Source: Gaiella occulta (GTDB taxonomy: Bacteria; Actinomycetota; Thermoleophilia; Gaiellales; Gaiellaceae). From it: 64,000 nucleotides of DNA. This document shows positions 1 through 64,000 of the stretch, piece by piece. The stretch is from positions 62,001 to 126,000 of the forward strand of contig NZ_QQZY01000006.1 of the NCBI RefSeq assembly GCF_003351045.1, given 5' to 3'. The position numbers and the translations under genes are program-made. How positions within the stretch are numbered: position 1 is the first letter of the stretch; every line of letters starts with the position of its first letter. The notes under the pieces were generated by a model. The model made no database searches and was not told the origin of the DNA. It was given only the letters and a program-made list of their open reading frames with translations.

Positions 1-108
1 GATGTCGAAGATCTCCTCGCGGTCGATACGCACCTGGTCGGTGAGGGGCACCGCCTTCGCGTTGTGCACGAGGTCGTCGAGCTTGTCGATGAGAACGAGG
101 ACGTCCAT
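1..108 (-). CDS. N-terminus of a coiled-coil (SepIVA/DivIVA-like) protein, cut by the window edge
   Basis: Only the first 36 codons are present, beginning MDVLVLIDKLDDLVHNAK and continuing through a charged stretch ending EEIFDI. The ATG lies just downstream of the coaD stop, on the same strand. The opening resembles the start of the actinobacterial SepIVA-like family, whose members have a short N-terminal domain followed by a long coiled coil and act near the cell envelope and septum. No coiled-coil part is visible here, so the family call is tentative. The reading frame itself is well supported by strong GC third positions and by position in the coaD operon. Confidence 0.55.
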   Translation of the reverse strand, partial: MDVLVLIDKLDDLVHNAKAVPLTDQVRIDREEIFDI

Positions 109-118
109 GGCTCGAATC

Positions 119-634
119 CTACTCCTGGGGGCTGAGAGGCGCGCCGGGACGACCGTCCGGGAACATCTCCCGGAAGCGGCGCGCCACGGCCTCGGGCACC
201 AGCTCGTCCACCTTTCCCCCGAACGAGGCGATCTCCTTCACGCCGCTCGAGGAGATGAAGCTGTACTGCGGGCTCGCCATCACGTACATGGTCTCGATCT
301 CCGGCGCGAGCAGGCGGTTGAGGTGGTTCATCTGCGCCTCCCACTCGAAGTCGGCGATCACGCGCAGGCCCTTCACCATCGTCTTCGCGTCGTGCTTGCG
401 GGCGAAGTCGACGACGAGCTCGTGGAAGACGTCCACCTCGACGTTGTCGAGCGACGCGAGCGCCTCCTCGAGGAAGGCGACCCGGTCGTCGAGCGAGAAC
501 ATCGTCTGCTTGTGGTGGGGATCGCGGACGACGCCGACGACGATGCGGTCGAAGATCGACGCGGCGCGGCGGATCACGTCGACATGGCCGTTCGTGACCG
601 GGTCGTACGTCCCTGGGTAGATTGCGGTGATCAT
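119..634 (-). CDS. coaD: Pantetheine-phosphate adenylyltransferase
   Basis: CoaD transfers AMP from ATP to 4'-phosphopantetheine, the fourth step of coenzyme A synthesis, in the cytosol. The 171-residue product has the family length and begins MITAIYPGTYDPVTNGHVDV, carrying the nucleotidyltransferase GTYDPVTNGH signature with its catalytic His. It ends with the SSSGVKEIASFGG segment typical of bacterial CoaD. The start ATG overlaps the rsmD TGA as ATGA, so the two genes are translationally coupled. rsmD-coaD is a common pairing. A longer frame upstream is only a shadow of rsmD. Confidence 0.97.
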   Translation of the reverse strand: MITAIYPGTYDPVTNGHVDVIRRAASIFDRIVVGVVRDPHHKQTMFSLDDRVAFLEEALASLDNVEVDVFHELVVDFARKHDAKTMVKGLRVIADFEWEAQMNHLNRLLAPEIETMYVMASPQYSFISSSGVKEIASFGGKVDELVPEAVARRFREMFPDGRPGAPLSPQE

Positions 635-1164
635 CGGGAGAAGAGTGTGATCCGGGCCGAACCGTAGCGGCGGCTGGTGACGAGGTGGAGGGGCAGCTCC
701 GGCTCGACCCGCGCGGACGTCTCCACGACGAGCAGCCCGGCGGGCGCGAGCAGCGGCGGAATCGCCTCGGCAAGCGGCGCCTGGAGATCGCTCCAGGCGC
801 CGTACGGCGGGTCCGCGAGGACGAGGTCGTAGACGCGGCCGGCCGCGCGCTCCTCGCGCAGCGCCTGGAAGGCGTCCTTGCCGAGGACGACGGCGCCGGC
901 GAGGCGCAGCCGCGCCAGGTTGTCCTCGATGACACGGCAGGCCGCCCTGTCCGACTCGACGAAGACGCAGCGGCGGGCGCCGCGGGAGAGCGCCTCGAGG
1001 CCCATCGCGCCGGAGCCGGCGAACAGGTCGAGCACCTGGGCGCCGGCGACGGGGCCGATGAGGTTGTAGGCGGCCTCGCGTGCCCGATCGGACGTGGGGC
1101 GGGTCGCGAGCCCCTTCGGCGCGGCGATCTTCGCGCCGCGGCGCTCGCCGGCGACGATCCTCAC
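631..1164 (-). CDS. rsmD: 16S rRNA (guanine(966)-N(2))-methyltransferase
   Basis: RsmD methylates N2 of G966 in 16S rRNA using S-adenosylmethionine during 30S assembly. The 177-residue protein starts MRIVAGERRGAKIAAPKG, has the SAM-binding loop DLFAGSGAMGLEALSRGA near residues 46-63, and carries the catalytic LADPPYG motif near residue 115. Length and motif order match the family. It overlaps coaD by four bases downstream, and its start overlaps the last codon of a vapC remnant upstream. RsmD is cytosolic and expected to be constitutive. Confidence 0.96.
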   Translation of the reverse strand: MRIVAGERRGAKIAAPKGLATRPTSDRAREAAYNLIGPVAGAQVLDLFAGSGAMGLEALSRGARRCVFVESDRAACRVIEDNLARLRLAGAVVLGKDAFQALREERAAGRVYDLVLADPPYGAWSDLQAPLAEAIPPLLAPAGLLVVETSARVEPELPLHLVTSRRYGSARITLFSR

Positions 1165-1270
1165 GGCCCCGCACCCGGCGCGATCACGCGCAGCCAGGCC
1201 CGGACGGCCTCGCGCCCGAGCCGTCGGTCGTAGACGAGCATCGCCTCGGGAGCTATCGACAGCGCCGTCG
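1161..1270 (-). pseudogene. C-terminal remnant of a PIN-domain (VapC-type) toxin
   Basis: A reading frame ending at 1161 reads LLATALSIAPEAMLVYDRRL, then WLRVIAPGA and a stop. This matches the end of PIN-domain toxins, where a TA-rich helix is followed by a YDxRL strand and a final pro-gly motif. Nothing of the preceding roughly 90 residues with the acidic catalytic residues is present. The antitoxin gene runs straight into this fragment in another frame, so an internal deletion appears to have removed the body of the toxin. The stop codon overlaps the rsmD start. It is not expected to encode an active nuclease. Confidence 0.6.
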
Positions 1271-1540
1271 CCAGAAGCGATCTTCGCGGCCCTCGAGCAG
1301 GATCTCCGATGCCGTCTTCGGCCCGTGCGCCTGCGCCAGGCGCGTCGGCGGGCGGAAGGGGCGGCCGGGCGCGGCTCGTCCGCTCGCGATCAGCCGCTCG
1401 AGCGGATCCTCGTCGTACGGCGCGATCACGGCCACGGGAATGCCGCCTCTCGTCCCCTCGAGCCGTTCGCCCGACTCCACGCGCCGCGAGGCGGCCGTCA
1501 GCGTGTCGCGAAGCTCCCTGATGCCGATCCGCGTGGTCAC
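1253..1540 (-). CDS. Phd/YefM-type antitoxin, orphaned by loss of its toxin
   Basis: The 95-residue product starts from GTG with TTRIGIRELRDTL and has the compact fold signature GIRELRDTLTAASRRVESGE and then GGIPVAVIAP, typical of Phd/YefM antitoxins that bind their own operator and neutralise a PIN or RelE toxin. Its expected end, EILLEGREDR, is followed by seven unrelated residues (FWRRRCR) read out of frame across a deletion joint into the vapC remnant. Two direct copies of GTGGTCAC, ten bases apart, lie at 1533-1550 over the start codon and could be the autoregulatory operator. Function today is unclear because no intact partner is present. Confidence 0.72.
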   Translation of the reverse strand: MTTRIGIRELRDTLTAASRRVESGERLEGTRGGIPVAVIAPYDEDPLERLIASGRAAPGRPFRPPTRLAQAHGPKTASEILLEGREDRFWRRRCR

Positions 1541-1591
1541 CGGTGGTCACACCCTGCCAGACGGCGTCGCCCCCCCGCAACCCTTCCCCGC

Positions 1592-3697
1592 TCAGGAGTC
1601 TCCGAGATGGTCGGCCTCGCCGAGCAGCACGCCGACGGCGTCCGCGAGCAGCTCGGCGTCGCCGAGACGGCGCGCAGCCTCTCGTGCCCGCTCGAGCAGG
1701 TCCATGTCCTGCCGGAGCTTCGTGAAGCGCAGATCGGAGAGGCCCGACTGGCGCGCGCCGAGCAGCTGGCCCTCGCCGCGGATCTCGAGGTCGCGCTCGG
1801 CGAGCTCGAACCCGTCTGCCGACTCCACCATCGCCTCGAGCCGCTCGCGGGCGGCGTCGGTGAGCTCCTCCTTGCGGCGCGACACGAGCAGGCAGTACGA
1901 CTGCTCCGCGCCGCGCCCGACGCGGCCGCGCAGCTGGTGCAGCTGTGCGAGGCCGAAGCGGTCGGCCTCCTGCACGATCATGATCGTCGCGTTGGGCACG
2001 TCCACGCCGACCTCGACCACCGTCGTGGCGACGAGCACGTCTATCTCCCCCGCCTTGAACTGCGCCATCAGCGCGCGCCGGTCGCCCGGGTTGAGCCGTC
2101 CGTGCATGCAGCCGACCCGGAACCCCTTCAGCTCGGAGCGCCGCAGCCGCTCGGCCTCGTCCTCGGCTGCGCGCGCGAGGGTCGTCTCGGATGCCTCGAT
2201 CAGCGGGCAGACGACGTACGCCTGGCGTCCCGCGGCCAGGTGCCGCGTGAGGCGCTCGTACGCCTCCGAGCTGCGGTCGTCGGTGACCCAGGCGGTCACG
2301 ATCGGCCTGCGGTTCGCCGGCGGTGCCGCGATCTCCGACACGGCGAGGTCGCCGTACACCGTGAGCGCGAGCGTGCGCGGGATCGGCGTCGCGGTCATGT
2401 GCAGGACGTGCGGCGCGCGTCCTCCCGCGAGCGCCGAGCGCTGCTCGACGCCGAAGCGCTGCTGCTCGTCCACCACGGCGACGGCGAGGTCGTGGAACGC
2501 GACCTCCCGTTGGATGAGCGCGTGCGTGCCGACCGCGACCTGCACGTCGCCGGACGCGATGAGCCGGCGGACGTTCGCATGCTCTCTCGCGCCGAGCGCG
2601 CTCGTGAGCAGCGCCACCCGCACCCCGAGCTCCGCGCACAGACCCTCGATCGTGAGGAGATGCTGCTCGGCGAGGACCTCGGTCGGCGCCATCATCGCGC
2701 CCTGGCGGCCCGCCTCGACGGCGCGGAGCAGCGCGTACAGCGCGACGACGGTCTTCCCCGAGCCGACGTCGCCCTGCAGCAGACGCTGCATCGGCCTCGT
2801 GCGACCGAGGTCGGCGTCGATCTCCGCGATCGCCGCCTCCTGTGCTCCGGTGAGCGTGAACGGCAGCACCTGCCGGTAGCGCGCGACGAGCGTGCCGGGG
2901 GCGGGCAGCGCCGCCGCGACGAGCTGCTCGCGCTCCGCGGCGCGCCGGGCGAGGGCGAGCTGGAGCGTCAGCAGCTCGTCGAAGGCGAGACGGCGGCGCC
3001 CCATCTCGGCCTCCTCGAGCGAGCGGGGGTGGTGGAGCGCGGTGAGCGCGTCGGCGCGCAGCGGCAGGCGCTCGGCCTGGCGCAGCAACGCCGGCAACGG
3101 GTCTCCGCCGGCCCGGGCGTAGGGCAGGGCGGACGCGACGATGCTGCGCAGGCGCTTCTGCTCCAGCTGCTCGCTCGACGGGTAGACGGGTGCGAAGTCG
3201 GCCGTCTCGGTCGCCTCGCCGAGGTCGTACGACTCGACCTGGAAGCCGTAGCGGTTCGGCTTGCCGCGCAGGCGCACGCGGACGCCCGGCACGAGCTGCC
3301 TCTCGAGCCACGGCTGGTTGAACCAGGTCGCGTCGACCTCGCCGCTGCCGTCCGACACGCGAGCGGTGAGGATGTGCAGCCGACCGCGCCGGCGCGACCG
3401 GCTGCGCTCGACCGTCCCCTCGATCACGGCCTCGGCGTCGCCGTGGAGCTCCACGATCGACCTCTCGTCGACGGGGTGCTCGTAGCGGCGCGGGCGATGC
3501 GCGAGCAGGTCGCCGACGGTGCGCAGGCCGAGGCGGCTGAGCCGCTTGCGCACGGCCGGCCCGACGCCGGGCAGCGTGTCGACGTCGCGCTCGGTCACGG
3601 CGGCGGGCGGGAGCGCGCGCGGTCGCGGCCAGGCGGAAGGCGGGTCCAGGCCGGCGAAGCCGACCGGCGACCGGGTGGTGGTCGTCGCGCGTGGCAC
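1592..3697 (-). CDS. recG: ATP-dependent DNA helicase RecG
   Basis: RecG remodels stalled replication forks and branch-migrates Holliday junctions. The frame has an HhH-like opening LPGVGPAVRKRLSRLGL, an OB-fold wedge domain (roughly residues 75-200), Walker A QGDVGSGKTVVA, a DEQQRFGVEQR box replacing DExH as usual in RecG, MTATPIPRTLAL, and the C-terminal QLHQLRGRVGRG helicase motif. I chose GTG 3697 (701 residues) because a TATACT -10 lies eight bases upstream, suggesting a leaderless mRNA. A GTG at 3598 giving 668 residues is the alternative and is closer to family length. The gene is separated from its usual rpmB-fakA neighbours by an inserted cassette. Confidence 0.93.
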   Translation of the reverse strand: MPRATTTTRSPVGFAGLDPPSAWPRPRALPPAAVTERDVDTLPGVGPAVRKRLSRLGLRTVGDLLAHRPRRYEHPVDERSIVELHGDAEAVIEGTVERSRSRRRGRLHILTARVSDGSGEVDATWFNQPWLERQLVPGVRVRLRGKPNRYGFQVESYDLGEATETADFAPVYPSSEQLEQKRLRSIVASALPYARAGGDPLPALLRQAERLPLRADALTALHHPRSLEEAEMGRRRLAFDELLTLQLALARRAAEREQLVAAALPAPGTLVARYRQVLPFTLTGAQEAAIAEIDADLGRTRPMQRLLQGDVGSGKTVVALYALLRAVEAGRQGAMMAPTEVLAEQHLLTIEGLCAELGVRVALLTSALGAREHANVRRLIASGDVQVAVGTHALIQREVAFHDLAVAVVDEQQRFGVEQRSALAGGRAPHVLHMTATPIPRTLALTVYGDLAVSEIAAPPANRRPIVTAWVTDDRSSEAYERLTRHLAAGRQAYVVCPLIEASETTLARAAEDEAERLRRSELKGFRVGCMHGRLNPGDRRALMAQFKAGEIDVLVATTVVEVGVDVPNATIMIVQEADRFGLAQLHQLRGRVGRGAEQSYCLLVSRRKEELTDAARERLEAMVESADGFELAERDLEIRGEGQLLGARQSGLSDLRFTKLRQDMDLLERAREAARRLGDAELLADAVGVLLGEADHLGDS

Positions 3698-3705
3698 CGC
3701 GACCG

Positions 3706-3734
3706 AGTATAGGACCGTGACCGGCGCCGGTCCA
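3706..3734 (-). promoter_or_regulatory. Candidate recG promoter
   Basis: On the minus strand a TATACT hexamer (3706-3711) is preceded by a 17-base spacer and TGGACC (3729-3734), a weak match to TTGACA. The -10 ends eight bases before GTG 3697. This lies between recG and the histidine kinase gene, where no other coding evidence is seen. Confidence 0.45.
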
Positions 3735-3752
3735 GCACGGGCTCCGAGGGAC

Positions 3753-5129
3753 TCAGGTCGCGGGCAGCCGGACGACGGCTTCGAGCCCGCCGCCCGGGGC
3801 GTCACGGAGCTCGATCGTGCCGCCGTCGACCTCCACGAGCCGGCGGACGATCGCGAGCCCGAGCCCGGATCCGCCGCCGCCGCCCGAGCCCGCGCGCCAG
3901 AAGCGGTCGAACGCGCGGGCCTTCTGCTCGTCGCTCATGCCCGCGCCCTCGTCGCGCACGCGCAGCTCGGCGCGAGGGCCGGTGCGCCGCACGGTCGCCG
4001 TCACGGTGCTCCCCTGCGGCGCTGCGCGCAGCGCGTTCGAGAGGAGGTTGTCCACGATCTGCGCGACCCGGAAGCCACCGGCGCGCGCCGTCACCGGCGG
4101 CCCTGCGTCGAGGCGCAGGCGCACGCGGCCGGCCGCCGTCGACTGCCAGGCCTCGACGCGGGCGCGCGCGGCCGCGGCGAGGTCGACGATCTCGGCGGGC
4201 GCGACACCCGCGTCGGCGCGGGCCAGCGCGAGGAGGGCGTCGACGAGGCCGGAGAGCCGCTCCACCTCGGCGACGGCCGCGGCGAGGCTCGCTCCGCCCC
4301 CGTCGCCGACGTGCCGCTCGAGGTTCTCGAGGCGCAGCCGCAGCGCGGTCAACGGCGTGCGCAGCTCGTGCGACGCATCGGCGACGAAGTCCCTCTGCGC
4401 GGCGACGAGCCCGTCGACCCGCGCGACCATGTCGTTGAACTCGAGTGCGAGCTGGCGAAGCTCGGGCGGGGCGCCGGGCACCGGGGCGCGCGCGCTGAGG
4501 TCGCCGGCTCCCGCAGCGGCGGCCGCCGTCTCGAGTCCCGCCAGCGGCCTGCGGATCCAGCGTGCGAAGCTGAGCCCGAGCAGCGTCGAGGCCACGAGCG
4601 CGATGCCCGCGATTCCCGCAAGCGCAAGCCAGTAGTTGCGCACGTGACGGTCGAGCTCGGAGGTCGGATAGGTGACGCGCACCGCCCCGTGCACGACACC
4701 GCCGGAAGCGATCGGCACGGCGACGTAGAGGAGGTCGTAGCCGAGCGTGTGCGACGGGCGCACGCCGGTCGCGACGTCGCCCCGCAGCGCGGCGCGGAAC
4801 TCGGGGCGGGTGGCGAAGGTGCCCGTGCCTCGCCCGCCCGCTGCCGAGTCGACGAGCGCGAGGCCACGCCGACCGGTGATCACGACGCGGCCGCCGGTGT
4901 CGGCGGCATAGCGTCGCGCCAGCTCCCGCAACGCGGTCATGTTCGCGGTGGCGGCGTCGCCCTCGACCGTGCTCTCGGCAAGTGACGCGATCGTGACGGC
5001 GTCGCGCTCCACCTTGGCCGACAGGCGCGCCTGCTCGCTGCGAGCGTTTATGACCCCCAGCGGCACCTCGAGGATCGCGAGCACGACGACGGTGAGGGAC
5101 AGGTAGCTGAGGACGAGACGGCGCGTCAT
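3753..5129 (-). CDS. Membrane sensor histidine kinase
   Basis: A 458-residue two-component sensor. It has an N-terminal membrane helix (about residues 5-27), an extracytoplasmic sensing region of roughly 140 residues, a second membrane helix near 168-190 followed by a HAMP linker, the dimerisation box ASHELRTPLTAL with phospho-acceptor His254, then N box DNLLSNAL, G1 DEGAGM and G2 GSGLGLAIVRRL of the ATPase domain. Its ATG overlaps the TGA of the response regulator as ATGA, so the two are co-transcribed and form a cognate pair. The signal is unknown. The divergent redox cassette at 5919 onward is the nearest possible target. Confidence 0.93.
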   Translation of the reverse strand: MTRRLVLSYLSLTVVVLAILEVPLGVINARSEQARLSAKVERDAVTIASLAESTVEGDAATANMTALRELARRYAADTGGRVVITGRRGLALVDSAAGGRGTGTFATRPEFRAALRGDVATGVRPSHTLGYDLLYVAVPIASGGVVHGAVRVTYPTSELDRHVRNYWLALAGIAGIALVASTLLGLSFARWIRRPLAGLETAAAAAGAGDLSARAPVPGAPPELRQLALEFNDMVARVDGLVAAQRDFVADASHELRTPLTALRLRLENLERHVGDGGGASLAAAVAEVERLSGLVDALLALARADAGVAPAEIVDLAAAARARVEAWQSTAAGRVRLRLDAGPPVTARAGGFRVAQIVDNLLSNALRAAPQGSTVTATVRRTGPRAELRVRDEGAGMSDEQKARAFDRFWRAGSGGGGGSGLGLAIVRRLVEVDGGTIELRDAPGGGLEAVVRLPAT

Positions 5130-5779
5130 CCGCGCAGCCGCAGCCCGATCCCGCGCACCGTCTCGATCAGAGCCGGGTCGCCGAGCTTCTTCCGCAGCGC
5201 CGCGACGTGCACGTCGACGGTCTTGGACGATCCGTACCAGCTCGTGTCCCACACGTCGCGCAGGATCCTGGCGCGCTCCACGACGACACCGGGCTCGGAT
5301 GCGAGCAGGGCCAGCAGGTCGAACTCCTTCGCCGTCAGCTGCAGCTCGCGCCCGCCGATCGCGGCGCGCCGCGCGGGAACGTCGACCTCGAGCGCGCCTG
5401 CCCGCAGCGTCTGGCGCGGGTTGCGGCGGCCGGGCGCGCGACGAGCGACGGCGCGGATGCGGGCGACGAGCTCGCGCAGGCCGTACGGCTTGACGACGTA
5501 GTCGTCGGCTCCGAGCTCGAGGCCGACGACGCGGTCGACCTCCTCGCCCTTCGCGGTGACCATGATGATGGGGACGTCGGAGCGGGAGCGCAGCTCGCGG
5601 CAGACGGCGAAGCCGTCGATGTCCGGCAACCGCACGTCCAGGAGCACGAGGTCGACCGGCGGCGCCTCGAGCGCTTCCCGACCGGTGGCGACGCGCGTCA
5701 CCTCGAAGCCTTCGCCTCGCAGACCTTCGACGAGCGGCTCGGCAATCGTGTCTTCGTCCTCGACGACGAGCAGGTGCAT
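5126..5779 (-). CDS. OmpR/PhoB-family response regulator
   Basis: A 217-residue DNA-binding regulator. The receiver domain has the acidic pocket VVEDED near residue 5, phospho-acceptor Asp48 in LLDVRLPDIDG, the switch MVTAKG, and Lys in VVKPYGLREL. A winged-helix domain follows from about residue 125, with ELQLTAKEFDLLALLAS and the recognition region SSKTVDVHVAALRKKL. It is partnered with the adjoining kinase. A TACGAT hexamer (5786-5791 on this strand) ends six bases before the ATG with no Shine-Dalgarno, suggesting a leaderless transcript. It is divergent from the small-protein/apbE cassette. Confidence 0.95.
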   Translation of the reverse strand: MHLLVVEDEDTIAEPLVEGLRGEGFEVTRVATGREALEAPPVDLVLLDVRLPDIDGFAVCRELRSRSDVPIIMVTAKGEEVDRVVGLELGADDYVVKPYGLRELVARIRAVARRAPGRRNPRQTLRAGALEVDVPARRAAIGGRELQLTAKEFDLLALLASEPGVVVERARILRDVWDTSWYGSSKTVDVHVAALRKKLGDPALIETVRGIGLRLRG

Positions 5780-5918
5780 GACGTGATCGTAAGGCGCTCA
5801 CCGGCCCGCCGCAGGAGCGCCGGCGCATTCCTGGCGAACTCCTTACCCGCGCCTGGCTCCCGCTTTGCCGGGGTGGCCCTATCGTGCGGCTGCAACGTCC
5901 GAGAGAAAGGTCGCCACC

Positions 5919-6278
5919 ATGAACCGCCGTCGTGCTCTCCTCGTCTCCCTCGCCGTCGCCGTCGCGGCGGTCGCAGGCGTGCTCGCACTCGGAAACACCG
6001 TCTCGCAGGCCGGCGGGGCGCGTGCTTCGAGCGCCGCGCAAATCGCACGGCGTACGGCGCAGCTCGATCGCTACGAGGCCGCGCTGCGCAAGTCGCTCGC
6101 CCAGCAGCCGCCCCCGCTGCCCCCGCTGCCGCAAGCGGGCGCCCAGGCGACGGCGATGCGCTCCACGGCAGCCGTCCGCGTCGTCTACCGCCGTCCGCCC
6201 CCGATCGTCGTCAAGCGACGCGGCGACGACGAAGGCGGACGCGAATCCGCGTACGAGGAGTCGGGGTCGGATGACTGA
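5919..6278 (+). CDS. Small exported or membrane-anchored protein of the apbE cassette
   Basis: A 119-residue protein of no recognised family. It starts MNRRRALLVSLAVAVAAVAG, an export signal or single membrane anchor, followed by a polar helical region (RRTAQLDRYEAALRKSL), a proline run (PPPLPPLPQ), and a C-terminal segment STAAVRVVYRRPPPIVV with an acidic tail. A ribosome site AGAAAGG precedes the ATG, and a TATCGT hexamer at 5880-5885 is a possible -10. It overlaps the next gene by eight bases. That neighbour ends with a closely similar motif, so the two are probably paralogues acting outside the cytoplasmic membrane with ApbE and the ferric-reductase-like protein. The role is unknown. Confidence 0.75.
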   Translation: MNRRRALLVSLAVAVAAVAGVLALGNTVSQAGGARASSAAQIARRTAQLDRYEAALRKSLAQQPPPLPPLPQAGAQATAMRSTAAVRVVYRRPPPIVVKRRGDDEGGRESAYEESGSDD

Positions 6279-6612
6279 CACGAGCCATCGCACGTATGCC
6301 GTCGTGCTCGCGCTCGTCGTCTTCTTCGTCACCTGGGCGGCCGTCGCCGCGAGGCCCTGGGCGGCGGCGAAGCCCGACCCGCGCCTCGTGGCGCTGGCGC
6401 AGCGCGAGCAGCGCCTGCGCGCCGAGGCGCGGATCGTGCAGCGGATCGTCGACCGGCGCATGGCCGCCTACCGCGTGGCGCTGCGACAGCGTCGAGCGCA
6501 GATAGGGCTGGCCGACGCCCGGGCGCAGCAGGCAGCTCAGGCCGCTGCGCCGCCCACCGCGTCCGTCCGCATCGTCACCCTGCCGCCGTTGACCGTGACA
6601 CGGACATCGTGA
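6271..6612 (+). CDS. Second small membrane-anchored helical protein of the apbE cassette
   Basis: A 113-residue protein with one N-terminal membrane segment (AVVLALVVFFVTWAAVAA, about residues 9-26), then a long charged helix rich in Arg, Ala and Gln with coiled-coil character (LAQREQRLRAEARIVQRIV), and a C-terminal PTASVRIVTLPPLTVT. The last segment parallels STAAVRVV...PPPIVV in the preceding protein. The start overlaps the upstream stop, and its TGA overlaps the apbE ATG (TGATG), so the three genes are coupled. No database family is recognised. A lumenal redox or scaffold role is inferred only from neighbours. Confidence 0.75.
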   Translation: MTDTSHRTYAVVLALVVFFVTWAAVAARPWAAAKPDPRLVALAQREQRLRAEARIVQRIVDRRMAAYRVALRQRRAQIGLADARAQQAAQAAAPPTASVRIVTLPPLTVTRTS

Positions 6613-7436
6613 TGCAGCGCCGCGTCTTCCCGGCGATGGGGACCGACGTCGAGCTGCTGCTCGACGCTCCGGCCGGAGAGCGGGCGACGCGCGCGCTCGA
6701 GCGGGCCGGCGAGGAGTTCGAGCGGCTCGAACAGCTGATGTCGCGGTTTCGCGCCGGATCCGAGCTGTCGCGCCTCAACCGCGACGGCCGCATCGAGCGC
6801 GCGAGCCACGATCTCGTACGCGTGGTGGAGCTCGCCCTCGAGGCCCGCGAGGCGACCGGCGGCCTCTTCGACCCGACCGTCCACGACGCCGTCGTGGCCG
6901 CCGGCTACGACCGCCCCTTCGCCGTTCTGCCCCGCGACGCAGCCGCTGCCGCCGGATCCGACGTCCGCTGCGGCGGCGACGTCTACGTCGACGGGCTCAC
7001 GATCGAGCTCGGTCCCGGCACGCGGCTCGACCTTGGCGGCATCGGCAAGGGCTACGCCGTCGACCGCGCCGCCGAGCTGCTCGCCGTCGCCGGGCCCTGC
7101 CTCGTCAACGCTGGCGGCGACCTCGCCGTTCGCGGAGGCGCGTGGCCCGTCGGCGTCTGCGAGGGACTGACGCTCGAGCTGACGCGCGGGGCGATCGCCA
7201 CGTCGGGGCGCGACCGACGCCGCTGGCGCCGCTCGGGCGTGGACATGCACCATCTGATCGACCCGTTCACGGGCCGCCCGGCCGAGAGCGGCCTGCTGCG
7301 CGTCACCGTCGTCGCCGGCTCGGCGGCGGAGGCCGAGGTGCTCGCGAAGGCGGCCTTCCTCGGCGCCGAGCCGGACGTTCCCCGCGTGCTCGTCAGCGCC
7401 GGCGGTCGCACGGTTCTCGCTGGAGGCCTGGCATGA
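6612..7436 (+). CDS. apbE: FAD:protein FMN transferase (ApbE family)
   Basis: ApbE enzymes hydrolyse FAD and attach FMN covalently to Ser or Thr of extracytoplasmic redox proteins. The 274-residue frame opens MQRRVFPAMGTDVEL and contains ATGGLFDPTV, the flavin-binding LDLGGIGKGYAVDRAAE, VNAGGDLAVRG, and HLIDPFTGRPAESG (the metal/AMP site). All core motifs are present. No lipoprotein signal is seen, so it may act at the cytosolic face or be shorter than exported forms. It is coupled to the genes on both sides by start-stop overlaps. No FMN-binding-domain substrate is encoded next to it. Confidence 0.92.
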   Translation: MQRRVFPAMGTDVELLLDAPAGERATRALERAGEEFERLEQLMSRFRAGSELSRLNRDGRIERASHDLVRVVELALEAREATGGLFDPTVHDAVVAAGYDRPFAVLPRDAAAAAGSDVRCGGDVYVDGLTIELGPGTRLDLGGIGKGYAVDRAAELLAVAGPCLVNAGGDLAVRGGAWPVGVCEGLTLELTRGAIATSGRDRRRWRRSGVDMHHLIDPFTGRPAESGLLRVTVVAGSAAEAEVLAKAAFLGAEPDVPRVLVSAGGRTVLAGGLA

Positions 7437-8008
7437 GGAACGACCCGACGTTCTGGCTGCTCGCCCGCGCCGGTGGTCTCACCGCCTACGTGATGTTGAC
7501 GCTGTCCGTGCTCGCAGGGCTCGTCCTGAAGGCGCGCCCCTTCCGCGCGCTCAAGCCGGCCGCGGTCACCGACCTCCATCGCGTCCTCGCTCTGCTCGGC
7601 CTCGGCGCGCTGGCGATGCACGGCATCGCGCTCGTGCTCGACACGACGGTCGAGGTCTCGCCGCTCGGTCTGCTCGTCCCCGGTCTCGTCTCCTACCGGC
7701 CCGTGTGGACGGCGCTCGGCGTCCTCGCCGCCGAGATGATGGTGCTCGTCTACGCCTCGTTCTCGGTGCGCAAGCGCATCAAGGTGAAGAACTGGCGCCG
7801 GCTGCACTGGGCCACCTACGGGATCTTCGCCGCGGCGACGGTACACGGCATCGCAGGCGGCACGGACACGTCCAGGCCGTGGGCGTTCGCCGTCTACGTC
7901 GCGGCCGTGGCCGCCGTCGCCGCGGCAACCGCCTGGCGCGCGCTCGTGCCGCCGGCGACGGCCCGCGCCCGCCGCCCGCTGCGGGAGAGCGGCGGGCAGC
8001 CGGCGTGA
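7433..8008 (+). CDS. Ferric-reductase-like transmembrane protein
   Basis: A 191-residue integral membrane protein with about five or six helices. Sequence features fit the ferric-reductase-like (YedZ/MsrQ/NOX) haem-binding membrane domain: a His in TDLHRVLALLGLGALAMHGIAL and a second pair in RRLHWATYGIFAAATVHGIAG, spaced to hold b-type haem between helices. Such proteins carry electrons across the membrane. It overlaps apbE by ATGA, linking haem-based electron transfer with covalent flavinylation. The acceptor is not known. No cytosolic FAD/NAD domain is fused. Confidence 0.85.
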   Translation: MRNDPTFWLLARAGGLTAYVMLTLSVLAGLVLKARPFRALKPAAVTDLHRVLALLGLGALAMHGIALVLDTTVEVSPLGLLVPGLVSYRPVWTALGVLAAEMMVLVYASFSVRKRIKVKNWRRLHWATYGIFAAATVHGIAGGTDTSRPWAFAVYVAAVAAVAAATAWRALVPPATARARRPLRESGGQPA

Positions 8009-8046
8009 GCGCCGTTCCCGTCGCCGTGGAGGCGTAGGCTGTGGCC

Positions 8047-8292
8047 GTGCGCTCCTGGCAGAGAGTCGCCGTCGCCGCCGCGCTCGTGGCGGCGATCGCC
8101 GCAGCGGGCATCCTCGCGAATCTCACGCTGCTCGGGCTGACGCAGGACGGGAGCGAGCCGGCCGGGAAGCTGAGCCCGCGCGCGGTCTTCACACGGGACG
8201 GCGGCGCACCGGCAGCGCCCGTGACGACGGGCGCCGGCAGGAGCGACGCGCCCCGGTCGGGCCACGAGAAGTCGTCCGACCGCGACGACTAG
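8047..8292 (+). CDS. Small single-pass membrane protein
   Basis: An 81-residue product with a membrane helix at residues 6-30 (VAVAAALVAAIAAAGILANL) and a polar, disordered tail rich in Gly, Ala, Ser and Asp. GTG 8047 is chosen over GTG 8041 because a TAGGCT hexamer (8035-8040) ends six bases before it, the same leaderless spacing seen elsewhere in the window. It lies 38 bases after the ferric-reductase-like gene on the same strand and may belong to the same membrane redox cassette. No family is recognised. Confidence 0.6.
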   Translation: MRSWQRVAVAAALVAAIAAAGILANLTLLGLTQDGSEPAGKLSPRAVFTRDGGAPAAPVTTGAGRSDAPRSGHEKSSDRDD

Positions 8293-8306
8293 CCCTGCCG
8301 TTGGGC

Positions 8307-9167
8307 TCACTCGTCCTGGAACCAGAAGAAGCCGACGGCGCCCGGGCCGGCGTGGCTGCCGACGACGGCGCCGAGGTTCCCGACGAGCTCGATCTCGGCC
8401 TGCGGTCGGGCGCGGCGGACGAGGTCGGTGAGCACGTCGATCCACTCGGGCACGTCCGCGTGCGCGATCGCGACGCGCAGGCCGGGGCGATCCTCGCTGG
8501 CGGACGTGAACACCCGGGCGAACTCCGCGAGCGCCTTCTGGCGGCCGCGTACCTTTCCGATCGGCACGATCACGCCGCCGTCCACGCCGAGGATCGGCTT
8601 CACGTTGAGGATCGTGCCGGCGAGCGCCTGCGCGCGCCCGATGCGCCCGCCCTTCTGCAGGTACTCGAGCGTGCCGACGGTGAAGACGACGCCGCTCCGG
8701 CGTCTGAAGCGCTCGACCAGCCGGTCGATCTCCTCGTCGCTCGTGCCACGCGCCAGGCGGCGCTGGATCGCCAGCGCCAGCATCGCCACGGCGAGCGAGA
8801 CGGTCTCCGAGTCGACCACGCGCACCCGCTCGCCCCCGAGCTCGGCGGCCGCGAGCGCCGCCGACTGGAACGTTCCGGAGAGCTTGGCCGAGAGGTGCAG
8901 CGAGTAGATGCGCTCGTAGCCGTCGAGGCTCGCGTAGGCGTCGAGGAAGTCCTGCGGGGTCGGCTGCGAGGTCGTCGGCAGCGCCGCGGCGTGCTCGAGC
9001 CTCTCGTAGAAGTCGTGCGAGCCGATGTCGACGTGGTCGCGATACGACTCCTCGCCGAAGCGCACGTACAGCGGCACGACCCTCATGTTCGGGTAGCGCT
9101 CGCGCGCCTCCGGGAAGTCGGACGTCGAATCGAGCACGATCGCGGTGTTCGTCTCGGTCAGGTCCAT
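8307..9167 (-). CDS. DegV family fatty-acid-binding protein (FakB-type)
   Basis: DegV/FakB proteins hold a fatty acid while the FakA kinase phosphorylates its carboxylate, feeding exogenous fatty acids into phospholipid synthesis. The 286-residue protein has AIVLDSTSDFPEA near the N-terminus, LPTTSQPTPQDFLDAY, the ligand-binding SAKLSGTFQSA, VDSETVSLA, and LEYLQKGGRIGRA, all hallmark DegV motifs. ATG 9167 has a good GAGGAG ribosome site. A longer frame from 9188 is less likely. Its start lies inside the end of the lone receiver gene. It is the last gene of the operon with fakA, which supports the FakB role. Confidence 0.92.
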   Translation of the reverse strand: MDLTETNTAIVLDSTSDFPEARERYPNMRVVPLYVRFGEESYRDHVDIGSHDFYERLEHAAALPTTSQPTPQDFLDAYASLDGYERIYSLHLSAKLSGTFQSAALAAAELGGERVRVVDSETVSLAVAMLALAIQRRLARGTSDEEIDRLVERFRRRSGVVFTVGTLEYLQKGGRIGRAQALAGTILNVKPILGVDGGVIVPIGKVRGRQKALAEFARVFTSASEDRPGLRVAIAHADVPEWIDVLTDLVRRARPQAEIELVGNLGAVVGSHAGPGAVGFFWFQDE

Positions 9168-9547
9168 CGGTCGTCTCCTCTCGTGCACGCGGACCGGATC
9201 GCTGCGACGAGCTCCTCCGTGGGTCGGCCCTTCTCGATGAGCGTGACGGCGCCGGCAGCGAGGACGGCGTCGCGATCGGCTGCGGTTGCCTCGGCCGTGA
9301 GGCAGATGACCGCCGTCTCCGGATACAGGTCGCGGAGGCGCGCGGTCGCCCGAGCGCCGTCGAGGCCCGGCAGGCGGAAGTCCATCAGCACGACGTCGGG
9401 AGCGAGCGCGCCCACGGCGGCGACGGCGGCGACGCCGTCCGCGACGGCGCCGACGACATGGATGCCGTCGCAGGCGCCGAGCAGGAGCTCGAGCGTGGAG
9501 CAGTAGACGTCGTTGTCCTCGGCGAGCAACACGCGGATCGCGTCCAC
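9158..9547 (-). CDS. Stand-alone response-regulator receiver domain
   Basis: A 129-residue CheY/NarL-type receiver with no output domain: acidic pair in LLAEDND, phospho-acceptor Asp56 in VVLMDFRLPGLDG, Thr in AVICLTAEA, and Lys in TLIEKGRP. It starts from GTG, seven bases after the fakA stop, and overlaps degV by ten bases, so it is made from the fatty-acid kinase operon. No kinase gene is adjacent. It may act by protein-protein contact, possibly on FakA/FakB or on an unlinked partner, but nothing in the sequence decides this. Confidence 0.88.
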   Translation of the reverse strand: MDAIRVLLAEDNDVYCSTLELLLGACDGIHVVGAVADGVAAVAAVGALAPDVVLMDFRLPGLDGARATARLRDLYPETAVICLTAEATAADRDAVLAAGAVTLIEKGRPTEELVAAIRSACTRGDDRWT

Positions 9548-9553
9548 AGCCGC

Positions 9554-11146
9554 CTACTCCGCCGACAGCAGCAGCGGATAGTGCGGCTGGCCGCCCTCGT
9601 GCGTCTCGACCTCGACCTCGGGGTGTCGCGTGCCGATGCGCTCGAGGAGATCCGCGAGCGGCGGCGCGTCGGCGCCGGTGAGCAGGGTGAGGAGGCCGCG
9701 CCCGCCGTCCAGCAGGCGCTCGACGACGGCCCAGGCGACCTCGACGAAGTCGTCGCCGCTCGCCACCGCGGCGCCGTCGGCGAGACCGAGCCAGGCGCCC
9801 CGCCGTACGTCGACGCCGTCGAGCTCGACGTCGCGCGACGCGACGGTGACCTCGCCGGCGGCGATCGCGGCCTGCGCGTCGCGCATCGTCTCCTCGTTCT
9901 CGGCGGCGGAGCGCTCGGGGTCGTAGGCGACCATCGCCGCGAGCCCCGCCTGCACGGAACAGGTCGGGACGACGCGCACGGGCTTGCCCGCCAGGGCCGC
10001 TGCCTGCTCCGCGCTGAGGATCACGTTCTTGTTGTTGGGGAGCACGATCACCTCGGTCGCCGGCGTCGCGTCGACGGCGGCGACGATGTCGGCGGTGGAC
10101 GGGTTCATCGTCTGCCCGCCCTCGATCACCCGCGCGGCGCGCATGCTCTCGAACAGCCGCCGGTTGCCCTCGCCGGGGGCGACGACGACGACGCCCGTCT
10201 CGAGCGTCGGCAGGCCGTTCACGGAGCCGGCGGCGAGCCGCTCGCCGCGCTCCACCGTCTGCCGGTGCATGTTCGCGATCTCGACCCCCTCGACCTCTCC
10301 CCTCTGTGTCGCGAGCGTGAGCACGGCGCCCGGGTCGTCGCTGTGGACGTGCACCTTCAGCGCCGTGGCGTCGCCGACGACGAGGAGCGAGTCGCCGATC
10401 CGCTCGAGCTCGCGCTCGAGGCTGCCCGCATCCAGCTCCTCCCCCTCGACGACGAAGACCGTGCAGTAGCGGTAGCGGGACAGCTCCCGGTGGACGGCGT
10501 CGAGCGAGAGCTCGACCCCGGCGGCGGGCGCGTCGGGGAGCTCCTCTCCCGCCACCGCGGCGCGCAGTCCGCGGATGATCTCCACGAGCCCGGCACCGCC
10601 GGCGTCGACGACGCCGGCCTCCGCGAGGACGGGCAGCATCTCCGGCGTGCGGCGCAGCGCGTCCTCGCCGTGGGCGACGACGCGCGCGAGGAGCTCGTCC
10701 TTCGGCAGCGAGCGCACCTCGGGCAGCTCCGCCTCCTCCGCCATCTCGCGGATCACGGTCAGCATCGTCCCCTCGACGGGGCGGCGCACCGCGCGGTAGG
10801 CGGCATCGCTCGCCGACCGGAACGCGCGTGCGACGACGGGGCCGTCGATCTCGTCCTGCTCGGCGAGCACGTCGGCGAAGCCGCGCACGATCTGGCTGAA
10901 GATGACGCCGGAGTTGCCGCGCGCGCCCATGAGAGCGGCGCGGGAGAGCTCGCGCGCCACGGCCTCGTGACCGTCGGCGCTGGAGCGGTCGAGCGCCTCG
11001 ACGATCGCGCGCACGGTGAGGGTCAGGTTCGTGCCCGTGTCGCCGTCCGGCACCGGGTAGACGTTGAGATCGTCGATGCGCCGGCGGTTCGTCTCGAGGT
11101 TGTGCAGAGCCGCCCTGGCGATCTCGCGCGCCCGGTCGAGGTTCAC
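9554..11146 (-). CDS. fakA: Fatty acid kinase catalytic subunit FakA (DAK2/DhaL-like)
   Basis: FakA phosphorylates fatty acids held by FakB/DegV. The 530-residue protein has the DhaL-type kinase domain first (LNVYPVPDGDTGTNLTLTVR with metal-binding aspartates, then ALMGARGNSGVIFSQI and AGVVDAGGAGLVEI), followed by the middle and C-terminal FakB-interacting region containing HVHSDDPG, GGQTMNPSTADI and VLPNNKNVILSA. Motif order and length match FakA. The GTG start overlaps the asp23 stop. With degV two genes downstream this forms a complete fatty-acid activation operon. Confidence 0.94.
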   Translation of the reverse strand: MNLDRAREIARAALHNLETNRRRIDDLNVYPVPDGDTGTNLTLTVRAIVEALDRSSADGHEAVARELSRAALMGARGNSGVIFSQIVRGFADVLAEQDEIDGPVVARAFRSASDAAYRAVRRPVEGTMLTVIREMAEEAELPEVRSLPKDELLARVVAHGEDALRRTPEMLPVLAEAGVVDAGGAGLVEIIRGLRAAVAGEELPDAPAAGVELSLDAVHRELSRYRYCTVFVVEGEELDAGSLERELERIGDSLLVVGDATALKVHVHSDDPGAVLTLATQRGEVEGVEIANMHRQTVERGERLAAGSVNGLPTLETGVVVVAPGEGNRRLFESMRAARVIEGGQTMNPSTADIVAAVDATPATEVIVLPNNKNVILSAEQAAALAGKPVRVVPTCSVQAGLAAMVAYDPERSAAENEETMRDAQAAIAAGEVTVASRDVELDGVDVRRGAWLGLADGAAVASGDDFVEVAWAVVERLLDGGRGLLTLLTGADAPPLADLLERIGTRHPEVEVETHEGGQPHYPLLLSAE

Positions 11147-11499
11147 GGGGACCGCCTGACGTCCTCGATGCTCACCTCGACGGCGGCGACCGTGAGCCCG
11201 GTCTGGCGCTCGACCTCGTAGCCGACGCGGCTGCGCACGGTGGAGGCGACCTCGGCGAGGTTGAGGCCGTACTCGACGACGACGTGGAGGTCGATCTCGA
11301 GGCCGCCGTCGCGCGCCTTCACCTCGATGCCGTCGGTGAGCTTGTCGCGGCCGGGAAGCCGCGGGAAGCGGCGGCCCGCCATGCCGACGATGCCGTAGCT
11401 CTCCGCGGCGACGTGGCCGACGATCTGCGCCACCGCCTCGGAGGAGACGCTGATGCGCCCGAGGTCGGACGTCCGTGCGAGATGAGTGCCCCTGTCCAC
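11143..11499 (-). CDS. Asp23/Gls24 family envelope stress response protein
   Basis: A 118-residue Asp23-family protein (GRISVSSEAVAQIVGHVAAES, DGIEVKARDGGLEIDLHVVVEYG, EVERQTGLTVAAVEVSIEDV). Members are abundant, membrane-associated proteins, and the asp23-fakA pair is conserved across Gram-positive bacteria. Start is GTG 11499. A TAACCT hexamer (11506-11511 on this strand) ends six bases upstream, giving a probable leaderless transcript separate from rpmB. The stop overlaps the fakA start. Confidence 0.9.
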   Translation of the reverse strand: MDRGTHLARTSDLGRISVSSEAVAQIVGHVAAESYGIVGMAGRRFPRLPGRDKLTDGIEVKARDGGLEIDLHVVVEYGLNLAEVASTVRSRVGYEVERQTGLTVAAVEVSIEDVRRSP

Positions 11500-11540
11500 G
11501 CCGCGAGGTTAGACGACGGGGGCAGGCGGGGGGTTGCGCC

Positions 11541-11732
11541 TCAGACGGCCTTCGTGACCTTGCCGGCCTTGAGGCAGCGCGTGCAGACGTAGGCGCGGGT
11601 GGCCTTGCCGTCGAGCAGCATGCGGACGCGCTGGAGGTTCGGGTTGAAGCGGCGCTTGGTGGCGACCATGGAATGGCTCCGGTTGTTGCCGAAGCCGGGC
11701 TTCTTCCCGCAGATGGAGCAGACCTTGGACAT
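11541..11732 (-). CDS. rpmB: 50S ribosomal protein L28
   Basis: A 63-residue L28 of the zinc-binding type: MSKVCSICGKKPGFGN with CxxC, then RRFNPNLQRVRML and YVCTRCLKAGKVTK with the second CxxC. The four cysteines mark a zinc-replete form. It lies immediately upstream of asp23-fakA, the usual position in this phylum. A TACCAT hexamer lies ten bases before the ATG. No transcription terminator is apparent between it and asp23. Confidence 0.96.
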   Translation of the reverse strand: MSKVCSICGKKPGFGNNRSHSMVATKRRFNPNLQRVRMLLDGKATRAYVCTRCLKAGKVTKAV

Positions 11733-11775
11733 GCGGCGACGGATGGTACCGAAGGGCGCGGGCGCGGGCGCGGCG

Positions 11776-12513
11776 CTACCGCGCCGCGGCGGCCCGGAGG
11801 TTCGCGAACACGTCCGCCATCTCGAGCCCGGTGCGCACGGCCTCGGCGCCCTTGTCGACACGGCTGTCCGCCTGATCGGCGCGGTCGAGCGTGAGCACGC
11901 CGAAGGCGACCGGCACGCCGGTCTCGATCGCGGCGAGCTGGAGCCCGCTGGCGGTCTCACCGGAGACGTAGTCGAAGTGCGGGGTGTCGCCGCGGATGAC
12001 GCAGCCGAGCGCGACGATGCACGCGAAGCGGCGCGTCTTGGCGAGGGCCATCGCAGCGAGCGGTAGCTCGAACGCGCCGGGAACGGGCATCACCGTGATC
12101 GCGCCGCGGGCGACGCCGCGCGTCTCGAGCTCGGCGAGCGCCGACTCGAGCAGCCGCGTCGTGACGTCCCCGTTGAAGCGCGCGACGACGATGCCGACTG
12201 CGCGGCGCTCTCCCACCGGCTGCCCCTCGAGCACCGCGAACCCGGGCGGCACCGTGAGCTCGCCGGGAGCGTGCTCCATCGTGGCGGAGACGTGATCCGC
12301 GAGCGGAGCGGCCGGCTCGCCCGTGTCGGGCACGGCGGCGGCCTCGTCGTCGGGCTCGCGGTCGATCACGGGCTCGTCGGACTCGGGCCAGCCCTCGAGG
12401 ACGTTCTCGGCCGCCGCCTCGAGATCGGGCCCGTCAGGCTCCTGCGCCTCGTCCGCGGCTCCGCGCCGCGGGACATCGCCGCCCCACTGCGGGGTGTCGA
12501 ACCGTTCGCTCAT
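11776..12513 (-). CDS. ribH: 6,7-dimethyl-8-ribityllumazine synthase with an acidic N-terminal extension
   Basis: RibH condenses the ribityl pyrimidine with dihydroxybutanone phosphate in the penultimate riboflavin step. The catalytic core spans about residues 95-245: VGIVVARFNGDVT, VPGAFELPLAA, ALGCVIRGDTPHFDYV with the catalytic His, and FGVLTLD. Normal RibH is about 155 residues, whereas this frame has about 85 extra residues that are rich in Asp, Glu, Pro and Ala and probably disordered. ATG 12513 lies four bases after the ribBA stop, and third positions stay GC-rich, so the extension is probably translated. An internal ATG at 12279 is the alternative. Confidence 0.92.
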   Translation of the reverse strand: MSERFDTPQWGGDVPRRGAADEAQEPDGPDLEAAAENVLEGWPESDEPVIDREPDDEAAAVPDTGEPAAPLADHVSATMEHAPGELTVPPGFAVLEGQPVGERRAVGIVVARFNGDVTTRLLESALAELETRGVARGAITVMPVPGAFELPLAAMALAKTRRFACIVALGCVIRGDTPHFDYVSGETASGLQLAAIETGVPVAFGVLTLDRADQADSRVDKGAEAVRTGLEMADVFANLRAAAAR

Positions 12514-12517
12514 CGTC

Positions 12518-13783
12518 TCAGCCTCCGTCTCGGGACGACTCGGGATCGAAGCGCACGCGCTGGTGGTGCACCTTCCCTCCGATCGTGTGCCCGAGCTTGT
12601 CACGCTTCGCCTCCAGATAGCGCCGGTTCTCGTCGTTCGGCACGATCTCGATCGGCTCCTGCGAGACGACGGAGAGCCCGAAGCCGGCGATGCCGCTGAT
12701 CTTCTTGGGGTTGTTCGTGAGCACCCGGATCGTGCTGAGCCCGAGGTCGGCGAGGATCTGCGAGCCGATCCCGTACTCGCGCGCGTCGGCGACGAGGCCC
12801 AGCCGGAGGTTCGCCTCGACCGTGTCGAGCCCCTGCTCCTGGAGCTCGTACGCGCGCAGCTTGTTGAGGAGCCCGATGCCGCGGCCCTCCTGCGCGAGGT
12901 AGAGCAGGACGCCGGCGCCCTCTTCCTCGATGCGGGCGAGGGCGTGCTCGAGCTGCTCGCCGCAGTCGCAGCGCATCGAGTGGAAGACGTCGCCGGTGAG
13001 GCACTCGGAGTGGACGCGCACGAGCACGTTCTCGGCGCCGTCGACGTCGCCCTTGACGAGCGCGACGTGGTTCTTGCCGGTCAGCGTCTCCTGGTAGGCG
13101 ACGGCCTGGAACTCGCCGTGGGCGGTGGGGAGCCGCACCGAGGCGACGCGCTCCACGAGCTTCTCGTGCTTGCGGCGGTACTCGATCAGGTCGGCGACGG
13201 TGACCATCTTCAGCCCGTGCCGCTCGCAGTATCCGACGAGGTCGGGGACGCGGGCCATCGTGCCGTCGTCGTTCATGATCTCGCAGACGACGCCGGCGGG
13301 GGTGAGCCCGGCGAGGCGTGCCAGGTCGACGGCCGCCTCGGTCTGGCCGGAGCGCTGCAGCACGCCGCCCGGGCGGGCCTGCAGCGGGAAGACGTGGCCC
13401 GGCTGGACGAGGTCGGAGGCGGACGCGGTGGGGTCGATCGCCACCTGGATCGTGTGGGCGCGGTCTGCGGCGGAGATACCCGTCGAGACGCCCTCGCGCG
13501 CCTCGATCGACACCGTGAACGCGGTGCCGTACGGCGTCTCGTTCTGATCGGTCATCTGGCGCAGGCCGAGCTCGGAGCAGCGCTCGGGCGTCAGGCAGAG
13601 GCAGATGAGGCCGCGCCCGTGCATCGCCATGAAGTTGACCGCCTCGGGCGTCACGAACTGGGCTGCGATCGTGAGGTCGCCTTCGTTCTCGCGGTCCTCG
13701 TCGTCCACCACGACCACGAAGCGGCCGGAGCGAATCTCCTCCAGTGCCTCCTCGATGGTGGCGAACGGCGTCGTCTCGGGCAT
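12518..13783 (-). CDS. ribBA: Bifunctional 3,4-dihydroxy-2-butanone-4-phosphate synthase / GTP cyclohydrolase II
   Basis: This 421-residue fusion supplies both riboflavin precursors. The N-terminal RibB domain shows [25 protein letters not shown] and [16 protein letters not shown]. The C-terminal RibA domain has the zinc-binding [33 protein letters not shown] and [10 protein letters not shown]. All catalytic motifs are present. A GTG nine bases upstream (13792) is an alternative start. It sits between ribE and ribH in a compact operon. I see no FMN riboswitch upstream of any rib gene. Confidence 0.96.
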
Positions 13784-13817
13784 CGCGGTCACGCGGCTGA
13801 TGGTAGCCCGGCGGAGC

Positions 13818-14408
13818 TCATCCCCGGGCGACGAGCCGCTCGACGTACTTCGCGAGCACGTCGACCTCGAGGTTGACGGGCCGTCCGGGGGCGATCTCGG
13901 CGAGCGTCGTCTCGGCGAGCGTGTGCGGGATCAGCGCCAGGCCGAAGGCGTCGTCGTGCAGCTCGGCGATCGTGAGCGAGACGCCCTCGACGGCGATCGA
14001 GCCCTTCTCGACGCAGTAGCGGAGGAGGTCGTCGGGCGCCTCGACGATGACGCGGAGGCCCTCTCCCTCGGCCTCGACCGACTGCACGCGGCCGACGCCG
14101 TCGACGTGCCCCTGCACGATGTGGCCGCCCATCGCGTCGCCCGCCCGCAGCGCCGGCTCGAGGTTCACCTGGGCGCCCGCGGACAGCCCCGCGAGCGTCG
14201 TGCGGCGCAGCGTCTCCGGCACGGCGTGGAACGCGATGCGCTCGCCGTCGATCGACTCCGCCGTCAGGCAGACGCCGTTGATCGCGACGGAGCCTCCGAC
14301 CTCCACCACGGGAGCGGTGCGCGGCGCGTCGATCTCCAGCCGCACGCCGTCGTCGCCGCCCGCGAGCGAGGCGATGCGGCCGACCTCGCGCACGATGCCC
14401 GTGAACAT
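13818..14408 (-). CDS. ribE: Riboflavin synthase alpha chain
   Basis: The enzyme dismutates two lumazine molecules into riboflavin. The 196-residue protein has two lumazine-binding repeats: repeat one opens [12 protein letters not shown] with INGVCLT, and repeat two contains [14 protein letters not shown] with [10 protein letters not shown]. The MFTGIV start is diagnostic. A TAGCCT hexamer (14415-14420 on this strand) ends six bases before the ATG with no ribosome site, so this may be an internal leaderless promoter 52 bases after ribD. Confidence 0.96.
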
Positions 14409-14460
14409 GGCGCAAGGCTACATCCGCGCGGAGGGCGGTCGCGCCCGGCGGCGGGCGCGC

Positions 14461-15399
14461 TCAGGGCTCGCGGACGTACGCCTCGAGCAGCACGTCGTCG
14501 CCGACCTGCCGCGCCGAGAGGCGCGTGAGCCCGACGGGAGCGGCGAGGTCGCCGAGCAGCCGCGGGCCGTCGCCCGACAGCAGCGGGGCGACGAACAGGA
14601 GCAGCCTGTCGACGAGGCCCTGCTCGAGGAACGCGGTCGCGAGCGTCGGGCCGCCCTCGAGCAGCAGCGACTGCACGCCCTCGGCGGCCAGCGCGGCCAG
14701 CTCCTCCGCGAGCGGGCCGCTGCGCAGCTCGAGCTCGCACCCGTCCGGCAGCGGACCGCGGCCGAACGCGAGCCGGCGCGGCTGCCGGGTGACGGGGACG
14801 TCGCGCGCGTCGAGCCGCGGCGCGTCGGCGCGGACGGTGCCCATGCCGACGGCGACCGCGTCGGAGGCGGCGCGCAGCTCGTGCACGAGCCGGCGCGACG
14901 GGGCGCCGGTGACCCAGCGCACGCCGGGAACGGTGACGCGTCCGTCGAGCGTCGCTGCCGCCTTGCAGGTCACGAACGGGCGCCCGAGCGCCTTCCAGGT
15001 GCGCCACGCCTCGTTCTGGCGGCGCGCCTCGAAGCGGTCGTCGAGCTCCACCTCGACGCCTGCGGCGCGGAGCGCGTCGAGGCCGCCGGCGGCCTCGGGG
15101 TCGGGGTCGAGGCAGCCCGCGACGACCCGCGCGATGCCCGCGGCGCGGATCGCGTCGACGCAGGGCGGCGTGCGCCCGTGGTGGGCGCAGGGCTCCATCG
15201 TCACGTACAGGGTGGCGCCGAGCGCGCGCTCGCCCGCGGCCGCGAGCGCCACGATCTCGCCGTGCCGTCCGCCGTACGGCTCCGTCACGCCCTCGCCGAC
15301 GACCTCGCCGCCGTGCTCGACGACGGCTCCCACCGTGGGATTGGGGTAGGCGACGCCGAGCCTCTCCGCCGCCAGCGCGAGCGCCCGCTCGAGGCTCAT
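14461..15399 (-). CDS. ribD: Bifunctional pyrimidine deaminase/reductase RibD
   Basis: RibD performs the second and third steps of riboflavin synthesis. The 312-residue frame has an N-terminal deaminase ([10 protein letters not shown], zinc site [12 protein letters not shown] and [13 protein letters not shown]) and a C-terminal reductase ([39 protein letters not shown]). The zinc-binding His-Ala-Glu is His-Gly-Glu here, keeping the His and the catalytic Glu. It overlaps rpe by four bases (ATGA). Confidence 0.95.
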
Positions 15400-16076
15400 G
15401 CGCAGGCGGCGGCGATGCGGCGGTAGGCGGCGCCGGGGTCGGGATCGCCGAAGACGGCGCTGCCCGCGACGAGCAGCGCGGCGCCGGCGGCGCGCGCGGC
15501 CGCGGCGTTGCCCTCCCCCACGCCGCCGTCGACCTGGATCGGCACCTCGACGAGCTGCCGCAGGCGTGCGATCCGTGCGAGCGCCTGCGGCATGAACGCC
15601 TGGCCGGAGTAGCCGGGATGGATGCTCATGCAGAGCACGATCTCGGCTCCCGCCTCGGCGGCGAGGGCCGCCGCCGCCTCGGGCTCCGTCTCGGGATTGA
15701 AGGCGACGCCGACGGCGAGCCCGAGCGCGCGCGCCGCCGCGGCGACGCCGGCGGCGTCTGCGGTCGCCTCGACGTGGAACGTGACAGCGTCCGCGCCCGA
15801 CGCCGCCAGCTCGGCGAAGTGGTGCGCGGGATCGGTGACCATGAGATGGCAGTCGAGCACGCCGCCGCGCTCGTGGATCCGCGGCGCGATCGAGCGCAGC
15901 ACGACGGGTCCGATCGTCACCGGCGGCACGAAGTGCCCGTCGCCGATGTCGAAGTGGAAGATGCGGCAGCCGGCGTCGAGCAGCGACTCGATCTGCGCGC
16001 CGAGCCGCATGAAATCGGCCGCGTACAGCGACGGCTCGATCTCGACGTCCCCCCGCATCCAGTCGCTCCAGCCCAC
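15396..16076 (-). CDS. rpe: Ribulose-phosphate 3-epimerase
   Basis: Rpe interconverts ribulose 5-phosphate and xylulose 5-phosphate in the pentose phosphate pathway and so supplies the RibB substrate pool. The 226-residue TIM barrel has EPSLYAADFMRLG, HFDIGDGHFVPPVTIGP with metal ligands, LDCHLMVTDP, MSIHPGYSGQAF and QVDGGVGEGNAA. GTG 16076 is preceded by TAAGAT ending seven bases upstream. ATG 16058 is an alternative. It overlaps ribD. Confidence 0.95.
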   Translation of the reverse strand: MGWSDWMRGDVEIEPSLYAADFMRLGAQIESLLDAGCRIFHFDIGDGHFVPPVTIGPVVLRSIAPRIHERGGVLDCHLMVTDPAHHFAELAASGADAVTFHVEATADAAGVAAAARALGLAVGVAFNPETEPEAAAALAAEAGAEIVLCMSIHPGYSGQAFMPQALARIARLRQLVEVPIQVDGGVGEGNAAAARAAGAALLVAGSAVFGDPDPGAAYRRIAAACA

Positions 16077-16133
16077 GACGTCGATCTTACGGCCGCCGCG
16101 TCCTCTCGCGCGCGGGAGAGGGCGCGCCCGCCG

Positions 16134-17381
16134 TCAGGGAACGCGCAGCCGGGCGACGAAGAACCCGGCGCCGCCGTGGACGTGTGGAAGCGTCCGCAGG
16201 AAGTCGGGTCGCGCCTGGTGGCGGAAGCGCGGCCACTCCTCCCCCAGGGTGGGGTCGACCGCGAGCCCCGAGGCGTCGACGACGGCCTCGCACTCGTCGG
16301 CGTTGATCGTGCAGACCGAGTAGACGACCGTGCCGCCGTGTCGTACGCGCGCCGCGGCCGCCTGGAGCAGCTCGAGCTGCAGCTCGGCGAGCGGCTGCGA
16401 GCGCCAGCGCAGGTCGGGGCGGGCGGCGAGCACGCCGAGGCCCGAGCACGGCGCGTCGACGAGCGCCCGGTCGAAGCCGTCGAGCGCCGGCGGCAGCGCA
16501 CGCCCGTCGGCGCAGACGACGGTGACGCCGCGGGCGCCGAGCCGGCGCGCGTTGTCCTCCAGCTCGCGCGCGCGGGCCTCGTTCAGCTCGACCGCCACGA
16601 CCTCTCCGGCCAGCATCGTCGCCTTCCCGCCCGGGGCCGCGCACAGGTCGAGCACCCGCTCGCCGGCGCGGGAGCCGACCGCGAGGCCCGCGAGCTGCGA
16701 GCCGCGGCTCTGCGGCCAGATCCTCCCCTCCGCGAGCGCGGCCCCGTCGACGCGGTCGACGTGCCACGCCCCCGGGATCCCCGCGTCGGGCGTGCCGTCG
16801 ATCGTGCCCCTGACGAGCCGCACGACCGTCTCGGGCGGCTCGTTCTGCGCCCGCATCAGCGCACGGGCGCCGTCCGCCCCGAGATCGCGCCACCACGTCT
16901 CGGCCACCCAGTCGGGATACGAGTGGCGCAGGGCCGCCTCGGCGGGGGTGGACTCGGGCAGCGCCTCGACGAGCTCGCGCGCCCCCTCGGCGAGGCGGCG
17001 CAGCACGGCGTTCGTGAAGGCCACCGCCCGCTCCAGCCCTGCCCGGCGGACGAGCTCCACCGACTCGTTCACCGCGGCGTAGCGCGGTACGCCGTCGAGG
17101 AACGCGAGCTGGTAGGCGCCCAGCCGCAGCGCCGCCCGCACCGGTGCGTCGAGGCGCCGCAGCGGGCGGCGGCCGAGCGTCTCGATCGCGTGGTCGAGCG
17201 TGCGCGCACGCTGCACCGCGCCGTAGGCGAGCTGCCGGGCGAGCGCCGCGTCACGCGGATCGAGGCGCTCGGCGGCGACGCGCAGCGCACGGTCGGCGTA
17301 GGCCTCCTCCTCGAACACCCGGCGCAGCACCTCGAATGCCGCGAGGCGCGCCGGGGAGATCAGCGCAGGCCGCGGAGCCAC
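16134..17381 (-). CDS. rsmB: 16S rRNA (cytosine(967)-C(5))-methyltransferase
   Basis: RsmB makes m5C967 in 16S rRNA. The 415-residue protein has an N-terminal NusB-like RNA-binding domain (ARLAAFEVLRRVFEEE to VPRYAAVNESVELV) and a C-terminal Rossmann methyltransferase with VLDLCAAPGGKATML, VDAPCSGLGVLAARPDLRWR (TCC-type loop as PC) and YSVCTINADECEAVV with the second catalytic Cys. GTG 17381 gives the NusB start and overlaps fmt by 22 bases. Longer open frame upstream is shadow. Confidence 0.94.
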   Translation of the reverse strand: MAPRPALISPARLAAFEVLRRVFEEEAYADRALRVAAERLDPRDAALARQLAYGAVQRARTLDHAIETLGRRPLRRLDAPVRAALRLGAYQLAFLDGVPRYAAVNESVELVRRAGLERAVAFTNAVLRRLAEGARELVEALPESTPAEAALRHSYPDWVAETWWRDLGADGARALMRAQNEPPETVVRLVRGTIDGTPDAGIPGAWHVDRVDGAALAEGRIWPQSRGSQLAGLAVGSRAGERVLDLCAAPGGKATMLAGEVVAVELNEARARELEDNARRLGARGVTVVCADGRALPPALDGFDRALVDAPCSGLGVLAARPDLRWRSQPLAELQLELLQAAAARVRHGGTVVYSVCTINADECEAVVDASGLAVDPTLGEEWPRFRHQARPDFLRTLPHVHGGAGFFVARLRVP

Positions 17382-18163
17382 GACTCGACGTCCATCCGGC
17401 GCCCGCCGTCCGGCTGCACCTCGAGCGGCTCGAAGGAGCCGTCCTCCCCCACCCGGGCCCGCCAGACGGTGACCGGGCGGCCGTGCAGCTGCGCGCGGGC
17501 GCCGATGTGCGGCGAGAGAGCGCGCACGCGCCGCACGAGCAGCTCGGCCGGCAGCGAGAGGTCGAGCACGCGATCCTCCGCGCCGATCTTCTCGGCGTAC
17601 ACGACGTCCTCCTCGCGCTGCGGCGTGAACACGATCCGCGGCCGGGCGAGCAGGTCGTCGAGCAGGCGCGCGGCGACCTCCGCGGCGCGCGCGAACACCG
17701 CGCCCGCGTCGTCGTCCGGCCCGATCGGGAACGCCTCCCGCGCCGCGACCGGCCCCGCGTCGAGCTCCTTCACCGTCTCGTGGATCGTGACCCCCGTCTC
17801 CGTGTCGCCCGCGAGAATGGCCCGCTCGACGGGGGCGGCGCCGCGCCAGCGCGGCAACAGCGACGGGTGGACGTTGAGGAAGCGGCGCTCGGCGAGCAGC
17901 TGCTCGGGGACGAGCGGACCGTAGGCGCACACGACGACGGTGTCGGCCCCGAGGTCGAGGCCCGCGGCGGGACGATCGGGCTGCAGGACGGGAATCCCAA
18001 GCCGCTCCGCGACGCGCTTCGCGGGCGGCGCGGCGAGCTTGCGCCCGCGTCCCCCGGGCGCGTCCGGCCGCGTCAGCAGGCGGGTGATCTCGTGACGCGC
18101 GGCGAGGCGCTCGAGCACGTCCGCGCCGAACGGAGCCGTCGCCGCGACGGCGATCCGCGCCAA
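17360..18163 (-). CDS. fmt: Methionyl-tRNA formyltransferase
   Basis: Fmt formylates initiator Met-tRNA. The 267-residue product shows the formyltransferase core LNVHPSLLPRWRGAAPVERA, with catalytic His and the SLLPxxRGAAP loop, then TGVTIHETVKELDAGPV with the catalytic Asp. The C-terminal tRNA-binding domain is shorter than in E. coli (315 residues). The start is TTG, three bases after the def stop. This places fmt directly with def, the deformylase that reverses its mark. Confidence 0.94.
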   Translation of the reverse strand: MARIAVAATAPFGADVLERLAARHEITRLLTRPDAPGGRGRKLAAPPAKRVAERLGIPVLQPDRPAAGLDLGADTVVVCAYGPLVPEQLLAERRFLNVHPSLLPRWRGAAPVERAILAGDTETGVTIHETVKELDAGPVAAREAFPIGPDDDAGAVFARAAEVAARLLDDLLARPRIVFTPQREEDVVYAEKIGAEDRVLDLSLPAELLVRRVRALSPHIGARAQLHGRPVTVWRARVGEDGSFEPLEVQPDGGRRMDVESWLRGLR

Positions 18164-18166
18164 CCG

Positions 18167-18778
18167 CTACCTCGAGAGGATCAGCCTCGGACGCAGGCGC
18201 GAGAGCGCCTCGCGCCGCGACGCCGGATCGGTGCGGTCGATGATCAGCGTGCCGTCGAGATGGTCGAGCTCGTGCTGCACGACGCGCGCCGGCAGGCCCT
18301 CGAGCTCGAGCGTCACCGGCTCTCCGCCCGCGTCCCTGCCCTCGATCGTCACCTCGACGGGGCGCTCCACGGGGACGCGCACGGGGCCCAGCGACAGGCA
18401 GCCCTCCTCGTCGACCTCCTCGGGGCCGGCGGAAGCCGTGATCACCGGGTTCACGAGCACCCTGTCGGCGCCGTCGTGGTGGAACACGAACAGCCGCCGC
18501 AGGATGCCGACCTGGGTCGCCGCGAGCCCGACGCCATCCGCGTCGTGCATGAGCGCGATCATGCGCTCCGCGAGCCGGGCGAGCTCGTCGTCGAACGCCT
18601 CGACCTCGTTCGCGCGCATGCGCAGCACGGGATCGCCGTACTGCCGCACCTGCGACAGCGCGACGCGCCGCCGCAGGTCGCTCTCTGCGTCCTCCTGCTC
18701 GCGCTCGTCGTCGTAGGCGTCGTCGTGCTCGTGCCCGTCGCCGTCGTGGTCGTGATCGTGGTGATGGTCGTGGGCCAT
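18167..18778 (-). CDS. def: Peptide deformylase with a histidine-rich N-terminal head
   Basis: Def removes the formyl group from new proteins using Fe2+ or a similar metal. Catalytic motifs are complete: DGVGLAATQVG, EEGCLSLGP and VVQHELDHLDGTL. Before the core (from about residue 40) is an unusual His/Asp-rich head with eight His in the first 18 residues (MAHDHHHDHDHDGDGHEHDD), able to bind divalent metal. A TACACT hexamer (18785-18790 on this strand) ends six bases before the ATG, fitting a leaderless start. An internal start would remove the head, but the promoter spacing supports the full form. Confidence 0.94.
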   Translation of the reverse strand: MAHDHHHDHDHDGDGHEHDDAYDDEREQEDAESDLRRRVALSQVRQYGDPVLRMRANEVEAFDDELARLAERMIALMHDADGVGLAATQVGILRRLFVFHHDGADRVLVNPVITASAGPEEVDEEGCLSLGPVRVPVERPVEVTIEGRDAGGEPVTLELEGLPARVVQHELDHLDGTLIIDRTDPASRREALSRLRPRLILSR

Positions 18779-18797
18779 GGCGCGAGTGTAGCCCGGC

Positions 18798-20729
18798 CTA
18801 CAGCGATTGCGGGTCGACGTCGACGACGGCCGTGAGGCCGGACTTCCGCAGCGCCGGCCCCGCCGCCGCCAGCAGCGCCGCCGCCTGCCGCGCGAGACGG
18901 CGCGGCTCGGAGGTCTTCGCCACGAGCTGTGCGCGGTGGCGGCCGCGCAGCCGCAGGAGCGGCGCGGGTCCGAGCACCTGCGCGTCGACGGAGGCGAGGC
19001 CCTCGCGCACCTCGCGCAGCAGCCGCGCCGGGCCGCTCGCGTCGGGCCCTGAGGCGACGACGGTGACGAGGTGGCGCAGCGGCGGGTAGGCGAGCGCCGC
19101 GCGGCGCTCGATCTCCTCCGCGAGGAAGCCGGCGACGTCGTGGCGCTGGGCGAACCGCAGCGGCGTCGCCTCCGGCTGGAAGGTCTGCACGAGCACGAGG
19201 CCGGGGGCGTCGCGGCCGCTGCGCCCCGCGAGCTGGGTGACGAGCTGGAAGGTGCGCTCCTCGGCGCGGAAGTCGGGCAGCGCGAGCCCGGTGTCGGCGT
19301 CGACGACCGCGGCGAGCTCGACGCCCGCGAAGTGATGGCCCTTCGCCACCATCTGCGTCCCGATCAGCACGGCGCGATCGGCGGCGCGGAAGCGTTCGAT
19401 CGTCGCACGCAGGGCACCGGGCTCGGCGGCGGTGTCGGCGTCGAGCCGGATGCGCTCGAGCTCGGGAACGTGACGCTCGAGCTCCGTCTCGAGCCGCTGC
19501 GTGCCGGCGCCGATCTGTGCGAGCTGCGACGATCCGCAGGCAGGGCACGCCTCGGGCACCGGCTCGGAGAAGCCGCAGTGGTGGCAGTGCAGGCGGCCGT
19601 CGCGGTGCAGCGTCAGCGCCACGTCGCACGAGCCGCAGCGCCGCGAGACGCCGCACGCGCGGCAGTGGAGCGCGGGCGCGACGCCGCGGCGGTTGAGCAG
19701 CAGGATCGCCTTGCCGCCCCTGTCCGCGAGCCGCCCGAGCTCGGCGAGCAGCGGCGCCGACAGCGGGTAGCCGGCCTCGCGGCGGAGATCGACGAGGCGC
19801 ACGCGCGGCATCGGCGCGCCGATGCGCACCGAGAGCTCGATCCGCTCCAGCCTCGCCCAGCTCTCGGGCCGCGGCGTCGCGCTGCCGTACACGGCGACGG
19901 CACCCTCGAGCGCCGCGCGCTTCGCCGCGACCGTGCGCGCGTCGTAGCGGGGATCGGATTCCTGCTTGAACGCCGCGTCGTGCTCCTCGTCCACGACGAT
20001 GAGGCCGACGCCGCGCATCGGTGCGAACACCGCCGAGCGCGCACCGACGACGATGCGCGCCTCGCCGGACGCGATGCGGTCGCGCTCGTCGCGCCGCTCC
20101 GCCTCGCCGAGCGCCGAGTGCATGATCGCGACGGTGTCGCCGAAGCGCTCGCGGAAGCGGCCCACCGTCTGGGGCGCGAGCGCGATCTCGGGCACGAGCA
20201 CGATCGTCCCGAGCCCCCGCTCGAGAGCCGCTGCGCACGCCTGCAGGTACACCTCTGTCTTGCCGCTCCCGGTCGGGCCGACGAGCAGGAGGTGCGCGCC
20301 GCAGCCCTCGTCGAAGGCGGTGGTGATGCGGGCGACGGCCGTGCGCTGCTCGCCTGTCAGCGACCCGGGCTCCGGCTCGCCCGCGAGCGACTCGCGCTCG
20401 GCGGGCGACGGCCGCGTGCCCCGCGGGGCGCGCCGCAGCGGCGCGACGAGCTCGAGCGCCCGCGCGGGCGTCGACCCGTAGTAGTCGGCGATCCACAGCG
20501 CCAGGTCGACGAGCGGCGGCGGGATGCGGTCGAGAACCTTGCCGACCGCGGCCGGCGAGATCCCGGACGGCGCCTCGACGCCCACCTCGGCCACCACTCC
20601 GCGCGTGCTGCTGCGCCCGAGCCGCACCGCGACGACGGCGCCCTTGCCGACGCCGTCCGGCACCTCGTAGGTGAACGGGCGGGCGAGCGCGCGGGTGGAG
20701 ACGAGCGGGTAGACGGACGCGAGCGGCAC
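18798..20729 (-). CDS. priA: Primosomal replication restart helicase PriA
   Basis: PriA reloads the replisome at collapsed forks. The 643-residue protein has the DNA-binding N-terminal domain, Walker A VGPTGSGKTEVYL, Walker B VVDEEHDAAFKQ, YGSATPRPESW, the zinc-binding region with four CxxC pairs (CRACG, CGSC, CHHCG, CPACG) inside the helicase lobe, and TQLAGRSGRD. Many actinomycetes have a PriA lacking the ATPase motifs; this one keeps them. GTG 20729 is chosen because TACGCT (20736-20741) ends six bases upstream. The long frame running further upstream is shadow of the ABC genes. Confidence 0.94.
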   Translation of the reverse strand: MPLASVYPLVSTRALARPFTYEVPDGVGKGAVVAVRLGRSSTRGVVAEVGVEAPSGISPAAVGKVLDRIPPPLVDLALWIADYYGSTPARALELVAPLRRAPRGTRPSPAERESLAGEPEPGSLTGEQRTAVARITTAFDEGCGAHLLLVGPTGSGKTEVYLQACAAALERGLGTIVLVPEIALAPQTVGRFRERFGDTVAIMHSALGEAERRDERDRIASGEARIVVGARSAVFAPMRGVGLIVVDEEHDAAFKQESDPRYDARTVAAKRAALEGAVAVYGSATPRPESWARLERIELSVRIGAPMPRVRLVDLRREAGYPLSAPLLAELGRLADRGGKAILLLNRRGVAPALHCRACGVSRRCGSCDVALTLHRDGRLHCHHCGFSEPVPEACPACGSSQLAQIGAGTQRLETELERHVPELERIRLDADTAAEPGALRATIERFRAADRAVLIGTQMVAKGHHFAGVELAAVVDADTGLALPDFRAEERTFQLVTQLAGRSGRDAPGLVLVQTFQPEATPLRFAQRHDVAGFLAEEIERRAALAYPPLRHLVTVVASGPDASGPARLLREVREGLASVDAQVLGPAPLLRLRGRHRAQLVAKTSEPRRLARQAAALLAAAGPALRKSGLTAVVDVDPQSL

Positions 20730-20790
20730 CTCCCGAGCGTAGACGCACCCTGGGCGGGCCGCCGCCCGTCGTCGCCGTGCTCGCGAGGCC

Positions 20791-20808
20791 TGTAAGGTTT
20801 CCCTTACA
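20791..20808 (+). promoter_or_regulatory. DtxR-type iron operator over the fbpC start
   Basis: TGTAAGGTTTCCCTTACA is a perfect 7-4-7 inverted repeat. Its last base is the A of the fbpC ATG, so bound repressor would cover the start region. The internal TAAGGT fits a TAnnnT -10 nine bases before the ATG. The same box recurs before fbpA and between FTR1 and dtxR. Confidence 0.85.
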
Positions 20809-21833
20809 TGTCCTGCTCGATGATCGCCGTCGAGGCCGCCACGCGCCGGTTCGGGCCCGTCGAGGCCGTCTCCGGCGCCTCGCTGTGCGTCGAGCGCGGC
20901 GAGGTGGTCGCGCTGCTGGGACCGTCGGGCTGCGGCAAGACGACCCTGCTGCGGATGATCGCGGGCTTCGAGGCGCCCGACGCGGGCACCGTCTCGATCG
21001 CCGGCGAGCGCGTGGCCGGCGGCGGCGTTCGCGTGCCGCCGGAGCGCCGGCGCGTCGGCATGGTGTTCCAGGACTACGCGCTGTTCCCGCACCTCACCGC
21101 CGCCGCCAACATCGGCTTCGGGGTACCGCGGGGCGAGCGGGCCGCCCGCGTTTCCTTCCTGCTCGCCCTCGTCGGCCTCTGCGGCCTCGGCGAGCGCTAC
21201 CCCCACGAGCTCTCGGGCGGCCAGCAGCAGCGGGTGGCGCTCGCGCGCGCGCTCGCGCCCTCGCCCGAGGTGATCCTGCTCGACGAGCCCTGGTCGAACG
21301 TCGACCCCCATCTCCGCGGCGAGCTCCGCGACGAGGTGACGGCGATTCTCCGGCCGCTCGGCGTCACGGTCGTGCTCGTCACCCACGATCGCGAGGAGGC
21401 GTTCTCGCTGGCGGATCGGGTGGCGCTGATGCGGGAGGGACGAATCGTGCAGGAGGGGACGCCCGAGCAGCTGTACCGCAGCCCGCGCTGCCGCTGGGCC
21501 GCCACCTTCCTGGGGGCGGCGAACTTCGTGCCCGGCACCGTGGCCGGCGGCGTCGTCCGCACGCCGATCGGCTGCTTCGCGGCCAACGGGACGGCGGGCG
21601 CGACCGCGGTCGACGTGCTCGTGCGACCGGAGCTGCTCGAGCTCGCACCCGACCCCGCGGGCGCGGCCGAGGTCGTGGGGCGGGAGTTCCGCGGACACGA
21701 CGTCTTCTACCGCCTGCTCCTCGACGGCGTCGAGCTGGTGTCTCAGCGCCCGTCGAACGAGGTCGTGCCGCTCGACGCACGAGTCTCGATCCACGTGCAC
21801 GAGGGCGCCGCCGCGATCTTCCATCGCGACTGA
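20808..21833 (+). CDS. fbpC: Ferric iron ABC transporter ATP-binding protein (FbpC-like)
   Basis: A 341-residue ATPase that drives iron import. It contains Walker A GPSGCGKTT near residue 40, Q loop VFQDYALFPHLT, signature LSGGQQQRVALARAL, Walker B VILLDEPWSNVD and H loop VTHDREEA, followed by a C-terminal TOBE-like regulatory domain of about 110 residues, as in FbpC/PotA-type ATPases. The ATG is embedded in an iron operator. The substrate-binding and permease genes follow, giving the order C-A-B, with a second operator in between. Confidence 0.92.
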   Translation: MSCSMIAVEAATRRFGPVEAVSGASLCVERGEVVALLGPSGCGKTTLLRMIAGFEAPDAGTVSIAGERVAGGGVRVPPERRRVGMVFQDYALFPHLTAAANIGFGVPRGERAARVSFLLALVGLCGLGERYPHELSGGQQQRVALARALAPSPEVILLDEPWSNVDPHLRGELRDEVTAILRPLGVTVVLVTHDREEAFSLADRVALMREGRIVQEGTPEQLYRSPRCRWAATFLGAANFVPGTVAGGVVRTPIGCFAANGTAGATAVDVLVRPELLELAPDPAGAAEVVGREFRGHDVFYRLLLDGVELVSQRPSNEVVPLDARVSIHVHEGAAAIFHRD

Positions 21834-21851
21834 TGTAAGGTGTGCCTTACT
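21834..21851 (+). promoter_or_regulatory. DtxR-type iron operator upstream of fbpA
   Basis: TGTAAGGTGTGCCTTACT matches the window consensus TGTAAGG-N4-CCTTACA with one mismatch at the last base. It begins right at the fbpC stop and lies 33 bases before the fbpA ATG. Confidence 0.8.
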
Positions 21852-21856
21852 TAGTT

Positions 21857-21874
21857 ATTACGGCATGCCTTACA
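21857..21874 (+). promoter_or_regulatory. Second, imperfect iron operator abutting the fbpA ribosome site
   Basis: ATTACGGCATGCCTTACA has an exact right half (CCTTACA) and a left half matching four of seven positions. It begins 23 bases after the start of the first box and ends at the AAGGAGG ribosome site, so binding here could also block translation initiation or act cooperatively with the first box. Confidence 0.55.
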
Positions 21875-21884
21875 AGGAGGTTCG

Positions 21885-22895
21885 ATGAAGATCTGGATGG
21901 GACTGGTCGCACTGTCCGCCGTCGTGGCGATCGCCGCCGGCTGCGGGGGCAACAGCTCGCAGAGCGGCCCACTGACGGTGTACTCGGGGCGGGAGGAGGA
22001 GCTCGTGAAGCCGCTGCTCGAACAGTTCGAGCGCACGGCGGGGATCAAGGTCGACGTGCGCTACGGCGACAGCGCCGAGCTCGCCGCCACCATCGCCGAG
22101 GAGGGCGGCAACTCGCCCGCCGACGTCTTCTTCGCCCAGGATCCCGGCTCGCTCGGGGCCGTCGAGGCGCAGCTGGCCGAGCTGCCGCAAGCGACGCTCG
22201 ACCGTGTCGCAGAGCGGTTCCGTGACAGCGGCGGCAGGTGGGTGGGCACGTCGGGCCGCGCCCGCGTGATCGCCTACAACACCGACGCGCTCGGCGAGGA
22301 GCAGGTGCCCGACTCGGTGTTCGATCTCACCGATCCGGTCTGGAAGGGGAAGATCGGCATCGCGCCTACCAACGCCTCGTTCCAGGCGTTCGTCACCGCC
22401 ATGCGCCTGTCGGCGGGCGACGAGAAGACGAGACAGTGGCTCGTCGACCTGAAGCGGAACGATCCCAAGACCTACGAGAAGAACACGCCGATCGTCGAGG
22501 CGGTGGCAGCGGGCGAGATCGAGATCGGCCTCGTCAACCACTACTACCTCTACCTCGTCAAGGCCGAGCGGCCGGACGCGCCGGTGGCCAACCACTTCCT
22601 CGCGCCGGGCGACCCCGGCGCGCTCGTGAGCGTCGCCGGCGTCGGCGTGCTCGCGACCTCCGACCGGCAGGACGACGCGCGCAAGCTCGTCGACTTCCTG
22701 CTCTCCGACGACGGCCAGCGCTTCTACGGCGAGAGCGCCGAGGAGGCCGAGTACCCGCTCGTCGCCGGCATCCCGGCCAGGAACGGGCTGCCGCCGCTCG
22801 ACCGGCTCGAGGGCCCGAACGTCGACCTCGGCAGCTTCGGCGGCGAGCTCGAGAAGACGCTGGAGCTGCTGCGCCGCACCGGCTACCTGTCGTGA
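21885..22895 (+). CDS. fbpA: Ferric iron-binding lipoprotein (FbpA-like)
   Basis: The 336-residue extracytoplasmic receptor delivers Fe3+ to the permease. A lipoprotein signal ends AIAAGC with lipid-anchor Cys20. The mature protein starts LTVYSGREEELVKPL, typical of the FbpA class of periplasmic ferric-binding proteins. It carries the tandem tyrosines Tyr220-Tyr221 in GLVNHYYLYLV that ligate iron in this family. The ribosome site AAGGAGG is strong. Its TGA overlaps the permease GTG. Two operators precede it, so iron repression is expected. Confidence 0.92.
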   Translation: MKIWMGLVALSAVVAIAAGCGGNSSQSGPLTVYSGREEELVKPLLEQFERTAGIKVDVRYGDSAELAATIAEEGGNSPADVFFAQDPGSLGAVEAQLAELPQATLDRVAERFRDSGGRWVGTSGRARVIAYNTDALGEEQVPDSVFDLTDPVWKGKIGIAPTNASFQAFVTAMRLSAGDEKTRQWLVDLKRNDPKTYEKNTPIVEAVAAGEIEIGLVNHYYLYLVKAERPDAPVANHFLAPGDPGALVSVAGVGVLATSDRQDDARKLVDFLLSDDGQRFYGESAEEAEYPLVAGIPARNGLPPLDRLEGPNVDLGSFGGELEKTLELLRRTGYLS

Positions 22896-24475
22896 GCCGC
22901 GGAGCGGGAGGCAGGCGCCCCCCGCTCCCGCTCGCTCTCGCGGCGGGCGCCGCCGTCGTCCTCCTGCTGCTGCCGCTCGCCTACCTGCTGATCCGGGTAG
23001 CGAGCGGCGGCGGCCGAGCCGTCGACCTGCTGTGGGACACGGGCACCCTGCGGCTCGCCGGACGCACGGTGCTGCTCGTGGGCGGCGTCGTCGCCGCCAC
23101 CATCGCCGTCTCCGTGCCGACGGCGTGGCTCGTCACCCGCACCGATCTGCCGGGCCGGCGCCTCTGGTCGGCCGCGGCGGCGCTTCCGCTCGTGATCCCG
23201 AGCTACGTCGCGGCGCTGTGCCTGCTCGGCCTCTTCGGGGAGAAGGGGCTCCTGCAGCAGGCGCTCGGCATCGAGCGCCTCCCCGACCCGACAGGCTACG
23301 GCGGCGCGCTGGCGGCGCTGACGCTGTCGACCTACCCGTACGTGTTCCTGCTCACCCGGTCGGCTCTGCGCGATCTCGATCCCGGGCAGGAAGAGGCCGC
23401 GCGCAGTCTCGGAGTCGGGCGGGCCGGCGTCTTCGTGCGGGTGACGCTTCCGTCCGTGCGCCCGGCGATCTCGCTGGGCGCGCTCCTCGTCGCGCTCTAC
23501 ACGCTCTCCGACTTCGGCGTCGTCTCGCTCATGCGCTACGACGCGCTGACGCGGGCGATCTACCTGCACTACCGCAGCCTGTTCGACCGCACGCCGGCTG
23601 CGGTGCTGTCGCTCGTCCTCGTCGCCCTCACGGCGGTCGCGCTCGTCGTCGAGCGGCGCGTGCGCACGCGCGGACGGGTGCACCGCACGAGCCCCGGCGC
23701 CGCCCGGCGGGCCGCGCCCGTCCCGCTCGGGCGCTGGAAGGTCGCCGCGCTCGCCTGGTGTGCGATCGTGACCGGAGCGTTCCTGGCGCTCCCGGCCTTC
23801 GTGCTCGGATTCTGGCTCGAGCGCGCGATCGTCGACGACCGGGCGCTGGAGCTGCCCTGGGCACAGGCGCTGTCGTCGCTCGCCGCCTCGGCGCTCGCGG
23901 CGGCGTGGGCCGTCGCGGCGGCGGTTCCGGTGGCGGTGCTGGCGCTGCGCTACCCGTCGCGGGGCTCCCGCACGCTCGAGCGGCTCTCGTTCGCGGGCAA
24001 CGCGCTCCCCGGTCTCGTGATCGCGCTCTCGCTCGTCTTCTTCGCCGCCCGCTACGCCGCCCCCGTCTACCAGACGCTCGCGCTGCTCGTGTTCGCCTAC
24101 GTGACGCGGTTCTTCCCGCAGGCGCTCTCCGGCGTCGAGTCGGCGCTGCACCGCGTCGACCCGCGCGTCGAGGAGGCGGCGCGCGGGCTCGGGCGCGGCT
24201 GGCTGTCGACGCTCGTCACCGTCACCGTCCCGCTGGCGCGATCGGGGTTCCTGGCGGGCGGCGCCCTCGTCTTCCTGTCGGCGATGAAGGAGCTGCCCGC
24301 GACGCTGCTGCTGCGGCCGATCGGCTTCGAGACCCTCGCGACGGAGATCTGGACGCTCACGCAGGTCGGGGCCTACTCGCGCGCGGCGCTGCCGTCGCTC
24401 GTGCTCATCGCGGTGTCTGCGCCCGTCCTCTACCTCGTCTTCGCCGATCGCCGGCCGGGCGCGCACGGCGGCTAG
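22892..24475 (+). CDS. fbpB: Ferric iron ABC transporter permease, fused double-domain (FbpB-like)
   Basis: A 527-residue permease with about twelve membrane helices arranged as two homologous halves, as in FbpB. Each half has an EAA loop that contacts the ATPase: EEAARSLGVGRAGVFVRVTLP near residue 170 and EEAARGLGRGWLSTLVTVTVP near residue 430. GTG 22892 overlaps the fbpA stop. It completes the importer and converges with the FTR1 gene 27 bases downstream. Confidence 0.92.
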   Translation: MSRGAGGRRPPLPLALAAGAAVVLLLLPLAYLLIRVASGGGRAVDLLWDTGTLRLAGRTVLLVGGVVAATIAVSVPTAWLVTRTDLPGRRLWSAAAALPLVIPSYVAALCLLGLFGEKGLLQQALGIERLPDPTGYGGALAALTLSTYPYVFLLTRSALRDLDPGQEEAARSLGVGRAGVFVRVTLPSVRPAISLGALLVALYTLSDFGVVSLMRYDALTRAIYLHYRSLFDRTPAAVLSLVLVALTAVALVVERRVRTRGRVHRTSPGAARRAAPVPLGRWKVAALAWCAIVTGAFLALPAFVLGFWLERAIVDDRALELPWAQALSSLAASALAAAWAVAAAVPVAVLALRYPSRGSRTLERLSFAGNALPGLVIALSLVFFAARYAAPVYQTLALLVFAYVTRFFPQALSGVESALHRVDPRVEEAARGLGRGWLSTLVTVTVPLARSGFLAGGALVFLSAMKELPATLLLRPIGFETLATEIWTLTQVGAYSRAALPSLVLIAVSAPVLYLVFADRRPGAHGG

Positions 24476-24502
24476 AGCGCCGGCCGGGACATCCCCCTTC
24501 GC

Positions 24503-25222
24503 TCAGGCGGAAGCGGCGTTCCGGCGCTGCGGCCGGAAGAAGAACCACAGCGTCGGGGCGGCGAGCGCGACGAAGGCGCCCCACAGCACGAGCTCGTTCT
24601 CCGGCACGACGCCGGCTTCGGCCAGCTCCTCCAGGCCCTTCGCGAGCAGCCAGCCGGCGAACACGAGCAGGAGCCCGCTCGTGATCGTGAAGAACCGGCG
24701 CAGGTCGAGGCGGTGCGAGCCGCGGTAGAAGGCGTAGCCGAGCGCGAGCGCGGCGGCGAGGCCGGCGAGCCCGGACGCGAGTGAGAGCAGCGGGCTCGCC
24801 TTCGACGTCGTCGAGAACAGGAACAGCGAGGTCTCGACGCCCTCGCGCAGCACGCCCGCGAACGCGACTGCCGCGAGCCCGAGCGCCGATCCCTCGGCGA
24901 GCGCGCTCTTCACCTGCCCTTCGAGGTCGGTGCGGATCGACCGCGCCTGGCGCCGCATCCAGAAGATCATCCACACGAGCAGGCTCGCGGCCGAGATCGT
25001 CGTGACGCCTTCGAACAGGTACTCGGACGTCCCGTCGAGCTCGGCGCCGATCGCGAACAGCGTGATGCCGACGACGGCGCTGACCGCGAGCGCCAGGCCG
25101 ACGCCGAGCCACACGGCGGCGAAGCCGTCGCGGCGCCGGCTCCTGTCGAGGAACGCGAGCACGATCGCCACGACGAGCGACGCCTCGAACCCTTCTCGCA
25201 GAACGACTAGCCCCGAGCCCAC
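24503..25222 (-). CDS. FTR1-family high-affinity iron permease
   Basis: A 239-residue membrane protein with about seven helices and two REGxE iron-binding motifs, REGFEASL near residue 9 and REGVETSL near residue 117, diagnostic of the FTR1/EfeU family that imports oxidised iron. GTG 25222 has a clear AAGGAGAGG ribosome site eight bases upstream. The longer frame to 25300 would run through the operator. No EfeO or EfeB partner is adjacent. The promoter region is shared with dtxR and covered by a perfect iron operator. Confidence 0.9.
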   Translation of the reverse strand: MGSGLVVLREGFEASLVVAIVLAFLDRSRRRDGFAAVWLGVGLALAVSAVVGITLFAIGAELDGTSEYLFEGVTTISAASLLVWMIFWMRRQARSIRTDLEGQVKSALAEGSALGLAAVAFAGVLREGVETSLFLFSTTSKASPLLSLASGLAGLAAALALGYAFYRGSHRLDLRRFFTITSGLLLVFAGWLLAKGLEELAEAGVVPENELVLWGAFVALAAPTLWFFFRPQRRNAASA

Positions 25223-25241
25223 GATCCGACCTCTCCTTGGT

Positions 25242-25259
25242 TGTAAGGTGTTCCTTACA
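25242..25259. promoter_or_regulatory. DtxR-type iron operator between FTR1 and dtxR
   Basis: TGTAAGGTGTTCCTTACA is a perfect 7-4-7 palindrome. It overlaps the -35 region of the dtxR promoter and lies just downstream of the FTR1 transcription start predicted on the other strand, so one bound site could regulate both genes. Confidence 0.85.
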
Positions 25260-25278
25260 CGGACGCTCGGACTATAGT
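25250..25278. promoter_or_regulatory. Bidirectional promoter with a palindromic -10
   Basis: ACTATAGT at 25271-25278 is its own reverse complement, so each strand carries a TATAGT -10. On the plus strand TTCCTT (25251-25256) at a 16-base spacing could serve as a weak -35 inside the operator. On the minus strand transcription would begin near 25264 and run into the operator. Confidence 0.55.
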
Positions 25279-25313
25279 GACATCCGGTCGGGGACGTCAA
25301 CCGGGAGGCGATC

Positions 25314-26003
25314 GTGGCGCACGGGCAGGGACATTCGATCGACGAGTACCTGGAGACGATCTACTTCCTCGCCTTCCCGATCGGCGAGTACCGCCCGGCC
25401 ACCGGCTCGAGCGCGATCGCGTCGCGCGTGGCCGAGATGCTGGGCGTCTCGCGCGCATCGGCCGGCGAGATGCTGAAGCGCCTCGAGGCCGAGGGGCTCG
25501 TCGAGCGCGGCGAGCAGAAGGAGGCGATCCTCACGCCCGCCGGCATCGAGCGCGCCGAGCGCGTCGTGCGCAAGCACCGGCTGATCGAGCGCTTCCTCAC
25601 CGACTTCATGGGGTACACGCCGTACGAGTCGCACGAGAAGGCCGACGAGATGGGCGACACGTTCAGCGACGAGATGATCGAGCGCATCAACGAGCGTCTC
25701 GGCTTCCCCGACCGCTGCCCGCACGGCTGGCCGGTCGAGACCGACGTCGAGCAGGCCGAGAACGCCGGGCTCGTCTCGCTCGCCGAGCTCGAGCCCGGTC
25801 GGGAGGCAGAGATCGTCCGGCTCGCCGAGCACGACGGCGACCTGCTGCACTGGTTCTACGACGAGGGCTTCGTGCCCGGCTCGACCGTCGAGGTGCGCGA
25901 GGCGCAGCCGGCCGCGGGACAGTTCAAGATCGTCCTCGCGGGGGACGAGCGCGGCATCGCCCAGAAGGCGGCCCAGGGCATGTACGTGCGACCGGCCGCG
26001 TAG
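25314..26003 (+). CDS. DtxR/IdeR-family metal-dependent transcriptional repressor
   Basis: A 229-residue regulator. An N-terminal winged helix (SIDEYLETIYFLAF, then IASRVAEMLGVSRASAGEMLKRL) is followed by the metal-binding and dimerisation domain (RKHRLIERFLTDFMGY, HEKADEMGDTFSDEM, HGWPVE) and a C-terminal FeoA/SH3-like domain (LAEHDGDLLHWFYDEGF onward). The layout is that of Fe- or Mn-dependent DtxR proteins. GTG 25314 has a GGGAGG ribosome site. Placement within an iron-uptake cluster and the operator in its own promoter suggest an iron-responsive, autoregulated repressor. Mn sensing cannot be excluded. Confidence 0.92.
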   Translation: MAHGQGHSIDEYLETIYFLAFPIGEYRPATGSSAIASRVAEMLGVSRASAGEMLKRLEAEGLVERGEQKEAILTPAGIERAERVVRKHRLIERFLTDFMGYTPYESHEKADEMGDTFSDEMIERINERLGFPDRCPHGWPVETDVEQAENAGLVSLAELEPGREAEIVRLAEHDGDLLHWFYDEGFVPGSTVEVREAQPAAGQFKIVLAGDERGIAQKAAQGMYVRPAA

Positions 26004-26026
26004 CCGCGCGCCGGCCCCGACGCGCC

Positions 26027-26905
26027 TCAGCGCGCGACGACGAGGGCCGCACGGCGGATCGCCGTGGCGCCGTTGGCGTCGCGTGCGCGAAGAACGACGG
26101 TCACGCTACCCGCCCGCCTCGGCGTACCGGCGATGCGCCCGTCGGGCCGAAGCCGCAACCCCGTCGGCAGCGTGCCCGACACGACCGCCCACCGGTATGG
26201 AGGGGCGCCTCCGTCCGCGGAGAGGCGCGTCTCGTACTTGCGCCCGAGGCGCGCCACGGAGAGGCCGCTCGCGGGGAGCACGATCGACGGCGGATCCTCC
26301 TGCGGCACGAGCGCCGCGCGCAGTAGCGTGGCGAGCGCAACGCCCCCGGCGCGGGTGAGGTGGAGCCCGTCGTTCTGGAACCAGCCGGGGTACGCGCGCG
26401 CGTACTCGTTCCAGTCGACGATCGTCAGCTCCGGATGTGCGGCTGCGGCCGCCCAGAGGTCGGCGTTCATCGTGAGATACGGCCGGCGCGCGGCCCTCAG
26501 GGTCGCCCAGAGGATGCGCTCGACGCCCGCCCCGAGCAGCCCCCGGACCGAGGCCTCCACGCTCGAGGCGAAGGTTCGCTGGAAGTCGTTGTAGCCCACG
26601 ACCATGATCACGGTGGGCCCGACGCGAGGGCCGAGCGACGCCACGAGGTCGACGACCGTCGAGGCCTGGCTGCCCTCGTACGGGCAGCTCTCGCCCGTGA
26701 GCCGCCGGCACACCGCGACCTGCATCTGGAGATCGACCCCCTGCCCGAGGATCGCGAGCGCCTTCTCGTTCCACAGCACTCCGGTCGCCACCGAGTCGCC
26801 AATCACGGTCACGCGCGCAGGGGGAACCGCGGCCGAGCTCGAGGCCGGCAGGGCGACGGCTGCAAAAGCCACGATCGCGAGCGCGGTTCGGAGTGCTCGA
26901 CGCAC
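26027..26905 (-). CDS. Secreted SGNH-family hydrolase with a C-terminal Ig-like domain
   Basis: A 292-residue exported esterase-like enzyme. The signal peptide (RRALRTALAIVAFAAVALPASSSA) is followed by block I VTVIGDSVATG with the catalytic Ser, block III VVGYNDFQRTF with Asn, and block V NDGLHLTRAG with Asp and His. The last 90 residues (LPASGLSVARLGRKYETRLSA, APPYRWAVVSGTLPTGLRL) match putative-Ig repeats common in secreted proteins. GTG 26905 is the best start for the signal peptide. The substrate, perhaps an acylated polysaccharide or lipid, is unknown. It converges with dtxR. Confidence 0.85.
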   Translation of the reverse strand: MRRALRTALAIVAFAAVALPASSSAAVPPARVTVIGDSVATGVLWNEKALAILGQGVDLQMQVAVCRRLTGESCPYEGSQASTVVDLVASLGPRVGPTVIMVVGYNDFQRTFASSVEASVRGLLGAGVERILWATLRAARRPYLTMNADLWAAAAAHPELTIVDWNEYARAYPGWFQNDGLHLTRAGGVALATLLRAALVPQEDPPSIVLPASGLSVARLGRKYETRLSADGGAPPYRWAVVSGTLPTGLRLRPDGRIAGTPRRAGSVTVVLRARDANGATAIRRAALVVAR

Positions 26906-27041
26906 CTTCGCCCCATGGTGCCCGATCGGGGGCCCCGATCGCAACGCCCCCACCCCCACTCAACGGAACGGCGATCGACGCCCCTGCCTCGCCCGGGCGA
27001 CCAGGCGAGGTGGGGTCGCCACGCGAGGGCGGCGCGCGAGC

Positions 27042-27239
27042 TCAGAACATCGCGCCGGCGCGGCCGGCGGGAACGATGGCAGCACCGCGGCGGTCGCCGA
27101 ACCCGTGACTCGGCCCCATGTCGCGGCCGAATCCTGGCCCGAAGCCCTCGGGCCGCGTACCGTTGACGAGATCGGCGACGCGCTGCTTCAGGTCGGCCTT
27201 CGACCTCGTCGCCTGCTCCTTCGTCAGCCCACCGGCGGC
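27042..27239 (-). pseudogene. C-terminal scrap of a secreted Gly-rich protein
   Basis: The frame ending at 27042 reads GLTKEQATRSKADLKQRVAD, then NGTRPEGFGPGFGRDMG and a short tail. This is like the ends of actinobacterial secreted proteins that have LTQEQADxI helices followed by a glycine-rich tail. No N-terminal part or export signal is present upstream. Similarity breaks off where a histidine-kinase scrap begins on the other strand, so this appears to be a deletion remnant. Confidence 0.45.
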
Positions 27240-27269
27240 GACGCCCGCGTCGCCGGCCTCGACGCCGGC

Positions 27270-27515
27270 GCCGAAGCGGAGGACGTGCGGTTCGACCTCG
27301 TCGCGGCGGACGCGATCGAGCGCACGAGGCGGAACTTCCCGGGCGTGTCCTTCGACGTTCGCCTGGAGGAGTCGGTCGTGCGCCAGGTGGCGGACGCCCA
27401 CGGTGGCACCGTCCGCGCCGAGGTAGCCGGCGTCGGCGGCACCCAGATGCGGCTGACCCTCCCGGCCGGGACGCCGGCGCCCGAGGTCACGGAGCCACCG
27501 CTCGCCACGGCGTAG
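27270..27515 (+). pseudogene. Internally deleted C-terminal scrap of a histidine kinase
   Basis: The plus-strand frame reads DLVAADAIERTRRNFPGVSF, the segment preceding the N box of many actinobacterial sensor kinases, and then jumps from LEESVVRQ directly to VADAHGGTVRAEVAGVGG and LTLPAG, the very end of the ATPase domain. The N, G1 and F boxes between them (around 80 residues) are absent. No start codon or upstream domains exist. It is not functional as a kinase. Confidence 0.5.
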
Positions 27516-27710
27516 CCGCCCGCCTCCACCTCTCCGCCGCTCCAAAGCTCATGGCCGTTCTCCGGCGCGGAGGAGGCGTCGAGCGCGCAGCGCCCGAGCG
27601 AGCACGGTTGCGCGCGATGACGCGACCGCCGGGCGCACCCATCGCCTCACGCGGTTGCACGACGGGAGCGTGATCGTCGGCGAGGCGGGCGAGGGCGACC
27701 CGGCGAGGGC

Positions 27711-28955
<1,245 letters not shown>

Positions 28956-28987
28956 CGAGGCCACAGCCTACCTGGTGGACGGACGGG

Positions 28988-29944
28988 TCACTCCGCGGTT
29001 GGCTCCCGCCGCATCAGGCTCGCCACGAGGTCGGTCAGCGGCAGGCCGCCGAGCACCGCGCACACGCCCTCCGTGATCGGCATCTCGACCTCGAGGCGGT
29101 GCGCGAGATCGCGCAGCAGCGGAGCCGTCGTCAGGCCCTCCACGACCGTGCCGATCTGCGCGGCCGCCTGCGCCGGCGCCGTCCCCTGCGCGATCAGCTC
29201 CCCGGCGCGCCGGTTGCGCCCCGACGCCGACCAGCAGGTGACGACGAGGTCGCCCATGCCGGCGAGGCCGGCGAAGGTCTCCGGCCTGCCGCCGGCGACC
29301 TCTGCGAGCCTGCCCATCTCGGCAAGCCCACGGGTGACGAGCGCCGCCTTCGCGTTGTCGCCGAGCCCGAGCCCGTCGGCGGCGCCGGCTGCGAGCGCGA
29401 TCACGTTCTTGGCGGCGGCACACAGCTCGACGCCGACGACGTCGTCGTTGACGTAGACGCGGAACCCCGGCGAGGTGATCGCGCGCTGCAGCTCGAGCGC
29501 GAGCGCCGCGTCGTCGCAGGCGACGACCGCCGCGGCGGGCAGCCCGCGCCCGATCTCGTCGGCGATGTTCGGGCCCGACAGCACCGCCGCCGGTCGCCCG
29601 CGCACGAGCGTCGAGAGGCGGACGCCCGTGGCCGGATCGAGGCCCTTCGTGAGGCTCAGCAGCGGCGCCGTCCCCGGCAGCCCCGCCACGACGGACGCGA
29701 AGGCGGCGCTCGGCACGGCGACGACGACGAGGCTCGCCTCGGCGATCGGGGCCGACTCGATCGTCGCCGCGCGGATGCCGCTCAGGTCGACGCCGCGCAG
29801 ATAGCGGGGGTTACGGCCGCTCTCGGCGATCGCGGCCGCCTGCGCCGCGTCCCTGCAGGCGAGCGTCACCTCGTGCCCGCGCTCGCGCAGCAGGGCGGCG
29901 AACGCCGTTCCCCACGAGCCCCCGCCGACGACGACGGCGCGCAC
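28988..29944 (-). CDS. gpsA: NAD(P)H-dependent glycerol-3-phosphate dehydrogenase
   Basis: GpsA reduces dihydroxyacetone phosphate to glycerol 3-phosphate for phospholipids. The 318-residue frame begins RAVVVGGGSWGTAFAALL with the Rossmann GxGxxG-type loop, has LSLTKGLDP and LSGPNIADEIGRGLPAA, the catalytic region AAAKNVIALAAGAADGLGLGDNAKAALVTRG with Lys, and the end domain. GTG 29944 is three bases before the der stop. It is in the same block as plsC, the next lipid enzyme. Confidence 0.96.
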   Translation of the reverse strand: MRAVVVGGGSWGTAFAALLRERGHEVTLACRDAAQAAAIAESGRNPRYLRGVDLSGIRAATIESAPIAEASLVVVAVPSAAFASVVAGLPGTAPLLSLTKGLDPATGVRLSTLVRGRPAAVLSGPNIADEIGRGLPAAAVVACDDAALALELQRAITSPGFRVYVNDDVVGVELCAAAKNVIALAAGAADGLGLGDNAKAALVTRGLAEMGRLAEVAGGRPETFAGLAGMGDLVVTCWSASGRNRRAGELIAQGTAPAQAAAQIGTVVEGLTTAPLLRDLAHRLEVEMPITEGVCAVLGGLPLTDLVASLMRREPTAE

Positions 29945-29948
29945 CGCG

Positions 29949-31286
29949 CTACTCGCTCTTGACGAAGTCGATCGACACGGGAACACCCTCGAGCGAGAAG
30001 CACTTGCGCAGCTCGTTCTCCACCCAGTAGCCGTAGTCGCGGGTGACGAGCCCCGGGTCGTTGACGAAGATGCGAATGCGCGGCGGCCGTGTGCTCACCT
30101 GCGTCCCGTACATCAGCTTGAGCCGCCGGCCGCGCTCGCCCTGCGGGCCCGGGCGGGCCTCCCTCAGCTCGCCGAGCGCCCGGTTCAGCTCGCCGGTGGT
30201 GATGCGCCCGCTGTGCTTCGCGAACAGCTCCTCGACCTTGTCGAGCACGCGGTTGACGCCGCGGCCGGTCTTCGCGGAGACGGCGATCACCGGCGGGCGC
30301 TGGCGCAGGCGGCGTGCGAGGTGCCCCTCCGCCTCGACGATGTCGAGCTCGCTCACGTCCCACTTCGACAGCAGGGCGAGGGTCGAGCAGCCCGCCTTGC
30401 GGGCCACGTCGGCGACCGCCAGGTCCTGCTCGACGATCCCCTCCGACGAGTCGAACAGCACGAGCGCGACGTCCGCCCGCCCGGCCGCCTCGAGCGCGCG
30501 CAGCTCCGAGTAGTACTCGATCCCCTGCCGCTGCTTGCGCTTGCGGCGCAGACCGGCCGTGTCGACGAGCACGAAGGTGGTGTCGCCGCGCTTCAGCACC
30601 GTGTCGATCGCGTCGCGGGTCGTGCCCGGGACATCGGAGACGATGACGCGCTCGCGGCCGACGAGGCGGTTGAGCAGGGACGACTTGCCCACGTTGGGCC
30701 GGCCGAGGATGGCGACGCGGATCGCCTCCTGCCCGATCGCGACCTCGCCCGTGCCCGGCAGCCGCGCGACGATCTCGTCGAGCAGATCGCCGCTACCGTG
30801 GCCGTGCAGGCCCGACAGCGGCCACGGCTCGCCCAGGCCGAGCCGGTGGAAGACGGCGGCGTCGGTGTCGCGCCGGGGATCGTCGATCTTGTTGGCGAGG
30901 ACGATCGTGGGGCGCTTGGCCGCGCGCAGGATCGCCGCCAGCTCCTCGTCGCCGGGCGTGATGCCGGCCCGCGCGTCGACGACGAACAGCACGAGATCGG
31001 CCTCCTCGATCGCGGCGCGCGCCTGCTCGGCGATCTTCGACCCGAACGGCCCGCCGTCCGCCGCGTCGACGCCGCCGGTGTCCACGAGCCGGAACCACGT
31101 CCCCGTCCACTCGCACAGGAGCTCCTTGCGGTCGCGCGTCACACCGGGCGTCTCGTGGACGACGGCGGCGCGGCTCTGCGTGAGGCGGTTGATCAGGGTC
31201 GACTTGCCCACGTTCGGGAACCCGACGATCGCGACGGTGCCGGCGATCGCGCGGGACTCCTCGGGCTCCGCGTCGCGCCTGCTCAT
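29949..31286 (-). CDS. der: Ribosome assembly GTPase Der (EngA)
   Basis: Der has two tandem GTPase domains and a KH-like domain and is needed for 50S maturation. Domain 1: IVGFPNVGKSTLINRL, DTGGV, and G4 as ANKID. Domain 2: ILGRPNVGKSSLLNRL, PGTTRDAID, DTAGLRRK, and G4 as SKWD rather than the usual NKWD. The KH-like end is KLMYGTQVSTRPPRIRIFVN. The 445-residue length is typical. ATG overlaps the plsC stop (ATGA). Confidence 0.96.
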   Translation of the reverse strand: MSRRDAEPEESRAIAGTVAIVGFPNVGKSTLINRLTQSRAAVVHETPGVTRDRKELLCEWTGTWFRLVDTGGVDAADGGPFGSKIAEQARAAIEEADLVLFVVDARAGITPGDEELAAILRAAKRPTIVLANKIDDPRRDTDAAVFHRLGLGEPWPLSGLHGHGSGDLLDEIVARLPGTGEVAIGQEAIRVAILGRPNVGKSSLLNRLVGRERVIVSDVPGTTRDAIDTVLKRGDTTFVLVDTAGLRRKRKQRQGIEYYSELRALEAAGRADVALVLFDSSEGIVEQDLAVADVARKAGCSTLALLSKWDVSELDIVEAEGHLARRLRQRPPVIAVSAKTGRGVNRVLDKVEELFAKHSGRITTGELNRALGELREARPGPQGERGRRLKLMYGTQVSTRPPRIRIFVNDPGLVTRDYGYWVENELRKCFSLEGVPVSIDFVKSE

Positions 31287-31930
31287 CGCGGCGGCACGCC
31301 GTCCGGGCGTCCGAGCGCGTGCATCTCGACGAGGAAGTCGAACAGCGCGCGGATCTTCGCCTGCAGCAGCGCGGACGCCTCCTTGTAGCCCTTGCCGCCC
31401 CTGGGCAGGCCTTCGAACGAGAACGCCTCGCCCCAGGCGATGGAGACGGGATGGAAGTTGCCGGGTCGCCAGGTCTGCGAGCCGTGCACCGCGACGGGGA
31501 TCACGGGCACGTCCTCCTGCAGCGCCACCATCGCCGCTCCCGGCTGCAGCTCACCGGGCACGCCGGAGCGCTGCCGCGTGCCCTCGGCGAACAGGCCGAG
31601 CGCGAGCCCGTCGCGGACGACCTGCCGCATCGTGCGCACCGCTTCCCGGTCGGACTCGCCGCGACGGACGGGGAAGCAGCCGAACGCCCGGATCATGGTG
31701 CCGAGCCCGGGCGCGCGGTGCGCCTCGATCTTGGCCATGTAGTAGATCGTGCGCGGGCACGCCGCGCCGAGCGCCGCCGGATCGATCCAGTGGAAGTGGT
31801 TGCACGCGATCACGAGGCCACCCTCCAGCGGGACGCGCTCCTTGCCGTACACCTTCAGGCGCGCGCCCACCCTGACGGCGCCGCCGATCGTCGGCCGCCC
31901 GATCGCCCAGACCTTGTCCGCGGCGGTCAC
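31283..31930 (-). CDS. plsC: 1-acyl-sn-glycerol-3-phosphate acyltransferase
   Basis: PlsC adds the second acyl chain to make phosphatidic acid at the membrane inner face. The 215-residue protein has acyltransferase block I CNHFHWIDPAAL (HxxxxD class as NHFHWID), block II GCFPVRRGESD, block III GLFAEGTRQRSG and block IV VPVIPVAVHG. GTG 31930 overlaps the cmk stop, and the end overlaps der. Confidence 0.92.
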   Translation of the reverse strand: MTAADKVWAIGRPTIGGAVRVGARLKVYGKERVPLEGGLVIACNHFHWIDPAALGAACPRTIYYMAKIEAHRAPGLGTMIRAFGCFPVRRGESDREAVRTMRQVVRDGLALGLFAEGTRQRSGVPGELQPGAAMVALQEDVPVIPVAVHGSQTWRPGNFHPVSIAWGEAFSFEGLPRGGKGYKEASALLQAKIRALFDFLVEMHALGRPDGVPPR

Positions 31931-32556
31931 CCGACCCGCTCCCGCACGAGCCCCTCGATGCGGGCGACGACCTCGTCGAGGGAGAGGTCGGTGGTGTCGA
32001 CCTCGACGGCGTCCTCGGCGCGGTGCGTGTTGGCGGCATCGCGCTCGTCCCGGCGGCGCAGCTCGTCGGCGAGCGTTGCCACCGTGAGGCCGTCGCGCTC
32101 CGCGTGGCGCCGCAGCGCGCGCACCCGCGGGTCGGCCACGAGCCACACCTTGAGATCGGCGTGCGGGACGACGACGACGCCGATGTCGCGGCCCTCGATG
32201 ACCGAGTCGCCCTGCTCGCCCAGCGCCCGCTGGCGCTCCCGCATCACCTCGCGCACCTCCGGGTGGCGGGCGACGACGGGTACGGCGGCGTCGATCTCGG
32301 CCTGGCGGATCTCGGCGGTGACGTCGCGCCCCGCGATCGCGACGGCATCGCCGGCGCCGAACTCGACCGGGCGCTCGCGCGCGAGCCGCGCGAGCGCGGT
32401 GGCATCGTCGAGAGCGGTGCCGGTCTGCAACGCGAGCCAGGTGAGCGCGCGGTACATCGCCCCTGTGTCCAGGTAGCGGAATCCGAGGCGCCGCGCCAGA
32501 GCGCGTGCGACGGAGCTCTTGCCGGCCCCGGCGGGGCCGTCGATGGCGACGATCAT
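31927..32556 (-). CDS. cmk: Cytidylate kinase
   Basis: Cmk phosphorylates CMP and dCMP. The 209-residue product begins MIVAIDGPAGAGKSSVARAL with the P-loop, then RYLDTGAMYRALTW, EIRQAEIDAAVPVVARHPEVRE, VIEGRDIGVVV, and the lid region RRDERDAANTHR. ATG overlaps the aroA stop (ATGA), a common pairing, and the end overlaps plsC. Confidence 0.96.
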   Translation of the reverse strand: MIVAIDGPAGAGKSSVARALARRLGFRYLDTGAMYRALTWLALQTGTALDDATALARLARERPVEFGAGDAVAIAGRDVTAEIRQAEIDAAVPVVARHPEVREVMRERQRALGEQGDSVIEGRDIGVVVVPHADLKVWLVADPRVRALRRHAERDGLTVATLADELRRRDERDAANTHRAEDAVEVDTTDLSLDEVVARIEGLVRERVG

Positions 32557-33830
32557 TCGGCGGCTTCCCTCCGCAGGGAGTCGAGGAGCTCGAAGAAGCC
32601 GGGGAAGCTTACTGCCACGCACTCCGCGTCCTCGATCTCGACGCCCCGCCGGGAGGCGAGCGCCGCGATCGCGCCGAGCATCGCGATGCGATGGTCGCCC
32701 CGGCTCGCGATGCGGCCGCCGTGGGGGCGCGCCGGCACGCCGCGGATGCGGAAGCCGTCGTCGACGGCGCGGACGTGCTGCCCGAGCGCGCGCAGCGCGT
32801 CGGCGGTCGCCTCGATGCGGTCGCTCTCCTTGGCGCGCAGCTCGCCGGCGCCGCGCAGCACGCTGTCGCCGTGCGCGCACGACGCGGCGAGCACGAACAG
32901 CGGCAGCTCGTCGATCGCCGACGGCACCTCCGCGCCCGTCACGGCCGTGGCGACGAGGTCGGCGGAGCGCACCTCGAGGTCGCCCGCGGGCTCTCCCGCG
33001 ATCTGCCGCCGGTTGTACACGGTCACGTTCGCGCCCATGCGCGCGAGGATGCCGAGCAGCCCGGTACGGCGCGGGTTGAGGTTGACGCCGTGGATGTGGA
33101 GCTCCGAGCCGGGAACGAGCGTCGCGGCGACGATGAACGGCGCCGCCGAGGAGAAGTCCCCGGGGATCTCGATCTCCCCCAGCGCGAGCCGCGCGGCGGG
33201 CCGGACGGAGACGCTCGTCTGCCGGCGCACGATCGTCGCCCCCGCCGCCGCCAGCATCAGCTCCGTGTGGTCACGCGTGGGCACGGGCTCGACCACGGTC
33301 GTCTCGCCGTCGGCGGAGAGGCCGGCGAGCAGGATCGCGGACTTCACCTGGGCGCTCGCGACCGGCAGCTCGTAGGTGACGGCGTGCAGGGGCCGGCCCT
33401 CGATCACGAGCGGAAGGTGCCCGTCCTCGCTCTCGACGGCGGCGCCCATCAGGCGAAGCGGCTCGGTCACGCGGCCCATCGGTCGGGCGCTCAGCGACGC
33501 GTCGCCCGTGAGCGTGAACCGCTGCCCCTCCTGGCCGGCGAGCATGCCGGCGAGCAGGCGCACGAGCGTGCCGGCGTTGCGGCAGTCGATCGGCTTCGCG
33601 GGCGCGCCGAGGCCACGGAGCCCCTTGCCGAACACGTGCAGCGTCTCGTCGTCGTACTCGTAGACGGTGATGCCGAGGGCGCGCACGGCCTCGATCGTGG
33701 CCTCGGTGTCGGCAGAGCGCCCGAAGCCCGTCACGCGCGTCTCACCGTCGCAGAGTGCTCCCAGGAGCACGGCGCGATGCGAGATCGACTTGTCGCCGGG
33801 CACCGCCATGTGCCCGACGATCCGGTGCAT
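32553..33830 (-). CDS. aroA: 3-phosphoshikimate 1-carboxyvinyltransferase (EPSP synthase)
   Basis: AroA adds phosphoenolpyruvate to shikimate 3-phosphate. The 425-residue protein has the N-terminal VPGDKSISHRAVLLGAL, CRNAGTLVRLLAGMLAGQ (the LxNxGT-type loop), GDASLSARPMGR, PVASAQVKSAILLAG, ELRAKESDR and GDHRIAMLGAIA. ATG 33830 has a GGGTGGAG ribosome site. GTG 33845 is an alternative. It overlaps cmk. About 170 bases with no clear feature separate it from tyrA. Confidence 0.96.
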   Translation of the reverse strand: MHRIVGHMAVPGDKSISHRAVLLGALCDGETRVTGFGRSADTEATIEAVRALGITVYEYDDETLHVFGKGLRGLGAPAKPIDCRNAGTLVRLLAGMLAGQEGQRFTLTGDASLSARPMGRVTEPLRLMGAAVESEDGHLPLVIEGRPLHAVTYELPVASAQVKSAILLAGLSADGETTVVEPVPTRDHTELMLAAAGATIVRRQTSVSVRPAARLALGEIEIPGDFSSAAPFIVAATLVPGSELHIHGVNLNPRRTGLLGILARMGANVTVYNRRQIAGEPAGDLEVRSADLVATAVTGAEVPSAIDELPLFVLAASCAHGDSVLRGAGELRAKESDRIEATADALRALGQHVRAVDDGFRIRGVPARPHGGRIASRGDHRIAMLGAIAALASRRGVEIEDAECVAVSFPGFFELLDSLRREAAE

Positions 33831-33999
33831 CGGCTCCACCCTCACGCCGCCCTCCGCCCCTCGCGCCGCCCGCACGCGCCGGGCCGCACGGCACGAGCCC
33901 GCAGCGGACGGTCACGAGCACCGGAGCCGTCTCCCTCCCGCAGACATCCCCACGAGGCGCCGGCGGGCATGCGGCGGCGAAGCGGGAGAGCGAGCCGCG

Positions 34000-35094
34000 T
34001 CACTCGTCGATCACCGGCGCCACGACGACGCCGTAGCCCTGGGCCTCGAGGAGGTTCGCCGCGCGCCCGGCCTCCCTCTCCCCGGCGACGAGGATCGTGA
34101 GCGTGCCGCCGCGGTCGGTCGAGAGGTGCTCCATCTCGAAGTCCTCGACGTTGATGCGCTCGGCGCCGAGCGCCTGGAAGATCCCCGCGAGCACGCCCGG
34201 CCGGTCGGGAAGGTGCACGCGCAGCCGCTGCAGCGCGCCCGGGTCGTCGTAGGCGGTGGCGAGCAGGCGCCGCCGGTTTCCCGCCGCCTCGGCGATCCAG
34301 CGTGCGAGGAAGCCCGCATCGCCCGCCGCAAGCGCCGCCTCGACCTGCTCCAGGCGGCGGCGCTGGTCGCCGAGCGCCGCGGCGAGCGCCTCGCGGTTGT
34401 CGAGGAAGATGTCGACCCAGATCCTCGGGTTCGCGCCGGCCACGCGCGTCATGTCGCGCAGCGAGCCGCCGGCCGCCTGCAGCGGGTCGTGGCCGTCGAT
34501 GCGCGAGGCGCCGGCCTGGTTCAGCAGCACGTTGGCGAGCACGTGGGGCAGATGGCTCGTCAGCGCGACGAGCCGGTCGTGGGCGTCGGGGTCGATGGCC
34601 ACCGGCCGCGCGCCGAGCGCCGTCACGAAGCCGTGCACTCTGCGCAGCAGCCCCGGCCCCGTGCCCGCGGCGGGTGTCAGGAACCACGTCGCTCCCTCGA
34701 ACAGCTCCGCGCTGGCGCGCTCCGGCCCGCGGGTCTCGGCGCCGCAGATCGGATGGCCGCCGATGAAGCGCCCGTCGCCGCCTGCGGCTGCGCACACGGC
34801 GCTCTTCGTCGAGCCGACGTCGGTGACGGCGCACCCCTGCGAGGCGGCGTCGAGCACGCCGCGCACGGTCGCCGGCAGCTCCGCCACCGGGGCGGCGACG
34901 ACGACGAGATCCGCGCCGGCGACCGCCTCCGCGAGCGTCCCCGCCGCCTCGACCGCACCGCGCTCGGCCGCGACGCGCAGCACGTCGCCGTCGGGATCCC
35001 AGCCGCTCACCCGGCCCGCGCCCGCGCGGCGCGCGGCGAGACCGGCGGACGCGCCGATCAGGCCCGTCCCCACGACGGCGACTCGCCCCAGCAC
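34000..35094 (-). CDS. tyrA: Prephenate dehydrogenase with ACT domain
   Basis: TyrA oxidises prephenate to 4-hydroxyphenylpyruvate for tyrosine. The 364-residue frame has the NAD loop RVAVVGTGLIGASAGLAARR, DVGSTKSAV, GGHPICGAETRGPERA and LTSHLPHVLANVLL, with a C-terminal ACT regulatory domain from about residue 285 (LRVHLPDRPGVLAGIFQALG) likely to sense tyrosine. GTG 35094 has an AGGAGGGG ribosome site. It is eight bases downstream of the DAHP synthase gene. Confidence 0.94.
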   Translation of the reverse strand: MLGRVAVVGTGLIGASAGLAARRAGAGRVSGWDPDGDVLRVAAERGAVEAAGTLAEAVAGADLVVVAAPVAELPATVRGVLDAASQGCAVTDVGSTKSAVCAAAGGDGRFIGGHPICGAETRGPERASAELFEGATWFLTPAAGTGPGLLRRVHGFVTALGARPVAIDPDAHDRLVALTSHLPHVLANVLLNQAGASRIDGHDPLQAAGGSLRDMTRVAGANPRIWVDIFLDNREALAAALGDQRRRLEQVEAALAAGDAGFLARWIAEAAGNRRRLLATAYDDPGALQRLRVHLPDRPGVLAGIFQALGAERINVEDFEMEHLSTDRGGTLTILVAGEREAGRAANLLEAQGYGVVVAPVIDE

Positions 35095-35102
35095 GGCCCC
35101 TC

Positions 35103-36455
35103 CTACCCTCGCATCAGCTCGGCGACCCGGAACGCGAGATCGAGCGACTGGCGCGCGTTCAGGCGAGGGTCGCAGAGCGTCTCGTAGCGATGGTCGAGCT
35201 GCTCCTCGAGCACCGCCTCGGCGCCGCCGAGGCACTCGGTCACGTCCTCGCCGGTGATCTCGAGGTGGACGCCGCCGGGCCACGTTCCGACGGCCCGGTG
35301 CGCGGCGAAGAACCCCTCGATCTCGCGCATGACGTCGTCGAAGCGCCGCGTCTTCACGCCCGAGGCGGTCCTGAAGACGTTCGCGTGCATCGGGTCGCAC
35401 GCCCACACGACCGGGATCCCGCTCTCGCGTACGGCGCGCAGGAGCGGCGGCAGCAGCTCCCGCACCCGGTCTGCGCCCATGCGCGCGATCAGCGTCAGGC
35501 GGCCGGGCAGGCGGCGCGGGTTGAGCCGCTCGCACAGCGCCACCACCTCGTCGGCGGTGGCGGCCGGGCCGAGCTTCACCCCGATCGGGTTGTGCACGCC
35601 GGAGAAGAACTCGACGTGCGCGCCGTCGAGCTCGCGCGTGCGCTCGCCGATCCAGAGCATGTGGGCGGAGCACGCGTACCAGTCGCCCGTGAGCGAGTCC
35701 TTGCGCGTGAGCGGCTCCTCGTAGTCGAGAAGCAGGCCCTCGTGGCTCGTCCACACGTCGACCTCGTGCAGGGAGCGCTCCGCGGCGAGGTCGATCCCGC
35801 ACGCCTGCATGAACGCGAGGGCGCGGCCGATCTCGTCGGCGAGCTGCTCGTAGCGCTGTCCCGCGCTCGAGCTGGCGACGAACTCCTTGTTCCACGTGTG
35901 CACCTGCGTGATGTCGGCGAAGCCGCCCTTCGTGTAGGCACGCAGCAGGTTGAGGGTCGACGCGGCCTGGTAGTAGCCCTGCACGATCCGCTCCGGGTCG
36001 GGCACGCGCGCGGCGGCGTCCGCCTCGTCGGAGTGCACCGTGTGCCCCCGGAACGACGGCAGCTCGACGCCGTCGACGATCTCCGTGTCGGCGCTGCGCG
36101 GCTTCGCGAACTGGCCGGCCACCCTCCCCACCTTCACGACCGGCAGCGACGCGCCGAAGGTGAGCACGGCGGACATCTGCAGCAGCACCTTCAGCTTCTC
36201 GCGGATCGGGATCGGCGACACCTCGCGGAACGACTCGACGCAGTCGCCCGCCTGCAGCAGCAGCGCGCGCCCCTCGGCCACCTCGCCGAGGCCGTGCAGC
36301 AGCTTCCGCGCCTCGCCGGCGAACACGAGCGGCGGCATGCCGCGCAGCCGCTCGCGCACGGCGGCGAGCGCGGCCGCGTCGGGCCATGCCGGCTGCTGAC
36401 CGGCCGGCAGGGCGCGCCACGAGGCGGGGCTCCAGGTGGGCTCGGTGACCGCCAT
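35103..36455 (-). CDS. aroG: Class II 3-deoxy-D-arabino-heptulosonate-7-phosphate synthase
   Basis: The first enzyme of the shikimate pathway, of the plant-like class II type typical of actinobacteria. The 450-residue protein has LPPLVFAGEARKLL-like opening (MPPLVFAGEARKLLHGLGEV), LLLQAGDCVESF with the metal Cys, KVGRVAGQFAKPRS, SHEGLLLDYEEPLTR, GVHNPIGVKLGP, VWACDPMHAN and HLEITGEDVTECLGG. A TACACT hexamer (36463-36468 on this strand) ends seven bases before the ATG. It is divergent from trpS across an inverted repeat, and with tyrA and aroA forms an aromatic amino-acid operon. Confidence 0.95.
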   Translation of the reverse strand: MAVTEPTWSPASWRALPAGQQPAWPDAAALAAVRERLRGMPPLVFAGEARKLLHGLGEVAEGRALLLQAGDCVESFREVSPIPIREKLKVLLQMSAVLTFGASLPVVKVGRVAGQFAKPRSADTEIVDGVELPSFRGHTVHSDEADAAARVPDPERIVQGYYQAASTLNLLRAYTKGGFADITQVHTWNKEFVASSSAGQRYEQLADEIGRALAFMQACGIDLAAERSLHEVDVWTSHEGLLLDYEEPLTRKDSLTGDWYACSAHMLWIGERTRELDGAHVEFFSGVHNPIGVKLGPAATADEVVALCERLNPRRLPGRLTLIARMGADRVRELLPPLLRAVRESGIPVVWACDPMHANVFRTASGVKTRRFDDVMREIEGFFAAHRAVGTWPGGVHLEITGEDVTECLGGAEAVLEEQLDHRYETLCDPRLNARQSLDLAFRVAELMRG

Positions 36456-36474
36456 GGACGCCAGTGTAGTTGCG

Positions 36475-36505
36475 AGCCGTTTTGACGCTGCGCCTCAAAA
36501 CGGCT
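36475..36505. promoter_or_regulatory. Inverted-repeat operator candidate between aroG and trpS
   Basis: AGCCGTTTTGA (36475-36485) and TCAAAACGGCT (36495-36505) are perfect 11-base arms around a 9-base spacer. The left arm contains TTGACG (36482-36487, using one spacer base), and TAGATA (36505-36510) begins 17 bases later, a good sigma-70-like promoter for trpS. The palindrome therefore covers the -35 and touches the -10, as an operator would. The divergent genes both concern aromatic amino acids. Confidence 0.65.
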
Positions 36506-36520
36506 AGATAGACGGCTCCC

Positions 36521-37504
36521 ATGCGCATCTTCTCCGGCATCAAGCCGAGCGGCGATCCGACGCTCGGCAACTACTCGGGCGGCTTCCGCCAGTACGCGGC
36601 GACCCAGGAAATGGGCGACGCCTACTTCTGCATCGTCGACCTCCATGCGATCACGGTGGAGTACGACCCGGCCGACCTGCACGAGCGCACGCTCGACCTG
36701 TTCGCGATGCTCGTCGCCACCGGCCTCGACCCCGATCGCTCGACCGTGTTCGCGCAGAGCCACGTGACGGCCCACGCCGAGGCGAGCTGGCTGCTGTCGG
36801 CGGTCACGAGCTACGGCCAGCTCGGCCGCATGACGCAGTTCAAGGAGAAGGGCAGCCGGCAGGATTTCGTGTCGGCGGCGCTCTTCAACTATCCGATCCT
36901 GATGTCCGGCGACATCCTGCTCTACCAGGCCGACATCGTCCCCATCGGGGACGACCAGCGGCAGCACCTGGAGCTCGCGCGCGACGTCGCCGAGCGCTTC
37001 AACACGCGCTTCGGCGAGGTGTTCACCGTGCCGGAGGGCGTGTACCCGGAGGTCGGGGCGCGGATCATGGACCTGCAGGATCCGCTCGGCAAGATGGGCA
37101 AGACCGGCAGCTCCGAGCAGGGAACGGTGCGGCTGCTGGACGCGCCCGACGCGATCCGGCGCAAGTTCAGGACGGCCGTCACCGACTCCGGGCGCGAGGT
37201 GCGCCGCGGACCCGACAAGCCGGGGATCTCGAACCTGATCGACATCATGTCCGTGGCGACGGGGACGACGCCGGACGCGGTCGAGGCGGAGTACGGCGAC
37301 GCCGGCTACGGCGCCTTCAAGCAGGCGGTCGGCGAGGCCGTCGTCGCGCTGCTCGAGCCGGTCCAGCAGCGCTACGCCGAGCTGCGCGGCGACGACGGCG
37401 AGCTGCTGCGGCTGCTCGGGCAGGGCGCCGAGAAGGCGCGGGCGGCCTCCGCGCCGACGCTCGAGCGCATGTACGAGGCGATGGGGTTCGCCCGCCTGCG
37501 CTGA
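36521..37504 (+). CDS. trpS: Tryptophanyl-tRNA synthetase
   Basis: TrpS charges tRNA-Trp. The 327-residue class I synthetase begins MRIFSGIKPSGDPTLGNYSG with the HIGH-equivalent TLGNY and has the KMSKS-equivalent KMGKTGSSEQG near residue 193. Length matches the bacterial family. The start lies 10 bases after TAGATA with no ribosome site, so the transcript is short-leadered or leaderless. It is read opposite to the flanking genes and converges with rluB. Confidence 0.96.
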   Translation: MRIFSGIKPSGDPTLGNYSGGFRQYAATQEMGDAYFCIVDLHAITVEYDPADLHERTLDLFAMLVATGLDPDRSTVFAQSHVTAHAEASWLLSAVTSYGQLGRMTQFKEKGSRQDFVSAALFNYPILMSGDILLYQADIVPIGDDQRQHLELARDVAERFNTRFGEVFTVPEGVYPEVGARIMDLQDPLGKMGKTGSSEQGTVRLLDAPDAIRRKFRTAVTDSGREVRRGPDKPGISNLIDIMSVATGTTPDAVEAEYGDAGYGAFKQAVGEAVVALLEPVQQRYAELRGDDGELLRLLGQGAEKARAASAPTLERMYEAMGFARLR

Positions 37505-37534
37505 CGAGCAGGGATCGCCGTCGCGCGGGCGCCG

Positions 37535-38230
37535 CTACGCCATGCCGACCAGGCGCCGCAGCGCGTCGACCTCGTCGCGGGTGAGCTCACGCCAGGCGCC
37601 CACCTCGAGCCCCTTCAGGTCGAGGCCCGCGTAGCCGCTGCGATGCAGCCGCCGCACCGGGTGCCCGACCGCGTCGCACATCCGCCGCACCTGACGGTTC
37701 CTGCCCTCGTGCAGGACGAGCTCGAGGCGGGCGCGGCCGAGGCGTCGCACCCGGGCGGGCGCGGTGACGCCGTCCTCGAGGGCGACCCCGCTTGCGAGGC
37801 GCAGGATCGTCTCGGCGGACGGCTCTCCCTCGACGTCGGCGACGTAGGTCTTCTCGACCCCGTAGCGCGGATGGGCGAGCCGGTGCGCGAGGTCGCCGTC
37901 GTTGCTGAGCAGGAGCGCGCCCGTCGTGTCGATGTCGAGGCGCCCGACGGGGACGACGCGCGCGTCATGACCGACGATGTCGACCACGGTGGGCCGCCCC
38001 TGCGGGTCGCGCGCGGTCGTGACGACGCCGGGCGGCTTGTGCAGCAGCACGTGGGCGAGCGGCTGCTTCCCCACCTCGACGCCGTCCACCTCGACCCGGT
38101 CGCCGGCCGCGACGAACGTGCCCGGCTCGCCGGGAGCGCCGTTGACCCGCACGCGACCCGCCCTGATCAGCGCATCGGCGCCGCGGCGCGACGCGACGCC
38201 CGCGCGGGCGAGATAGCGGTTCAGTCGCAC
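37535..38230 (-). CDS. rluB: 23S rRNA pseudouridine synthase, RluB family
   Basis: A 231-residue RsuA/RluB-type pseudouridine synthase. It has an S4 RNA-binding domain (RLNRYLARAGVASRRGADALI) and then the catalytic GRLDIDTTGALLLSNDGDLAH with the essential Asp, KTYVADVEG and EGRNRQVRRMCDAVGHPV. The likely target is U2605 of 23S rRNA by homology. The GTG start is six bases after GAGAAT, a leaderless-type -10. It usually follows scpB directly; here an aminopeptidase and a DJ-1 gene lie between. Confidence 0.93.
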   Translation of the reverse strand: MRLNRYLARAGVASRRGADALIRAGRVRVNGAPGEPGTFVAAGDRVEVDGVEVGKQPLAHVLLHKPPGVVTTARDPQGRPTVVDIVGHDARVVPVGRLDIDTTGALLLSNDGDLAHRLAHPRYGVEKTYVADVEGEPSAETILRLASGVALEDGVTAPARVRRLGRARLELVLHEGRNRQVRRMCDAVGHPVRRLHRSGYAGLDLKGLEVGAWRELTRDEVDALRRLVGMA

Positions 38231-38267
38231 CGCCGCATTCTCGCCTGCTTCGACTACTCTCCGCGCG

Positions 38268-39473
38268 ATGCGCGACTACGCGGAGTGGGCACGCGGGCTC
38301 GCCGACCTCGTCGTCGGCTTCGGCGCCAACGTGCAGGCGGGGCAGATCCTCGGCGTCACGACGTACGTGGGCAAGGAGCAGGTCGCGCGCGAGATCGCCC
38401 GCGCCGCGTACGCGCGCGGCGCCCGCTACGTCGACGTCGTCACGTTCGACAACTGGGTGAAGCGCGAGCGCCTGCTCGGCGCCCCCGAGGACTCCCTCGA
38501 CTTCATCCCGCCGTGGATGCTCGACCGCCTGCGCTGGCTCGCCGCCGAGCACGGCGCACGCATCGCGCTGAGCGGACCGCAGGCCCCGGCCGCGCTGCGC
38601 GGGATCGCGCCGGAGCGGATGGGGCGAGATCTGCTGCCGTACCTGCCGGAGGTCGGCCGGGTCGTCAACGAGCGCGTGACGAACTGGTGCACGATCCCGG
38701 CACCGACGGCCGACTGGGCGGAGATCGTCTACCCCGGCCTGCGGCGCGACGAGGCGCTCGAGCGCCTGTGGCAGGCGGTCGCGCACATCTGCCGCCTCGA
38801 CGCGGACGACCCCGCGCAGGCCTGGCGCGACCGCATGGCGACCGTGCGCGCGAGCGCCGACCGCATCACGCAGCGCCGCTTCGACGCGATGCGGCTGCAC
38901 GGCCCCGGCACCGACCTCACCGTCGGCCTGTTTCGCTCCTCGATCTGGCACGCGGCCGAGTTCGTGACGGTGGACGGCATCGAGCACTTCCCGAACATCC
39001 CGAGCGAGGAGACCTTCACCACCCCGGATCCGGAGCGTGTGGACGGCTACGTCAGCGCGACGCTGCCGCTCGAACTGTACGGGTCGGTGATCCGGGGCAT
39101 CCGCGTCGAGTTCGAGGGTGGCCGGGCGGTGCGCATCGACGCCGACGAGAACGCGGAGGCGCTGCGCAGCGCCTGCGCGAAGGACGACGGCGGCACGCGG
39201 CTGGGCGAGATCGCGCTCGTGGACGGCGCCGGCCGCATCGGCCCGCTCGGGACGGTCTTCTACGACACGCTGATCGACGAGAACGCCGCCAGCCACATCG
39301 CGCTCGGCTCGGGCTACGACCTTGCCGTCGAGGACGAGGCCGACAAGGCGCGCGTCAACCGCAGCCAGATCCACATCGACTTCATGGTCGGCAGCCCGGC
39401 GCTCCGCGTCGACGGGATCACGCACGCGGGCGAGCACGTTCCCGTGCTCCGCGACGGGGCCTGGGCAATCTGA
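38268..39473 (+). CDS. M29-family (thermophilic) metallo-aminopeptidase
   Basis: A 401-residue cytosolic aminopeptidase of family M29 (AmpS/aminopeptidase T). The C-terminal catalytic half contains NIPSEETFTTPDPERVDG, with the metal-ligand Glu, FYDTLIDENAASHIALGSGY with Glu and His ligands, and QIHIDFMVGS with His and Asp ligands. TACTCT ends seven bases before the ATG, back to back with the rluB promoter. It is on the opposite strand from the scp/rluB block and appears inserted there. Confidence 0.93.
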   Translation: MRDYAEWARGLADLVVGFGANVQAGQILGVTTYVGKEQVAREIARAAYARGARYVDVVTFDNWVKRERLLGAPEDSLDFIPPWMLDRLRWLAAEHGARIALSGPQAPAALRGIAPERMGRDLLPYLPEVGRVVNERVTNWCTIPAPTADWAEIVYPGLRRDEALERLWQAVAHICRLDADDPAQAWRDRMATVRASADRITQRRFDAMRLHGPGTDLTVGLFRSSIWHAAEFVTVDGIEHFPNIPSEETFTTPDPERVDGYVSATLPLELYGSVIRGIRVEFEGGRAVRIDADENAEALRSACAKDDGGTRLGEIALVDGAGRIGPLGTVFYDTLIDENAASHIALGSGYDLAVEDEADKARVNRSQIHIDFMVGSPALRVDGITHAGEHVPVLRDGAWAI

Positions 39474-39476
39474 GCT

Positions 39477-39494
39477 CGGGCGCGGCGGCGCCCG
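39477..39494. terminator. Short GC hairpin between convergent genes
   Basis: CGGGCGC-GGCG-GCGCCCG forms a perfect seven-pair stem with a four-base loop just after the aminopeptidase stop and before the DJ-1 stop on the other strand. No T tract follows, so termination strength is uncertain. Confidence 0.45.
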
Positions 39495-39509
39495 CTGCGC
39501 CGGGACCGC

Positions 39510-40094
39510 TCAGACCGGCGGGTCCGGGTCGTACTGGATGTAGCGGCGCACCTCGCGTGCGCGCTCGACCGAGTGCAGGCGCGCGACCAGGTGGAGCGCC
39601 ATGTCGATGCCGGCGGAGACGCCTGCCGCGGTGACGACGTCGCCGTCGTCGACGAAGCGGTCGTCGCGGCGCGCCTCGATCGTCGGGTCGAGCTCGAGCA
39701 GCAGATCGAACGCCGACCAGTGGGTGGCTGCGGGGCGGCCACGAAGCAGGCCGGCCGCGGCGAGCACGAGCGACCCCGTGCACACGCTCGCGACCACCTG
39801 CGCCTGCGCCGAGCACGCGCGCGTCCATGCGAGGGCGGCGCCGTCCTCGAGCAGGGCGCGGGTGCCGTGCCCGCCGGGGACGAGCAGGACGTCGAACGGC
39901 GGCGCCGACTGCCAGCTGTGGTCGGGCAGGACGCGCAGGCCCTTCGCGCAGGCTACGGGCGTATCGTCGCGCGCGACGGTGAGCACCGCTGCGCCGTCGT
40001 CGGGCCAGCGCTGCGCCCACGCGGCGAGCACCTCCCACGGCCCCGCCCAGTCGAGCTCCTCGGCACCGTCGAAGAGGAAGACGCCGATGTTCAT
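39510..40094 (-). CDS. DJ-1/PfpI-family protein
   Basis: A 194-residue class I glutamine amidotransferase-like protein: MNIGVFLFDGAEELDWAGP at the start, DVLLVPGGHGTR, and the nucleophile elbow VASVCTGSLVLAAAGLL with Cys near residue 103, followed by ATHWSAFDLL. This layout fits the isonitrile-hydratase/AraC-amidotransferase-like branch, with the His/Trp pair after the elbow. No DNA-binding domain is attached. A GAGGGA ribosome site is present, and it starts 14 bases after the scpB stop. The substrate is unknown. Confidence 0.88.
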   Translation of the reverse strand: MNIGVFLFDGAEELDWAGPWEVLAAWAQRWPDDGAAVLTVARDDTPVACAKGLRVLPDHSWQSAPPFDVLLVPGGHGTRALLEDGAALAWTRACSAQAQVVASVCTGSLVLAAAGLLRGRPAATHWSAFDLLLELDPTIEARRDDRFVDDGDVVTAAGVSAGIDMALHLVARLHSVERAREVRRYIQYDPDPPV

Positions 40095-40108
40095 GCGGTC
40101 CCTCGCTC

Positions 40109-40711
40109 CTACGAGGCGCGTGCCTGGGCGACCTCGAGCAGCCGCCGGCGGATCGCCTCCTCGTCGGCGCCGACGTCGTCGAGCCGCGGCAGCGCCGCGA
40201 GGCTCTCGAGGCCGAATACGCGCTCGAACAGGGGCGTCACGCGGTAGCGCACGGCGCCGCCGGTACCGCTCTCGCGTCCGGCCTCGGCGATGAGGCCGCG
40301 CTCGACGAGCGACGCGACGGCCGAGTCGGCGGCGACGCCGCGGATGCGGGCTATCTCGGGGCGCGACACGGGGCCGAGGTAGGCGACGATGGCGACGGTC
40401 TCGAGTGCCGCCTGCGAGAGGCCGCGCTCGACGGGGCGCTCGAACAGGCGCGCACACGCCGCGGCCGCCTCGCGGGCGGCGCCGAACGCCCAGCCGCCGG
40501 CGACCTGCTGCAGCACGATGCCGCTGCGCCCCTCGCTGTAGCGCTCGCGCAGGAGGCCGAGCGCGGTCTCGACGCGCTCCGCGTCGTCGCCGCTGGCGTC
40601 GGCGAGCTCGTCGACGCTGAGCGGCTGCGACGCGACGACGAGCAGCGCCTCGACCGTGCGCGCGAGCGCGTCGACGGGGTTGGTCGAGATCAGGCGGAGC
40701 GGGCGGTCCAT
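40109..40711 (-). CDS. scpB: Segregation and condensation protein B
   Basis: ScpB is the winged-helix partner of ScpA in the SMC complex for chromosome compaction and segregation. The 200-residue protein shows VEALLVVASQPLSVDELAD, LVLQQVAGGW-like IVLQQVAGGWAFGA, LSQAALETVAIVAYLGPVSRPEIARIRGV and RYRVTPLFERVFGLESLAALP, the canonical ScpB order. ATG overlaps scpA by 22 bases. Confidence 0.95.
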   Translation of the reverse strand: MDRPLRLISTNPVDALARTVEALLVVASQPLSVDELADASGDDAERVETALGLLRERYSEGRSGIVLQQVAGGWAFGAAREAAAACARLFERPVERGLSQAALETVAIVAYLGPVSRPEIARIRGVAADSAVASLVERGLIAEAGRESGTGGAVRYRVTPLFERVFGLESLAALPRLDDVGADEEAIRRRLLEVAQARAS

Positions 40712-41448
40712 GCATGGATCCTTTCGTCGTCGGCGCGGGAAACCCTGATCGGCGCAAACGGCTGAGCCTGCGAGATCGCGATCTCACCGGTCTTGCGGAG
40801 CTCGAGCAGCGCGAGGAATGCGACGGCCTGCTCGACGCGCGACAGGCCCTGCACCTCGGCGTCGAAGTCGAAGCGGCGCCGGCGCTGCAGCACCGCGCGG
40901 AAGCGCTCGAGGAACCGCGACACGGGCGGGAAGCGCAGCGCCATGTGGGCGAGCGACACGCGCGGCGGCTCGACGGCGAGCGCGCGGATCGCCTCGGCGA
41001 GCCGCAGCGGCTGCTGCTCTGCCAGCCGCCGCTGCGGCTGCGGAGCGAGCGGAGCGGGCCCGAGGCGGAAGTAGCGGTCGCGTTCGGCCTCCAGGCGCTC
41101 GCGCAGGAACGCAGACGCCTGCTTCATGCGCCGGTACTCGGCCAGGCGCCGTGCGAGCTCCTCCGCCGCCTCTTCGGGCTCGAGGTCGGCGAGCTCCGCC
41201 TCCTCCTCGGGGAACAGCCGGCGCGCCTTCAGCTCGAGCAGCGCCGCGATGAGGATGAGGAACTCGCCGCACGCGTCGAGATCGAGCCGGTCGCGCTCGG
41301 CGAGCCGCTCGACGAAAGCGACGACGATCGCGGCCATGTCGATCTCGGCAGGCTCGATCGCCTCTTTGAGCAGGAGCGTCAGCAGGAGGTCGAACGGGCC
41401 CTCGAAGGCGTCGAGGTCCAGATCGAGATCGCGGACGGCACTGGCCAC
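40690..41448 (-). CDS. scpA: Segregation and condensation protein A
   Basis: ScpA is the kleisin that bridges the SMC heads. The 252-residue protein opens with LDAFEGPFDLLLTLLLKEAI and has MAAIVVAFVERL, DACGEFLILIAALLELKARRLFP and a C-terminal winged helix (VEQAVAFLALLELRKTGEIAISQAQPF). GTG 41448 is six bases after TAGGGT (41455-41460 on this strand), which overlaps the lgt stop, so it can start its own leaderless mRNA. Confidence 0.94.
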   Translation of the reverse strand: MASAVRDLDLDLDAFEGPFDLLLTLLLKEAIEPAEIDMAAIVVAFVERLAERDRLDLDACGEFLILIAALLELKARRLFPEEEAELADLEPEEAAEELARRLAEYRRMKQASAFLRERLEAERDRYFRLGPAPLAPQPQRRLAEQQPLRLAEAIRALAVEPPRVSLAHMALRFPPVSRFLERFRAVLQRRRRFDFDAEVQGLSRVEQAVAFLALLELRKTGEIAISQAQPFAPIRVSRADDERIHAWTARSA

Positions 41449-41457
41449 CCGGCGACC

Positions 41458-42336
41458 CTAGCGGCCCCGTCGGACACGGCCCGACCCGGGAACGGCCATC
41501 TTCGGGCCCGTCGGGACGGACGTGTGCGGCGGCCGCCCGCGCCGCTGCGAGAGCCAGAACCACACGATCCCCGCGACGAGGCCGAGCCCCGAGACCCACG
41601 TGTTCACGCGCAGGCCGAGGATGTGGTTGGCGGGATCGACGCGCAGCAGCTCGACCCAGAAGCGGCCGAAGCACCAGAGCACGACGTAGAGCGCGAACAG
41701 GCCGGGCGGGCGGGGCCGGCGGCGGCGCTCGATCACGTAGACGAGCAGGGCGGCAGCGAGCAGATCCCAGAGCAGCTCGTAGAGGAACGTCGGATGGAAC
41801 GTCGCCCGGTCGAGGTAGGCGAGCGGCCGGTTGACCGGATCGATCTCGAGACCCCACGGCAGGTCGGTGGGCTTGCCGAAGAGCTCCTGGTTCCACCAGT
41901 TGCCGATGCGTCCCACCGCCTGGGCGACGAGCAGGCCGGGCGCGAGGGTGTCGGCGAGGAGCCACACGTCGGCGCCCGCGCGCCGCGCGATGATGCCGCC
42001 GACGAGGCAGCCTGCCGCGACCCCGCCCCAGATGCCGAGGCCGCCCTTCCAGATCGCAAACGGCCCCCACCACTGGTCGGGCACCTGGTTCCAGCTCGTG
42101 GCGAGGTGGTAGAGGCGGGCTCCCACGATGCCGGCGCCGACACCCCAGATCGCGAGCCGGAAGATCAGGTCCCAGTCGCCGCCGCGAGCAACCCAGCGCC
42201 TGCCGGTGATGACGACGCAGAGGCCGATCGCGGCGAGCAGCGTCAGCCCGTACATGTGGATCGTCAGCGGCCCGAGATCGAGCGTGCCGTTCGACGGCGA
42301 GGGGATCGACGCGAGGAGATGCATCTGCTGAGACAT
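41458..42336 (-). CDS. lgt: Prolipoprotein diacylglyceryl transferase
   Basis: Lgt attaches diacylglycerol to the lipobox Cys of lipoproteins in the cytoplasmic membrane. The 292-residue membrane protein has about seven helices and the family signature GRIGNWWNQELFGKPTDLPW near residue 143 (GRxGNxxNxExxG). LYHLATSW and HPTFLYELLWDL are also typical. A GGGGAG ribosome site precedes ATG 42336. ATG 42324 is an alternative. It serves lipoproteins such as FbpA and the 54235 product. Confidence 0.95.
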   Translation of the reverse strand: MSQQMHLLASIPSPSNGTLDLGPLTIHMYGLTLLAAIGLCVVITGRRWVARGGDWDLIFRLAIWGVGAGIVGARLYHLATSWNQVPDQWWGPFAIWKGGLGIWGGVAAGCLVGGIIARRAGADVWLLADTLAPGLLVAQAVGRIGNWWNQELFGKPTDLPWGLEIDPVNRPLAYLDRATFHPTFLYELLWDLLAAALLVYVIERRRRPRPPGLFALYVVLWCFGRFWVELLRVDPANHILGLRVNTWVSGLGLVAGIVWFWLSQRRGRPPHTSVPTGPKMAVPGSGRVRRGR

Positions 42337-42380
42337 TCTCCCCGACGGGGAGGACGCCTTCCCGCCGAGCGTCTCTGCCG

Positions 42381-42417
42381 CACCCCCGGCGCCCGGCTAC
42401 GGCGGGCACCGGGGGTG
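42381..42417 (-). terminator. Long GC-rich hairpin downstream of the 42432 gene
   Basis: CACCCCCGGCGCCC (42381-42394) and GGGCACCGGGGGTG (42404-42417) pair over 14 positions with one G-T wobble and a nine-base loop. It lies just after the stop of the small minus-strand gene and before lgt. No T run follows. Confidence 0.6.
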
Positions 42418-42431
42418 GGGACGCATCGGAT

Positions 42432-42635
42432 CTACAGCAGGATCTGGAGGGCGAGGTCGATCGAGCAGCCGGCCTCGAGCAGGTGCGTCGCGAGGTGCAG
42501 GTCGACCTCGTGCGAGGCGGCGAGCACCGCGGCCGACTCGTGGTCGTAGCCGGCGCGCACGAGCGACTCCGCGCGCCAGCGCTCGACCATCTCGAGCTCG
42601 AGGTCGGGGCCGGTTTGGAGATTCGCCGTTGACAT
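42432..42635 (-). CDS. Conserved-looking small helical protein
   Basis: A 67-residue acidic, all-helical protein of unknown function (LEMVERWRAESLVRAGYDHE, then AAVLAASHEVDLHLATHLLE and CSIDLALQILL). It has no membrane segment or metal motif. Short proteins of this type, with RAGYD and a final ALQILL, are familiar next to housekeeping genes in deep-branching actinobacteria, from memory rather than a search. ATG 42635 is preceded by AGAGG. GTG 42641 would add two residues. A strong hairpin follows its stop. Confidence 0.65.
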   Translation of the reverse strand: MSTANLQTGPDLELEMVERWRAESLVRAGYDHESAAVLAASHEVDLHLATHLLEAGCSIDLALQILL

Positions 42636-42791
42636 CGTCACCTCTGCTAACGCATTGCCGTACCTGTGTATTCGGCCGACACGCCGAGTCGGATGTCCCC
42701 CTTCTACGGCATCCGTCTCAACGAATTGCGCACGTGCGGTGAGGACTTCGTAAAGACGCGGCCGCTTCCCTGCCGCGGACGCCGGTCTCGA

Positions 42792-43220
42792 TCAGCGCTC
42801 CAGCCAGGCGAGCAGCTCCCAGAACGGGTCTCCCGCCGGCGGCAGGTACGGCGGACGGCGCCTGCGTGCGCGCAGCTGCGCCCAGCTGACGTAGGAGCGC
42901 AGCCGGCGCCCGAGCCGCCGGCGCGTGGCGTCCGTCGGCTCGACCAGCGCTTCGCGCAGGGCGTAGCGCCACGCCGCCGCCTCCTTCTCGAGCCGCCTGC
43001 CCGAGCGGCCGTCGCCGACGAGATGCCCGATCTCGTGCAGGGCGACGAAGTAGCTGACCTGCCCGCGCACCGGTGGAATGCGGATCTCGAGCGACCGCTC
43101 GACGCGACCGTCGCGGTGGCGCACGCGTTTGCGGACGGCACGCCCGCGGCCGTCGCAGCGCGCGATACCGTGTCGAGCGCACAGCGCGGTCACGTGCACG
43201 TCGAGGTCTTCGCTGCGCAC
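42792..43220 (-). CDS. Small HEXXH putative metallopeptidase
   Basis: A 142-residue soluble protein with VALHEIGHLVGDGRSGRRLEKEAAAWRYAL, i.e. an HExxH zinc motif followed by a downstream Glu in a helix, as in ImmA/IrrE-type and related minimal zincins. The N-terminus has HVTALCARHGIARC. No signal peptide or regulator domain is visible. GTG 43220 is six bases after TAGGCT (43227-43232), a leaderless arrangement. Substrate and role are unknown; ImmA-like proteins often cleave repressors, but no partner is adjacent. Confidence 0.72.
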   Translation of the reverse strand: MRSEDLDVHVTALCARHGIARCDGRGRAVRKRVRHRDGRVERSLEIRIPPVRGQVSYFVALHEIGHLVGDGRSGRRLEKEAAAWRYALREALVEPTDATRRRLGRRLRSYVSWAQLRARRRRPPYLPPAGDPFWELLAWLER

Positions 43221-43274
43221 GGGTCGAGCCTACGCACGCGGGCCGACGGCACCGCGCCCGTACAATCCCGCCCC

Positions 43275-43514
43275 GTGATCGCCCTCGCCTCGGGTCTCGC
43301 GCTGCTGATCGGCTGGCGCTACGGCTTCTCGCGCCGCTCTCTCGAGCTCGCCTCGGCCACGTTCGCGGTCGTGCTGGCGCTGCAGACGATCGGGCTCGTG
43401 CTCTCCGGCGGCGAGGCGGCGGGGAGCTACTGGGCGATCGTGTCCGTGATCGCGGCGGCCTGGGTCGCGTGCGTGTTCGTGGGCGACCGTGTCCGCCGGC
43501 TCCTGCGCGGCTGA
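43275..43514 (+). CDS. Small three-helix membrane protein
   Basis: A 79-residue hydrophobic protein with three predicted membrane helices (IALASGLALLIGW, LASATFAVVLALQTIGLVLS, WAIVSVIAAAWVACVFVG) and a basic end RVRRLLRG. GTG 43275 lies eight bases after TACAAT (43261-43266). It is divergent from the HEXXH gene, with back-to-back promoters. No family is recognised. Confidence 0.6.
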   Translation: MIALASGLALLIGWRYGFSRRSLELASATFAVVLALQTIGLVLSGGEAAGSYWAIVSVIAAAWVACVFVGDRVRRLLRG

Positions 43515-43711
43515 CCGCTCAGCCGGCCACGCGACGCCGCCGCACGGGGCGCCGCCGGGGCGGCCTACGGACGGCGGCGCGAGGGCCCCTTCGCCACAGA
43601 CGTAACCTCGGCGTAACCGATTCTTGGTGCGCTCTTGACACGGTCGCAGGCACCGTGCGGCGGACACGGACATCGTGTCGCACCCGACCCACGAGCCGAA
43701 GGAGACCGCAC

Positions 43712-44083
43712 GTGAAGCTCCCCGTCACGCCCGCCCTCGTCGCCTGCGTCGCAGCCGCGGCTGTCGCCGCAGGGCCCGCCGCCGCCCGCCCGTCCGGCGC
43801 AGCGAGCGTCGTGAAGGTCTCGGCACCGCCGCTCGGCCTCAAGTTCGACACGAAGGTGCTGCGAGCGCACCCCGGCAAGATCAAGATCGTCTTCACGAAT
43901 CGCTCGACGATCCAGCACAACGTGCGCATCGAGAGCGGCGAGAACGAGCTCGGGGGCACGAAGACGCTCGGGAAGGGCCTCGCGGTCGCCTTCCTCACCC
44001 TCAAGAAGGGCACCTACAACTTCTACTGCTCGGTGCCGGGCCACGAGGCAGCCGGCATGAAGGGAAAGCTCGTCGTCTCGTGA
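43712..44083 (+). CDS. Secreted cupredoxin-fold copper protein
   Basis: A 123-residue exported protein. The signal peptide runs to about residue 25 (ALVACVAAAAVAAGPAAARP). The mature part is a plastocyanin-like domain with type 1 copper ligands: His in STIQHNVRIES, and Cys, His and Met in YNFYCSVPGHEAAGMKGKL. Such proteins carry single electrons outside the membrane. GTG 43712 has an AAGGAG ribosome site. Upstream lie tandem CGTAACC repeats 11 bases apart (43601-43618) and a TTGACA (43635-43640). A terminator hairpin follows. Confidence 0.9.
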   Translation: MKLPVTPALVACVAAAAVAAGPAAARPSGAASVVKVSAPPLGLKFDTKVLRAHPGKIKIVFTNRSTIQHNVRIESGENELGGTKTLGKGLAVAFLTLKKGTYNFYCSVPGHEAAGMKGKLVVS

Positions 44084-44097
44084 CGGCGAGCGGCCGC

Positions 44098-44122
44098 GCC
44101 GGGGGCCGCGCCGGCCCCCGGC
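44098..44122. terminator. Perfect GC hairpin between the convergent cupredoxin and dnaE genes
   Basis: GCCGGGGGCC-GCGCC-GGCCCCCGGC is a perfect ten-pair stem with a five-base loop, located 15 bases after the cupredoxin stop and before the dnaE stop on the other strand. No T tract, as often in very GC-rich genomes. Confidence 0.65.
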
Positions 44123-44206
44123 GGCCCGGGGCACGCCACGAGACGATCGCCGCCACGGTGCCGGCGGCGGCCGGGGACGGCGCCGAGCGGGTCGGCGTCG
44201 CCGAGC

Positions 44207-47200
44207 CTATTTGACCGCGGCCTCGCCCAGCAGCGCCTTCGCCTCGGCGAGGAAGTCGGAGTCGCACTGCACGCGGTACTCGGGGCCGAGCGCGAGCGTC
44301 TTCGCGCCGAGCGAGGTCTCGAGCGCCACGTAGACGGGCGATTCGCCCGGGTAGTCCTTCACGAGGCGTGCGAGCTCCTGGATGACGCCGGCCGGCGCCT
44401 GCCGCGCGTCGAGGCGGAACCGCACCTCGCGCCGCTCCGGCACGGCCTCGAACGCCGCCAGTTCCATGGCGATCAGCTTCGTCTCGCCCTGCTGCTTGTG
44501 GTCGACGCGCCCCTTGACCACGAGGATGCGGTCGCTGACGCACAGCTCCCGCGCAGTCGCATAGGTGGTCGAGAACACCACCGCCTCCGCAGAGCCGGTC
44601 GGGTCGTCGAGCGTGAGAAAGACCATCGGCTCGCCCTTCTTCGTCATCAGCTGCTTCACCGACGAGACGATGCCGCCGACCGTCACCACCTCGCCGTCGC
44701 GGCGGCGCTCGAGCTCGGCGAGCGTGGCGTCCGTCTTGCGGCGCAGCTGCTCGCGCACCGCGTGCAAGGGGTGCTCCGACACGTAGAGGCCGAGCGTCTC
44801 CTTCTCGAGCCTGAGCAGCTCCGCCTTCTCGAACTCGCCCGCCGCGATCGGCGGATGGTGCCGATGCGTCTCCGTCGCGGCCGCGACGGCGCCGAAGTCG
44901 CTGTCGAAGATCGACGCCTGACCGGCGAGGCGGTCGGCGGCGAGCTTCTGCCCGTAGGCGAGCGCCTGCTCGAGCGCGGCGAGCATCCCCATCCGCGAAG
45001 CGCCTGTCGAGTCGAGCGCGCCGCACTTGACGAGCGACTCGAGCGCGCGCTTGTTGACGACCTGCGGGTCGACGCGCTCGGTGAACTCCCAGATCGACCC
45101 GAAGCGACCGCCCGCCTCGCGCGCCGCGACGATCGCGCGCGCGGCGCTGTCGCCGACGTTCTTGACGGCGTTGAGGCCGAAGCGGATCTTGCCGTCGACG
45201 ACGGCGAAGTCGGTGCCCGACTCGTTCACGTCGGGCGGCAGCACCTCGATGCCCATCTCCTCGCACGCGTTCACGTACAGCGGCACGCGATCCTTCGTGC
45301 TCATCACCGATGAGATGAGCGCGGCCATGTACTCGCGCGGATGGTTGGCGCGCAGCCAGGCGGTGCGGTAGGCGATCAGCGCGTAGCAGGCGGCGTGCGA
45401 TTTGTTGAAGGAGTAGTCCTGCGCCTTCTCCATGTCGTCCCACAGCCCCTTCGCGGTTCCGGGGGCCACCCCGTTGGCGGCGCAGCCGTCGAGGAACTTC
45501 TGCTTCAGCGACGCCATCAGCGCGTGGATCTTCTTGCCGATCGCCTTGCGCAGATCGTCGGCCTCGGCCGGGCTGAAGCCGGCGAGCGCCTTCGCGATCT
45601 CCATGTACTGCTCCTGGTATATACAATTGTGTACGATGATGCCGTTGGCCACGAAGTTGTGGATGCCGCCGACGGTGATGTCGTAGACGCGCTCCTCGCC
45701 GGCCGGCTCGATCGAGACGATCTCCTGCCAGCACACGCGGATCGCACGCTCCGCTCGTGGAAGCTCGATGCGGTCGATCGCCTCTGCCACCACGCGCGCA
45801 CCGATGCGCTGCCGGCCGCTGTGGAAGTGCCGTCGCTCGAGGCCCGCGAGCCGCGCCGTACCTCGAACGGAGAGTCGCCCGCCGCGCGTGCGATCGACCT
45901 CGGACAGCGGGGCACCGTCGGTGGCCTCGAGAATCTCCGCCAACACCTGTCGGCGGTCGAGCGTCAAGCCGCGGTCAGCGGCGCAGGCCCTCACATTGCG
46001 CTTCCAGGTGACCATGAACGGCTGAACGAGCTCCGCAAAGCGCTGCGCCCCGTCGAGCGTCACCTGATATGCGATTGCCCCGTCACCGTACGGGGCGGCA
46101 GAGATCGATGCCCTGATACCCAGCCTGAGGAGCAGCGCCTGGACGTCCGAGGCGAGGGTCGGCGAAATGGTCTTGTACGTCACGGCTCTCGATCCGACGT
46201 GCCCGTCGCAATCCCATAGTGCGGCGAGAAACCGGCCGATCTCCTCGTCCGCGAGCTCGAACACCTCTTCGGGCACGAGCTTCTGCGCGCTCGTCGGCCC
46301 CCTGCGCCCACCACGCCCCGGGTCGTCGCCGGCTTTCCAGCGAAGGCCGATGCTGCGGAGCCAATGCTCGAGCGACGACGGCTCGTGATAGCGCTCGACC
46401 TTGTCGCGATCACGCGTGACGGTGATGCACACGACGCCTCTGTCCTTCTCGTAGCGGTTCAGCACGACATCATCGAAGCCCATCAGGCACGAGTGCTCGA
46501 AACTCGAGAGCAGCGATGCGTCCGACGAGTAGAACGACGTCAACGCAGTACCGACCGAGCCGTCCGCGATCACGTATGCGAGCGTTCGGTACCTGGCCCG
46601 CTCCCGTTCGCTCAACCACCGCCCGTCACCGCTGAGCGAGAGCTTCCGCGGAGTCGCGAGGCGCTCGCCTGGACGCAGCGCGCAAAGCTCCTGCCAGCCG
46701 GACTCGGTGAGGAACTGATGATCTGCCGTCGCACGGATCGATGCGCCGTTGCGCAGGCGCACCTCGTAGACGGGCCGTACACCGTTGTCGAACCAGGCGG
46801 TCACGTGGGAATGGGTCGGCGAGAGATCGTCGTCAACCCCTTGAACGAGCACGTCCTCGCTTCCCGAGAGCTCATCGATCCGAATGCGGCGACCGCTCGC
46901 GGCGTCGAACACGAGCGTGTCGCCCGTGAGGCACGTCCCGTACGTGCCTCCGGTGATCGGCTTCAGGCGCTCGTCCGGGAACGAGACCGGCTCGCGCCCG
47001 TGCTTTCTCGCCGCGTACGTCGGGATGTACGCCATCGGCCCGGGGCGATACAGCGCGACGAGGGCGATCAAGTCCTCGAACTCGGTTGGCCTCACCTGGC
47101 GCAGCGCCTCGCGCATGCCGGACGACTCGAACTGGAAGACGCCCGTCGACTCGCCGCGGGCGAGCATCTCGTACGTCTTGCGGTCGTCGAGCGGGATCTT

Positions 47201-48913
47201 CGTGATGTCGAGGCCGTCGCCGGCGAGGGCGACGGCGGTCTCGATCACGTCGAGGTTGCGCAGGCCGAGGAAGTCCATCTTCAGCAGGCCGAGCTGCTCG
47301 ACGGTGTTCATGGAGAACTGCGTCACGACCTCCGCGTCCGGACCCTTCTGCTGCAAGGGGATCGTCTCGATCAGCGGCTCGGCCCCGATGACGACGCCGG
47401 CCGCGTGGATCGAGTCGGCGCGGGTGAGCCCTTCGAGCGGCCGGGCCAGGTCGACGATCTCCTTCGCGGCGGGATCGCTGTCGTAGGCCTGCCGTAGCTC
47501 CGCGCCGGGCTTGAGCCCGTCCGCGAGCGTCTGCCCGGGGCCTTCGGGCACGAGCTTGGCGATGCGGTCGACGGTGCCGTACGGGATCTCGAGCACGCGG
47601 CCCGCGTCGCGGATGGCGGCGCGGGCGGCCATCGTCGAGAAGGTGATGATCTGCGCGACCCGGTCGCGTCCGTACTTCTCGGCGACGTAGGCGATCACGC
47701 GCTCGCGGCCCTCGACCGCGAAGTCGATGTCGATGTCGGGCATCGACTTGCGGCCGGGGTTGAGGAAGCGCTCGAACAGGAGGTCGTAGCGGATCGGGTC
47801 GATGTCGGTGATCTCGAGGCAGTAGGCGACGAGCGAGCCGGCCGCCGAGCCGCGGCCCGGGCCGACGGCGACGCCGTCGCGCTTCGCGAAGCCGATGAAG
47901 TCGGCGACGATGAGGAAGTAGTCGGCGAAGCCCATCTCGCGGATCGTCTTGAGCTCGAACTGCAGCCGCTCCGTCAGCTCGGGCGTCGTCTTGCCGTAGC
48001 GCTTGCGCAGCCCGGCCTCGCACAGCTCGACGAGATACTCGAAGGCGTCGCGGCCGCCGGGCGTCGGGAACTGCGGCAGCAGGATGCGCCCGAGCTCGAT
48101 CTCGACGTTGCAGCGCTCGGCGACCTCGAGCGTGCGCCGCATCGCGTCCTCGTGGCCGGGGAAGTCGAGCGCCATCTCCGCGGGCGTCTTGAAGTAGAAC
48201 TCGTTCGTCCCGAACTTCCAGTGGTTCGGGTTCTTGAGCGAGTCGCCCGACTGGATGCACAGCAGCGCCTCGTGCGCGTACGCGTCGGCGGCGTCGAGGT
48301 AGTGGACGTCGCCGGTGGCGACGAGCGGCAGCCCGCGCTTGGCGGCGAGCCCGGGCAGCGCCTGGAACACGGGCTGCTGCACGTCGAGCCGGGCGTTCTG
48401 CAGCTCGACGTAGACGTTGTCGCGGCCGAAGATCTGCTCGAGCCGGTCGAGCTCCATCTCGGCGTCGTTCATGCGCGACTCGGAGATCGCCCGCGAGACA
48501 CGTCCCGACAGGCAGCCGGAGAGCGCGATCAGCCCGGGGGCGTAGCGCTCGAGCAGCTCCCAGTCGACGCGCGGGCGGTAGTAGTAGCCCTCGAGGTAGC
48601 CGAGCGAGCAGAGCTTGATCAGGTTCGCGTAGCCGGCGTTCGACTCGGCGAGCAGGGTGAGGTGGGCATGGCCCTTGTGCTGCGCGCGCCGGTCGTCGAC
48701 GACGTACACCTCGCAGCCGAGGATCGGCTTCACGCCCTGCTTGCGGGCGGCCTTGTAGAGGTCGACGACGCCCGCGAGCGAGCCGTGGTCGGTGAGTGCG
48801 ACGGCGGGCATCTCGAGCCGCGCCGCCTTCTCGGCGAGCGCCGGCACCCGGCATGCCCCGTCGAGGATCGAGAACTCGGAGTGGACGTGCAGGTGGACGA
48901 ACGGGGCGCTCAT
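44207..48913 (-). CDS. dnaE: DNA polymerase III alpha subunit, interrupted in frame by an intein
   Basis: The replicative polymerase. The precursor is 1568 residues. Removing the intein (residues 661-1096) leaves 1132, the normal DnaE length. Order: PHP domain from HLHVHSEFSILDGA; polymerase palm with PDIDIDF at 392-398 (catalytic Asp393 and Asp395) and KMDFLG with Asp547; fingers interrupted between Thr660 and Cys1097 at TYGT/CIYQEQYM; then KSHAACYALIAYRTAW, HhH motifs and an OB fold (VVTVGGIVSSVKQLMTKKG). The well-known cyanobacterial split-intein site (before CFNK) is intact here as YSFNKSH. A longer frame upstream is shadow of the ABC gene. TAGAGT lies ten bases before the ATG. Confidence 0.97.
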   Translation of the reverse strand: MSAPFVHLHVHSEFSILDGACRVPALAEKAARLEMPAVALTDHGSLAGVVDLYKAARKQGVKPILGCEVYVVDDRRAQHKGHAHLTLLAESNAGYANLIKLCSLGYLEGYYYRPRVDWELLERYAPGLIALSGCLSGRVSRAISESRMNDAEMELDRLEQIFGRDNVYVELQNARLDVQQPVFQALPGLAAKRGLPLVATGDVHYLDAADAYAHEALLCIQSGDSLKNPNHWKFGTNEFYFKTPAEMALDFPGHEDAMRRTLEVAERCNVEIELGRILLPQFPTPGGRDAFEYLVELCEAGLRKRYGKTTPELTERLQFELKTIREMGFADYFLIVADFIGFAKRDGVAVGPGRGSAAGSLVAYCLEITDIDPIRYDLLFERFLNPGRKSMPDIDIDFAVEGRERVIAYVAEKYGRDRVAQIITFSTMAARAAIRDAGRVLEIPYGTVDRIAKLVPEGPGQTLADGLKPGAELRQAYDSDPAAKEIVDLARPLEGLTRADSIHAAGVVIGAEPLIETIPLQQKGPDAEVVTQFSMNTVEQLGLLKMDFLGLRNLDVIETAVALAGDGLDITKIPLDDRKTYEMLARGESTGVFQFESSGMREALRQVRPTEFEDLIALVALYRPGPMAYIPTYAARKHGREPVSFPDERLKPITGGTYGTCLTGDTLVFDAASGRRIRIDELSGSEDVLVQGVDDDLSPTHSHVTAWFDNGVRPVYEVRLRNGASIRATADHQFLTESGWQELCALRPGERLATPRKLSLSGDGRWLSERERARYRTLAYVIADGSVGTALTSFYSSDASLLSSFEHSCLMGFDDVVLNRYEKDRGVVCITVTRDRDKVERYHEPSSLEHWLRSIGLRWKAGDDPGRGGRRGPTSAQKLVPEEVFELADEEIGRFLAALWDCDGHVGSRAVTYKTISPTLASDVQALLLRLGIRASISAAPYGDGAIAYQVTLDGAQRFAELVQPFMVTWKRNVRACAADRGLTLDRRQVLAEILEATDGAPLSEVDRTRGGRLSVRGTARLAGLERRHFHSGRQRIGARVVAEAIDRIELPRAERAIRVCWQEIVSIEPAGEERVYDITVGGIHNFVANGIIVHNCIYQEQYMEIAKALAGFSPAEADDLRKAIGKKIHALMASLKQKFLDGCAANGVAPGTAKGLWDDMEKAQDYSFNKSHAACYALIAYRTAWLRANHPREYMAALISSVMSTKDRVPLYVNACEEMGIEVLPPDVNESGTDFAVVDGKIRFGLNAVKNVGDSAARAIVAAREAGGRFGSIWEFTERVDPQVVNKRALESLVKCGALDSTGASRMGMLAALEQALAYGQKLAADRLAGQASIFDSDFGAVAAATETHRHHPPIAAGEFEKAELLRLEKETLGLYVSEHPLHAVREQLRRKTDATLAELERRRDGEVVTVGGIVSSVKQLMTKKGEPMVFLTLDDPTGSAEAVVFSTTYATARELCVSDRILVVKGRVDHKQQGETKLIAMELAAFEAVPERREVRFRLDARQAPAGVIQELARLVKDYPGESPVYVALETSLGAKTLALGPEYRVQCDSDFLAEAKALLGEAAVK
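45626..46933 (-). mobile_element. DnaE intein with LAGLIDADG homing endonuclease
   Basis: A 436-residue protein-splicing element. It begins with Cys1 (CLTGDTLVFDA), has block B ATADHQFLT at 69-76 with Thr and His, ends ERVYDITVGGIHNFVANG then IIVHN with the terminal His-Asn pair, and is followed by Cys+1, so every splicing residue is present. Between the splicing halves are two LAGLIDADG motifs, TLAYVIADGSVG (117-128, Asp124) and LAALWDCDGHVG (236-247, Asp243), so the homing endonuclease looks intact. The joint with the C-extein is unusually AT-rich. Third positions in the intein look less GC-saturated than in the flanking exteins. Confidence 0.95.
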
Positions 48914-49005
48914 CGGAAGGGCCACTCTACTGCGCGCAGGTGACGGCGCCGGTCGCTGTCTTTTGACATGCGGTCGTCGCGGCTCCTCCTCCCTCGGCGT
49001 CCCGA

Positions 49006-50811
49006 TCAGGCGACCCGCTCGGCCCAGTCGCCGTACAGGCTCGTGTACATGCCGCCGTGCGCCATCAGCTCGGCGTGGCTGCCGTGCTCGACGATCCGCC
49101 CGTCGGCGAGCACGACGATGAGGTCCGCGCCCTGGATCGTGGACAGCCGGTGCGCGATCACGAACGCGGTGCGCCCGGCAAGCACCGTGCGCAGCGCGCG
49201 CTCGATCACGCGCTCGGTGCCGATGTCGACCGACGACGTCGCCTCGTCGAGGATGAGGATGCGCGGGTCGGCGAGCAGCGCGCGGGCGAGCGCGACGAGC
49301 TGCCGCTGGCCGAGCGAGAGCCGGAAGCCGCGCTCGCCGAGCTGCGTGTCGTACCCGCGCTCGAGCTCGCGGATCCAGCCGTCGGCGCCGACGGCCGCGG
49401 CGGCCTGCTCGATCTCCGCGCGCGAGGCGTCCGGGCGCGCGAACGCGATGTTCTCGGCGACGGTGCCGGCGAACAGGAACCCCTCCTGCGGCACCACCCC
49501 GAGCTGCCGGCGCAGCGAGCGCTGCTGCACGTCGCGCACGTCGTGGCCGTCGATCGTGATCCGCCCCTCGCGCGGGTCGTAGAAGCGGGCGATCAGCTTC
49601 GCGATCGTCGACTTGCCGGCTCCCGTGCGGCCGACGAGCGCCACCGACGTGCCCGCGGGCACGTCGAGGTCGATCCCGTGCAGCACCTCGGGCAGCGAGC
49701 CGTAGCCGAAGCGGACGCCCTCGAAGCGGACGTGGCCCGCGACGCGCGGCAGCGGGCGGGCGCCGGGCGCATCGAGGATCTCGGGCTCCTCGTCGAGCAC
49801 CTCGATGATCTTGTCGAGCGCGGCGATCGCGGACAGGAACGTGTTGTAGAGCTGCGAGAGCTGCTGCACGGGGTCGAAGAAGTTCGACAGGTAGAGGGTG
49901 AAGGCGAGCAGCGTCCCGATCGTGACCTCGTCGTGGATGAGCAGGTAGCCGCCGTAGCCGAGCACGACGGCGGTGGCGAGCGAGGCGAGCAAGTCGACGG
50001 CGGGGAAGTAGAGGCCGTTGAGCACGACCGTCTCGTAGTTGGCGTCGCGGTAGAGGCTGTTGATGCCGCGGAAGCTCCCCTGGTTGCGCGGCTCGCGCGC
50101 GAACGACTGCACGACGCGCATGCCGGAGATGTCCTCCGCGAGGGTGGCGGTGACGAGGCCGATGCGCTCGCGCACACGGCGGTAGGCGCGGTTCGAGCGC
50201 ACGCGGAACCACACGGTGGCGAGCGCCATCAGCGGCAGGATCGCGAGCGTGGCGAGCGCGAGCCGCCAGTCGAGCAGGAGCAGCACGACGGCGGTGCCGA
50301 GGAGCAGCAGCAGGTTCTGCACGAGGCTTGTGACGCCGTCGGTGACGAGCGTGTCGAGCGCCTCGACGTCGTTCGTGATGCGGCTGACGATGGCACCCGT
50401 GCGGTTGCGCTCGAAGTACCCGAGCGAGAGGCGCTGCAGATGCGTGAAGAGGCGGTCGCGCAGGTCGGCGAGGGCCCGCTCGCCCACCCAGCCGGTGAGG
50501 TAGGTCTGCAGCGCGGAGAGCACGAACGTGGCCACGCCGGCGGCGACGAACGCGACGACGATCCAGGCGAGCGCGCGCAGGTCGCCGGTGCGGATGCCGT
50601 GATCGACGGCGAGCTTGGCGAGGTAGGGCGGCGCCAGGCCGGCGACGGTGAAGGCGAGCAGCGAGACGATCGCGCCGGCGGTACGTCCACGGTACGGCCG
50701 GGCGAGCCCGGCGAGCATCGCGAGGCGCCGCCGCGTCCTGCGCCACGACCAGTCGGCGACCTTGCCGCCGCGCTCCTCGCTGAGGTGGCCGCCCGCCTGC
50801 CAGACCTTCAT
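49006..50811 (-). CDS. ABC exporter half-transporter with consensus catalytic site
   Basis: A 601-residue half-transporter: six membrane helices (residues about 30-340) then an ATPase domain with Walker A LVGRTGAGKSTIA, Q loop VVPQEGFLF, signature LSLGQRQLVALARAL, Walker B ILILDEATSSVD with catalytic Glu, and H loop IAHRLST. The signature is LSLGQ rather than LSGGQ. It overlaps the preceding ABC gene as ATGA, and the two differ in complementary ways (see 50808), as in heterodimeric exporters. The cargo, a lipid, drug or peptide, is unknown. Confidence 0.93.
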   Translation of the reverse strand: MKVWQAGGHLSEERGGKVADWSWRRTRRRLAMLAGLARPYRGRTAGAIVSLLAFTVAGLAPPYLAKLAVDHGIRTGDLRALAWIVVAFVAAGVATFVLSALQTYLTGWVGERALADLRDRLFTHLQRLSLGYFERNRTGAIVSRITNDVEALDTLVTDGVTSLVQNLLLLLGTAVVLLLLDWRLALATLAILPLMALATVWFRVRSNRAYRRVRERIGLVTATLAEDISGMRVVQSFAREPRNQGSFRGINSLYRDANYETVVLNGLYFPAVDLLASLATAVVLGYGGYLLIHDEVTIGTLLAFTLYLSNFFDPVQQLSQLYNTFLSAIAALDKIIEVLDEEPEILDAPGARPLPRVAGHVRFEGVRFGYGSLPEVLHGIDLDVPAGTSVALVGRTGAGKSTIAKLIARFYDPREGRITIDGHDVRDVQQRSLRRQLGVVPQEGFLFAGTVAENIAFARPDASRAEIEQAAAAVGADGWIRELERGYDTQLGERGFRLSLGQRQLVALARALLADPRILILDEATSSVDIGTERVIERALRTVLAGRTAFVIAHRLSTIQGADLIVVLADGRIVEHGSHAELMAHGGMYTSLYGDWAERVA

Positions 50812-52562
50812 GCCGACACGCCGATCTCCTGCAGCAGCCCGTAGTCGTGGATCTCGCGGTAGACGGAGCTCGTGTGCAGCAGCTCCTCCTGCGTGCCGCG
50901 CGCGACGATGCGGCCGTGCTCGAGCGCGACGACGACGTCGGCGAGCGCGATCGTGGAGAGGCGGTGCGCGATCACGATCGTCGTGCGGCCGCGCATCGCC
51001 TCGGCGAGGCCGGCGCGGATCAGCGCCTCGGTGCCGGCGTCGACCGAGGCGGTGGCGTCGTCGAGGATGAGGATGCGCGGGTCGATCACGAGCGCGCGGG
51101 CGATCGCGAGCCGCTGGCGCTGGCCGCCGGAGAGCGTGACGCCGCGCTCGCCGATGACGGTGTCGTAGCCGTCGGGAAGCTGCTCGACGAATTCGTGCGC
51201 CTGGGCCGCGCGGGCGGCGGCCTCGACGAGCTCCTGCGCCACGTCGGGGACGCCGAAGGCGATGTTGTCGCGCACGCTGGCCGAGAAGAGGAAGGGGTCC
51301 TGCGAGATGACGCCGATCGCGCGGCGCAGCGAGCGGCGCGTGACGTCGCGCACGTCGGCGCCGTCGACGAGCACGCAGCCGGCGCTCGCGTCGTAGAAGC
51401 GGGGCACGAGCGAGGCGAGCGTCGTCTTGCCCGATCCCGAGGCGCCGATCAGCGCCACGGTTGTGCCGGGCTCGATCTCGAGGTCGATGCCATGGAGGAC
51501 GGGCCGCCCCGGCTCGTAGGCGAAGTCGACGCCCGCGAACGTGACGCGGCCGGGGCCGGGAGGCAGCTCGCGCGCGCCGGGCGCGTCGCCGACCTCCTCG
51601 GGCTCGTCGACGACCTCGAAGAACCGCTCCCCCGACGCGGTTGCCCGCTGCGCCTGGCCGATCCACATGCCGAGCATCCGCAGCGGCGCCACGAGCATGG
51701 TGAGGAGCAGGTTGAAGGCGAAGAAGCCGCCGAGCGTGAGCTCGCCGCGCACGACGAAGTGGCCGGCGGCGATGAGCACTCCCGCCTGGGCGAGCATCGG
51801 CAGGAAGCTGAGCAGCGGCACGTAGAGGGCGCGCTGGGCGTTCGCGCGCACGCTCGCGTGGAAGACGGCGTCGGCGGCGCGGCGGAACCGCTCCTCGCGC
51901 CGCTCCTCCTGGGCGAACGACTTGACGACGTGGACGCCGACGATCGACTCCTCGGCGACGGTCGCCACCTCGCCGAGCTTCTGCTGCACGTCGCGCAGCA
52001 GCGGATGCGAGACGTGGCTGTAGCGGTAGGCGACGCCGACGAGCAGCGGTGTGATCGCGACCGCGATCAGCGCCAGCCGCCATTCGTAGAAGAAGAGGAC
52101 GGCGGTGACGGAGAGGATCGTGACGACGTGCTGGGCGAAGAAGATGAGGCCGTAGCCGAGGAAGAAGCGGATCGTCTGCAGGTCGACGGTGGCTCTCGAC
52201 ATCAGCTGCCCGGTCTGGTGGCGGTCGTAGAAGCCGAACGAGAGGCGCAGCAGGCGCGCATAGAGGGCGTCGCGCATGTCCCACTCGACGCCGAGCGCCT
52301 GCCGGCCGGAGATGAAGCGCCGCCCGAGCATGAGCAGCGCCCTCGCGACGCCGGCGGCGAGGACGGCGGCGATCAGGAGCGTGAGCCGGTGCGTGTCGCG
52401 GGCGCCGCGCAGCTCGTCGACGACGAAGCCGGTAAGCACGAGCACGGCGACGGCGGCGCCCTGCGAGGCGATCGCGAGCAGCGTCGAGGCGCCGAGCGAC
52501 CAGCGGTACGGGTGCAGGAAGCGCAGCAGTCGGGCGAACGTGCGGGCGTTCGAGCGGGCCAC
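50808..52562 (-). CDS. ABC exporter half-transporter with degenerate catalytic Glu
   Basis: A 584-residue half-transporter with six membrane helices and an ATPase domain: Walker A LIGASGSGKTTLA, signature LSGGQRQRLAIARAL, Walker B ILILDDATASVD, where Asp replaces the catalytic Glu, and H loop IAHRLST. One subunit with a weakened Walker B and a partner with a good one is the pattern of TM287/288-type heterodimers. TAGATT (52569-52574) ends six bases before the GTG, so this is the first gene of the leaderless pair operon. Confidence 0.93.
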   Translation of the reverse strand: MARSNARTFARLLRFLHPYRWSLGASTLLAIASQGAAVAVLVLTGFVVDELRGARDTHRLTLLIAAVLAAGVARALLMLGRRFISGRQALGVEWDMRDALYARLLRLSFGFYDRHQTGQLMSRATVDLQTIRFFLGYGLIFFAQHVVTILSVTAVLFFYEWRLALIAVAITPLLVGVAYRYSHVSHPLLRDVQQKLGEVATVAEESIVGVHVVKSFAQEERREERFRRAADAVFHASVRANAQRALYVPLLSFLPMLAQAGVLIAAGHFVVRGELTLGGFFAFNLLLTMLVAPLRMLGMWIGQAQRATASGERFFEVVDEPEEVGDAPGARELPPGPGRVTFAGVDFAYEPGRPVLHGIDLEIEPGTTVALIGASGSGKTTLASLVPRFYDASAGCVLVDGADVRDVTRRSLRRAIGVISQDPFLFSASVRDNIAFGVPDVAQELVEAAARAAQAHEFVEQLPDGYDTVIGERGVTLSGGQRQRLAIARALVIDPRILILDDATASVDAGTEALIRAGLAEAMRGRTTIVIAHRLSTIALADVVVALEHGRIVARGTQEELLHTSSVYREIHDYGLLQEIGVSA

Positions 52563-52642
52563 CTGTCCAATCTAGCCGCGGCGCCTCACGCCGCTCTCCC
52601 CGAGATCGGCGCGCCGACGAGGCGGCGGCGCCGCCCGCGCTC

Positions 52643-53190
52643 TCAGGCGACGATGCCGTCCCCGGGCGCGGTGCCGCCGATCGCGGCCGAGAGCTCGCCT
52701 GCGGCCGCGACGGCGTCGGCGACGGCGCTCAGCCCGAGCGCCTCGAGGTTCGCCTCCGCGAGGTCGGTCGCGAGCACGCGTCCGGCGGAGGTGGTGGCGA
52801 GGGGGGTCAGCGCACCGACCCGGCCGGGCGCGTGGATCGCCGCCTCGGGTGACTCGGAGAGGAGCGTGAGCACCTGCGCGCCCTGGCGGACGGACAGGTG
52901 GACGCTCTCGCCCAGCTCGCGCACGAGCCGGCGCAGGATCGGCGGAGCCTCGGCGACCAGACGCGACTCGCCGACGCGTGCCGCGAGCGCGAAGATGCGC
53001 CACCCGAGCCGGTAGGCGAGCGTGTCCGGGGTCACGGGTGACGAAGCCGTGCTCGTCCAGTGTCCGCAGGGTGCGCGAGATCTGGCTCTTGTCGCCGCCG
53101 ACGAGCTCGGCGAGCCGCACGACGCCGAGGCCTCGTGGACGGCGAGCAGCTGCTCTTTGTCGAGCATCTCCACCGGTCCGAGGCAGTTGC
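52643..53190 (-). pseudogene. Frameshifted and shortened IclR-family regulator
   Basis: The effector-binding part (LAYRLGWRIFALAARVGESR, SVHLSVRQGAQVLTLL, TTSAGRVLATDL) and the start (GPVEMLDKEQLLAV) are in one frame, while the winged helix between them (RLAELVGGDKSQISRTLRTL, DEHGFVTRD) is in another. One shift is at the CCCCGG run near 53027, the other near 53140. The effector domain also jumps to its final GELSAAIGG segment, missing about 70 residues. The continuous frame would give a scrambled DNA-binding helix, so this is dead. Sequencing error could explain one indel but not the deletion. Confidence 0.8.
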
Positions 53191-53442
53191 GGATCGGCGC
53201 GCGCGAGAACGTCGCCGGCTGCCGGCGTGCCGCACGGCGATCCACGAGGGCCTGCCGCGGGCGGCGCCACGCCCCTCCCGCCCAGCGCTCCCGCGCAACT
53301 GCTGCCGCGCCGTCGGGCGTCGCCTCGCCGCTCACGGGCCCGAGCCGGGGACGCGTCGCGGGCACGAACGTACAACCATCGTTGCATACTGATGCAGGCC
53401 GCGCGGCCGTGCGAGCGCGGCCGCTTGCGCGCGGCGTCGTGC

Positions 53443-54180
53443 TCAGCGGGCGGCGAGCGGCCCGAGCGCGGCGACGGCCTTCACCCGCTCGTCGACGGCG
53501 AACGCGAGGTATCGGCCGGCGCCGTCGCCGAACTCGGCGAGCTGCACGTCGTCGGCGAGGTCGATCGGCTCGCGGTAGTCGAGCTGGGCCCGGCACGGCC
53601 GGCGCAGGTCGATCGCGCAGCCCGCGAGCCGATCCTCGACCGCCTGCCAGTAGACGGCGTTGTTGACGTGGCCGTGGAGGTCGACGTCGGTCGTCCGCGG
53701 CGGCCACGGCGACCGCGCCGCGCCGGCAGGAGGGTCGGGGAGCCGCAGCTTCGTCGAGGCGCGCCGGCCTGCGGCGGCTTCCGCGTAGACGCCGAAGTCC
53801 TCGATCCGCGCCGGGCGCTGGTCCGGGCCGAGGTGGATCCAGACGCTGTCGACCTCGACGCGTCCGCCGCGGTCGCCCGTCAGCGACCAGCGCCGCCCTG
53901 CCGCGAGCGCGGCGAGGCCGCTGCACCACGTCACCACCTCGACGTCCCGGTCGTCGAGGAGCGGCGCGAGCACGTCGACGCGGATGCGGCGCACGAACCA
54001 GAGGTGCTCGGGCAGGCCCCAGCCGGTCTCCTGCACGTCGTCGATCGCCGCGTCCTGGAGGAAGCGGGCGACGGCGTCGAGCCGCACGCGGCCGCACGCG
54101 TCCAGGTCGGAGAGGCGCACGCGGCGGCGCGCCGCGAATGCGCGCGCCTGCGTGGGCGGCGGGATGCTGGTGTCGAGCAT
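53443..54180 (-). CDS. Acyl-ACP thioesterase-like double hotdog protein
   Basis: A 245-residue protein with two hotdog folds, as in acyl-ACP thioesterases. The first contains RVRLSDLDACGRVRLDAVARF and WFVRRIRVDVL. The second contains DVDLHGHVNNAVYWQAVED, the Asn/His catalytic type motif, followed by LDYREPIDLADDV. It would hydrolyse acyl thioesters, with chain length unknown. CACACT ends seven bases before the ATG. It is isolated between a dead regulator and a lipoprotein gene. Confidence 0.86.
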   Translation of the reverse strand: MLDTSIPPPTQARAFAARRRVRLSDLDACGRVRLDAVARFLQDAAIDDVQETGWGLPEHLWFVRRIRVDVLAPLLDDRDVEVVTWCSGLAALAAGRRWSLTGDRGGRVEVDSVWIHLGPDQRPARIEDFGVYAEAAAGRRASTKLRLPDPPAGAARSPWPPRTTDVDLHGHVNNAVYWQAVEDRLAGCAIDLRRPCRAQLDYREPIDLADDVQLAEFGDGAGRYLAFAVDERVKAVAALGPLAAR

Positions 54181-54234
54181 GCCCGCCAGTGTGCCGGGGA
54201 CGCGCCGGCCCGCGCGGAGCGGTGGATCGGAGGC

Positions 54235-54648
54235 TCAGCCCTGCACGGTGGAGGAGACGGCGAACGCCTCCCCCTCGACGGCGCCGAACACCGTGACCTT
54301 CTCGCCGCTCTTCGCCGTGACGTCGCCCCTGAGGGCGAGCGACGGAGCGCCGCACGGCTCGTCCGCGGCGGCGTCGTAGGTCGAGCAGAGCCGCGCCTTT
54401 CCGTCCGTGCCGACGACCCACCCCGTGACCGCGAGCGGCGGCTCGGCGCTGGTCGCGATCGCCTCGGCGACCGTGAGGCCGCCGCCGGGCGGCACGGCGC
54501 CGGCGGACGGCTGCCCCACCGTCGTCTGCTCGGGCGCGGCTCCGCCGCACCCCACGAGCGCGAGTGAGAGCGCGACGGCCGCAACCGGGATCGCTGCGAT
54601 GGCTCGCATGCCCGAGATACGTCGCCGCCGTGCGTCCTCGTCACTCAT
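54235..54648 (-). CDS. Small secreted lipoprotein
   Basis: A 137-residue lipoprotein of unknown function. After a basic N-terminus (RRRRISG) comes a hydrophobic stretch ending LALVGC with lipid-anchor Cys. The mature part has a small beta-rich domain: LTVAEAIATSAEPPLAVTGW, CSTYDAAADEPCGAPSLAL with a probable disulfide, and GEKVTVFGAVEGEAFAVSS, resembling OB-like lipoprotein domains. ATG 54648 is six bases after TACGAT (54655-54660), so it is preferred over ATG 54609. It is divergent from the GNAT gene. Confidence 0.75.
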   Translation of the reverse strand: MSDEDARRRRISGMRAIAAIPVAAVALSLALVGCGGAAPEQTTVGQPSAGAVPPGGGLTVAEAIATSAEPPLAVTGWVVGTDGKARLCSTYDAAADEPCGAPSLALRGDVTAKSGEKVTVFGAVEGEAFAVSSTVQG

Positions 54649-54748
54649 GGTTGCATCGTACGCCCCACCCCCGACCGGCTCGCACTCCGCCGGCCCGGCC
54701 GCGCCGCAGGAGGTCAAGTGCCGGCCCTGCGCAGCCGATGGTGTGGGG

Positions 54749-55381
54749 GTGAGCGGCCAGCTGATCGGTACCGGCCCGCGGGAAGAGGTGGTTACTCCGC
54801 GTCTGCGCCTCGAGCGCTGGCACGACGCGCACTTCGAGCGCTTCGCGCGCTTCATGCGCGACCCCGACGTGATCCGCTACATCCGCGCCGAGCCGCTCGA
54901 CGGCGCGAAGGCGATCGTGCAGCACGAGCAGTCGCTCGCCGAGTGGGAGGAGAACGGCTTCGGCAAGCGCGCCGTGATCGAATCGGGCACGGACGAGTGG
55001 CTCGGCTTCGTCGAGCTGTCGCGCGTCGGCCCCGGCAAGGGCTGCCGCGACGAGGACGTCGAGATCGGCTACTTCGTCGCTCCGTCCCGCTGGGGGCAGG
55101 GAATCGCGACGGAGGCGGCGTCCGCCGCCCGCGACGAGGCGTTCGACGACGCCGGGCTCGACGAGCTCATCGGCCGCTGCCGCGTCGAGAACACGGCGTC
55201 GGCGCGGGTACTCGCAAAGCTCGGCTTCCGGCTTCTGCGCCCGCACCTGCTACCGGGAGGCATCGTCGTCGACATCCACCGCCTGCGGCGAGAGCGCTGG
55301 CCGGGCCCGGCCGATCGTCGCCCCCGCGGCGTCCGAGACGGCAGGCAGCACGGCGGATCGGACTACCGCGAGACCGGCTGA
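54749..55381 (+). CDS. GNAT-family N-acetyltransferase (RimJ/RimL-like)
   Basis: A 210-residue acetyltransferase with the RimJ/RimL layout: VTPRLRLERWHDAHFERFAR, IGYFVAPSRWGQGIATEAASA (acetyl-CoA loop motif A), and VENTASARVLAKLGFRL (motif B). The last 35 residues (after VDIHRLRRERW) are polar and probably disordered. GTG 54749 is chosen. A GTG near 54787 with GGGAAGAG upstream would remove 13 residues and is also plausible. The substrate is unknown. Confidence 0.85.
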   Translation: MSGQLIGTGPREEVVTPRLRLERWHDAHFERFARFMRDPDVIRYIRAEPLDGAKAIVQHEQSLAEWEENGFGKRAVIESGTDEWLGFVELSRVGPGKGCRDEDVEIGYFVAPSRWGQGIATEAASAARDEAFDDAGLDELIGRCRVENTASARVLAKLGFRLLRPHLLPGGIVVDIHRLRRERWPGPADRRPRGVRDGRQHGGSDYRETG

Positions 55382-55465
55382 GCCGCGGGGCGCCACGCGA
55401 AACCTGCGCGCGGACGCGATACGGTTTCCCTGCGAGTGCTCTGCGACTGACAGGGAGGCCGGATC

Positions 55466-55768
55466 ATGGGAACCGACCAGAAATTCGTCTGGATCACGAC
55501 CCGCAAGCTGAAGCCGGGGTCACGCGAGGCGTTCCGCCAGGCGTGGCGGCCGGCGACGTTTCCCGACGGCATGATCGCCGCCTACGAGCTCGACGGCGTC
55601 GGCACCGACGAGGTCGTCGGCATCTCGGTGTGGGACTCGCCGGAGTCGCGCGAGCGCTACCGGCTGTCGGAGGTCGAGGCGGAGCGCCAGCGGCTGATGT
55701 CGCCCTACGTGCTCGAGGCGACCTCCGGCTTCTACATCGGGCGTGAGCTGACCATCCCCGGACGCTGA
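55466..55768 (+). CDS. Antibiotic-biosynthesis-monooxygenase-like small protein
   Basis: A 100-residue protein with the dimeric alpha-beta barrel pattern (FVWITTRKLKPGSREAFRQA, GVGTDEVVGISVWDSPESRE, RLSEVEAERQRLM). Members are small monooxygenases or ligand-binding proteins, and the function cannot be read from sequence. The ribosome site GGGAGG is seven bases before the ATG. Confidence 0.72.
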   Translation: MGTDQKFVWITTRKLKPGSREAFRQAWRPATFPDGMIAAYELDGVGTDEVVGISVWDSPESRERYRLSEVEAERQRLMSPYVLEATSGFYIGRELTIPGR

Positions 55769-55789
55769 ACGCGGGGCCGGAGGCGTCTC

Positions 55790-55999
55790 TCAGCCGATCA
55801 GGTCGGCGTAGACCCACCCGGCGATGCGGATGTCCCCCGTCGCCTCGATCGCGGCCGGCACCGCGCGCGTCACGAAGCAGTCCTGCCGGCAGACCGGCGG
55901 CCTGATCGCCGTTCCGGCCTGGGGAAGCTTGTCGAGCTCGATCACCTCGTTGGGCAGCGCCGTCCCGTCGGCCGTATGCAGCACCAGATAGAAGCGCAT
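55790..55999 (-). CDS. Small hypothetical protein
   Basis: A 69-residue protein with no recognised family: MRFYLVLHTADGTALPNEVI, a Cys-x3-Cys pair in PPVCRQDCFV, and a final GDIRIAGWVYADLIG. It is soluble with no signal peptide. ATG 55999 is six bases after TATGCT (56006-56011), fitting the leaderless pattern, and is preferred over ATG 56020. Confidence 0.55.
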   Translation of the reverse strand: MRFYLVLHTADGTALPNEVIELDKLPQAGTAIRPPVCRQDCFVTRAVPAAIEATGDIRIAGWVYADLIG

Positions 56000-56003
56000 G
56001 CGG

Positions 56004-56150
56004 TCAGCATACGACCGCATAGTCGGGGAAGCGCCGGATCTCCACTCGGCGGTTCCCTCCGACGACCGTCTCGACGTGCTGCGACTTCCCCTTGACCTCG
56101 TTGCGGGCGTCCGAAAGCATCAAGCGGCGCGTCGCCTTCGCTGGTCCCAT
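56004..56150 (-). CDS. Possible 48-residue basic protein
   Basis: An ATG-started frame of 48 residues (MGPAKATRRLMLSDARNEVK, then HVETVVGGNRRVEIRRFPDY and a short end) has GC-rich third positions and lies five bases before the 55790-55999 gene on the same strand. It has no recognisable domain and no obvious ribosome site, and part of it overlaps the proposed -10 of its neighbour, so it may be spurious or a remnant. Confidence 0.3.
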   Translation of the reverse strand: MGPAKATRRLMLSDARNEVKGKSQHVETVVGGNRRVEIRRFPDYAVVC

Positions 56151-56235
56151 GCCGGCGACCCGGTGCCGGTAGCTCGGGCCGCCGCCGGTTGTCGCTGCCG
56201 AGGCGGCGCGGGCGCCGGGCCGAGGAGGCCGCCGC

Positions 56236-56628
56236 CTACGTGCAGGCGGCAGTCGTGATCGGCGCGCCGGGGCCGTTCTTGAAGACGCTGGCGCCGCCCT
56301 GCGTCGACCTGATGCAGTAGGTGCCCACGGAGCCGGACACGACGGCGATGCCGGGCGACAGCCCCTGGTCGTAGGCGCGCAGAGCCGCCGGGGTCAGCGA
56401 CGTCTCGTCGTAGGTGGCGTAGTCGTGGTGATAGGCCTCGACGGCCGCGAGCGCGGCGCGGAGGCTCGCCTCGGCCGCCCTCACGCGAGCCCTGCTCTCG
56501 AACCCGAGCAGCGAGGGAACGGCGACGGCGAGCAGGATGCCGATGATCGCGAGCGCGACGAGGAGCTCGACGAGCGTGAACCCGGACTCGTCGCGATCCG
56601 CCCGACGGCCCGATCGTGCTGCACACAT
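56236..56628 (-). CDS. Type IV pilin-like prepilin
   Basis: A 130-residue prepilin: a short basic leader (CAARSGRRADRDESG) with the processing site G/FTLVE and Glu5, then the hydrophobic assembly helix FTLVELLVALAIIGILLAVA. The globular part has helix RVRAAEASLRAALAAVEAYH and two Cys near the end (GTYCIRST, TTAACT) that may form a disulfide loop. An AAGGGG ribosome site precedes the ATG. No pilus assembly or peptidase gene is nearby, so it relies on machinery encoded elsewhere. Confidence 0.88.
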   Translation of the reverse strand: MCAARSGRRADRDESGFTLVELLVALAIIGILLAVAVPSLLGFESRARVRAAEASLRAALAAVEAYHHDYATYDETSLTPAALRAYDQGLSPGIAVVSGSVGTYCIRSTQGGASVFKNGPGAPITTAACT

Positions 56629-56795
56629 GAAGTCGCCCCTTCGCTGGAAACGGTGCCGTGAACCCGCACCCCTGTCATCTCCGCAAAAGGGGTGAGGGCG
56701 CCACCCTCGATCGAGTGATTCGCGGCGCCGCGCCTGCCGGCGGCGACTCCGCTCGTGGCGTGCGCCCCGGTCGAGACGGTCTCCGCGGGCAGGAC

Positions 56796-56823
56796 GCGGG
56801 GCGAAGTCGAGACCTCGCCCCGC
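56796..56823 (-). terminator. Hairpin after the glyoxalase-like gene
   Basis: GCGGGGCGA (56796-56804) and TCGCCCCGC (56815-56823) form a perfect nine-pair stem with a ten-base loop, 13 bases beyond the stop of the glyoxalase-like gene on the minus strand. It would end the arsR operon transcript before the pilin gene. Confidence 0.6.
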
Positions 56824-56836
56824 CCCCCGCCGGCTC

Positions 56837-57184
56837 CTACATGCCCTTGACGAGCCCGATCGCGTGCCCCTCGGGGTCCGCGAAGAGCGCGATCGTCACC
56901 TCGGGCAGCTCGGTGACGGGCATGATCGTCGTGCCGCCGAGCTCCTGCGCCCGGTCGAGGATCGCCTGCGGGTCATCGGTGGAGACGTAGAAGGTGACGT
57001 GGCCGGGCCCGCCGTCGGGCGTCTGCCCGATGCCGCCGGCGATGCCGTCTCCTTCCTTCTCGACGATGGCGTAACCCATCTCCGGGATCTCCTGCGTCTT
57101 CCAGCCGAACAGGTCACCGTAGAAGCTCTTCAGCTTCTGGAGGTCCCGGCCCACGACCTCGAAGTGCACGACCGCGTTGGCCAT
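56837..57184 (-). CDS. Glyoxalase/VOC-family protein
   Basis: A 115-residue vicinal-oxygen-chelate protein: VVHFEVVGRDLQKLKSFYGD, LFGWKTQEIPEMGYAIVEKE, HVTFYVSTDDPQAILDRAQ and LFADPEGHAIGLVKG. The His and Glu positions of a VOC metal site are partly kept. Likely roles are lyase, dioxygenase or resistance function, unspecified. It has a GGGAG-type ribosome site and is the last gene of the ArsR-SRPBCC-VOC operon, a common set in actinobacteria. Confidence 0.88.
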   Translation of the reverse strand: MANAVVHFEVVGRDLQKLKSFYGDLFGWKTQEIPEMGYAIVEKEGDGIAGGIGQTPDGGPGHVTFYVSTDDPQAILDRAQELGGTTIMPVTELPEVTIALFADPEGHAIGLVKGM

Positions 57185-57205
57185 CTCCTGCTCCCTTCCG
57201 TTGCG

Positions 57206-57679
57206 TTAGCTGACTCCGTCGAGCCAGGGGTCGCGCCCGGGGTCGCCGCCGCTTGCCGCGGCGACGAGGCGCCCCAGGTAGTGATCCCAGCCGTGGGCGT
57301 GCGAGGTGGCGGCCTCGGCGCTCGGCAGGTCTCCGTGGGTGAGGCGCAGGCGGGTGCCGGCGCCGTCCGGCACGAGCTCGATCTCGACCGTCGAGGAGCC
57401 CGGCGGCACCGACGCGGGAGCGCCGTCCCCGCCCGGCTCCCAGCCCCAGCTGTAGACGAGGCGCCGGGGCGGGTCGACCTCGACGAACGTGCCGCTCGCC
57501 GTGTGCCCGGGCAGCACCTCGACCTCGTACGCCCCGCCGGGCCGCGGGTCGAACGCAGCGCGGATACCCATCCAGCGCTCGGCCTTGCGCGGGTCGACGA
57601 GGAACTCCCACACGGTCTCGGGGCGCGCGGCGATCGTGATCTCGCGCACGACCGCGGTCGCCTCAGGGGCGCTTTCCAT
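57206..57679 (-). CDS. SRPBCC/AHSA1-domain protein
   Basis: A 157-residue START-like hydrophobic-ligand-binding protein of the AHSA1/YndB type: REITIAARPETVWEFLVDPR, GGAYEVEVLPGHTASGTFVE, RRLVYSWGWEP and TRLRLTHGDLP, then HAHGWDHYLGRL. Such proteins are typically encoded with an ArsR-like repressor, as here, where it overlaps the arsR-like gene by 17 bases. The ligand is unknown. Confidence 0.9.
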   Translation of the reverse strand: MESAPEATAVVREITIAARPETVWEFLVDPRKAERWMGIRAAFDPRPGGAYEVEVLPGHTASGTFVEVDPPRRLVYSWGWEPGGDGAPASVPPGSSTVEIELVPDGAGTRLRLTHGDLPSAEAATSHAHGWDHYLGRLVAAASGGDPGRDPWLDGVS

Positions 57680-57983
57680 GCTCCTTGTTCTCCTCTCGCT
57701 CGGCTTCCCGTTTCAGCGCCTCGAGGCGGTCTTCCCAGAACTCGTCGAGGAACGCCCGCACGCCGGCGAGCCCCTCGGGTCGCGCCCGGTACAGGCGCCT
57801 CGTCCCGTTGCGCCGCTCGCTCACGAGCCCGGCCTCCTTGAGGACGGTCAGATGCTGGGAGATGGCGGGCCGCGTCACGTCGAAGTGCGACGCGATCTCG
57901 CCCGCCGAGCGCTCGGCGTCCCACACGAGGCGCAGGATCGCGCGACGGCGGGGCTCGGCAATCGCTTTCAGCGCGGCCTCCAC
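57663..57983 (-). CDS. ArsR-family transcriptional repressor
   Basis: A 106-residue winged-helix regulator: LKAIAEPRRRAILRLVWDAE, SAGEIASHFDVTRPAISQHLTVLKEAGLV and RRLYRARPEGL. The ELCVCDL-type metal cysteines are absent, so it senses something other than arsenic-type metals. GTG 57983. Its promoter region holds the palindrome GTAAGAACATGCTTAC between a TTGACG -35 and a TTACAT -10, so autorepression of the three-gene operon is expected. Confidence 0.92.
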   Translation of the reverse strand: MEAALKAIAEPRRRAILRLVWDAERSAGEIASHFDVTRPAISQHLTVLKEAGLVSERRNGTRRLYRARPEGLAGVRAFLDEFWEDRLEALKREAEREENKEHGKRP

Positions 57984-57990
57984 GCACTCT

Positions 57991-58019
57991 ATGTAAGCAT
58001 GTTCTTACGTTAGCGTCAA
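57991..58019 (-). promoter_or_regulatory. Promoter and operator of the arsR operon
   Basis: On the minus strand TTGACG (58014-58019), a 17-base spacer and TTACAT (57991-57996) form a good promoter. The spacer and -10 contain the inverted repeat GTAAG-N6-CTTAC (57993-58008), placed where a bound repressor would block RNA polymerase. Confidence 0.65.
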
Positions 58020-58082
58020 CTGACGCCGGCCCTGACGGCCCACGTGGCGAGGAGGCGTTTCGCTGTACCTGTCCTCTCGCTG

Positions 58083-59180
58083 TCAGCCCAGGTTGGGGCG
58101 AGCAGGGTCGATGTCCCAGCGGCCCCCGTCGCGGCAGCTCGTGAAGTTCCAGTAGCCTGCGGGCGCGTGGCCGCGCACGTAGCGGACGGCGAGCCGGCCG
58201 AGGTAGGCGGCGCGCGTCGTGCTCATGCCGAGCTTGCGGCCGGCGAAGGGGACGAGCTGCACGGCGAAGCAGTTCGCCCGCGCCTCGCCGTCGATGCCGT
58301 AGGCGTGCATCGCCTCGTGCAGCACGGTCGCGAGCGCCGCTGCTCGCTTCCCGGTCGCGACGCCCGAATCGAGCAGCTCCTGCACCGGGCCGCACGTCGC
58401 GGGCGCGAGGTGCAGCCAGCGCGGCAGGGCGGGCTTCCAGAAGCCGAGCACGGTCGAGCTGCCGGGGGACGGCTGGTCTCCCTCGGCCGCGAGCACGGAT
58501 TCCCAGTCGGGCTGGGTCCAGCAGGCGATCGCGAGCGTCCGCGGGGTGACGAGGCTCTTCATCGTGCCGTAGAGGAGCCGGGTCAGCGTCGTCTGCTTGA
58601 CCGAGACGGTGCCGTTGAAGGCGTCCTCGCTCGGCAGCGTCGCGGCGGAGAGGACGGTCTTCGTCGAGACGGCGCTCGTCGTGTCGACCTCGGGCGGCGG
58701 CGCGACGGGCGGTGGCTCGACGGGCGGCGCCTGCGGCACGAGCGTGAACGAGAACGGCCCGGAGACGCGCTGCTGCCCGGCGTAGTCGCCGGTATCGAGG
58801 CGGCGGAAGTCGAGCCACCAGTAGTACGTGCGACCGGGCTGCATGAGGATCGTGCTCTCGCGGCACACCCACTTGCCCGGCTCGCCGAATGGGATCAACT
58901 CGTATGGCGCGCACGAGCCGACGAGGCGGCCGAGCGGCAGCCCGTAGCCGTCCATCTGCAGGCTGTCCGAGACCCACACGTACGGGTCGCGGTCGAGCCC
59001 GTCGAGGTAGACGACGAAGTCGAGCGTCGCGGGCGTGGCGACGGTCCCGATCACGTTGACGGTGACGGGGAGAGACTGGCCGTCGGGCTGCACGCCGTAG
59101 CCCGCGGCAGCCCGCCCCGGCAGGACAGAGAACACGGCGACGACGAGCGAGGAGGCGAAGATCTGGAGAAGTGCTCTCAT
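58083..59180 (-). CDS. Secreted protein with a C-terminal HEXXH metalloprotease-like domain
   Basis: A 365-residue exported protein. The signal peptide (LLQIFASSLVVAVFSVLPGRAAA) is followed by an Ig/fibronectin-like region up to about residue 145 (VTVNVIGTVATPATLDFVVY, YYWWLDFRRLDTG), a proline linker (PPVEPPPVAPPPE), and a domain with TVLHEAMHAYGIDGEARAN. This HExxH motif followed by Glu in a helix resembles minimal zincins. Conserved Cys pairs suggest disulfides. The substrate is unknown and activity is an inference. GAGGGAC ribosome site. Confidence 0.72.
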   Translation of the reverse strand: MRALLQIFASSLVVAVFSVLPGRAAAGYGVQPDGQSLPVTVNVIGTVATPATLDFVVYLDGLDRDPYVWVSDSLQMDGYGLPLGRLVGSCAPYELIPFGEPGKWVCRESTILMQPGRTYYWWLDFRRLDTGDYAGQQRVSGPFSFTLVPQAPPVEPPPVAPPPEVDTTSAVSTKTVLSAATLPSEDAFNGTVSVKQTTLTRLLYGTMKSLVTPRTLAIACWTQPDWESVLAAEGDQPSPGSSTVLGFWKPALPRWLHLAPATCGPVQELLDSGVATGKRAAALATVLHEAMHAYGIDGEARANCFAVQLVPFAGRKLGMSTTRAAYLGRLAVRYVRGHAPAGYWNFTSCRDGGRWDIDPARPNLG

Positions 59181-59211
59181 GTCCCTCAGTCACCGCTGCG
59201 CGCGGGTGGGC

Positions 59212-60456
59212 TTACGGCCCGCCCGGGGCCGCCGCGGTCGTGCGCGAGGTCGAAGGCGCCGAGGACGGGTTCGACGCCGGCAACGGCTCGCCGGAGGACA
59301 GACGGGACGTGTGCGTGGCCTCGCGGTGGCGACCGTGTAATGGAAGGGCGCCGAAGACGAGGGGATCGTCGAGTGGACGCGCCTCCGGCGAGGGCTCCGC
59401 GCAGGGCGCGCCCGTCACGCCCCGCCGACGGGGCGGCAGCCCGAGAGATGCGCTCCACGTCTCCCTCTGCATCGCCGCGTCGAAGGCGACGGCGGACGGC
59501 GCGAAGTCGGTGCGGCGCACGAAGGCGAGGGCATCCTGCGCACCCCACTCGCGGTCCATGCCGGAGTCCTCCCACTCGATCGAGAGCGGCCCGGAGTAGC
59601 CGATCCGGTTCAACGCGCGGAAGAGCGCCTCGACGTCGACGTCGCCGTGGCCGGGCGAGACGAAGTCCCAGCCGCGCTGCGGCTCGCCGAAGTCGAGGTG
59701 CCCGCCGAGGATCGAGCTGCGCCCGTCGAGGGAGCGGCGCGAGTCCTTCACGTGCACGTGGTAGATCCGGTCGGCGAACTCGATCGCGAACGCGGCCGTG
59801 TCGAGGAACTGGTGCGCGAAGTGGCTCGGGTCGAGGTTGATCCCGAACCCGGGCCGGCGGCCGATCGCCTCGAGCGCCTTGCGCGTCGTCACGAAGTCGT
59901 AGGCGATCTCCGTCGGGTGCACCTCGAGGCCGAAGCGCACGCCCTCCTCGTCGAACACGTCGATGATCGGCCCCCAGCGCTCCGCGAACTCCTCGTAGCC
60001 GCGCGCGATCGCCTCGAAGTCGTTCGGCGGGAACGAGTAGAGCATGTGCCAGACGGGCGAGCCGGTGAAGCCGTTGACGACGGTGACTCCGAGGGCGGCC
60101 GCGGCGCGCGCCGTGTCCTTCATCCGCTCCGCAGCCCGGGCGCGGACACCCTCCGGGTCGCCGTCGCCCCACACCTCGGGCGGCAGGATCGCCTGGTGGC
60201 GCGCGTCGATCGGGTCGGCGACGGCCTGGCCGACGAGATGAGCGCCGATCGCCCAGCAGCCGAGCCCGTGCCGCTCGAGCAACGCGCCGCGCGCCTTGAC
60301 GTAGCCGGGATCGGCGAGCGGCCTGTCGACCTCGAAGTGGTCGCCCCAGCAGGCGAGCTCGACGCCGTCGAAGCCCCAGGCGGAGAGCTTCGCGGCGAGG
60401 TCGGCGATCGGCAGGTCGGCCCACTGGCCGGTGAAGAGGGTTACGGGTCGTGCCAT
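59212..60456 (-). CDS. Sugar phosphate isomerase/epimerase (TIM barrel) with an abnormal tail
   Basis: A xylose-isomerase-like TIM-barrel protein of the IolE/IolH type: [70 protein letters not shown] and [17 protein letters not shown] supply the metal-binding Glu, Asp and His residues. The normal end comes at about residue 337 (AFDAAMQR). The frame then runs about 77 Ser/Pro/Arg-rich residues without family character, so an ancestral stop was probably lost by a small indel. The ribosome site AGGGGAG supports ATG 60456. Confidence 0.85.
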
Positions 60457-60694
60457 CTCGGCTCCCCTGGGCGTGGCATCGGATGCAGGTGCGCTACCGC
60501 TCGGCATGCTCGCACAGTTGCGGCGCCGCGACGTGCGCCAGGGTCCGAGCGGGGCCGGCGGCGCCGGCGGCTGCCGTCCCGTCGCGGCCGCGCAGCCGCG
60601 CGAGCGGGAAGTCGACGGTGGAGGCGTCGAGGACACGACGCACACGGCGCAGTCCTGCAGGTCACGGCGCTCCGTTCCCGGCTCGACAGTCCGA

Positions 60695-60710
60695 ATGCAC
60701 GATCATGCAT
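60695..60710 (+). promoter_or_regulatory. hip operator O1
   Basis: ATGCACGATCATGCAT, a 16-base palindrome with one mismatched pair, is the most distal of three copies before hipB. The start-to-start distance to the next copy is 49 bases. Confidence 0.75.
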
Positions 60711-60743
60711 ATCAGCTCTGCGTCGAACGGTCGGCGACTGAAG

Positions 60744-60759
60744 ATGCGCGATCGTACAT
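60744..60759 (+). promoter_or_regulatory. hip operator O2
   Basis: ATGCGCGATCGTACAT fits the consensus ATGYRYGATCRYRCAT and lies just upstream of the -35. It is 49 bases from both O1 and O3. Confidence 0.75.
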
Positions 60760-60765
60760 TCGCGC

Positions 60766-60794
60766 TTGCATACTACGACCACGACGCCGATAAT
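60766..60794 (+). promoter_or_regulatory. hipBA promoter
   Basis: TTGCAT (60766-60771), a 17-base spacer and GATAAT (60789-60794) form a good promoter. The -10 runs into operator O3, and the first ATG at a leaderless distance is 60803. Confidence 0.7.
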
Positions 60795-60808
60795 GCATGA
60801 TCATGCAT
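60793..60808 (+). promoter_or_regulatory. hip operator O3 over the start codon
   Basis: ATGCATGATCATGCAT is a perfect 16-base palindrome. It overlaps the end of the -10, the transcription start and the hipB start codon, so occupation would block initiation. Confidence 0.8.
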
Positions 60809-61039
60809 CCCACTCCCGCGGAGACCGCTCGATCGATCGGCTCGCGCGTCCGTGTGGCGCGAGCGCGGGCGGGCCTGCGCCAGGACGAGCTGGCGCTCGC
60901 GGCCGGCGTCAGCACGAGGCTCGTGCACACGATCGAAGCGGGCAAGGCGACGACGCGCCTGGACGGTCTGCTGCGCGTTCTCGGCGCACTCGGCCTCGCA
61001 CTCGACGTCGTCGACCGGACGCCGAGCGGAAGGGGCTAG
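60803..61039 (+). CDS. hipB: HipB-like XRE-family antitoxin
   Basis: A 78-residue helix-turn-helix protein: ARSIGSRVRVARARAGLRQDELALAAGVSTRLVHTIEAGKATTRLD, with the HTH at about residues 23-45, and a short tail GLALDVVDR. It should bind the three upstream palindromes and HipA, repressing the operon and neutralising the kinase. ATG 60803 is preferred on promoter distance; ATG 60797 adds two residues. hipA starts three bases after its stop, a standard hipBA order. Confidence 0.92.
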   Translation: MHPTPAETARSIGSRVRVARARAGLRQDELALAAGVSTRLVHTIEAGKATTRLDGLLRVLGALGLALDVVDRTPSGRG

Positions 61040-61042
61040 GCC

Positions 61043-62362
61043 ATGCCTGCCGCTCCGGCGAGCCGTCTCGATGTGTGGCTGCGCGGCGAGCTCGTCGGCC
61101 GGCTCGATCGGATCGGGCCCGAGCGCTACCGCTTCTCGTACACGCCGGAGACCGTCGAACGCCACGGCGAGGGGGCGCTCCTCCTCTCGGCGTCCCTGCC
61201 CGTGAGGGCCGAGCGCTACCCGAGCGCCGCGACGAAGCCGTTCTTCGAGGGATTGCTGCCGGAGGGGTCGGCGCGCGGGACGATCGCACGCGGCTTCGGG
61301 CTCAGCGAGGCGAACGGCTTCGGTCTGCTGGAGCGGCTCGGCGCCGATTGCGCGGGCGCGGTCGCGGTCGTCCCGGAGGGTGAGGTGCCGGCGGGCGGCG
61401 ACCAGGGTGTCGAGTGGCTCGACGAGGACGCGCTGGCGCGCCGGATCCGGGAGCTGCCGCGGAGCCCGCTCGGCGTCGACGCCGCCGAGGGGCGGGTGCG
61501 GTTGAGCCTGGCGGGCGTGCAGGAGAAGCTCGTCGTCGTGCGGGGCGCCGATGGTCGCATCGGCGAGCCGACCGGCGGCGCCCCGTCGACGCACATCCTC
61601 AAGCCGGGCGACGAGCGCTACGCGGGGCTGGTCGAGAACGAGGCCTTCTGCCTGAGAGTCGTCGCCGAGGCGGGCCTGCGCGCAGCCTCCGCCGAGGTGA
61701 TCCGTGTCGAGGCGCTGCCGCGCCTGCTCGTGGAGCGCTTCGACCGGGCGGTCGTTGACGATCGTGTCGAGCGGATACATCAGGAGGACGTCTGCCAGGC
61801 GCTCGGGGTGCTTCCGGCGGCGAAGTACGAACAGGAGGGCGGCCCGTCGCTCGCCGCCGTCGTCGACCTGTTGCGCCGCCTCGGCGCTGCCGGCCTGGCC
61901 CGCGATCTCAACGACCTGGTGCTGCTGACGGTCGCGAACGTGCTACTCGGGAACGCGGACGCGCACGGCAAGAACGTCGCCCTCTTGCTCGAGCCGGGGC
62001 ATGCGGCGCGGCTGGCGCCGGCGTACGACATCGTCGCGACGAACGTCTATCCGGGCCTGAGCCGCAAGCTCGCGATGGCGATCGGGGGCGCCCGCGACCC
62101 CGACGCCGTCGACGCCGGCGCCTGGCGGCGCCTGGCGCGCGAGGCGGGCCTCGGAGGCGGCATCGTGGGGATCGTGCGCGAGCACGCGCAGCGGGTGGTG
62201 GACGCCGCGCGCACGGCCCGCGGGGTCGCGCGGGACGAAGGCTGGCATCACGCGGTGATCGACGACATCGTCCGGGTTGCCGAGCAGCGCGCGCTGCGCC
62301 TCGGCCACGGTCAGGCCTTCCCCATCCCGCGCTTCCGCAAGAGCCGGAATGGGACGCGATGA
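61043..62362 (+). CDS. hipA: HipA-family Ser/Thr kinase toxin
   Basis: HipA kinases phosphorylate a tRNA synthetase (GltX in the E. coli type) and cause growth arrest and persistence. The 439-residue full-length protein has the N-terminal subdomain (LDVWLRGELVGRLDRI), GLLPEGSARGTIARGFGLSE, the ATP-binding region SLAGVQEKLVVV and THILKPG, RLLVERFDR, QEDVCQALGVLPAAKYE, the catalytic loop LLGNADAHGKN, and APAYDIVAT with the metal Asp. All kinase motifs are kept, so it should be active. The target cannot be read from sequence. Confidence 0.94.
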   Translation: MPAAPASRLDVWLRGELVGRLDRIGPERYRFSYTPETVERHGEGALLLSASLPVRAERYPSAATKPFFEGLLPEGSARGTIARGFGLSEANGFGLLERLGADCAGAVAVVPEGEVPAGGDQGVEWLDEDALARRIRELPRSPLGVDAAEGRVRLSLAGVQEKLVVVRGADGRIGEPTGGAPSTHILKPGDERYAGLVENEAFCLRVVAEAGLRAASAEVIRVEALPRLLVERFDRAVVDDRVERIHQEDVCQALGVLPAAKYEQEGGPSLAAVVDLLRRLGAAGLARDLNDLVLLTVANVLLGNADAHGKNVALLLEPGHAARLAPAYDIVATNVYPGLSRKLAMAIGGARDPDAVDAGAWRRLAREAGLGGGIVGIVREHAQRVVDAARTARGVARDEGWHHAVIDDIVRVAEQRALRLGHGQAFPIPRFRKSRNGTR

Positions 62363-62785
62363 GCGAGACTCGCAGGAACCGGCAGGAGGATCGATCGACG
62401 GCGCTCACCGCGACTTCGCGCTTCTCTCGCGGACGATCGCGCCCCGGCTCGAAGCGGTGCGGATCGGAACGATGCCCGAACGGGTCGCAGCGGACCTTCC
62501 GATCACACGCCCGTGGTAGCCCGCCTCGGCCGTCGGAAATCGAGGCTGACCCCGATTCTGCCTGCGCTATCCGCGACGCGCGGCCGAAGGTTCGCGAGGC
62601 CGAGAACCGCGTTCAGCCGCGGCCACTCCGGCCATCTTGCGCTTTCGCCCGACTCAGGGCACCCTGATGAGGCGGAGGAGGAGCGGGGGCATCTACCGTA
62701 GCGAAGTAATCGCAACGATGGGAGCGCCGGCCGACATCGACGTGAACGTGCGCCGGATCCCGGCGGCCGTCGCTGGAAGAGGACG
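62363..62785 (+). other. Gene-poor interval after hipA
   Basis: About 420 bases with open frames that have irregular codon use and no recognisable domains or start signals. Arg/Ser-rich translations on both strands look like GC-driven shadows. I see no hairpin with long arms, no repeat and no RNA motif. Confidence 0.5.
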
Positions 62786-62935
62786 ATGATGAAGAAGAGG
62801 AAGATCTTCCGGACGCCTGAGGAGCGGGCCGCCTGGGTGGCGCGGGGCGAGGAGCTCCAGCGCGAGTTGCAGTACTGGATCGAGCGCGGCAAGGCCGAGC
62901 TCGCAGCCCGGCAGGAGCCGGCTTCGTCCCCGTAG
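62786..62935 (+). CDS. Possible 49-residue charged helical protein
   Basis: MMKKRKIFRTPEERAAWVAR, then GEELQRELQYWIERGKAELA and a short end. It has a basic head and an amphipathic helix. GGAAGAGG lies before the paired ATGs (62786 and 62789), a fair ribosome site, and third positions are GC-rich. It is too short for family assignment. It stands alone downstream of hipBA, and could be a small regulatory or accessory protein. Confidence 0.55.
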   Translation: MMKKRKIFRTPEERAAWVARGEELQRELQYWIERGKAELAARQEPASSP

Positions 62936-63140
62936 TGCGGCCGGGCTCGGCTCTTCCACGCCCCGCGCCCCGCGCCTCGCGCGGCGCGCAACGGTCGCCG
63001 GGTTGCAGTCCGTCCCGGCGGCGGCTGGCCTTCGCGGTCACGGACGCGACGGCGGACGGTGGTCGCGCAGGGCGGATCGGTCTCGCCGGTCAAACGCTCA
63101 CGCCCTGAGCACCCGCCCGAGGAAAGGCTACGTTCTCCGC

Positions 63141-63875
63141 ATGACGGCCCAGGCGTCGCTCCCGTCGCTCGTCGACCCGGGTCGGCTCACGCTCGGCTGC
63201 GTCGATCTCGACGCCCCGCCGCTGTTCTCCCGCGCGGATGCCCGTGGACGCAGGGACGGCTACGAGCCGGCCGCGGCCGCCGCCGTCGCCGCGCGGCTGG
63301 GCCTCGAGGTCGCGTGGAGCTTCCTCGCGTGGAGCGACTTCTACCCGGCGCTCGAGAACGGCCGCGTCGACGCGATCTGGTGCGGCCAGGGGATGAGCGA
63401 CGAGCGCCGCGCCCGCGCCGACTTCACACGGCCCTACGCGGTCTTCGACGAGTCGGTCGTCGTCCGGGCGGACGACCCGGCCTCGACGCCGGCTGACCTC
63501 CGCGGCAGGCGCATCGGCGCCATCGCCGGCAGCACCAACATGCGCCTCGCGGAGACGTTCCCCGACGTCGAGCTCGTCTCGTTCGCCGGCACGGCCGACG
63601 TCTTCGCAGACATGATCCGCGCGCTGCGCGCCGGCGAGGTCGACGGCTTCGTCGACGACGACGTCGTGATGGTGCCGCTCGACGCCGAGCCGGACATGCG
63701 CCTCGCCTTCACGCTGCCGACACGGAACCGCTGGGGCGTGGCGGTGAGGAAGGGCGACGATCCGCTGCGAGAGGCACTCGACGAGGCGCTCGCCGGGGCG
63801 ATCGACGACGGCGCGCTCGAGGCGGCCTGGTCGCGCTGGATGCCGTGGCTCGCGTTTCCGCTGCCGGCGGCCTGA
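63141..63875 (+). CDS. Solute-binding protein family 3 domain without an export signal
   Basis: A 244-residue protein with the amino-acid-binding (SBP family 3) fold: DPGRLTLGCVDLDAPPLFSR, GYEPAAAAAVAARLGLEVAW, WSDFYPALENGRVDAIWCGQ, RADFTRPYAVFDESVVVRAD, LRGRRIGAIAGSTNMRLAE and RKGDDPLREALDEALAGAI. It starts directly at the domain from ATG 63141, six bases after TACGTT (63129-63134), with no signal peptide or lipobox. It is therefore probably cytosolic, acting as a sensor or enzyme-like binder, unless exported without a leader. No transporter genes adjoin. Confidence 0.8.
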   Translation: MTAQASLPSLVDPGRLTLGCVDLDAPPLFSRADARGRRDGYEPAAAAAVAARLGLEVAWSFLAWSDFYPALENGRVDAIWCGQGMSDERRARADFTRPYAVFDESVVVRADDPASTPADLRGRRIGAIAGSTNMRLAETFPDVELVSFAGTADVFADMIRALRAGEVDGFVDDDVVMVPLDAEPDMRLAFTLPTRNRWGVAVRKGDDPLREALDEALAGAIDDGALEAAWSRWMPWLAFPLPAA

Positions 63876-63922
63876 CGCGGCGGCGCGAGGCACGCCTCGA
63901 GGACAGTCCGTAGGATTGACCC

Positions 63923-64000
63923 GTGCGCGTGCTCGCGGTCGAAGCAGTCATCGTCCCCTACTCGTCTTTGACGCCTGCGCCCACGACCAGGGTGAGCAGG
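63923..64000 (+). CDS. Start of an unidentified gene, cut by the window edge
   Basis: GTG 63923 opens a frame (VRVLAVEAVIVPYSSL, continuing to the edge) six bases after TAGGAT (63911-63916), the exact leaderless spacing used by other genes here. Only 26 codons are visible, too few for a family. The opposite strand has a competing frame ending at 63958 with LLTLVVGAGVKDE, which could instead be the end of a minus-strand gene. Confidence 0.4.
   Translation, partial: MRVLAVEAVIVPYSSLTPAPTTRVSR

Follow-up and report, generated by a model that had tools for sequence, protein, structure and literature searches.

A class 1 intein with intact endonuclease motifs, probably splicing and mobile, in the replicative DNA polymerase of Gaiella occulta

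The gene for the DNA polymerase III alpha subunit (dnaE) of Gaiella occulta carries a long in-frame insert, which raises the question of whether this insert is a complete intein that splices and moves and, if so, how it came to lie in a replicative polymerase. The window analyzed here is a stretch of 64,000 nucleotides from contig NZ_QQZY01000006.1. An earlier note, made from the sequence of this window, had placed 436 extra residues between Thr660 and Cys1097, at positions 45626–46933, and both the coordinates and the residue numbers matched exactly: the insert comprises DnaE residues 661–1096, exactly 436 codons, in frame and with neither stop nor frameshift (Table 1). The insertion point, TYGT/CIYQEQ, is located in the polymerase fingers, and its placement within the Pfam DNA_pol3_finger domain bore out the proposed interruption of the conserved TYG/xYQEQ fingers motif. 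The site homologous to that of the cyanobacterial split DnaE inteins is uninterrupted, as had also been claimed, although it reads YSFNK in this gene and not YCFNK as given there. In contrast to the cyanobacterial type, which is split between two genes at Y/CFNK, the insert is contiguous and occupies another site.

Table 1. Features of the interrupted dnaE gene of Gaiella occulta, in window positions.
Feature	Position	Strand	Basis or remark
dnaE, DNA polymerase III alpha subunit precursor, 1568 aa (1132 aa spliced); start Met at 48913, stop at 44207	44207..48913	-	Translation; NCBIfam and Pfam alpha models flank the insert on both sides
N-extein, residues 1–660, ending ...GGTYGT	46934..48913	-	Translation
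Codon -1, ACG (Thr)	46934..46936	-	Of 77 empty sites surveyed, 73 have Ile at -1
Intein, 436 aa, class 1 type (Cys1 ... His-Asn / Cys+1)	45626..46933	-	Family models, alignment
N-terminal splicing (HINT) segment, about residues 1–97, first residue Cys1	46643..46933	-	TIGR01445 intein_Nterm; PDB DnaB/RecA mini-inteins align over residues 2–101
Block B, TADH (Thr69, His72)	46718..46729	-	Invariant in same-site alignment (A1)
LAGLIDADG homing endonuclease domain, about residues 109–302	46028..46609	-	Pfam LAGLIDADG_3 over 232–302; model with two LAGLIDADG helices and beta saddles; Foldseek matches to I-DmoI and intein endonucleases
First LAGLIDADG motif, block C, LAYVIADGSV (Asp124)	46553..46582	-	Alignment
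Second LAGLIDADG motif, block E, LWDCDGHVG (Asp243)	46193..46219	-	Alignment
Extra helical segment past the endonuclease core, about residues 324–397	45743..45964	-	Helices in model; shared by every same-site relative
C-terminal splicing segment (blocks F and G), end His435-Asn436	45626..45733	-	TIGR01443 intein_Cterm
C-extein, starting Cys+1 IYQEQ, stop codon included	44207..45625	-	Translation
Codons +1/+2, TGT ATA	45620..45625	-	Neither TGT nor ATA occurs elsewhere in the dnaE exteins; may be a trace of co-conversion
YSFNK, uninterrupted; counterpart of the split DnaE intein site of cyanobacteria	45401..45415	-	Translation

Family models recognized the insert, with Pfam matches to Intein_splicing (E 4e-23) and LAGLIDADG_3 (E 2e-14), over the cut-off, and NCBIfam matches to intein_Nterm (2.4e-9) and intein_Cterm (4.1e-8). 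In an alignment with 13 relatives inserted at the same site, the invariant columns included Cys1, Thr69, His72, Asp124, Asp243, Asp418, His435 and Asn436, so that the splicing residues listed in the earlier note (Cys1, block B Thr/His, His-Asn and Cys+1) were all accounted for. Cys1, Cys+1, a TxxH block B, the His-Asn end, a HINT fold and a precise in-frame insertion with uninterrupted homologues are those of a class 1 intein, and two motifs with the acidic residues D124 and D243 in a LAGLIDADG fold are those of a LAGLIDADG endonuclease. The endonuclease motifs had been described as intact, and both catalytic Asp residues are indeed conserved here; this is informative because three same-site relatives, all from genus g48, have an Asp-to-Glu change in block C.

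An AlphaFold2 model of the 436-aa intein, built from the same-site alignment, had a mean pLDDT of 88.5 and a pTM of 0.88. Its best solved-structure matches in Foldseek were whole endonuclease-bearing inteins, namely TliVMA (TM 0.69/0.70, E 6e-25), PI-PfuI and PI-SceI; the splicing domains of RecA and DnaB and I-DmoI (TM-target about 0.7) came next. The model agreed with RecA and DnaB mini-inteins to about 1 Å over 95–98 columns, and the nearest solved splicing domains by sequence were those of cyanobacterial DnaB and mycobacterial RecA inteins. The extra helical segment that follows the endonuclease core possibly has a DNA-binding function. The description of the insert as a complete intein is thereby supported by family models, by alignment with 17 same-site relatives and by a confident structure model. 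That these residues are instead a normal DnaE insertion that is never removed is hardly credible: no support for this reading was found, and the intein domain models, the complete splicing motifs, the intein fold and the splitting of the near-invariant YQEQ fingers motif all argue against it.

The insert is a real class 1 intein that probably both splices and is mobile. The reading that we favor, with a probability of about 0.88, is that a large, endonuclease-bearing class 1 intein interrupts the replicative polymerase, splices out of it and homes into intein-free dnaE. The precursor would fold, Cys1 and Cys+1 would perform the N-S acyl shift and transesterification, and Asn436, aided by His residues, would cyclize, releasing a normal 1132-aa DnaE with TYGT-CIYQEQ rejoined. 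Cleavage of intein-free dnaE at the conserved fingers motif would fall to the nested LAGLIDADG domain, and repair from the intein allele would copy the intein together with a short stretch of flank; arrival in Gaiella occulta would have been by such homing. Conserved sites are known to be preferred by inteins (PMC2814812).

The Gaiella occulta genome (3.03 Mb, 34 contigs, 98% complete) was found to contain no second DnaE1, only a DnaE-like protein at C2:178299 that, at 36% identity, reads as an error-prone paralogue. Since there is no second DnaE1, the cell probably needs the spliced product, and the dependence of replication on splicing that had been proposed is a reasonable inference. Two further inteins were found in this genome, one in DnaB (RESG/C...HN/SIEQDADLVMF, L049:361-3189, frame residues 461–890) and one in a class II, NrdJ-like ribonucleotide reductase (GAISK/C...HN/TVNLPEQ, L050:1413-5501, minus strand), the latter with weak LAGLIDADG matches. 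The DnaB intein has a close copy in a genus-mate (G002), with others in G001 (a partial match), G007 and G035. The presence of inteins in two other DNA-synthesis genes lends something to the view that the DnaE insert is regulatory, its conditional splicing (for example redox- or metal-sensitive via the catalytic cysteines) tuning replication, and a precedent is given by the inhibition of DnaB splicing by zinc in mycobacteria (PMC7360933). The insert is, however, missing from every close relative, which argues against a conserved regulatory role and makes this view improbable.

The distribution of filled and empty sites bears directly on mobility. The earlier note had called for a comparison with empty sites in related genomes, and the dnaE site proved continuous in all 76 family relatives in which it could be read, including five in the host genus (the survey has 77 rows, these 76 and one order-mate). 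No other same-site intein was found among the 103 genomes of the host family searched, the remaining family matches being DnaB inteins. Of 396 genomes sampled evenly across the phylum, Gaiella occulta alone had the same-site DnaE intein; 399 genomes sampled from the class added three carriers (G542, G558 and G563), all from genus g48, which belongs to another family. Separately, the dnaE of G035 (L242) showed several broken frames with a stop, probably an assembly error.

An insert shared with no close relative, in an assembly of 34 contigs, might have been joined into dnaE from foreign DNA by faulty assembly or binning. This is very improbable, as the insert is in frame and residue-exact and lies internally in a contig of 204 kb, and the flanking dnaE sequence clusters with the host genus. 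A reading with somewhat more in its favor, although still unlikely, is that the intein splices with a dead or unused endonuclease, having come with a horizontally transferred dnaE fragment or from an ancestor. Activity is not readable from motifs alone, and decay does occur in the same-site family, as in the block C of g48, but both catalytic Asp residues are intact in Gaiella occulta. Descent from an ancestor would in addition need loss in all 76 surveyed relatives, the five of the same genus included, and replacement of the whole dnaE is contradicted by the dnaE tree, in which the Gaiella occulta exteins cluster with their genus.

A scan of genome collections found a DnaE intein at the identical point in 12 Bacteroidota loci (Hymenobacter, Saprospiraceae and kin) and in two Actinomycetota MAGs (L047 and L048), counts that are lower bounds because the scan requires exact short peptide matches; together with the window copy and the three g48 genomes, these make up a same-site set of 18 inteins. 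All 18 fell into one 100/100 clade in a 54-intein tree, with the site scored as a single change; both the DnaB inteins and the DnaE inteins at GFNK/SHST lay outside it. The latter, from family f26 of the Actinomycetota (L057, L058, L059, L061, L071 and L083), lie within a few residues of the site used by the split inteins of cyanobacteria and form a 100/100 clade of their own. Judged from this tree, the same-site DnaE inteins are a single-origin family spanning two phyla, with neither site nor element unique to Gaiella occulta. Among the papers searched, none dealt with DnaE inteins at the YQEQ site.

Within the same-site clade, the window intein branches off by itself close to the base of the main group (support values 83/80 and 84/74) and shares 39–46% identity with the other members, depending on the measure. 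On the evidence of the trees, the intein has a history separate from that of its dnaE exteins, and the donor is absent from the sample, as indicated by the lone branch and an identity of at most about 46%.

Several candidate sources were rejected. The best phage and viral-contig relatives are only about 25–31% identical, with the exception of a DnaB fragment from a phage, 45% identical across one third of the query, and the best viral-contig matches are DnaB inteins; among viral DnaE proteins, some were seen to have other sites filled, but none had a same-site intein. Carriage on a plasmid was considered for pYJN5-1 of Paenarthrobacter sp. YJN-5, in which the dnaE intein (L246:1538-6997) is 30–31% identical and inserted one codon downstream; that insertion reads TYGVF/CFQES, with Phe at the usual +1 position. 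The DnaB and NrdJ inteins of the genome itself share 33% and 27% identity, respectively, with the DnaE intein and fall in other clades.

Traces of arrival were looked for in the Gaiella occulta gene. The GC3 of the intein is 0.83 compared with 0.97 for the exteins. TGT accounts for one of the 15 Cys codons of the dnaE exteins and ATA for one of the 50 Ile codons, located at +1 and +2, respectively; both are also rare in the genes of the window (TGT 1/94, ATA 3/358, in an approximate gene set chosen by composition that may include a false frame). The lower GC3 and these two codons would fit a recent arrival, and the recent invasion proposed in the earlier note finds support in the lower GC3 together with the empty sites of the family. 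Because 61 of the 77 surveyed sites, most of the family, natively have Cys at +1, Cys+1 requires no co-conversion in Gaiella occulta. The +1/+2 codons and Thr at -1 fit co-conversion of a very short flank, which, being read after the fact, is suggestive only. A broad co-conversion tract was tested for and not found at window scale, the flank divergence around the site being ordinary (22% of 6-codon windows are equally high). Across the family, no general excess of AT-ending codons was seen at empty sites, most alleles having none.

A more pronounced footprint was observed in genus g48, in which three of 20 genomes carry the same-site intein and in which the filled alleles (L183, L184 and L185) were compared with L247–L261 and L277–L281. 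The +1 residue is Ala in all 15 readable empty alleles and Cys in all three filled ones; Ala is unable to act as a nucleophile at this position. Over dnaE, filled and empty alleles share 83–93% protein identity, falling to 60–76% in the two 25-codon windows touching the site, where empty alleles share 88–96% with each other. The filled-versus-empty divergence is 2–3 times that among empty alleles and is confined to about codons -18 to +18; codons -6 to -1 show 1.62 differences per codon between filled and empty alleles compared with 0.65 among empty ones. On a dnaE tree excluding the site, the three filled alleles are scattered, giving three changes, at least two of them forced by well-supported branches, and their intein DNA is 70–74% identical compared with about 90% for the N-extein. 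This pattern suggests that homing from divergent donors replaced the flanks and converted a native Ala+1 to Cys+1, probably in more than one event; one gain followed by several losses is a possible alternative. Flank co-conversion is a known process, having been described for haloarchaeal MCM inteins, in which a flanking residue was co-converted (Pro to Ser) during invasion (PMC10643990).

The intein-free dnaE of G020 (L016/L182) has a 12-codon patch exactly at the site (-4 to +8) in which 8 of 12 codons are AT-ending, within the lowest 0.2% of windows of the gene, and the site region is a divergence hot spot relative to the sister genome G062. This patch may have been left by the loss of an intein or by escape from cleavage. 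As a tentative generalization, the fingers-site family may home between bacterial lineages, replacing about 18 codons on each side and thereby entering alleles that are not splicing-competent (Ala+1 to Cys+1), with some intein-free lineages, such as G020, bearing scars of loss or escape.

The Gaiella occulta intein adds a lone, deep lineage to the fingers-site DnaE intein family, in a genome with inteins in two further DNA-synthesis genes. The comparison alleles provide a natural record of homing in bacteria, at one gene and site, in which filled and empty copies share about 90% identity away from the site and the +1 nucleophile comes from a replaced tract with sharp boundaries. Laboratory constructs could thus test directly which flanks an intein of a replicative polymerase requires and how specifically it cleaves. 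Two points lift the case slightly above routine: the isolation of this lineage in a replicative polymerase, and the clear footprints in the flanks of the comparison alleles.

Among known systems, the closest are the TYGx/CxYQE inteins of Bacteroidota (Hymenobacter, Saprospiraceae), which resemble the window copy in site, domain layout, both LAGLIDADG Asp residues, sequence (41–46% identity) and membership of the 100/100 clade, whereas the window copy has extra loops (436 compared with 417–421 aa), a lone deep branch and a host of another phylum. The inteins of the two Actinomycetota MAGs and of g48 share the site and the clade, but those of g48 differ in their Asp-to-Glu change in block C and in hosts that natively have Ala+1. 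Actinobacterial DnaB inteins, including that of Gaiella occulta itself, are also class 1 and LAGLIDADG-bearing, share about 33% identity and align end to end through the intein region of NCBIfam PRK07773; they differ in host gene, in site (RESG/C...N/SIEQDAD) and in forming a separate clade. The cyanobacterial split DnaE inteins (Ssp, Npu) and the f26 inteins at GFNK/SHST have the DnaE host and the HINT fold in common with the window copy but occupy a different site; those of cyanobacteria are split and lack an endonuclease. PI-SceI, PI-PfuI and TliVMA, although found in other host proteins and only 12–19% identical, have the same two-domain architecture as the Gaiella occulta intein.
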